DNA from: an uncultured Afifella sp.
GTDB lineage: Bacteria > Pseudomonadota > Alphaproteobacteria > Rhizobiales > Afifellaceae
DNA: 33,041 nt
Assembly: GCA_945787495.1 (NCBI GenBank)
Contig: CALZIL010000027.1
Span: 1-33,041, forward strand
Reading direction: 5' to 3'
The position numbers were made by a program, and so were the translations under genes. The first letter of the stretch is position 1; each line of letters opens with the position of its first letter. Below are positions 1 through 33,041 of this stretch, one piece after another. The notes beneath the pieces are model-generated. The model was given only the letters and a program-made list of their open reading frames with translations, was not told the DNA's origin and made no database searches.

Positions 1-194
1 TCATAGGTCCATTGGGTTGACCCGGCGGCTTCGAATTCGGGCGCGCTCTCCGCATCCGCCTTCAGGCAGACCTCGCCATCGACGACAACGGCGATAATTT
101 CGTCTTGATGGTAGATGCCGGCGCCGCCGAACATGCGCTTGACCGTTACCGGACCGAACGGCTCAAACAGATCGTGAAAATAGTCGGTGTCCAT
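1..194 (-). CDS. TfoX N-terminal domain protein (partial, runs off left edge)
   Basis: Sixty-four codons are visible from an ATG at 194; the rest lies beyond the window. The peptide begins MDTDYFHDLFEPFGPV and continues with KRMFGGAGIY and a DGEVCLKAD segment. This is the layout of the TfoX_N domain (small proteins related to the N-terminal half of the Sxy/TfoX competence regulator), whose biochemical role in alphaproteobacteria is not known. It starts 22 bases after the SufA-like gene on the same strand, so it is probably the distal gene of the SUF transcript. No link to competence can be claimed from this fragment. Confidence 0.75.
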   Translation of the reverse strand, partial: MDTDYFHDLFEPFGPVTVKRMFGGAGIYHQDEIIAVVVDGEVCLKADAESAPEFEAAGSTQWTY

Positions 195-216
195 GACCGG
201 GAGCGCGGCGCGTTGC

Positions 217-600
217 TTACGCCCCGGCGCGTTCCAGCGCGCTCGGATCGGCCGGCGTCAGTTCGACCGATTCACCGCAGCCGCAGGCCGAGGTCTGGTT
301 GGGATTGTTGAAGACGAAACCGGAGCGCAGCTTGGTCACCTCGTAATCCATTTCCGTGCCAAGCAGGAACAGGGTCGCGGCGGGATCGACAAACACCTTG
401 CCGCCATCCACCTCGACCGCGTCATCGGCCGGATTGGGCTCCTTGACCAGATCGACGGTGTATTCCATGCCGGCGCAGCCGCCGTTCTTGATGCCGATGC
501 GGATTCCTTGCGCCGGCTCGGCGCTGGCCGCCACGATGTCGCGCACGCGCTCCGCGGCGGCGTCGGTCAGTGTCAGAACCTGAAATCCGGAAACAGCCAT
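217..600 (-). CDS. sufA: SufA/IscA/HesB-family Fe-S carrier
   Basis: A 127-residue A-type carrier protein, which receives an assembled Fe-S cluster from the SufBCD scaffold and passes it to apo-enzymes in the cytoplasm. The three conserved cysteines of the family are present: C42 in NGGCAGMEY and the CGC pair at C106/C108 near the C-terminus. The length is close to the usual 105-125 residues. It is the tenth gene of the SUF operon, 76 bases after the DUF59 gene and 22 bases before the TfoX-N gene. The family (SufA, IscA, ErpA) is clear. The choice of sufA rests on the operon context. Confidence 0.9.
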   Translation of the reverse strand: MAVSGFQVLTLTDAAAERVRDIVAASAEPAQGIRIGIKNGGCAGMEYTVDLVKEPNPADDAVEVDGGKVFVDPAATLFLLGTEMDYEVTKLRSGFVFNNPNQTSACGCGESVELTPADPSALERAGA

Positions 601-676
601 TGCGTCAGCCTACCGTTTGTCCGTTAGCATATTCTATATGGTCGCTCATGACCGCCAAACCAATGGCTCGCCGGCC

Positions 677-1092
677 TCACCACCAGCCGATGGCGACCTT
701 AGCTTCCTCCGACATACGCTCCGGCGTCCACATCGGATCGAATACGACCGTCGCCGTAGCGCCCGACAGGCCCGGCACGGAAGTGATGGCGTTCTCCACC
801 CAGATCGGCATTTCACCGGCCACCGGACAGCCCGGCGCCGTCAGTGTCATGTCGACATTGACGTGGCGGTCGTCATCAATTTCAACCTTGTAGATCAGGC
901 CAAGCTCATAGATGTCGGCCGGAATTTCCGGGTCATAGACGCTCTTCAGCGCGGCGACGATTTCGCCCGTCAGCCGCTCCAATTCGTCGGGCGGAATGGA
1001 AGACGCCTCGAAATCAGCGGCATTGGGCGCCGGATCAGCCTGCGGACCGGTGCTTGCAGCTTCTGGTGTCGTCGTATCGGTCATGGTCTTGC

Positions 1093-1096
<4 letters not shown>
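677..1096 (-). CDS. sufT: SufT-like DUF59 (MIP18 family) Fe-S assembly protein
   Basis: A 139-residue protein with a low-complexity N-terminus of about 40 residues and then a DUF59/MIP18 domain. That domain carries the typical YDPEIPADIYELGLIY and TLTAPGCPVAGEMP segments; the second contains the conserved cysteine. Relatives take part in Fe-S cluster maturation, often as the SufT-type gene of Gram-negative SUF operons. The start at 1096 forms an ATGA overlap with the sufS stop, so translation is probably coupled. An internal ATG four codons later is an alternative start. The function is inferred from family and context. Confidence 0.87.
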
Positions 1097-2869
<1,773 letters not shown>

Positions 2870-2873
<4 letters not shown>

Positions 2874-4188
2874 GCCGCCTCCGCGACGCCGAGCCAGCGG
2901 CGAGTGCGCGCCTCCAGGACATCGATGATCGCCTCGTCGCCGATCTGTTCGATCGCCTCGGCGAGAAACGCCTGGACGAGAAGTTGCTGCGCGGTTTTGG
3001 CGTCGATGCCGCGCGAGCGCAGGAAGAACAGCATGTCCTCATCAATCTGGCCGCAAGTGGCGCCATGCGCGCACTGCACGTCGTCGGCGAAAATCTCCAG
3101 CTCCGGCTTGTTGGCAAACTCAGCCCGCTCCGAAAGCAGCAGCGCCTGGCTCATCATCTGGCCATCAGTCTTCTGGGCCGCCTGACGGACGGTGATTTTT
3201 CCCTGAAAGACACCCTTGGCCTCGCCGTCGATGGCAGCCTTGAAAAACTCACGGCTGAGGCCGCCGGGCACGGCGTGGTCGAGGACCAGGGTGGTGTCGA
3301 TATGCTGGCTGCCGCGGGCGATCGTCGTACCGCGTATATTGGAGATGGCGTCCTCGCCGTCGAAGGCCATGCGGATTTCAGAGCGCGCCACGGCGCTGCC
3401 GGCGCCGAAGATGAACGGATCGAACACCGCGCCGGCCTCAAGACGCGGCAGGATCAGGCCGAGATGGAAGGCTTCATCGCCCTCCTCCTGCGCCTTGATC
3501 CAATTCAGCCTGGCGCCCTCGGCGACGCGAATCTCGGCGACGATATTGGTCTGGTAGGCAACGCCATCGGGGCCGGCGTAGGTTTGCAGGATCGTCGCCT
3601 CGGCGCCGGCTTCCACGGCGACCTGATGGCGCAAAGTCTGCAGGCCGGGTTCATCGCCGGCAAACAAAGTGACGATTTCCAGCGGCCGGGCGAGCTTTGC
3701 GCCTTCCTTAATGCGGATCGCCGCGCCATCGCCGACAAAGGCGCTGTTGAGCGCCAACACCGGAGCATTGGCCGGATCAGCAAGGTCGTAGCGGTCCAGA
3801 ATGGCGCCGCCGTCGGCCAGAAAACGGCCGAGCGAGGCAAATTCCACCGCATCGCCAAGGCCGGAGGTTTCAGACAAGGACGGCACAAAATGGCCGTTGA
3901 CGAAGACGATACGGTCGCGCTCGATGCCGTCAAAAAGATCGGCGCGGGTCATGGCGCTTGCCGCCACCTCGGGAGCGGCTGGCGCGGCCGGCGCCGGCGC
4001 ATCGGCCATCAAGGCGCGCAGATCGGTATATTTCCAGTCCTCGATACGCCGGTGCGGCAGACCCTTTTGCGCAAACGCGCCAAAGGCGTCGGCCCGGATA
4101 TCGCGCATCGGGTCGTCCGCCGGCAGAGACGCGAAATGGCCGGCGAAGGCATCCTCGGCCCGGGTTTTGATCAGGCCCTTATCGGCCA

Positions 4189-4189
<1 letters not shown>
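2870..4189 (-). CDS. sufD: SufD, SufBCD scaffold subunit
   Basis: A 439-residue protein starting MADKGLIKTRAEDAF. SufD pairs with SufB and two SufC ATPases in the cytosolic scaffold on which Fe-S clusters are built. The C-terminal half has the SufB/SufD beta-helix core. The segment CAHGATCGQIDEDMLF (histidine near residue 375) corresponds to the functional histidine region of E. coli SufD, followed by FFLRSRGID. The ATG at 4189 shares one base with the sufC stop (TGATG). The stop overlaps the VOC start as ATGA. The frame is open far upstream of 4189, but that stretch overlaps sufC and shows no SufD-like sequence. Confidence 0.95.
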
Positions 4190-4944
<755 letters not shown>

Positions 4945-4991
4945 TGATAATTCCAATTTCCCTGGGATCGGTGATCGCGGTCCCCATTGAT

Positions 4992-5309
4992 CTAGTAGCT
5001 GCGGCTTTCCCGCAATTCATAGTGCTGCGAACGCTGATCGAAACGCTTGAGCACCTTTCGCGCGGCGTCCGGCACATAGCTGGCCTCGTAATCTTCGCCG
5101 ACAAATGCCTTGACCGCATCCAGTGTGTTGAAACGCATGACCGTGATGAACTCGTCCTCATCACCGACACGTCGGCGCAGCAGATCGATCCCCTTGAATC
5201 CCTTGATGCCCTTCGATTCGATGCCGCCAAAGATCTCGGACTTCAGCAGTGCCTCATAGGCATCACCGTTTTCCGGCGTCGTGTAGCCGTGCCAGATCCG
5301 GTAGATCAT
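4992..5309 (-). CDS. Small antibiotic-biosynthesis-monooxygenase-like (ABM, dimeric ferredoxin-like fold) protein
   Basis: A 105-residue single-domain protein beginning MIYRIWHGYTTPENGDAY. The pattern fits the dimeric alpha/beta barrel families (ABM or EthD/NIPSNAP-like): a first strand with IWHGYTTP, a KGIKGFKGIDLLRR turn, and EFITVMRFNTLDAVKAFVGEDY. Members range from monooxygenases and heme-degrading enzymes to uncharacterised proteins. No residue visible here fixes the activity. Its ATG forms an ATGA overlap with the cupin stop, and sufC follows 47 bases later. The family call is moderate; the function is unknown. Confidence 0.72.
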   Translation of the reverse strand: MIYRIWHGYTTPENGDAYEALLKSEIFGGIESKGIKGFKGIDLLRRRVGDEDEFITVMRFNTLDAVKAFVGEDYEASYVPDAARKVLKRFDQRSQHYELRESRSY

Positions 5310-5812
5310 TCTTCTCCGTCCCAGTAGTCGAGTGAACTGTCCGGCCGGCCGATATAGCGAATGCCGCCGGCTTGCAGATTGCTCCAGTCAGAGCGCGATA
5401 TCACCGCGAACTTGCCGGAATCGGGATATTCGATGACCTCGGTGTCGACATTGCTGGAGATGCCTAGATATTTCAGCGGCTGTGATCCGGTATTGATGAT
5501 CTGGTGGGCGACTTCAGGCCCGCCTGCCGGTGCCGCCAGAACATCGTTCGCCTTGACCGGATAGGTCTCGCCGCCGAAGCGGTAGGTCCCCTCACCTTCC
5601 AGAATGACGAACAATTCCTCGATGGTGTGGTGGACATGATAGGGAAACGCCTTCTTGCCCGGTTCGACGACATGCAGCATGCAGCCGATCCCAGTCGACC
5701 CGATCATGTCGCCGAAGCTGCCGATTTTCGCCGCAAATGCATCGCCGTGACCGTGGTCGCGCAGTGGCACATCGTCGAGGTTGACGACGGGTTTTGTCAT
5801 GACGTCCGTCAT
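5306..5812 (-). CDS. Cupin-domain protein inside the SUF operon
   Basis: A 168-residue protein with one conserved-barrel cupin domain. Cupin motif 1 is complete: H59, H61 and E66 in YHVHHTIEELFVILEG. Motif 2 follows with P100-region residues, H103 and N107 in EVAHQIIN. A mononuclear metal site (Fe, Mn, Ni or Zn) is therefore likely. The C-terminus (IRYIGRPDSSLDYWDGEE) resembles sugar-phosphate or uncharacterised cupins, but no substrate can be named. The start shares one base with the sufB stop (TGATG) and the stop overlaps the ABM gene as ATGA, so its synthesis is tied to SufB. It does not belong to the standard SUF set. Confidence 0.88.
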   Translation of the reverse strand: MTDVMTKPVVNLDDVPLRDHGHGDAFAAKIGSFGDMIGSTGIGCMLHVVEPGKKAFPYHVHHTIEELFVILEGEGTYRFGGETYPVKANDVLAAPAGGPEVAHQIINTGSQPLKYLGISSNVDTEVIEYPDSGKFAVISRSDWSNLQAGGIRYIGRPDSSLDYWDGEE

Positions 5813-7329
5813 CAGCCGACACTTCCTTCCAGCGAGATGCCGATCAGCCGCTGAGTCTCGGCCATGAATTCCATCGGCAGCTTCTGGATGACCTCGCGGG
5901 CGAAACCGTTGACGATCAGCGCCACGGCCTCCTCCTCGCTCATGCCGCGCTGGACGCAGTAGAACATCTGGTCGTCGGAGATTTTCGACGTCGTTGCCTC
6001 GTGCTCAAAGACCGCCGAAGCGTTTTTCGATTCAATGTAAGGGATCGTATGGGCGCCGCACTGGTCACCGATCAACAGCGAGTCGCACTGGGTGTAGTTG
6101 CGCGCGCCCGACGCCCGGCGATTGGCGGAAACCAGGCCGCGATAGGTGTTGCTGGAATCGCCGGCGGAAATGCCCTTGGAGATGATCCGGCTTTTGGTGT
6201 TCTTGCCCAGATGGATCATCTTGGTGCCGGAATCGACCTGCTGGCGGCCATTGGAAATGGCGATGGAATAGAACTCGCCCTCCGAATTGTCACCGCGCAG
6301 GATGCAGGAGGGGTATTTCCAGGTAATCGCTGAACCGGTCTCGACCTGGGTCCAGGAAATCTTGGCGTTCTTGCCGCGGCAGTCGCCGCGCTTGGTAACG
6401 AAATTGTAGACGCCGCCCTTGCCGTCCTTGTCGCCCGGATACCAGTTCTGGACGGTGGAATATTTGATCTCCGCATCGTCCAGCGCGATCAGCTCCACCA
6501 CCGCGGCATGCAATTGGTTCTCGTCGCGCATCGGCGCCGTGCAGCCTTCCAGATAGGAGACATAGGAGCCTTCATCGGCGATGATCAGCGTGCGCTCGAA
6601 CTGGCCGGTATTGCGCTCGTTGATACGGAAATAGGTCGATAATTCCATCGGGCAGCGCACGCCCTTGGGAATGTAGACGAAGGAGCCGTCCGAATAGACC
6701 GCCGAATTGAGCGTGGCGAAGAAATTGTCGGTGACCGGCACCACCGAACCGAGATATTTTTTCACCAGATCGGGATGTTCGCGCACGGCTTCGGAAATCG
6801 GCATGAAAATGACGCCGGCCTTGGCGAGTTCTTCCTTGAAGGTCGTGACGATCGAAACGGAATCGAAGATGGCATCGACGGCAACCTTGCCGGAAGCGTA
6901 TTCGACACCGTCCAACTCCTGTTGGCTAGGCTCGTCCTGCTTGCGCACGCCAGCGAGGATTTCCTGCTCTTTCAGCGGGATGCCGAGCTTTTCGTAAGTC
7001 GCCAGGATCTCCGGATCGATTTCGTCAAGGCTGTTCGGTCCGCTCATCGATTTGGGCGCGGAAAAATAATAAAGGTCCTGATAGTCGATCTTCGGATAAT
7101 GGACGCGTGCCCAGTCCGGCTCGGCGAGGGTCTTCCAGCGGCGGAACGCCTCAAGCCGCCATTCGGTCAGCCATTCCGGCTCGTCGTTCTTGGCGGAAAT
7201 AAAGCGGACGATGTCCTCATTGAGGCCCTTGGGCGCCTTTTCCGATTCGATATCCGTCTCAAAGCCGTACTTGTACTTGTCGACGTCAATCGCCTTGACC
7301 TGTTCAATGGTTTCCTGAACAGCTGGCAT
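5812..7329 (-). CDS. sufB: SufB, SufBCD scaffold subunit
   Basis: A 505-residue SufB, the main scaffold protein on which sulfide and iron are assembled. It starts [16 protein letters not shown] with a strong AAGGAGG ribosome site nine bases upstream. The C-terminal core contains [11 protein letters not shown], whose cysteine (residue 415) matches the sulfur-accepting cysteine of E. coli SufB. It then continues with GAHTIPYIE and [14 protein letters not shown]. The length and motifs are normal. It is the second gene of the operon, 51 bases after the IscS-like gene, and is followed with a one-base overlap by the cupin gene. Confidence 0.97.
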
Positions 7330-7380
7330 GTGATCCTCCTTAGCGGCTTCAAGGGCCGCCGGTTGGCCGTACTCTTGTCT

Positions 7381-8550
7381 CTATGCCGCGTGCCGGTCAG
7401 ACAGGCGTGCATATATCCTTTTCCATGCGTCCACCACATGTTCCGCCTCAGTCGCCGTTGCCGACGGCGCCAGGCTCATCCGGATGCCACCGCGGCGCAA
7501 ATCCGGCAAAACGCCCATCGCGGCCAGGACGTGACTGTCGCCAACCTTGCCGGAGGAACACGCTGATCCTGAGGACACCGCAATGCCTTCCAGATCAAAG
7601 GCAATGACGGCTGTCTCCGCGTTGACCCCCGGTACGGCAAAAAGCACCGTATTGGCAAGCCGTTCCGCTGCCGCACCGAAGATCACCGCCTCCGGCGCAG
7701 CGCGCTTGATGCCGGTCTCAAGCTGGCGGCGCAGATCGCCAATTCTGCCCGTTTCTTCAAGATGGTGCCCCGCAGCCTTCGCCGCAACGCCGAAACCGGC
7801 GATCGCCGCGACATTTTCCGTGCCGGCGCGGCGGTAATTCTCCTGACCGCCACCGGTCAGAAGCGGCGCCGGCTGCAACGCCTCGTCGGCCAGAATCAGC
7901 GCGCCGACGCCCTGCGGTCCGCCCATCTTGTGGGCCGAGAGCGCCAGCATGTCGATGCCGAGCGCCTTGATATCGAGCCGGATCCGGCCGGCCGCCTGCA
8001 CGGCGTCGCAAAAAATGACGGCGTCGTGACGCCTGGCAATCGCCGCGGCTTCTCCAACCGGATGAATCACGCCGGTTTCATTGTTGGCCAGCATCAGCGC
8101 GACAAAAGGCCGCCCGGCCTTGGAATCGTGATCGCCCAGCGCCCGCTCAAATGCAGCGAGATCGATGACGCCGTTTGCATCAACCGGCAGAACGGACACA
8201 TTGCCAGCTGCAAACCGGCCACCCGATAAAACGCAAGGATGTTCGCTGGCGCCGACATAAAGATGCGAGGCGGCAATGGTCTTGCTGCCGGACAGGAAGT
8301 GAGGCGACAGCGCTGTTGCAGCCGCTTCCGTGGCGCCGGAGGTGAAAATCACCTGGTCCGGCTCCGCACCGGTCAACGCCGCGACCTCGGCCCGTGCCGT
8401 CTCGATTGCGGCCCGCGCCTGGCGACCTTCGGCATGGACGGAAGACGGATTTCCGGTGTGCGCCAAAGTGCTCAGCATGGCCTGCCGCGCCACCTCCAGA
8501 AGGGGGGCGCTGGCGTTGGCGTCGAAATATATGCGCTGCCTTTCTGCCAA
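7381..8550 (-). CDS. IscS/NifS-like cysteine desulfurase (group I), TTG start
   Basis: A 389-residue PLP-dependent cysteine desulfurase and the first gene of the SUF operon. Motifs are YFDANASAP near the N-terminus, H104 in ASEHPCV, the cofactor lysine K208 in SAHKMGGPQG and the catalytic C331 in the SSGSACSSGK loop. The loop is of the long, flexible IscS/NifS type, unlike that of SufS. The start must be TTG at 8550: an in-frame TAA lies 18-21 bases upstream and no ATG or GTG precedes YFDANA. Because the operon's own sufS is broken in this sequence, this may be the only intact desulfurase here. Confidence 0.93.
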   Translation of the reverse strand: MAERQRIYFDANASAPLLEVARQAMLSTLAHTGNPSSVHAEGRQARAAIETARAEVAALTGAEPDQVIFTSGATEAAATALSPHFLSGSKTIAASHLYVGASEHPCVLSGGRFAAGNVSVLPVDANGVIDLAAFERALGDHDSKAGRPFVALMLANNETGVIHPVGEAAAIARRHDAVIFCDAVQAAGRIRLDIKALGIDMLALSAHKMGGPQGVGALILADEALQPAPLLTGGGQENYRRAGTENVAAIAGFGVAAKAAGHHLEETGRIGDLRRQLETGIKRAAPEAVIFGAAAERLANTVLFAVPGVNAETAVIAFDLEGIAVSSGSACSSGKVGDSHVLAAMGVLPDLRRGGIRMSLAPSATATEAEHVVDAWKRIYARLSDRHAA

Positions 8551-8645
8551 GACGTCAGACCACTCTGTTTAAAAGCCTTGAAATTCCTAGATCGTATGGT
8601 GTTTAGATACGCGCCTTGCGAAACCGCTGGCGCCGCCGATCCAGT

Positions 8646-8660
8646 TTTGAATAATTCCAA
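8646..8660. promoter_or_regulatory. Inverted-repeat operator candidate of the SUF operon (Irr ICE-like)
   Basis: On the minus strand the site reads TTGGAATTATTCAAA, a near-perfect inverted repeat with a 3-base centre. It lies a few bases downstream of the -10 element, over the expected transcription start, where a bound protein would repress. It resembles iron-control elements reported for the Fur-family regulator Irr in Rhizobiales, and nearly matches the site upstream of the catalase gene (30243-30257). The assignment to Irr is an inference. Confidence 0.5.
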
Positions 8661-8665
8661 ACTAG

Positions 8666-8694
8666 GTTTTAGGTAGCCAGCCAAAGCGTGTCAA
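8666..8694 (-). promoter_or_regulatory. Sigma-70-type promoter of the SUF operon
   Basis: Minus strand: -35 TTGACA (8694-8689), a 17-base spacer, then -10 TAAAAC (8671-8666). The -35 is perfect and the -10 matches four of six. The distance to the TTG start at 8550 leaves a 5' leader of roughly 110 bases with the operator at its beginning. Confidence 0.6.
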
Positions 8695-8743
8695 GAAATC
8701 CGGGACACACTATATCCGGAATGACAATGCGACAGGAATTCCT

Positions 8744-9397
8744 ATGCCGGAAGTGATTTTTGCCGGGCCGGACGGGCGGCTTGAAGGCCGCTACCAGCCC
8801 GCCAGGGAAAAGACTGCGCCGATCGCGCTGGTGTTGCATCCGCATCCGCGGTTCGGCGGCACCATGAACAACCAGATCGTCTATCGTCTTTTTTACATGT
8901 TTCAGCAGCGCGGCTTCACAACCTTGCGCTTCAATTTCCGCGGCGTCGGCCGCTCTCAGGGCTATTTCGACCACGGCATCGGCGAATTGTCGGATGCTGC
9001 GGCGGCGCTTGACTGGGTGCAGAGCCTGCATCCGGATTCACGCGGCACCTGGATCGCCGGCTTTTCCTTCGGTTCGTGGATCGGCATGCAGCTCTTGATG
9101 CGCCGGCCGGAGGTAGAGGGCTTCATGTCGATCGCCCCGCAGCCGAACATCTACGATTTTTCGTTTCTGGCGCCCTGCCCGTCTTCCGGCCTGATCATCA
9201 GCGGCGAACTCGACAAGGTTTCACCACCCGAAGCGGTCAAGACGCTGGTCGACAAGCTCAGGGCGCAGAGGGGTATCGTCATCGACGACACGGTCGTGCC
9301 GGGCGCCAACCATTTTTTTGAAGGCCACGTCGACACGCTGGTCGATCATTGTTCGGAATATCTCGACATGCGGCTGGCGGCACTGGAACAAGCCTGA
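8744..9397 (+). CDS. Alpha/beta hydrolase (dienelactone-hydrolase-like)
   Basis: A 217-residue single-domain alpha/beta hydrolase, divergent from the SUF operon. The catalytic triad can be assigned: S108 in the GFSFGSW nucleophile elbow, D157 in SGELDKVSPP and H190 in PGANHFFEGH. The oxyanion region is HPHPRFGGTMNN. This form is widespread and conserved in alphaproteobacteria, but its substrate is unknown. The ATG at 8744 follows ACAGGAATTCCT, an acceptable ribosome site. No membrane segment or signal peptide is seen, so it should be cytoplasmic. Confidence 0.9.
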   Translation: MPEVIFAGPDGRLEGRYQPAREKTAPIALVLHPHPRFGGTMNNQIVYRLFYMFQQRGFTTLRFNFRGVGRSQGYFDHGIGELSDAAAALDWVQSLHPDSRGTWIAGFSFGSWIGMQLLMRRPEVEGFMSIAPQPNIYDFSFLAPCPSSGLIISGELDKVSPPEAVKTLVDKLRAQRGIVIDDTVVPGANHFFEGHVDTLVDHCSEYLDMRLAALEQA

Positions 9398-9481
9398 AGG
9401 CGATACCGGTTCACGCCGCCGGCTTGGCTTGCCGGCCTTGCTTGCCGACCTTACTTGCCGATACGGCAGGCAGAACCGACC

Positions 9482-11476
9482 TCAGGCTGCGACGGTATGC
9501 CTGGACGGGCGGCCCGATTCGTTGGGCGTAGTTTCGGCGTTGCGCAGATCCTTTTCGATGATCGCCGTGACATCGCCTTCCGGAACCGGACGGCCGAACA
9601 GGAAGCCCTGCACGTGGCGGCACGAATTGGCCATCAGGAAATGTGCCTGCTCGACATTCTCAACGCCTTCGGCGACGACGCGCAGATCAAGCGATTCGCC
9701 GATATTGATGATCGACTGCAACAGACTTTCCACGTTGGAGCCTGAACCCAGAGCGTGCACAAAAGATCGGTCGATCTTGATCGTGTCGAACGAGAACTGC
9801 CAGAGATAGCTGAGGCTGGAATAGCCGGTGCCGAAATCGTCCATCACCAGGGCGACACCAAGCTCGCGAATCTCCTGGAGCTGGTCGAGCACGCCTTGCG
9901 ATGACTCCATCAAAAGCCCTTCGGTGATCTCGATACCGAGCCGGTGGGGCGCAAGTCGGGTCTGCCGCAGCACATTTTCAACGATTTTCGGCATGTCGCC
10001 ACGGCGGAACTGGGCCGGTGAAAGATTTACCGACAGGGCAATATGGTCCGGCCAGTACACCGCGGTGCGGCAGGCCTCATAAAGGACCCATTCACCGAGC
10101 GGAACGATCAGGCCGATTTCCTCGGCGACGGGAATGAAATCGGCCGGCGAGATAAAGCCGCGATCGGGGTGTTCCATGCGAAGCAGCGCTTCAAATCCGG
10201 TCAAACGCCGCGTCTTGAGATTGTACTGCGGTTGATAGTGCAGCGAGAACCAGTCGTTCTCAAATGCCTTCCGCAGATCCGTCTGCAAGGCCAGCCGCCG
10301 CTTGAGAAGATCGTCCAGATCGGCGGTGTAGACGCCAATGGCGTTGCTGCCGGCGAACTTGACCTGATGAAGGGCGACATCGGCGCTCCTGAGAAGCTGG
10401 GCGGCGCTGGTGCCGTGCTGCGGCGCCACGGCAACGCCGACGCTGGCGGTGGAGACGACCTCATAACCATTGATGTCATATGTGCCGGTCAGAGCGCTGC
10501 AAATCCGTTCGGCATACATTTCACCGTGCTTGACGCCGCTCAGTTCGGGCTGGATGACGGCGAATTCATCGCCGCCGAGCCGGCCGAGATATTCGGGCCT
10601 GTCGACCAGTTTGCTGAGCCGTTCGGCAATGTCGCGCAGATAGGCATCGCCCTCGGAATGACCGAAGGCGTCGTTGATCTCCTTGAAGCGGTCCAGATCG
10701 ACAAAATGAAGCGCCAGCTGCCGGCCCTCCTCGGCATGGCTCTCAAGCGCCTCGGTCAGGTTTTCCAGGAACCGGGTCCGGTTGGCGAGGCCGGTGAGCG
10801 TGTCGTGCTGGGCAAGAAATCGCAAATGCTGCTCGGCGACGCGTTTTTGCCGGGTGCGAATCCACAGGCTCGTCGCCGGCACGGCAACGCCCATGGCAGC
10901 AATGATCAAGAGCGCCCCGAGGATGCCAGCGAGCCATTGCAGATAGAGGGCGCGCCGTTGGGTGTTGTCGACGAAGATGTCGATTACGGCGAGAATGTCA
11001 CCCTGCTGGTCGACGATCGGCACAAAGGCTTCGGTGTAGAATTCCGGCCGCCCTGGCGGCGTGCCCTTGCGTGCCTGGGAGTAGACCTTGCCGGCAAGAA
11101 CCGGCGGCGCGAATTCGATACGCTGGCCGTCGGGCGCGGCAGGATCGCTGCCGCCGGCGGCCATGTCGTCGGAGACCCGCAAAAGCCGGCCCTCGGCATC
11201 ATAAATCTTGAAGCGGAAGATGTCGCCGCCGCGGAGCGCAATACTGAGGAAATCGAGATTGCGTTCCGAGGGCGTTTCCCCGGCCAGGATGGCGTCGAAG
11301 TCGGGCGCGTTTGCCAGGACATTTTCGGCCCATTTCACGGCGGCTGCCTCGGTATCTGAGCGCAGCAGACGTTCCGCACCGAGAAAGACGATACCGATGG
11401 TCGCGGCGACGACAACCATACCGGCAAATATCGATGCGATGCCGAGAACCCGGTCACTTGACGACGAATTACGCAT
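9482..11476 (-). CDS. Membrane-bound GGDEF-EAL cyclic-di-GMP protein
   Basis: A 664-residue sensor and signalling protein from the ATG at 11476 (an in-frame ATG at 11533 would add 19 residues). Layout: a transmembrane helix near residues 10-36, a periplasmic region of about 150 residues, a second helix near 178-205, then GGDEF (GGDEF at 301-305) and EAL (EAL at 429-431). Both enzymatic signatures look intact: RLGGDEF for diguanylate cyclase, and FEALLRMEHP, MDDFGTGYSSL and VVAEGVE for the phosphodiesterase. The RxxD inhibitory site before GGDEF is absent (DRPE is found). It may therefore make and break c-di-GMP, with the balance set by a periplasmic signal. The hydrolase upstream is convergent. 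Confidence 0.93.
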   Translation of the reverse strand: MRNSSSSDRVLGIASIFAGMVVVAATIGIVFLGAERLLRSDTEAAAVKWAENVLANAPDFDAILAGETPSERNLDFLSIALRGGDIFRFKIYDAEGRLLRVSDDMAAGGSDPAAPDGQRIEFAPPVLAGKVYSQARKGTPPGRPEFYTEAFVPIVDQQGDILAVIDIFVDNTQRRALYLQWLAGILGALLIIAAMGVAVPATSLWIRTRQKRVAEQHLRFLAQHDTLTGLANRTRFLENLTEALESHAEEGRQLALHFVDLDRFKEINDAFGHSEGDAYLRDIAERLSKLVDRPEYLGRLGGDEFAVIQPELSGVKHGEMYAERICSALTGTYDINGYEVVSTASVGVAVAPQHGTSAAQLLRSADVALHQVKFAGSNAIGVYTADLDDLLKRRLALQTDLRKAFENDWFSLHYQPQYNLKTRRLTGFEALLRMEHPDRGFISPADFIPVAEEIGLIVPLGEWVLYEACRTAVYWPDHIALSVNLSPAQFRRGDMPKIVENVLRQTRLAPHRLGIEITEGLLMESSQGVLDQLQEIRELGVALVMDDFGTGYSSLSYLWQFSFDTIKIDRSFVHALGSGSNVESLLQSIINIGESLDLRVVAEGVENVEQAHFLMANSCRHVQGFLFGRPVPEGDVTAIIEKDLRNAETTPNESGRPSRHTVAA

Positions 11477-11487
11477 AATCTGTACAA

Positions 11488-11504
11488 CCGGCTCGTGGAG
11501 CCGG
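11488..11504. other. Short perfect hairpin next to the GGDEF-EAL start
   Basis: CCGGCTC-GTG-GAGCCGG, a 7-bp stem with a 3-base loop, lies 12-28 bases upstream of the ATG at 11476. It is inside the frame if the ATG at 11533 is used. If the inner start is used, it would sit over the ribosome site. Confidence 0.5.
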
Positions 11505-11575
11505 ACTCCGCCACACGTATTGACCGGCAACATTGGCGAAAAGCTTTGACTTTACGTTAAGCTGCAAGGCCGGCG

Positions 11576-12754
11576 TTAAGCATGTTCGGAAAATCGACTG
11601 ACGCGGCCGCCGCTCATCGGCGTGCCTACGCCCGTCGTTCCCGGAAAAGTGATCGGCTTGCCGGTCGCTGTCCGGGCGGCCAGATAGGCAAAGGCCTGGG
11701 CTTCCACCGCATCGCCATCAAGGCCGATCTCCTCGGCAATATGGACGGGCGTTCGAAGATGCCAGCGCAGGATCTCCATCATATAACCGTTATGACGGCC
11801 GCCGCCGGTGACAATCCAGGCTTTTGGCGGTGCGGGAAACCATGCCGGCGCCCGGGCAATCGATGAAACGGTAAAATAAACCAGAACCTGGGCGCCGTCG
11901 GCAAGCTTCAGATGGTCGACCCGCTTCAATGAAAAATGATTTCGATCCAGAGACTTGGGTGCCGGAACCTCAAAAAATGAATCCGTCATAAGCGTCAAGA
12001 GCGTGTCATCGTTCGGCAAAACGCCGCTGCGCGCGATGTCGCCGTTGCGATCGAAGTCGAGGCCGGCTTTTTCCCGGATCCAGTCGTCGATCAGTGCATT
12101 GCCCGGGCCGGTATCAAACGCAATGAGCGCGCCCGCGGCCGGATCGCCGGTTTCTGACTTCCCGTTTTCAGGGCCGCTGTTTTCCGGGTATTCGGGGCCG
12201 ATCCAGGTGACATTCGCAACGCCGCCGATATTGAGCACGGCCACCGGCAAGTCGAGCTTGGCATGGCGGGCCAGGGCCTGGTGAAAGGCCGGCGCCAGCG
12301 GGGCACCTTGGCCTCCGGCGGCGACATCGGCGGCGCGGAAATCCCAGGCCACGTCGATGCCGACATCCTGGGCCAGGCGGCCGCCGTTGCCAAGCTGTAT
12401 AGTCAACCGGCGGGCCGGATCGTGAAAAACCGTCTGACCGTGAAAGCCGACCAGATCAATGTCACTGGCGGCAAGGCCGGTCTCGTCAAGGAATTGCCAG
12501 ACGGCCTCGGTATGGCGCTGCGTGATAATATGCTCGGCCGCCGCCAGTGGCCCGGGGCGCTCATCCCTGCCCGTCGACGTCCTGGCTTCGACCATCGCCG
12601 CCGCCAGAAGGGCGCGGTCCGTATCGACATATGCAAAGGTCCGGACAGGACCAAAGGCACTGACGGTTTCGCCGTCGGTCTTCAGCAAAGCGACATCGAT
12701 GCCGTCCATGGAGGTGCCGCTCATCAGGCCGATGACGGTCAGAACAGTGTCCAT
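11576..12754 (-). CDS. anmK: Anhydro-N-acetylmuramic acid kinase
   Basis: A 392-residue kinase that converts 1,6-anhydro-N-acetylmuramic acid, released during peptidoglycan turnover, to MurNAc-6-phosphate for recycling. The ATP-binding N-terminus GLMSGTSMDGIDVALL is diagnostic. Other family segments are FHGQTVFHDP, QLGNGGRLAQDVGIDVAWDFR and the C-terminal VTGGGRHN. The ATG at 12754 is chosen because MDTVLTVIGLMSGTS fits the family start. The frame is open upstream to 12862, but that part has no conserved sequence. It is divergent from tyrS, and this pairing is common in Rhizobiales. Confidence 0.95.
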   Translation of the reverse strand: MDTVLTVIGLMSGTSMDGIDVALLKTDGETVSAFGPVRTFAYVDTDRALLAAAMVEARTSTGRDERPGPLAAAEHIITQRHTEAVWQFLDETGLAASDIDLVGFHGQTVFHDPARRLTIQLGNGGRLAQDVGIDVAWDFRAADVAAGGQGAPLAPAFHQALARHAKLDLPVAVLNIGGVANVTWIGPEYPENSGPENGKSETGDPAAGALIAFDTGPGNALIDDWIREKAGLDFDRNGDIARSGVLPNDDTLLTLMTDSFFEVPAPKSLDRNHFSLKRVDHLKLADGAQVLVYFTVSSIARAPAWFPAPPKAWIVTGGGRHNGYMMEILRWHLRTPVHIAEEIGLDGDAVEAQAFAYLAARTATGKPITFPGTTGVGTPMSGGRVSRFSEHA

Positions 12755-12880
12755 GTCGCTTTCATCTCGATAAAATCCGTTCTGGACCATGGCTGAAGGC
12801 GTGCTAAGAGCGCGCGAACCTGCCACGCGGCATGAACCATCTGCAAGCCATCGATCCGCCAACGACCCGATATCAATCTC

Positions 12881-14134
12881 ATGACCGCCTTCCGTTCAGA
12901 CTTCCTGCGCGTTCTTTCCGAACGCGAATTCATCCACCAGATTTCGGACCCGGAAGGTCTGGACGCGATGTGCGCCAAGGGGCGGATTACCGCCTATATC
13001 GGTTTCGATTGCACGGCGCCGAGTCTTCATGCCGGCAGCCTGGTTCAGATCATGATGCTGCACTGGCTGCAGCAGACCGGCCACAAGCCGATTGCCCTGA
13101 TGGGCGGCGGCACAACCCGGGTCGGCGATCCTTCAGGCAAGGATGAGAGTCGGCAAATTCTGAGCGCGGAGGCGATCGAAGAAAACAAGGCCGGCATCAA
13201 GACCGTCTTTTCCCGCTTCCTGCGCTTTGGCGAGGGCGATACCGACGCGGTCATGCCGGACAATGCCGAATGGCTTTTGTCGCTGCGCTATATCGATTTC
13301 CTGCGTGACTTCGGCCGGCATTTTTCCGTCAATCAGATGATCCAGCGTGATTCAGTGCGGCTGCGCCTGGAGCGCGAGCATCACCTGTCGTTCCTGGAAT
13401 TCAACTATATGGTGCTGCAGGCCTATGACTTCGTGGAGCTCTATCGCCGTTATGACTGCACGCTGCAGATGGGCGGGTCGGACCAGTGGGGCAATATCGT
13501 CTCCGGCATCGATCTGGCGCGGCGATCGGATGGCGCCTCGCTGTTTGCCTTGACGACGCCGCTGTTGACGACGGCTTCCGGCGTCAAGATGGGCAAGACC
13601 GCCGATGGCGCGGTATGGCTCAATGCGCAGATGCTGTCGCCCTATGAATACTGGCAGTACTGGCGCAACGCCGAAGACGCCGATGTCGGCCGTTTCCTGA
13701 AGCTGTTCACCATTCTGCCAATGGACGAGATCGCCCGGCTGGAGCGCCTCGACGGGGCGGAAATCAACGAAGCGAAAAAGCTTCTGGCGAGCGAGGCGAC
13801 GGCGCTGCTGCACGGCCGCGCGGCGGCGGAAGAAGCCGCCGAGACAGCGCGCCGGACGTTCGAGGACCATGCCACGGGCGATGCATTGCCAACAATCGTC
13901 ATCGACCGGGCAAATCTCGCCGACGGGCTCGGGCTCTTATCGGCCTTCGTCCAGGCCGGACTGGCGGCCTCCAACAGCGAGGTTCGCCGTCAGGTCAAAG
14001 GCGGTGGGGTCAAGGTCAACGATCAGGTTGTCACAGACGACCGGATGGCGCTGGGCGAACAGGACCTCAACGATGACGGCGTCATCAAATTGTCGCTTGG
14101 CCGCAAGCGTCACGCGCTTCTCAAGGCCCGATAA
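12881..14134 (+). CDS. tyrS: Tyrosyl-tRNA synthetase
   Basis: A 417-residue class I aminoacyl-tRNA synthetase that charges tRNA-Tyr. The HIGH-type motif appears as PSLHAGSL (H50), the tyrosine-pocket and tRNA regions as GGSDQWGNI (198-205), and the KMSKS-type loop as KMGKT (236-240). A C-terminal S4 RNA-binding domain spans roughly residues 355-415 ([17 protein letters not shown]). The length is typical of the bacterial TyrRS group with an S4 tail. It ends three bases before the convergent AsmA-like gene. Confidence 0.97.
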
Positions 14135-14137
14135 GCC

Positions 14138-17100
14138 TCACCGATATTCGAATATTTTCCGGAAGATACCCGGTGCGATTGCCGACATCGGATTTAACGT
14201 CATCGTCGGCTCCGCCAGCGGACCGACGATCTTATAGGTGATGCCGACGAGGCCTTCATTGCGGCCACCGCCGAGGATCTGGCCGAACAGCGGAATAGCG
14301 CCGGCAATGTTGTTGATGCCGAAGGCCGGCACGAACGTGCCGCTGATGGCGATCTTGCGCTGGTCAAGATCGACTGTTCCCCGGCCGGTGGCGCCGATGA
14401 CCGGACCGCGCAGAAACGCTTCGCCGATCGCGAGAATGTCATTCTGGCGGCGGAACGGTATTTTCAGCGTCGAGAAGTTGATATTTTCCGTATCGGTCGT
14501 AAGCAGCACATGCTCGCGGTCCCGGCCTCTGCCGCGGATTGCTGCCGGACGGACTGCATCGGCAAGCGCCTTTTCATTGCGGATCTTGAAATTACTCATC
14601 GTCAGGACGCCGGAATCGTCATTCGATCCGGTCTGACCGGCAAGGTTGAGGTTGAGGCGGCCGCCATAAACCCTGCTGTAGACATCGAGGAAACGAAGAA
14701 GCTCTCCGCCGTCTGCCGAATCAAGTGTAAAGCGGCTTGCCGCCCCCTCCTGCGCGATGATCCAATTCACAGGCCGACGCTGAACAGTCTCGCCGGCAAG
14801 CGCGACAGAGCGCAGTTTTCCCCCGCTCATGCCGATATTGCCGGCGACACCGATCAGGATGGTGTCGTTATAGCCCCTGACCTGCTCAACCGCGATCTTC
14901 ACCGTCATGGCGTCGGTGATAGTGTCGGACTTTTCGCTCGTGCCGCCGCGTTTGGCACCGCTGATCAGACCGCGGGCATCGAACGCCGCGCCCTTGACGT
15001 TGACGCGATAACCTTTGCCGGCGCGAGCGACATGGATGGAAAAATCATCACGGGGACGCAGGACGACATGTTTGAAACTGAGTTCGCTGATCGAACCGGA
15101 CTTGTCGATTGTTGCAGCGCCATGGGCGTGAAACCCTTTACCGTCGAGAGCGAAATCGCCGATCCTGGTGACGCCGTCGGCTTTGGTGAGCACGAACTTT
15201 GCCGTCGCCGGAACGCCCGGCCCCTTTTCCCAACCCAGAAACGGCAGGCTTATGCGTGCCTTTGCCAGGTCGACTTTCAGACGCTGGCTCTTTGCTTCCG
15301 GCAAGTCGCTCATCACCACGGTCACCGGGCCGGTGAGAATGGCGCCAAGATCGAAGCCGAGTTCACGCCGCGCCTTGTCATCGAGGGTCAATGTAACGCC
15401 GGCGGCCGCGCCACTGCCGGCATCGACATCCAGTTCGGCCGGTATGCCGTCAAGCGTCGCCTGGCCCTTGACCGTATAGGCGTCCGGTTCGCCCTCAAGG
15501 ACGATATTCGCCGCCTCAATGGAGCGGCCATTGATCGGGCTATTGCTGGAAAAATTGCTTAGTGCCAGCCGGAACTGCGGCGAGACATCGTCCGCCGACA
15601 ATGGCCGGTTCAACGGAACTTCCGCCGTCAGTTGCAGATCGGCCTTGCCTTCTAGATCCGCCGCTTCAATGCCGCGCCCGGTCGCGACATTCAGCGGACC
15701 GGCATCGGAAGCCGATGCGAGCGCGGCCGCCGGGCCGGCAAGGCGAAGCGCCAGATTGCCGCCGGTGTCGGGTTTGCCGAGTTCGGGGATCGTAAAGACC
15801 GTGCCGGCAGCATCCAGCGTGCCGACCTCGCCCATATCGGCCGTGCCGGCATCCAGCGTGATCGTCGCCGTCGCTTCGGCCAGGTCAATGCGGCCGGCGG
15901 CCTCTTCGATCACCGGCAGGCTCTCGATTGGCGTGAACCTGGCACCACGAAATGCGATGGAACCTTCAAGCGCATAAGGCGGCAGTACCCGATTGCGCCC
16001 GCGCTCGCCGATATGGTCGAGCGGCAGGGCAACCCGAAGCGTGCCGGGACCAATGACCCCGCCGGACAGATTGGCGTCGATCCAGTTCAAGACCTTCGGT
16101 GTTATGAAGGCCGGCCAAAGCCCGCGGCCGAGTTCGATCGGCGCCTCGTCAAAGGACAAGGCAAGAGCGATGCCGGCCGAGGGACCGGTAAGTTCGGCCG
16201 TACCGGCGAGCGAAGCGTTGCCAGCCGGGCCTTTGACCGTCATCTCCTCGAGCCTGAACTTCCCGGTACGGGTGTCGATGGACGCATTGAGCGTGCCGTC
16301 ACTCAGGCGATGCAGCTTTTTGCTCCAGGCGGCGGCTGGAAGAACCGCGTCGGCGATCCGCCCGGCGATGAGAATCGGTTCGGACGGCTCCGGCAAGGAA
16401 GCTGTAGCGCCGAAAATGAGGCGCGCCGGGCCGGAAAAAACCGCTGCCCGCGGGATGCGGATGACATCGTCTTTCAGGTCGAGATCAAAAGCGATATCGG
16501 CCTCGTCTATGAGCGCAATCCGGTTCGGCGCCAGCGACAGCAAACCAGGCGGGCGCGCAATTGCGCCAGATCGCCTTGCGGATTGACCACCAGGCGGACG
16601 GACGCATAGCCAGGCGCAACGTAACGTGGCAACCGGCCCGGCTGATTCAAGGGCGGCCAGAATACATTTGGCGGCAGATCGGACAGGGCGAGCCGGACCG
16701 TATCGGCGCCGTCATCCAGCCGGGCGCGTTCCACCGATGCGGTCCAAACCTCGCCGGCCGCGAATCCGCGCACCGCCATCTTGCTGCGATTGTCGCTTAA
16801 CGGGCTCCAGCGGGCCTCGCTGAAGGACAACAGAGCCTCAGGAACGGCGAGATTTTCAAGCGCCCCGCGCGCCTTGATTGCGGTCTGAAAAAGCAGCACC
16901 TCCTCAAATCCGGCGCCGCGCAGCGCATCATCGGCTGCCGCCACGGCGCTAGCGACGCGGCGGGCATTGCGGCGGATGATTTCGGCACGTGAAAAGGACT
17001 TCAAGGGCACCGGCGCGGCGGGCGGTACGATCTGAAGACCCGAGATAGTGATCTTTCGCAAGTCAAGCGATCCGCCGAACAGGGCACCGACAGCGGCGGC

Positions 17101-17451
17101 CGTCGAAATCCGGCTTGCCGAAATCGAACCCTCGGCCGGCAGACCGACTGCAACGTTCTCCGCCTCGATCACCAGGCCGCGATCGCGCCTGTAGGCCAGC
17201 GAAGCGGTGTCCACCTTGATCGTGTGACCGGGTGGCAGCCGGGCCTGCAGTGCGGTTTCAATGCGATCACGCACAAGCGACAGGTGTAAGGTCGACTGGC
17301 TTAACTGGTAAGCCATCACGCCGGCAAACAGGATCAGCGACAACACCGATCCGAAGACGACCAACCTGAACCAACGCAAAGCGGACGCTCGCCCGGTCCG
17401 AGCGCCGTCATTTTTCGTCTTGCCGGTTGACTTGGAATTCATCAGTCGCAT
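14138..17451 (-). pseudogene. DUF3971/AsmA-like (YhdP-type) envelope protein, frameshifted
   Basis: A large AsmA-superfamily protein of about 1100 residues, related to YhdP/TamB-type proteins thought to act in lipid transport or outer-membrane homeostasis. The N-terminal piece (17451 to 16507, ATG at 17451 or 17442) has one membrane anchor (RWFRLVVFGSVLSLILFAG) and then beta-rich sequence. The second piece continues in another frame from about 16543 to 14138 and ends with the AsmA-type tail GTFVPAFGINNIAGAIPLFG. The two frames meet near 16510-16575, where one base appears to be missing (or two extra). Each half is otherwise long and clean, so the break is recent or a sequencing error. A 12-bp palindrome (16555-16566) lies at the junction. 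Confidence 0.85.
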
Positions 17452-17627
17452 GTCGTTGTCAGGAACCGCCCGAGACGGCCGATCGTGATGACCGGTCAAA
17501 GCGGGTGGGGCCTTGTGTATTCGGCACTTTATCCGATTCAGAGGTGGCGCATAAGGCAACCTGAATATAGTCAATGCGCCGCGCCTATGCGGGCCAAACC
17601 GCAAGAAAACGACAAAAGGAAGGCAAA

Positions 17628-18104
17628 ATGACGAAAGCGATCGACAAAGGCGACATGGCTCCCGACTTTGAATTGCCGACCGATAGTGGTGGCCATTTCA
17701 AATTATCGTCCCACCGCGGACACCCGGTGATTGTCTTTTTCTATCCCAAGGACGATACCAGCGGATGCACCATTGAAGCGATCGACTTTACCGCGATGAA
17801 ACCGGATTTCGACGCCATCGGCGCGCAAATCGTCGGCATGTCACCGGACAATCCTGCCAGTCACGACAAATTCAAGGCCAAGCACAAACTTGCCGTCACG
17901 CTGGCTTGCGATGAGGACAAGGGCGTTCTGGAGGCCTATGGGGTGTGGACGGAAAAATCGATGTATGGCCGCAAATATATGGGTGTCGAGCGATCCACGT
18001 TCCTGATCGACAGCGAGGGCCGCGTCGCGCAAGCCTGGCGCAAGGTCAAGGTGCCTGGACATGTAAGCGAGGTTCTGGCGGCGGCACGGGGCATTGCCGG
18101 CTGA
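17628..18104 (+). CDS. bcp: Thiol peroxidase of the Bcp/PrxQ family
   Basis: A 158-residue atypical peroxiredoxin that reduces H2O2 and organic peroxides. The peroxidatic cysteine is C47 in DDTSGCTIEA. The resolving cysteine found five residues later in E. coli Bcp is replaced by isoleucine (I52). The only other cysteine is C94 in TLACDEDKG. Other family features, such as PDNPASHDKF and the C-terminal TFLIDSEG, are present. The ATG at 17628 follows a strong AAAGGAAGG site. It is divergent from the AsmA-like gene and is followed by the M23 peptidase. Confidence 0.95.
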   Translation: MTKAIDKGDMAPDFELPTDSGGHFKLSSHRGHPVIVFFYPKDDTSGCTIEAIDFTAMKPDFDAIGAQIVGMSPDNPASHDKFKAKHKLAVTLACDEDKGVLEAYGVWTEKSMYGRKYMGVERSTFLIDSEGRVAQAWRKVKVPGHVSEVLAAARGIAG

Positions 18105-18275
18105 ACGGCCGGATTGAACTGCCCGGCTGGCCAGCAACGACCGAGCATGCCGCCGGGATCGCTCCGGTGGAGGAAATGTGCGGCAATTGCGGCGAAACCG
18201 GGCCGGGACAACCTGGCGTTAACCTTATTTTTGCAAGGTGTGGATCATTACCAATCCAGGTCGTGTCCGGCTCTC

Positions 18276-19568
18276 ATGGTCCACCCTTCCCAGCAGCGTG
18301 CGTTCGGTCAGCGCAAGATGCCGTCGCGCGTCATCATCGCCCGCGGTGCGAAGGTCCGGACTTTCGCCGTGCGGCCGTGGGTATTCGGTACCGTCGTCGG
18401 TATATTCCTGATGTTCACGGCCGGCTATGTCGCCGCCACCGGTTACCTTGTCTACCGTGACGATATTGTCGGTGCGACCTTCGAGCGTCAGGCGACCATG
18501 CAACGGGCCTATGAGGAGCGGATAGCCCTGTTGCGCTCCGAGCTGGACCGCGTGACCAGTCGCCATATTGTTGAAACGCAAACGATCGAAAGCCAGGTTG
18601 GCAACCTTGTGCAACGCCAGGAGCTGATCGATCGGCGCCAGGCGGTGCTGGCGCAGCTTGTCGCCAAGGCGCGCAGCGAGGGTATGACGATCGCCGATAC
18701 CGCCATCCCAGTGCCCCTGCCCAGGCCGGCACAGGCCGGTGATGCTATCGTTCGGGTTGCACCTTCAAACACGGCTTCAGACGAGGCTTTCGCCTATGCT
18801 GCGGAATCGCCGTCGGCGGCGGAAATCATCACAAATTCCATCATCAAGGACGGCGCGCTCAAGGTGCCGATGGACGAACAGAAGCTGCGGCCGGTGCTCG
18901 ACGAAATCCGTTCCTCGATCGACGACGCGGAAGACGCCCAGACCTCGGCGCTGGATGTGCTTTACCGGGCCTCGAAAGCCGATGCCAAACGGCTTGCAGG
19001 AATTCTTGGCCGGTTCGGGCTTAATATTCCTGACGGCGCCGGCGAGGATGAAACCGGAACCGGCGGGCCATTCCTGCCGATCGGCAATGTCGTCTTCGTC
19101 GAAAAGGCCGACAGCACCGGCAAGGCGTTGGAAAAAATCCGGATCATCCGGGAGTCCGCAGCCGGACTGCCGCTGGCAAAACCCCTTCAAGGCGGCCGCT
19201 GGACGAGCAATTTCGGCTATCGTGTAGACCCGTTCCTGCGCAAGCCGGCGATGCATTCCGGTGTCGATTTCGGCGCCTCATATGGCACGCCGGTCGAGAC
19301 GACCGCCGATGGCATTGTCGTGCATGCCGGATTTAAGGGCGGCTATGGCCGCATGGTGGAGATCCGGCACGACCATGGGTTTACAACGCGCTATGCGCAT
19401 CTGTCGGCGATCAGTGTCAAAAAGGGCGATCAGGTCGCCGCCGGCACGATTGTCGGCCTTGTTGGCTCGTCAGGCCGATCGACCGGACCACACTTGCATT
19501 ATGAGACGCGGCGCGGCGACAAGGCGCTCGATCCGAAGATCTTTCTCGGCGCCTCGCAATATTTCTAG
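18276..19568 (+). CDS. M23-family peptidoglycan metallopeptidase (membrane anchored)
   Basis: A 430-residue protein with a short cytoplasmic N-terminus, one transmembrane segment (VFGTVVGIFLMFTAGYVAA), a coiled-coil-like region rich in E, R and Q (roughly residues 70-140), and a C-terminal M23/LytM domain. The zinc ligands are visible in HSGVDFG and HLHYE, and the catalytic-histidine region in TRYAHLS. A complete site suggests a real endopeptidase; degenerate LytM factors lack these residues. The role is probably cell-wall remodelling during growth or division. The ATG at 18276 is chosen over the longer frame from 18114; an ATG at 18318 is also possible. Confidence 0.92.
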   Translation: MVHPSQQRAFGQRKMPSRVIIARGAKVRTFAVRPWVFGTVVGIFLMFTAGYVAATGYLVYRDDIVGATFERQATMQRAYEERIALLRSELDRVTSRHIVETQTIESQVGNLVQRQELIDRRQAVLAQLVAKARSEGMTIADTAIPVPLPRPAQAGDAIVRVAPSNTASDEAFAYAAESPSAAEIITNSIIKDGALKVPMDEQKLRPVLDEIRSSIDDAEDAQTSALDVLYRASKADAKRLAGILGRFGLNIPDGAGEDETGTGGPFLPIGNVVFVEKADSTGKALEKIRIIRESAAGLPLAKPLQGGRWTSNFGYRVDPFLRKPAMHSGVDFGASYGTPVETTADGIVVHAGFKGGYGRMVEIRHDHGFTTRYAHLSAISVKKGDQVAAGTIVGLVGSSGRSTGPHLHYETRRGDKALDPKIFLGASQYF

Positions 19569-19598
19569 AGCTTGGCTTGGCGAGCGTTTGGCCCGCTT

Positions 19599-20727
19599 TT
19601 ATTCGATATCCTCGATATCGGCCTTTTCACCGGTGACCCGCTGGGCCAGGGCGGCCTCCATGAAGCGGTCGAGATCACCGTCAAGGACGTCTGACGGCGT
19701 CGTGTGGTCGACGCCGGTGCGCAGATCCTTGACCAGCTGATAAGGCTGCAGAACGTATGAGCGGATCTGATGTCCCCAGCCGATGTCGGTCTTGGAGGCC
19801 GCCTGCGCCATCGCCACCTCCTCGCGCTTCTTCAGCTCCTCTTCGTAAAGCCGGGCGCGCAGCATTGTCCACGCGGTGGCACGATTCTTGTGCTGTGAAC
19901 GCTCATTCTGGCACTGGACGACGATGTTGGTTGGTATGTGGGTGATGCGGACAGCTGAATCGGTAGTGTTGACATGCTGGCCGCCGGCGCCCGAAGCGCG
20001 ATAGGTGTCGATGCGGACATCGGATTCGGAGACGTCGATTTCGATCGTGTCGTCGACGACCGGATAGACCCAGGCGCTGGCAAAGCTGGTGTGACGGCGG
20101 GCCTGGCTGTCGAACGGTGAAATACGGACCAGGCGATGGACGCCGGATTCAGTCTTCAGCCAGCCGTAGGCGTTCTCGCCCTTGATCTGCATCGTCGCCG
20201 ACTTGATGCCGGCTTCCTCGCCGTCGTGATATTCCAGGGTATCGGTCTTGTAGCCGCGCCTTTCAGCCCAGCGGGCATACATGCGAAACAGCATTGCGGC
20301 CCAGTCCTGGCTTTCCGTGCCACCGGCGCCGGCATGAACCTCCAAAAACGCATCGTTGCCGTCCGCCTCGCCGGACAACAAGGTCTCTACCTGGCGGCGT
20401 GCAATATCGGCATTGAGCCGGGAGATCGCCGCCTCGGCCTCGCCGACAACATCGGCGTCGTCCTCCATCTCGCCAAGCTCGATCAGCTCGATATTATCGC
20501 TGAGATCGCGCTCCAGAGAGTGAACCGTTTCGATTGCCGCATCGAGACGCTGGCGCTCGCGCATGATCTTCTGGGCCTGCGCGGCGTCGTTCCACAGATC
20601 GGGATCCTCGACCCTGGCGTTCAGGCTGGCCAGCCGTTGTTCGGCGGTATCCCAGTCAAAGATGCCTCCTTATCAGGGTCAAGGCATCCCTGATATTGGT
20701 GATCATCGCCTCGGTTTCGGCGCGCAT
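19599..20727 (-). CDS. prfB: Peptide chain release factor 2, with programmed +1 frameshift
   Basis: RF2 recognises UAA and UGA stops and releases the finished peptide. The start ATG at 20727 opens a 23-codon leader ending in CTT TGA C (TGA at 20658-20656). Skipping the T at 20658 continues in the main frame as [13 protein letters not shown] and gives about 375 residues. The stop-codon recognition motif SPF (in RISPFDSQ) and the catalytic GGQ (in SGAGGQHVN) are both present. An AGGAGG lies three bases before the CTT, exactly as in the E. coli frameshift site. RF2 levels are thus autoregulated: scarce RF2 leaves the UGA unread and favours the shift. Gene finders that ignore this start the gene late, at 20564. 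Confidence 0.96.
20656..20670 (-). promoter_or_regulatory. RF2 programmed-frameshift site
   Basis: Minus-strand sequence AGGAGGCATCTTTGAC: an internal Shine-Dalgarno-like AGGAGG, a three-base spacer, the slippery CTT, the in-frame TGA stop and the stop-weakening C. The geometry matches the well-studied E. coli prfB site. Confidence 0.95.
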
Positions 20728-20795
20728 TCTTTTTATCTCCAGTGGAATTCGGAGCCAGGCTGGTCGCCGGCGCCGGAAATGACCGCTACTGGCGT

Positions 20796-23231
20796 TCAGT
20801 ACAGTCCGCCGGTGCCCGATGCAACGGCACGGTCGGCTTCCGGCGAAACCGTCAATGGCCTGCCCATCGCATCCTCAAAACCGATAATGGCATAGGTGGA
20901 GGGCGGCGCCGTGCCGGGCTTGAAGGCTTCCAGAATGACGCTTTCGCCGCCGCCATTGCCGCCCGCTATCAGTCCAGTCCGCCGATCGATCGGGATCAGG
21001 CTGATGCCCGACGGCACCTGGAATTCCTTGGCCGGCTGGTCGGCGAGCGCTACCTTCATGAAATTGGTGAAGATCGGCGCGGCGACGTGGCCGCCGGTCG
21101 ATCCCCGGCCCATGGGCGTGGGCTGGTCGTAGCCGACAAAAACGCCGACGACGAGGTCGGGCGAAAATCCGACGAACCAGGCATCCTTTTCGTCATTGGT
21201 GGTACCGGTCTTGCCGGCGATCGGCTTGCCGACCGCCTTGACCTTGGGGGCAGTACCGCGCTGAACGACACCCTCCATCATGGAGGTGATCTGGTAGGCT
21301 GTCATCGGATCGAGAATCTGCTCGCGCTTGTCGACCAGTTCCGGTTCGTCCTGGCCGAGCCACTGGCGGGCCTGGCAGGCCTCGCAAATCCGTTGGTCGT
21401 GCCGGTAGATTGTCCGGCCGAACCGGTCCTGGATCCGGTCGATCACGGTCGGCTGGATCTTGCGGCCACCATTGGCGATCGTGGCATAGGCGGTGACAAG
21501 ACGTTGCACCGTCGTCTCGCCGGCGCCAAGCGCCATGGCGAGAACCGGCAACAGGTCATCGTAGATGCCGAACCGACGTGAATATTCGGCAATCAGCGGC
21601 ATGCCCATATCCTTGGCCAGCCGGACCGTCATGACATTGCGCGAACGCTCGATGCCCAGGCGCAGCGTCGAGGGGCCGTAAAACTTCTTGCCGTAATTCT
21701 GCGGTCGCCAGATCTTGCCGCCGGCGCGGATCTCGATCGGCGCGTCCATCACCACGGAGGACGGCGTGTAGCCATTGTCGAGGGCGGCGGCATAAACGAA
21801 CGGCTTGAAGGACGAACCGGGCTGACGGAATGCCTGGGTGGCGCGGTTGAATTCGCTTTCGGCAAAGGAAAAGCCGCCGACCATCGCCTGAACGCGGCCG
21901 GTATAAGGGTCCATGGCGACGAGTGCGCCCTGGATCTTCGGCGGCTGGCGTAGCCGGTAGGCGTCGGGCGTGCCCGCCACCGGCTCCACATAGACCACGT
22001 CGCCTGCGGCAAGCACCTTAGCGGTGCTGCGCAGCTTGGCCTTCGCCCATGCCATGTCGGCGCGTGCGATGGTCGCGGTCTTGCGTTCGGCCGACAGCGT
22101 ACCGTTTACTTGGCGCGGCGGCTGCAGGCCGATGACGGCTTCGTTCTCGCCAGCGCTGAGGACAACGGCAAGCCGCCATTCGGGAACGTCGGAAAGCGCC
22201 TCGATCGCGCCGACGGCCGCACCCCAATCGGTCGAAATATCGACCTTGGCGACGGCCTCGCGGAAACCGCGTTTTTCATCAAATGCGACAAGACCGGCCT
22301 GAAGCGCCCTGCGCGCCTCGCGCTGGAGCCCGGGATTGAGCGTCGTGCGCACCGACAGGCCGCCATCATAGAGTTTTTCCGCACCGTACATTTCAATAAG
22401 CGTGCGCCGCACTTCCTCGGCGAAATATTCTGCGGCGACCAGACTTGTCCCGCGCCGGCGCGGCTTGACATCAAGCGGCGCGACTTTGGCCGTGTCAGCA
22501 TCGGCGGAGCGGATGTAGCCGTTCTCCACCAAACGATCGATCACCCAGTTGCGGCGCTCCACGGCGCGTTCGGTATCGCGAAAGGGATGATAGTTCTCCG
22601 GCGCCTTGGGCAGCGCCGCCAAATAGGCCGCTTCAGCCAAAGTCAGCTCATTGACCGATTTGTCGAAATAATTGAGCGCCGCCGCGGCAACACCATAAGA
22701 GCCGAGACCGAGATAGATCTCGTTCAGATAAAGTTCGTAAATCTGATCCTTGGAATAGGCCTGCTCGATGCGCAGCGAGAGCAGCGCCTCCTTGATCTTG
22801 CGCTCGTAGGAAACCTCGTTGGTCAGCAGGAAATTCTTCGCCACCTGCTGGGTGATGGTCGAGGCGCCGACAAGGCGCCGGCCGGAACCGCGGTTCTTCA
22901 GATTGGTGACGATGGCACGGATGACGCCTTCAGGATCGACGCCGGGATGGGTGTAAAAGTTCTTGTCTTCCGCCGACAAAAACGCTGCCTTGATCAGATC
23001 GGGAATCGCCTGGATCGGCAGATAAAGCCGCCGCTCGCGGGCATATTCGGCAAGCAACGCACCATCGCTGGCATGGATACGGGTCATGACCGGCGGTTCG
23101 TATTTCGCCAGCACTTCATAATCAGGCAGGTCTTTATTGTATTTGTGCAAAACGGCGGCAACCGCCAGCGCGCCGACCACAAACACGGCCGCGCTAACTC
23201 CAAACAGGTAACCGAATATCCGCCAAAGCAT
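20796..23231 (-). CDS. mrcA: Penicillin-binding protein 1A (bifunctional glycosyltransferase/transpeptidase)
   Basis: An 811-residue class A PBP that polymerises and cross-links peptidoglycan. A membrane anchor at residues 8-28 is followed by a GT51 glycosyltransferase domain with catalytic E88 in SAEDKNFYTHPG and the STITQQVAKNF motif (124-134). An OB-like linker precedes the transpeptidase domain. The active serine is S473 in GSSFKPF, the SxN motif is SRN, and KTGTT closes the site. The sequence is complete and normal in length. It lies 68 bases before prfB and 206 bases after the amidase, all on the minus strand. Confidence 0.97.
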   Translation of the reverse strand: MLWRIFGYLFGVSAAVFVVGALAVAAVLHKYNKDLPDYEVLAKYEPPVMTRIHASDGALLAEYARERRLYLPIQAIPDLIKAAFLSAEDKNFYTHPGVDPEGVIRAIVTNLKNRGSGRRLVGASTITQQVAKNFLLTNEVSYERKIKEALLSLRIEQAYSKDQIYELYLNEIYLGLGSYGVAAAALNYFDKSVNELTLAEAAYLAALPKAPENYHPFRDTERAVERRNWVIDRLVENGYIRSADADTAKVAPLDVKPRRRGTSLVAAEYFAEEVRRTLIEMYGAEKLYDGGLSVRTTLNPGLQREARRALQAGLVAFDEKRGFREAVAKVDISTDWGAAVGAIEALSDVPEWRLAVVLSAGENEAVIGLQPPRQVNGTLSAERKTATIARADMAWAKAKLRSTAKVLAAGDVVYVEPVAGTPDAYRLRQPPKIQGALVAMDPYTGRVQAMVGGFSFAESEFNRATQAFRQPGSSFKPFVYAAALDNGYTPSSVVMDAPIEIRAGGKIWRPQNYGKKFYGPSTLRLGIERSRNVMTVRLAKDMGMPLIAEYSRRFGIYDDLLPVLAMALGAGETTVQRLVTAYATIANGGRKIQPTVIDRIQDRFGRTIYRHDQRICEACQARQWLGQDEPELVDKREQILDPMTAYQITSMMEGVVQRGTAPKVKAVGKPIAGKTGTTNDEKDAWFVGFSPDLVVGVFVGYDQPTPMGRGSTGGHVAAPIFTNFMKVALADQPAKEFQVPSGISLIPIDRRTGLIAGGNGGGESVILEAFKPGTAPPSTYAIIGFEDAMGRPLTVSPEADRAVASGTGGLY

Positions 23232-23437
23232 TGATTTTTCGTCTCGTTTCGATTGCGGCCCGTGGAATGCAAACCGGCCCGGTTCAACACCGGACCCCGC
23301 TTAACAAAAACCTGCAACACCGGATTCGCCCCGGCAAGCCCACTGGCATCATGTAGTTTTGTGATCAAACTGAGGCAATAGGCCCCATAATATCGCTGAC
23401 TATAGCGCAAGTAGCTGATTTATCACAGGTCGGCATT

Positions 23438-24736
23438 TCACAGATCGTTTTTTGCGCCCACCGGGGCAGCATCGCCGACGAATAGCTCGATGGCGCGGGC
23501 GACGGCCTCGGCGGAACGCTTCCGCCATACGCTGGAGCGTAAAAGCTGCTCATCGTAGGGGTTCGACAAAAAGCCCAACTCAAGCAGCACCGAGGGGATG
23601 TCCGGCGCTTTCAGCACCTGGAACGCAGCCTTGCGCCAGGGACTGTTATTGAGCTTGACGGCCGCGCTCATATCCTTGACCAGCCCCTTGGCGAAGCGCA
23701 GCGATAGATTTCGGCTTTCGCGCCGGGCGAGATCAAACAGGATGTCGGCGACTTCGTCGGGCTGGTCGTCGATCGCGAGGCCGGCAAGAATGTCGGAACG
23801 GTTCTCGCGCGCGGCCAGCGCCGCCGACAGGGAATCGGAGGCCTTTTCCGACAGGGTGTAGACAGTGGCACCGCGAACGTAGTCCTCAGGTACAGTGTCG
23901 GCGTGGACGGAAATAAACAAAGCGGCGCGGTTTTCCCGGGCGATCGCAATGCGCTGGCGGAGCGATAAAAATCTGTCGCCGTTGCGGGTCAGAACCGGAT
24001 CGACCCGGCCGCCGGTCAGCAGACGAGCGGCAAGTTCGCGGGCAAATTCAAGCGTGACGGCTTTTTCCAGAACGCCTTGGGCACCGGCGGCGCCGGAATC
24101 GATGCCACCATGGCCCGGGTCAATGACGACGACGGGCCGGCCGCCGGGACCGCCGCCGCGAAGCCGGTCACCCTTCGGGGCGCTGCCGGTCACCGCCGCC
24201 TTTGCCCTTGTGTTGTCGGCGGCAGCGGCCGTGGCAAATGACGCGGCCGATGTGGAAACGAAATCGAAAACAAGCCGCGCCGGCTGTTCTCCGGCCGCCG
24301 GCAGCAAGAATGTCTTGGCAATCTCGACCGGCCCAGTGAGATCGAGGACAATGCGAGCCTTTTCGGCCGCGATCAGGCCAAATCGGTAATCGGCGACGAG
24401 CCCGCGGCCATCGGATTGCGCGGCCGGATTGGTGAATGTCGCGCGTGGAAGATCGATCACCAGCCGATACGGATCGGTCAGGCGCAGGATGCCGTGGTCA
24501 GGCGGGCTATCCAGATCGATGACGAACCGCGTGCGCGTTTCGTCGCCAACGAGGCGCATACCGTGAACCTTGACGGTTTCCGCCACACCGGCCTTGCCGC
24601 TTTCGCTCACGCCTTGCGCGCCGGCTGGCGCGATGGCAAGGGCGAAAAGCGCGGCAAGCGAAAAGACGTTTGTAAGCGTGGCGGCTAACGGCATGGTGCG
24701 GATTGTTGGCGCGGGGTTGAGGCGATGTAATGGCAT
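23438..24736 (-). CDS. amiC: N-acetylmuramoyl-L-alanine amidase (AMIN + Amidase_3)
   Basis: A 432-residue periplasmic amidase that cuts the bond between MurNAc and the stem peptide during cell separation. The signal peptide runs to about APAGA-QG. The start at 24736 is preferred to an inner ATG at 24694 because only it supplies arginines ahead of the hydrophobic core. An AMIN domain follows (roughly residues 50-165, with RFVIDLDSPPDHGILRL). The Amidase_3 domain has zinc-site segments VVIDPGHGGIDSGA, the glutamate in GVLEKAVTLEF, FISVHAD, and the catalytic glutamate in VLLELGFLSN. The neighbouring PBP1A gene fits a cell-wall role. Confidence 0.95.
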   Translation of the reverse strand: MPLHRLNPAPTIRTMPLAATLTNVFSLAALFALAIAPAGAQGVSESGKAGVAETVKVHGMRLVGDETRTRFVIDLDSPPDHGILRLTDPYRLVIDLPRATFTNPAAQSDGRGLVADYRFGLIAAEKARIVLDLTGPVEIAKTFLLPAAGEQPARLVFDFVSTSAASFATAAAADNTRAKAAVTGSAPKGDRLRGGGPGGRPVVVIDPGHGGIDSGAAGAQGVLEKAVTLEFARELAARLLTGGRVDPVLTRNGDRFLSLRQRIAIARENRAALFISVHADTVPEDYVRGATVYTLSEKASDSLSAALAARENRSDILAGLAIDDQPDEVADILFDLARRESRNLSLRFAKGLVKDMSAAVKLNNSPWRKAAFQVLKAPDIPSVLLELGFLSNPYDEQLLRSSVWRKRSAEAVARAIELFVGDAAPVGAKNDL

Positions 24737-24789
24737 GAATGTCGGGTTGTGAAAATGATCGTGTGGCGAAGAATGATGTGCCTATTTGC

Positions 24790-24818
24790 TTGCAATCGTG
24801 CCGTAGCGTTCATAAAAG
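24790..24818 (+). promoter_or_regulatory. Candidate rne promoter
   Basis: TTGCAA (24790-24795), a 17-base spacer, and TAAAAG (24813-24818). Each hexamer matches four of six consensus bases. If it is used, the rne transcript would carry a leader of about 360 bases. Confidence 0.35.
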
Positions 24819-24833
24819 AATCCTGACGGATTC
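24818..24833. other. Hairpin GAATCC-TGAC-GGATTC
   Basis: A perfect 6-bp stem with a TGAC loop lies at the expected start of the rne leader. It could be a 5'-end stabilising stem or a protein-binding inverted repeat. No T-run follows, so a terminator is unlikely. Confidence 0.5.
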
Positions 24834-24948
24834 CTCCCGACCCGTCCACCTGTGCGGATTGCCCCGTTTTCATTGCAATTCGCCTTTTGTCGGACAGCGT
24901 CAGGGACGAAGACGACCCGGGGCCGAAAGGTTACCCGGTCATGAGCCT

Positions 24949-24966
24949 ACGGGACACCGGTCCCGT
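24949..24966. other. Hairpin ACGGGAC-ACCG-GTCCCGT in the rne leader
   Basis: A perfect 7-bp stem with a four-base loop, flanked on both sides by CCGAAAGG mini-hairpins (about 24923 and 24973). There is no downstream T-run. It suggests a folded leader domain rather than a terminator. Confidence 0.5.
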
Positions 24967-25184
24967 AATTGTCCGAAAGGTCAGCCGATGACAACCCGGC
25001 TTCACAGACCGGCCTTCGCGATCCCCGGCAAAAGATGCCGTTTCGGGACGCGGTTGGACCTGCCTGATGCGGCTGCCGGGGCCACGGCATGCTTTTCTCC
25101 AATCAACTATATTGGGTCCGATCACCGACGCCGCCTTCGGCGCGTGAGCGCGGCTGCGCCGCCCGGGTCCGGAGTACAATTTCC

Positions 25185-27815
25185 ATGTCGAACAAAATGC
25201 TTATCGATGCCGCCCACCCGGAAGAGACCCGGGTTGTGGTTCTGCGTGGCGACAGGGTTGAGGAATTTGATTTCGAGGCGTCCGACCGCCGGCCGCTTCG
25301 CGGCAATATCTATCTAGCCAAGGTCACACGCGTCGAGCCGTCCTTGCAGGCGGCGTTCGTCGAATATGGCGGTAACCGTCACGGTTTTCTCGCTTTTTCG
25401 GAAATCCATCCCGACTACTACCAGATTCCCGTTGCCGACCGGCAGGCGCTGCTGGAAGAAGACGCGCTGAGCGACGCCGAGGAAGCGGCCGAGGACGACA
25501 AGGCCGACGAAACCGCACTTTCGGCAAAATCCAATACGTCCGAAAAGGTCGTCTCCGAAGACGAGGGCGCAGCCGAAGCCGACGATGCTGCGGAAGCGGG
25601 CGAAGATCAACCGGCCGAGGCGAATGCCGGACCGGAAGAGACCGACACCGCAGACGAGACCCCGGATGATGCTGGCGACGACTCTGGTGACGACGACGCT
25701 GATGCCGCCGTGTCCGAGGATATGTCGAAAAAATCGGCTGAGGCCGATAATGGCGATGGTGCTGAGGCCGATAATGGCGATGGTAACGGCGACGCCAATG
25801 GCGAGGACGCGGTCGAACAGGTTGGCGCGGAAGACGCGTTGGAAGAACTGCCGCGCCGGCGCAAGCCGCGGCCGCGCCAATACAAGATCCAGGAAGTGAT
25901 CAAGCGCCGCCAGGTGCTGCTTGTCCAGGTCGTCAAGGAAGAGCGCGGCAACAAGGGCGCGGCGTTGACGACTTATCTGTCGCTGGCCGGTCGCTACTCG
26001 GTGCTGATGCCCAATACGGCGCGCGGCGGTGGAATATCGCGCAAGATCACCAATCCCGCCGACCGCAAGCGGCTTAAAGAGATTGCCACCGAACTGGACG
26101 TCCCGCAGGGCATCGGCGTCATATTGCGGACCGCCGGCGCCAGCCGCACGAAGGCGGAAATCAAACGCGATTTCGAATATCTCCTGCGGCTTTGGGAGAA
26201 CGTCCGCGAACTGACACTGCAATCAACCGCGCCGACCCTCGTCTATGAGGAAGGCAGCCTTGTCAAACGGTCGATCCGCGACCTTTATTCCAAGGAGATC
26301 GAAAGCGTTCTGGTGGCCGGTGACGAGGGCTACCGCGAGGCCAAGGACTTCATGCGCATGCTGATGCCCAGCCATGCCAAGAACGTCCAGCCCTACAAGG
26401 AAGAGACGCCCGTCTTCTCGCGCCACGGCGTGGAATCGCAGCTCGATGCGATGTTCTCGCCGCAGGTCACGCTGAAATCCGGCGGCTATATCGTCATCAA
26501 CCAGACCGAGGCGCTTGTCGCCATCGACGTCAATTCCGGTCGCTCGACCCGCGAACACTCGATCGAGGACACGGCGCTGCAGACAAACCTGCAGGCGGCG
26601 GAAGAGGTCGCCCGGCAATTGCGCTTGCGCGATCTTGCCGGGCTGATTGTCATCGACTTCATCGACATGGAGGAAAAGCGCAACAACCGGGCGGTGGAGA
26701 AGAAGGTCAAGGACTGCCTCAAGGCGGACCGGGCGCGGATCCAGGTCGGCCGAATTTCGCATTTCGGCCTTCTGGAAATGTCGCGCCAGCGCATTCGAAC
26801 CGGCGTCCTGGAAAGTTCCACCGAACCGTGTTCTCTCTGTCACGGCACCGGCCAGTTGCGGTCCGTCTCCTCGCTGGCCCTGCAAATCCTGCGGTCCCTC
26901 GACGACCAGCTCCTGCGCAATGCCACGCATCACCTGAAAGTCCGGACCCGGCCCGACGCGGCGCTCTACGTCCTTAATCACAAGCGCGCCCATCTGGCGC
27001 AGCTTGAGGCGCGATTTAGATTGTCGATCGAGGTGACCGGCGAGCCGCCGGAAAACGGCAGCGTCTTCGTTATCGAGAAGGGCGAGGCCGTCGGCGATGA
27101 CTATGAACGGCCGACCGCCGCGATAGCATTGCATGATTTCGCCGATGACAAAGCGGAAGAGCCGGAAGCCCGGCGAGAAGCTGCTGGCGAGGCCGGAGGC
27201 GAAAACGGCGATGGCCGCAAACGCCGGCGACGCCGGCGGCGGCGCGGCGGCGAGGAGAAAGCCGCCCCGGTGGCCGACGAAGCGCCCTCGACTGCCGAAG
27301 GCGAGGACGTTGCCGCGACCGATACTGCAGTGACTGCGAGTGAGGCCGGGGACGAAAACGGCGAAGCCGAAGATGGTGACGGCAAGCGCAAAAGGCGGCG
27401 TGGCAGGCGCGGCGGACGCCGGCGCGGCCGTTCGCGCGAGACCGAAACGGCGGAGACTGAAAGCCAGGGCAACGGCGAGGATGAGGCGGTCGCTGCGGTG
27501 GCAGATGCCGACGCCGAAGTGGTCGAGACGCCACAAGAAGAAACCGCGGAAGACCTGACCGAGGCCGCCAATGGCGCCGAAACCGCTCCTGCCGATCTTG
27601 AAGGCTCTGAAAGCGGCGACGAAATCGCCGTTCAGGCGACCGAGGAGAGCGGCGAAGCCGCGCCCGAACCCCAGGCTGAAACGGAGGCAGAGCCGGAGCC
27701 TGAGCCGGAGGTCGAACAAGCGGCCGAACCGGAGACTACGCCAGAACTGGAGCCGGCGGTGGAGGACGACAAGCCGAAACGGGGCGGCTGGTGGCAGAAG
27801 CGGTCGTTTTTATAA
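25185..27815 (+). CDS. rne: Ribonuclease E
   Basis: An 876-residue RNase E, the main endonuclease of mRNA decay and rRNA/tRNA processing. The ATG at 25185 (MSNKMLIDAAHPEETR, the family start) follows GGAG at 25171; the longer frame from 25089 is leader. The S1 domain begins at residue 35 and is split by an acidic insert of about 135 residues (roughly 92-228), as in other alphaproteobacteria. It resumes with QVLLVQVVKEERGNKGAAL. The DNase I-like catalytic core includes D448 (VAIDVNSG) and D491 (VIDFIDME). The zinc-link is C549/C552 (CSLCHGTG). The C-terminal scaffold arm has Arg-rich stretches, acidic segments and the conserved WWQKR end. A 24-bp tandem duplication lies in the acidic insert. 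Confidence 0.97.
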   Translation: MSNKMLIDAAHPEETRVVVLRGDRVEEFDFEASDRRPLRGNIYLAKVTRVEPSLQAAFVEYGGNRHGFLAFSEIHPDYYQIPVADRQALLEEDALSDAEEAAEDDKADETALSAKSNTSEKVVSEDEGAAEADDAAEAGEDQPAEANAGPEETDTADETPDDAGDDSGDDDADAAVSEDMSKKSAEADNGDGAEADNGDGNGDANGEDAVEQVGAEDALEELPRRRKPRPRQYKIQEVIKRRQVLLVQVVKEERGNKGAALTTYLSLAGRYSVLMPNTARGGGISRKITNPADRKRLKEIATELDVPQGIGVILRTAGASRTKAEIKRDFEYLLRLWENVRELTLQSTAPTLVYEEGSLVKRSIRDLYSKEIESVLVAGDEGYREAKDFMRMLMPSHAKNVQPYKEETPVFSRHGVESQLDAMFSPQVTLKSGGYIVINQTEALVAIDVNSGRSTREHSIEDTALQTNLQAAEEVARQLRLRDLAGLIVIDFIDMEEKRNNRAVEKKVKDCLKADRARIQVGRISHFGLLEMSRQRIRTGVLESSTEPCSLCHGTGQLRSVSSLALQILRSLDDQLLRNATHHLKVRTRPDAALYVLNHKRAHLAQLEARFRLSIEVTGEPPENGSVFVIEKGEAVGDDYERPTAAIALHDFADDKAEEPEARREAAGEAGGENGDGRKRRRRRRRRGGEEKAAPVADEAPSTAEGEDVAATDTAVTASEAGDENGEAEDGDGKRKRRRGRRGGRRRGRSRETETAETESQGNGEDEAVAAVADADAEVVETPQEETAEDLTEAANGAETAPADLEGSESGDEIAVQATEESGEAAPEPQAETEAEPEPEPEVEQAAEPETTPELEPAVEDDKPKRGGWWQKRSFL
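25737..25784. repeat. 24-bp perfect tandem duplication in the acidic insert of rne
   Basis: Two identical adjacent copies at 25737-25760 and 25761-25784, encoding AEADNGDG twice. The unit is eight codons, so the frame is kept. It lies in a low-complexity, probably disordered segment, where length changes should be tolerated. Confidence 0.95.
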
Positions 27816-27923
27816 CCGGCCTGCCTTTACCCCCTCGCCACTCCTCTTTCCCGACTTGTCTTGCCGCATGGCGGGCGTTCGCGGAACTGGAACGGTGTCT
27901 ATCTTGTTGAAACAGGGAACGTG

Positions 27924-28622
27924 GTGCCAGTGACTATTACGCTTTACGATCTGTGCGGCACCGACCGGTCGCTGCGCTTCAGCCCGCATTGCTGGCGGGT
28001 GCAGATGGCCCTCGCCCATAAGGGCCTCGATTACGAAACCGTGCCGACGGCGTTCACAGAGATCGCGGCGATCGAGGACGGCCGCTCCAAGACCGTCCCG
28101 GTGCTCAACGATAATGGCGTGATTGTCTCAGAATCTTTCGATATCGCCGTTTATCTCGACGACACCTACCCCGATTTGCCGGCGCTGTTCGGCCATGACG
28201 GCGTCGTCGCGGCGGCGCGGCTGATCCTGAACTGGGCCAACGCCACGATCCATCCGATCCTGGGGCGGATGATGATCAAGGACATCCACGACGTGCTCGC
28301 ACCGGCCGATCAGGCCTATTTCCGGCAAAGCCGCGAAAAGCGCTTCGGCAAGACCCTGGAGGAGGCGCAAACGGGCCTGGACGCCAATGCCGAGGCGCTT
28401 TCCGATGCGTTGATGCCGGCGCGCGTGACGCTCGGCCATCATGACTGGCTCGGTGGCGGCGGACCGCTTTTCACCGACTACATCCTGTTTGGATCGCTGA
28501 TCTGGCTGGTCACCGTCGCCGGCCGGCTACCATTGCCGGAGGACGATGCGGTCGCAGTCTGGTTCGAGCGCTGCCTCGACCTTCACGACGGCCTGGCGCG
28601 CAAGACGAAACGCGCCGCCTGA
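27924..28622 (+). CDS. Glutathione S-transferase family protein (beta-etherase/LigE-like)
   Basis: About 232 residues with an N-terminal thioredoxin-like GST domain (ITLYDLCG, FSPHCWRVQMALAHKGL, KTVPVLNDNG, VSESFDIAVYLDDTYPD) and an all-helical C-terminal domain. The SPHCWR segment and the overall pattern recall LigE/beta-etherase-like GSTs, but ether cleavage is not implied. The start is probably GTG: 27924 has AGGGA five bases upstream, and GTG at 27921 or 27930 are alternatives. The ATG at 27861 would add 21 residues unlike the family and has no ribosome site. It is convergent with the catalase. Confidence 0.87.
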   Translation: MPVTITLYDLCGTDRSLRFSPHCWRVQMALAHKGLDYETVPTAFTEIAAIEDGRSKTVPVLNDNGVIVSESFDIAVYLDDTYPDLPALFGHDGVVAAARLILNWANATIHPILGRMMIKDIHDVLAPADQAYFRQSREKRFGKTLEEAQTGLDANAEALSDALMPARVTLGHHDWLGGGGPLFTDYILFGSLIWLVTVAGRLPLPEDDAVAVWFERCLDLHDGLARKTKRAA

Positions 28623-28645
28623 CCTGCTGTCATCGCGCATATGAA

Positions 28646-28673
28646 AGGGCCGCGGCGTTGAAACCGCGGCCCT
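28646..28673. terminator. Bidirectional terminator between GST and catalase
   Basis: A perfect 10-bp stem AGGGCCGCGG / CCGCGGCCCT with an 8-base loop, between two convergent genes. GTTT follows on the plus strand and TTTC on the minus strand. It is the clearest rho-independent candidate in the window. Confidence 0.8.
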
Positions 28674-28697
28674 GTTTGCAGGTGACCGGTTTGCGCG

Positions 28698-30173
28698 TTA
28701 TTCGGCCGCTTCGGTGTGCACCTTCTGGGCAGCCGTCTTGGCAATAAGCGCGGCGCGAACGCCGGCGGCATAGTCGGCATGGACCTTTTCAAAATGCCCA
28801 AGCTGCCGCTCGGTGATGAAATCGGGAATGCCGAACATCGCGTCGGCGATGTTTGAATAAAGTCGCGATTTCTGGTCATCGTCGAACAGCTCGAACAAAG
28901 CCCGCGGCTGCGAATAATCGTCGTTGCCGATACGGTGATTGTAGCGGTCGGCATCGCCGGAGACTTTCAGCGGCGGCTCTGCCGCTGAGGGCTGCTCGAC
29001 CGGCCCGTCGAACGAGTTCGGCTCGTAATAGGCATCGGGGATCGGGTTGTTGGCGAAGAACCGCATCTGCCCGTCCTTGTGATAGTGATGCACCGGGCAG
29101 TGCGGCGCATTGACCGGCAGCGCCTCATAATGGGTTCCGAGCCGGTGCCGGTGGGCGTCGGCATAGGAAAAGACGCGGGCCTGCAGCATCTTGTCGGGCG
29201 AATAGCCGATGCCCGGCACGATGTTGGACGGCGAGAACGCGCATTGTTCGATCTCGGCGAAGTAATTGTCGGGATTGCGGTTCAATTCCATGACGCCGAT
29301 GTCGATGCACGGATAGTCGCCATGTGGCCAGACCTTGGTCAGGTCGAACGGATTGTAATCGGTTTTTTCCGCGTCCGCCTCCGGCATGATCTGAACCTGC
29401 ATCTTCCATTTGGGAAAATCGCCGTTCTCGATCGCGCCGAAGAGATCTTCCTGCGTCGATTCGCGGGTTCTGCCGACAACATCGGCGCCCTCCGCATTGG
29501 TCCAGTGGCGATGCCCCTGCATGGTCTTGAAGTGGAACTTGACCCAGAAGCGTTCATTGTCGGCATTGATCAGCGAGAAGGTGTGGCTGCCATAGCCGTT
29601 GATGTGGCGGACATCGGTCGGCAGACCGCGGTCCGACATCAGGATCGTCACCTGATGCAGCGATTCCGGCGAGAGTGACCAAAAATCCCACATCGCCGTC
29701 GGCGAGCGCAGATTGGACTTGGGATGGCGTTTCTGGGTGTGGATGAAGTCGGGGAACTTGTACGGGTCGCGCACGAAGAACACCGGCGTGTTGTTGCCGA
29801 CCAGGTCCCAGTTGCCGTCCTCGGTGTAGAATTTCAAAGCGAAGCCGCGCACGTCGCGTTCGGCATCGGCTGCGCCTGCCTCGCCGGCGACGGTGGAAAA
29901 GCGGGCGATCATTTCCGTCTTGGCGCCGGGCTGCAAAACCTTGGCCCTGGTGTATTTGGAAATGTCGCCGGTGATCGTCAGCGTGCCAAAGGCGCCCCAG
30001 CCCTTGGCATGAACCGGCCGCTCGGGAATGCGCTCGCGGTTCTGGTGGGCGAGTTTTTCAATCAGCTGGTAATCCTGCAACAGCAGCGGGCCGCGCTCGC
30101 CGGCGGTCAGTGAATTCTGGTTGTCCGGCACCGGCGCACCGGCCGATGTCGTTAAAGTCTTGTGGTCTGTCAT
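28698..30173 (-). CDS. katA: Heme catalase (clade 3, small subunit type)
   Basis: A 491-residue monofunctional catalase that turns H2O2 into water and oxygen. Key residues are distal H55 ([12 protein letters not shown]), N128 ([13 protein letters not shown]) and the proximal heme tyrosine near residue 338 in [14 protein letters not shown]. The length fits the small-subunit clade. The ATG at 30173 ([15 protein letters not shown]) has a GAGGAGG ribosome site eight bases upstream; the longer frame from 30257 is leader. It is divergent from ndk, and an inverted repeat like the suf operator lies 70-84 bases upstream of the start. The symbol is used in the general sense. Confidence 0.95.
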
Positions 30174-30242
30174 GATCGTCCTCCTCACTCGGCGTACAGT
30201 GCATTGAACCGCGCCCCGCCGCCCGAATTGATCACGACTACC

Positions 30243-30257
30243 TTGGAATAGTTCCAA
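30243..30257. promoter_or_regulatory. Perfect inverted-repeat operator candidate upstream of the catalase
   Basis: TTGGAA-TAG-TTCCAA, a perfect 6-bp inverted repeat with a three-base centre. On the minus strand it reads TTTGGAACTATTCCAA, almost identical to the suf site TTTGGAATTATTCAAA. It lies between the catalase gene and an upstream TATAAT, where a repressor would act. A Fur-family Irr site is the leading guess. Confidence 0.55.
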
Positions 30258-30298
30258 ACAAGGAGCAATGGGACGAGCGGTCGCACCACACGAATAAT

Positions 30299-30304
30299 AT
30301 TATA
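30299..30304 (-). promoter_or_regulatory. Candidate -10 element of the catalase promoter
   Basis: A perfect TATAAT on the minus strand. No good -35 is visible at the normal distance, so an activator may be needed or the match may be chance. Confidence 0.3.
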
Positions 30305-30426
30305 GACCAAATGGGGCGGCAGCCGTCGTTTTCCAGTACGGATCAGCGGCCTTGCGACAATCAGGCGCGGCGGTTATGAGAGCGGCCAATCCCGCCCCGT
30401 ATTTCATCCAGCAAGGACCAGAACCC

Positions 30427-30849
30427 ATGGCGCTTGAACGCACCTTTTCCATTCTCAAGCCGGACGCGACGGCACGCAATCTGACCGGCGCGGTCAATGC
30501 CATGATTGAGGCCGCGGGCCTGCGGATCGTCGCGCAAAAGCGCATCCTGATGACGCGCGACCAGGCCGAGACCTTTTATGCCGTCCACAAGGAGCGGCCG
30601 TTCTTCGGCGAGCTAGTCGAGTTCATGACCTCTGCCCCGGTGGTGGTGCAGGTGCTGGAGGGCGAGAATGCCATTGCCAGAAACCGCGAAGTGATGGGCG
30701 CGACCAACCCGGCCGACGCCGACGAGGGCACCATCCGCAAGACCCATGCCCTCTCGCTCGGCGAGAACACCGTGCACGGCTCCGACGCGCCGGAGACGGC
30801 GGTGGTGGAAATTGCCCAGTTCTTCTCAGGCAATGAGATTGTGGGGTGA
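30427..30849 (+). CDS. ndk: Nucleoside diphosphate kinase
   Basis: A 140-residue kinase that balances NTP and dNTP pools by moving the gamma-phosphate through a phosphohistidine. The active histidine is H117 in [12 protein letters not shown], and the N-terminal [15 protein letters not shown] is typical. The length is standard. The ATG at 30427 has a weak AAGGA site 10-15 bases upstream. It is divergent from the catalase, sharing a 253-bp upstream region. Confidence 0.97.
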
Positions 30850-31016
30850 GTGGCAGTTCGACGGCTTCTCCGACTGGCCGGCGACGGATTCCTGTTACGC
30901 CAATCGCAAGGGGCTGGAGAGAGGCCGGCTGTGAAGGCAGGCAACCTCTTTCCACTCTAATTCGAATATCTCCCCACAGTCACCTTCCCTGAGATGTTTC
31001 ACTTGGATTAGATTAG

Positions 31017-32024
31017 CTATTTTGGGACACCCCAATTGGCATAAGTAAACTTCCTGTCTTCATCAAAAACAAACAATCCACCTAATTTTCGTCCAAATAA
31101 TTTAGAAATAAAATCTTTTTTTGATGAATAATAATAAATTCTGATATAATATCCATCAGAACTTTCTCCCATCTGGTCGATTACAAAATTCTGCTGATCC
31201 AGATAACGTCTAAGTTGGCCATATTGGCAATCCAGGCCGGCGAGTTTCTCATTTATAAAATCATGGACCGCTGCATGGTGCTCATCGATATAGGCTTCGA
31301 TGTTTTGCATCTCGGGCGAATTCAACACCTCTTCACAAGCCCGGCGATCGAATTCGTAAACCGCCACGCTCCGGTCCAGGAGGATGGCATTGAAGAGTTC
31401 GGTGATGTTCTTCTGGAATATTGGAAGCGTGTCGTGCGTCCAATCTCGGGCGCGTAGCCAGCTGTACGACACTTCGACATTGTCGCCAGCACAAGCTTTA
31501 TAGTTAGTTCTGTCGAACGGAGGATCACGCTGAGGTGCCGTGATATTGCCGTAGACAAATTGGGCATTCTTATGGCTGGTGGAACACCGCCGATGCACTT
31601 TGGGTCCAATTAGAAACCTATAGCTGCCGGCACTGAGATAACTGGGCTTGGTTCTAGCGTACTTTGGCGTCCTTCCTGGCGAAAACTCGGTTCCATACGT
31701 TGGATCAAAGACATGGATAACAAACACATCATCCCATTCGTTAAATAAGCGCCGAGCGCGATCAGGTTTGTTGATAATCTCCCCCAATGGAATCCGCGCC
31801 CGATAGTCGTAGGGAAGAGGTAGAAACTTAAACTCAAACAGGCTCGCCTCGTCGGTGGGCAGAGCCAAGCGTACACCCTTAACGGTAATCACCACGCGGC
31901 CATCGTCCAGCCGCGGCCATTCCTGGGCAAACGCTGGTCGCCAACACAACGAAGCAGCGAAGACAGCGCCAGCAACAAGAGCCCATCTGAAAGCGCTAAA
32001 GGATTTCAAACGCTCGGTTCTCAA
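31017..32024 (-). CDS. Secreted protein of unknown function, AT-rich
   Basis: A 335-residue protein that I do not recognise. It has a clear signal peptide (positive start, hydrophobic core ALVAGAVFAASL, likely cleavage at AFA-QE). The mature part has four cysteines (in RRCST, KACAGD, RACEEV and DCQYG) that could form disulfides in the periplasm. No repeats, membrane segments or known catalytic motif are visible. The start appears to be TTG at 32024 with AGGGG seven bases upstream; an in-frame TAG further up rules out a much earlier start. The base composition, especially 31017-31200, is far richer in A+T than its neighbours, and codon use differs. Both are signs of recent acquisition. Confidence 0.72.
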   Translation of the reverse strand: MRTERLKSFSAFRWALVAGAVFAASLCWRPAFAQEWPRLDDGRVVITVKGVRLALPTDEASLFEFKFLPLPYDYRARIPLGEIINKPDRARRLFNEWDDVFVIHVFDPTYGTEFSPGRTPKYARTKPSYLSAGSYRFLIGPKVHRRCSTSHKNAQFVYGNITAPQRDPPFDRTNYKACAGDNVEVSYSWLRARDWTHDTLPIFQKNITELFNAILLDRSVAVYEFDRRACEEVLNSPEMQNIEAYIDEHHAAVHDFINEKLAGLDCQYGQLRRYLDQQNFVIDQMGESSDGYYIRIYYYSSKKDFISKLFGRKLGGLFVFDEDRKFTYANWGVPK

Positions 32025-32119
32025 ACTCCTGCCCCTGAGTCGTATTTTCTCCGGCTATCCGGCGACTGTGACATAATACGCCAGGTGCAGGGGGCTGGAG
32101 TGAAGTACGCAATATTAAC

Positions 32120-32467
32120 CTAAAGGATCTCCAGCACCGTTTCCTTCGGCCTTGCCAGCCGGGTGCCCTTTTCCGTCACGACAAAGGGCCGGTTGATGAG
32201 GATCGGGTGTTCCAGCATCAGATCGATCAATTGATCGTCCGTCCATTTGGGATCATCAAGGCCGAGTTCGTCATAGGGCGAACCCTTGCGGCGCAGCGCC
32301 TCGCGGACGGTCAAACCGGCATCGGCGATCATCTTGACCAGCGTTTGGCGGTCCGGAGGAGCGCTGAGATACTCAATAACCACCGGTGTGACGCCGCGTT
32401 CGTCGAGCATTTGCAGGACGTTGCGGGACGTCCCGCATTTGGGGTTGTGATAGACGGTGACGGTCAT
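32120..32467 (-). CDS. arsC: ArsC-family (glutaredoxin-coupled) arsenate reductase-like protein
   Basis: A 115-residue thioredoxin-fold protein with the catalytic C11 in the CGTSRN motif and the ArsC segments EYLSAPPDRQTL, ILINRPFVVTEKGTRLARP. Enzymes of this family reduce arsenate to arsenite with glutathione and glutaredoxin. The arginines of the C-terminal RPFVV and RLARP segments are present. No arsR, acr3 or arsB gene is adjacent, so a housekeeping (YfgD/ArsC-like) role is possible. The ATG is at 32467. Confidence 0.92.
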   Translation of the reverse strand: MTVTVYHNPKCGTSRNVLQMLDERGVTPVVIEYLSAPPDRQTLVKMIADAGLTVREALRRKGSPYDELGLDDPKWTDDQLIDLMLEHPILINRPFVVTEKGTRLARPKETVLEIL

Positions 32468-32487
32468 GGCGAATCCTGAAGCTGGGC

Positions 32488-32506
32488 CCTCGGGTCAGGC
32501 CCGAGG
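32488..32506. repeat. REP-like hairpin CCTCGGG-TCAGG-CCCGAGG
   Basis: A perfect 7-bp stem with a TCAGG loop just upstream of the ArsC-like start. It has the look of dispersed palindromes in Rhizobiales intergenic regions. It lies too near the gene start to be a terminator for it. Confidence 0.6.
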
Positions 32507-32584
32507 AAGAGGGTAATTGTTTTTCAGGCATCTTTGAAGCGGCGCGGCAGACAGTGACGCGCAGTGGCCGGATGAGGGGAGAAC

Positions 32585-32609
32585 CCACCTCCCCCTTGTG
32601 GGGAGGTGG
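32585..32609. repeat. REP-like hairpin CCACCTCCCC-CTTGT-GGGGAGGTGG
   Basis: A perfect 10-bp stem. No T-run follows on either strand, so a dispersed palindromic repeat is more likely than a terminator. Confidence 0.65.
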
Positions 32610-32649
32610 AAATGGGGAGAATCCTCCGCCCTCCAACTGCCATCCCGTG

Positions 32650-32663
32650 CGCGCTGCAGCGCG
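32650..32663. repeat. 14-bp perfect palindrome CGCGCTGCAGCGCG
   Basis: A self-complementary run inside the repeat mosaic. It may be a part of a larger REP-like unit that includes the GGGATCC/GGATCCC arms at 32684-32719. Confidence 0.5.
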
Positions 32664-32714
32664 AAGCGGTGCTGTGCAGATACGGGATCCACCCGCTTGC
32701 GATGCCGCCGATGG

Positions 32715-32761
32715 ATCCCGGATCAGCAGCGTAGCATTGCATGCCGCGCAGCATCCGGGAT
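32715..32761. repeat. REP-like inverted repeat ATCCCGGAT ... ATCCGGGAT
   Basis: Nine-base arms (32715-32723 and 32753-32761) around a 29-base loop rich in GC and GCAT steps. This form is common in intergenic repeats of Rhizobiales. Confidence 0.6.
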
Positions 32762-32770
32762 GACCCTCTC

Positions 32771-32860
32771 CACTGTCATCTTCCGACCTGATCGGAGGAT
32801 CGTTATCAACATGGCACACCGGGCAACCCGATGGTCCGATCAAGTCGGACCATGACAGTG
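32771..32860. repeat. 90-bp MITE-like palindromic element with two internal hairpins
   Basis: The element begins CACTGTCAT and ends ATGACAGTG, a perfect 9-bp terminal inverted repeat. Inside are two hairpins of the same design: ATCTTCCGA/TCGGAGGAT (32778-32800, one wobble pair) and ATGGTCCGA/TCGGACCAT (32831-32853), each with a five-base loop. The ordered structure suggests a non-autonomous repeat element or a structured RNA unit. Confidence 0.65.
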
Positions 32861-33041
32861 TATTTTGGTCGCTCGTGAAAAAAATCTCACAAAACTTATC
32901 CCCGCCCTTTCACCCCATGATATTTTCGCCGTGCCCTGTCGATGAGAGGTCCGGTGTGCACACCGAGCCATCGGGGACGGGGCCGGCGTCCTGGGTCGTG
33001 CCGGTAGCGCGGGACAGGAGGCTTTCGACAGCTTCGCCCGT

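What the first reader, a model, noticed from the sequence alone, without database searches (positions are those of the whole stretch)
31017..32024. AT-rich secreted orphan in a GC-rich chromosome
The gene has a signal peptide, four cysteines and no recognisable domain. Its 3' half is strikingly AT-rich, it uses a TTG start, and it is next to a dense cluster of palindromic repeats. These signs point to recent transfer. A secreted or periplasmic effector, immunity or binding protein is possible.
Basis: partly seen in the sequence, partly recalled or inferred. Interest (0 to 1): 0.5.

Follow-up and report, generated by a model that had tools for sequence, protein, structure and literature searches.

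The report
AT-rich secreted candidate immunity protein
A lone bacterial gene makes an exported two-part protein whose AT-rich end matches small exported proteins encoded just before broken genes for a large toxin-like protein in two other bacteria, so it may be a stray protective (immunity) gene, although no function has been shown.

Summary
The ORF is real: 335 codons, minus strand 31017-32024, TTG start, export signal by eye, no Pfam, NCBIfam or PADLOC family. Its composition is foreign: third-position GC 0.50 against 0.73 for genome ORFs, and 0.36 over the last 110 codons, lower than all 1278 comparison windows. No match in the 10 other held genomes of its family, and none has it or arsC within 1.5 kb of ndk.

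It is not a complete orphan. Residues 226-335 form a domain also found as a stand-alone secreted protein in two MAGs of the same order (profile built without the window: E 6.8e-8). There the domain is equally AT-rich, so the AT bias is a family trait, not only a mark of recent arrival. In both MAGs a gene starting MG(H/K)LY(I/V)EW follows after 24-28 nt; one reads into RTX-like repeats, the other is a frameshifted remnant. A related N-terminal domain heads long RTX proteins elsewhere.

Best reading: a periplasmic immunity-type guard, fused to a second domain and kept without its weapon (confidence 0.4). No RTX partner was found in the window's genome. Toxicity and binding are inferred by analogy with Smlt3024/Smlt3025 and FrpC/FrpD.

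The parts
31017..32024 (-). the gene: 335 aa, TTG start, exported two-domain protein
31923..32024 (-). signal peptide, residues 1-34 (by eye, cleavage about AFA|Q)
31350..31922 (-). N-terminal region, residues 35-225, two cysteines (C147, C178); no convincing relative found
31020..31349 (-). C-terminal AT-rich domain, residues 226-335, cysteines C230 and C266 conserved in all three members; found as a stand-alone secreted protein in two MAGs
30430..30849 (+). ndk (nucleoside diphosphate kinase; name recalled), convergent downstream neighbour
32120..32467 (-). arsC-like arsenate reductase (name recalled), same-strand upstream neighbour
32585..32860 (.). short palindromes and one 32-nt inverted repeat, beyond arsC

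Best explanation
The gene encodes a periplasmic (or secreted) immunity-type protein acquired from outside the lineage. Its C-terminal domain belongs to a small family of exported proteins with a conserved cysteine pair, encoded in both known relatives just upstream of a gene for an RTX-type protein with a distinctive N-terminal domain. The proposed mechanism is that the C-terminal domain binds the N-terminal domain of such an RTX protein when it reaches the periplasm or surface and blocks it, as Smlt3025 counteracts Smlt3024 and as FrpD binds FrpC. In the window's genome no such RTX gene was found, so the protein would act as an orphan guard against neighbours' weapons; the extra N-terminal region would be a second guard module or an anchor. 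It is said to work like these immunity proteins; it is not filed as a member of the FrpD or Smlt3025 family. Shown here: the homology, export signal (by eye), AT bias, sporadic distribution, and the adjacent RTX-type gene or remnant in both relatives. Inferred: toxicity of the RTX domain, binding, protection, disulfides, and the role of the N-terminal region.
For: A profile built only from the two MAG proteins finds the window's C-terminal domain and nothing else in its genome (E 6.8e-8); 32.0 bits against 12.0 for the best of 5000 shuffles. In both MAGs the next gene starts 24-28 nt downstream with MG(H/K)LY(I/V)EW. Against the motif taken from L006, only 2 of 30,179 start codons in 20 loci and the window reach the score of the L005 start: the L006 source itself and the L005 gene. 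In L006 that gene reads into GGQGNDSLIGND, and its product matches the N-terminal part of longer proteins in 4 other order genomes (E 2.4e-7 to 3.6e-4), three of which, scanned, carry HemolysinCabind and cadherin-like domains. Export signal and conserved cysteine pair. Sporadic distribution. AT-rich domain in GC-rich hosts. Literature: Smlt3024, a growth-slowing effector, resembles N-termini of RTX proteins; its inhibitor Smlt3025 is encoded upstream (PMC6759196; passages read). FrpD binds the FrpC N-terminal domain with Kd about 0.2 nM (PMC5233953; abstract and opening text read). Fused polyimmunity proteins are described (PMC3482391; passages read).
Against: No RTX partner was found beside the window gene or in its genome (thresholds E 1e-3 and 1e-4; the MAG is 95% complete, so a miss is possible). 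Both known partners are broken; the L005 remnant is only a start motif plus a stretch in another frame, and by tblastn alone it is not significant (E 4.9). Of four other loci with the RTX N-terminal domain, only one (L020) has a small gene (at least 110 codons) directly upstream, and that gene is not found by the family profile. A fifth such locus, L041, was not examined upstream. The predicted fold (helices then four strands) does not look like the FrpD/Smlt3025 fold as described in the paper. Whether the RTX N-terminal domain here is the Smlt3024 family was not tested. Only two relatives are known. No binding, toxicity or protection is known.
Confidence: 0.4

Rival explanations
1. The C-terminal domain is an accessory subunit, not an immunity factor: it helps secrete, retain or anchor an RTX adhesin at the cell surface (the adhesion role proposed for FrpD/FrpC). 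In the window it was fused to another region and reused for surface binding.
For: Three long RTX proteins with this N-terminal domain carry cadherin and Ig-like repeats, as adhesins often do. FrpD/FrpC was proposed to act in contact with the host cell surface (abstract).
Against: The sporadic, AT-rich, partnerless pattern seems more typical of immunity genes (inference). An anchor without its adhesin would have no use in the window's genome, where none was found.
Confidence: 0.22
2. An acquired secreted protein with no link to RTX systems: the C-terminal domain is a generic ligand-binding module, and its position beside RTX-type remnants in two MAGs is incidental.
For: Only two relatives are known; three of four other loci with the RTX N-terminal domain lack a small upstream gene. 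The predicted fold resembles common helix-plus-sheet domains only at noise level (OsmE Z 5.1, rmsd 4.2, 74 aligned).
Against: Both relatives show the same gene order with gaps of 24 and 28 nt, although the two MAGs fall in different families by the tool's labels (f29 and f14); their record titles both say Tepidamorphaceae.
Confidence: 0.25
3. A decaying or non-expressed relic: an inserted gene without function in this host.
For: TTG start with a Shine-Dalgarno-like AGGAG only 1 nt before it and no ATG; foreign codon usage; no partner found.
Against: 335 codons are open; the signal peptide, both conserved cysteines and the domain core are intact.
Confidence: 0.13

Closest known systems
Smlt3025, immunity protein of the T4SS effector Smlt3024 (Stenotrophomonas maltophilia; PMC6759196)
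   Same: Encoded upstream of a protein resembling RTX N-terminal domains, as the stand-alone relatives here are; similar length (numbering runs to 333 in the paper, against 335).
   Different: The window gene has no effector beside it. Smlt3025 has an eight-stranded FrpD-like sheet; the window's C-terminal domain is predicted as helices plus four strands. No PDB chain matched by sequence better than E 0.1.
FrpD, lipoprotein partner of the RTX protein FrpC (Neisseria; PMC5233953)
   Same: Exported protein from the same operon as an RTX protein (frpDC), binding its N-terminal domain; the relatives here have a comparable gene pair.
   Different: No lipobox in the window protein; no FrpD-like fold found; no partner found.
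Polyimmunity and orphan immunity proteins of polymorphic toxin systems (PMC3482391)
   Same: Sporadic, possibly fused, partnerless guard-like gene.
   Different: No Pfam, NCBIfam or PADLOC match; protection is untested.
OsmE/BamE-like periplasmic domains and the T6SS immunity protein BtiO (fold level only)
   Same: Helices packed on an antiparallel sheet; OsmE Z 5.1 (rmsd 4.2, 74 aligned), BtiO Z 5.0 (rmsd 4.9, 89 aligned), BamE (5ekq chain E) Z 3.9 (rmsd 4.3, 71 aligned).
   Different: Below the level the tool calls common by chance (about Z 8), and Foldseek gave no match at E 0.001 or better.

Membership tests
FrpD / Smlt3025-type immunity or binding partner | gene lies directly upstream of an RTX or effector gene whose N-terminal domain it binds | tested here: not met
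   No such gene or remnant seen downstream in the window; none found in the genome. The gene order, not the binding, is seen in 2 of 2 relatives.
FrpD / Smlt3025-type immunity or binding partner | FrpD-like fold | tested here: inconclusive
   C-domain model pLDDT 82, helices then four strands; N-terminal region modelled too poorly; no clear structural match.
FrpD / Smlt3025-type immunity or binding partner | lipoprotein signal (FrpD) | tested here: not met
   The only cysteine in the signal region, C27, is preceded by leucine, not G/A/S (sequence; lipobox rule recalled).
FrpD / Smlt3025-type immunity or binding partner | tight binding to the partner or protection from it | not testable with these tools
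   Needs an experiment.
Known Pfam, NCBIfam or PADLOC families | score above curated cut-off (Pfam, NCBIfam) or E 1 or better (PADLOC) | tested here: not met
Stand-alone C-domain family (this report) | profile similarity over the domain, conserved CE..LNSP, second Cys, and C-terminal FD..F....W | tested here: met
BamE/OsmE-like fold | clear structural match | tested here: inconclusive
   Z 3.9-5.1, within the range the tool calls common
Polyimmunity protein | two or more immunity domains in one polypeptide | tested here: inconclusive
   Two regions are present; neither is a proven immunity domain.

The most novel reading that the evidence does not exclude
The C-terminal domain founds a new, unnamed immunity family against a type-I-secreted RTX N-terminal toxin domain. 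It moves between Hyphomicrobiales lineages as an AT-rich module, and in the window it has been captured and fused into a two-domain guard that outlived the weapon. Together with Smlt3024/Smlt3025 and FrpC/FrpD this would mean that many large RTX 'adhesins' are antibacterial weapons with varied, unrelated guards.
Probability: 0.25. Interest if true: 0.6.

Novelty: new variant of a known kind. Interest (0 to 1): 0.36.

Why it matters
If right, it links a domain with no Pfam or NCBIfam model to RTX proteins whose role is unknown. It also offers a simple test of the published suggestion that FrpC-like RTX proteins are antibacterial: does the small upstream protein protect against the RTX N-terminal domain?

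Tried and rejected
Wider occurrence: tblastn in plasmids and phages with the window protein and with the L003 protein, no match; tblastn in plasmids with the L006 partner, none; blastn of the ndk-arsC interval in plasmids, none; viral contigs with the protein and with profile A2, none; genome contigs with the protein, none, and with A2 only the same two MAG contigs. No metagenome scan was allowed.

N-terminal region: two weak hits in 289 class genomes (E 0.001 and 0.006) have stops inside and look like chance. No PDB match better than E 0.35.

L004 hit (G262, E 1.9e-4, residues 110-196): antisense to another long reading frame; judged chance.

PDB sequence matches to BCL10 (E 0.1 or worse) and Pfam zf-C2H2_12 (E 0.17): chance level.

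P0002, the small gene upstream of the RTX protein in L020: tempting as a distant homologue, but profile A4 at E up to 10 finds only another contig of that genome (E 0.139), and P0002 is not among the hits I could see (that list was cut). Kept only as a positional parallel.

Fold search: best Z 7.2 to AcrID1 (6exp, rmsd 3.1, 90 aligned), then small archaeal virus proteins; below the level of about 8 that the tool calls common, not used (full-length model, best 6.9). FrpD and Smlt3025 chains were not among the 50 rows shown, which shows nothing either way.

Rfam (30000-33041) and tRNA (whole window) scans: nothing. Promoter-like and terminator-like sites: about shuffle level.

RTX N-terminal domain: plasmids none; NCBIfam none, PDB only E 0.31 or worse.

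Full report
What is there. The window is contig 27 of a genome in 432 contigs, 3.87 Mb, 95% complete. The ORF 31017-32024 (minus) has 335 codons, a TTG start and a hydrophobic export signal. It lies between ndk (30430-30849, +) and an arsC-like gene (32120-32467, -); these gene names are recalled from the sequences. It has five cysteines, one in the signal peptide. Pfam, NCBIfam, PADLOC and PDB sequence searches give nothing significant.

Composition. In 15 stretches of the same genome (292,862 bases, 62.1% GC) plus the window, 238 ORFs of at least 150 codons (longest kept, overlaps under 60 nt) have mean GC3 0.728, sd 0.067. These are mechanical ORFs, so a few may be spurious, and the gene itself is among them. 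The gene has GC3 0.499; 3 of 238 are lower. The bias is not even: residues 35-225 have GC3 0.581 and residues 226-335 have 0.355. Of 1278 windows of 110 codons none is as low. The last 65 codons reach 0.231.

Distribution. The whole protein is single-copy in its genome. Among 61 relatives 2 match (itself and G038), none of them among the 10 other genomes of its family (one search shows that 11 family genomes are held). Among 397 sampled genomes of the order 4 match at E 0.001: itself, G038 and G070 over the C-terminal domain, and G262 over another stretch that is antisense to a long reading frame and judged chance. A profile of the C-terminal domain (A2) finds 3 of 397, the same three without G262. 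In the families of G038 and G070 only these two match (1 of 2 and 1 of 8). The genome tool gives the two different family labels.

Locus. ndk is present in 11 of 11 family genomes, but in the 10 others neither the gene nor arsC lies within 1.5 kb of it. arsC matches in 8 of 11, and the 7 loci other than the window show no ndk or orphan within 1.5 kb. So this gene order is seen only in this genome among those held, and no clean empty site was found.

Two parts. In L002 (G038) and L003 (G070) the C-terminal domain follows what reads as a signal peptide, as an ORF of 197-198 aa (start codons uncertain). A profile built from those two alone finds the window's copy at E 6.8e-8 and nothing else in its genome; 32.0 bits against at most 12.0 for 5000 shuffles. 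Two cysteines and the motifs CE..LNSP and FD..F....W are kept in all three. The stand-alone copies have GC3 0.389 and 0.393 over the domain and 0.262 and 0.338 over the last 65 codons, where local ORFs average 0.73 and 0.68. The AT bias therefore travels with the domain and does not by itself date the transfer.

The partner. In both MAGs the next gene on the same strand begins 24 nt (L005) and 28 nt (L006) after the stop. Both start MG(H/K)LY(I/V)EW. With the L006 motif as query, 2 of 30,179 start codons in 20 loci plus the window reach the score of the L005 start: L006 itself and the L005 gene. In L006 the gene runs 239 codons into an RTX-like GGQGNDSLIGND and stops; by eye the sequence after it resembles an IS3-type insertion sequence (recalled, not tested), and a tRNA-Ser lies about 0.5 kb from the stand-alone gene. 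In L005 only the start survives, with a later stretch readable in another frame; beyond the start the two DNAs are poorly alike and tblastn gives the remnant only E 4.9. The L006 protein matches, besides itself, 4 of 297 order genomes at E 2.4e-7 to 3.6e-4. Three of these are reading frames of 1385, 1518 and at least 1764 codons (the last runs off its contig) with RTX (HemolysinCabind) and cadherin-like domains; the fourth is a 552-codon frame with RTX-like repeats by eye (L018; not scanned). Of the four, one (L020) has a small gene (at least 110 codons listed) 21 nt upstream; the family profile does not find it. The other three have none. A profile of this N-terminal domain finds 1 of 289 class genomes at E 1e-4 (G630, not examined upstream) and nothing in the window's genome. 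No remnant follows the window gene.

Structure. The full-length model is poor (pLDDT 51), but its C-terminal part is better. Predicted alone, that domain reaches pLDDT 82, pTM 0.75, with helices followed by four strands. Structural matches are all at a level the tool calls common: best Z 7.2; OsmE 5.1, BtiO (a T6SS immunity protein) 5.0, BamE 3.9 (rmsd and lengths under Closest known systems); no Foldseek match at E 0.001 or better. The fold is not assigned.

How it probably works. In S. maltophilia the effector Smlt3024 slows growth of E. [quoted passage not shown] the paper says its effectors lie in small operons with an upstream immunity-like gene, and suggests that FrpC and FrpD of Neisseria may likewise be an antibacterial effector and its immunity protein (PMC6759196, passages read). 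FrpD binds the FrpC N-terminal domain with Kd about 0.2 nM, and a role at the host cell surface was proposed (PMC5233953, abstract and opening text). The small exported protein upstream of an RTX-type gene in the two MAGs fits this layout. I therefore favour a periplasmic guard that binds the RTX N-terminal domain. In the window the guard is fused to a second region and no weapon was found; fused polyimmunity proteins are described (PMC3482391, passages) and orphan immunity genes are a known theme (search listing only). Toxicity, binding and protection are not shown, and I did not test whether the RTX N-terminal domain here is the Smlt3024 family.

Verdict. As a function the immunity reading is plausible at 0.4. 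Literature searches for FrpC/FrpD with RTX, Smlt3024/Smlt3025, RTX with type I secretion and immunity, and FrpC/FrpD with immunity (lists of 8 of 10, 1 of 1, 12 of 38 and 2 of 2 papers) showed no title or abstract start that describes this domain; the papers were not read in full.

Noticed in passing
L006 7827-8546 (-); L017 2416-6573 (-); L018 4413-6071 (-); L019 6214-10770 (+); L020 1-5294 (-): A conserved N-terminal domain of about 180 residues (invariant His, N-S-x-S) heads long RTX/cadherin proteins; no Pfam domain was reported over it in the four proteins scanned, no NCBIfam match in five, and no PDB match better than E 0.31.
   Followed up: partly
L020 5316-5738 (-): A small ORF, cut by the contig end, lies 21 nt upstream of an RTX protein of at least 1764 aa; a possible unrelated guard or partner.
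   Followed up: partly
L006 7421-9755: The stand-alone gene and its truncated RTX-type partner lie about 0.5 kb from tRNA-Ser, with what looks like an insertion-sequence remnant behind the partner (the latter by eye).
   Followed up: partly
window 32585-32860: Cluster of palindromes near the contig end, including a 32-nt inverted repeat; the eight seeds tried occur 0 or 1 times each in 293 kb of the same genome.
   Followed up: partly
window 28698-30849: A catalase close to the window's (77-82% identity) lies near ndk in 3 of 10 other family genomes (G005, G009, G010), and a weaker match (36%) in G002; the other side of ndk varies.
   Followed up: no
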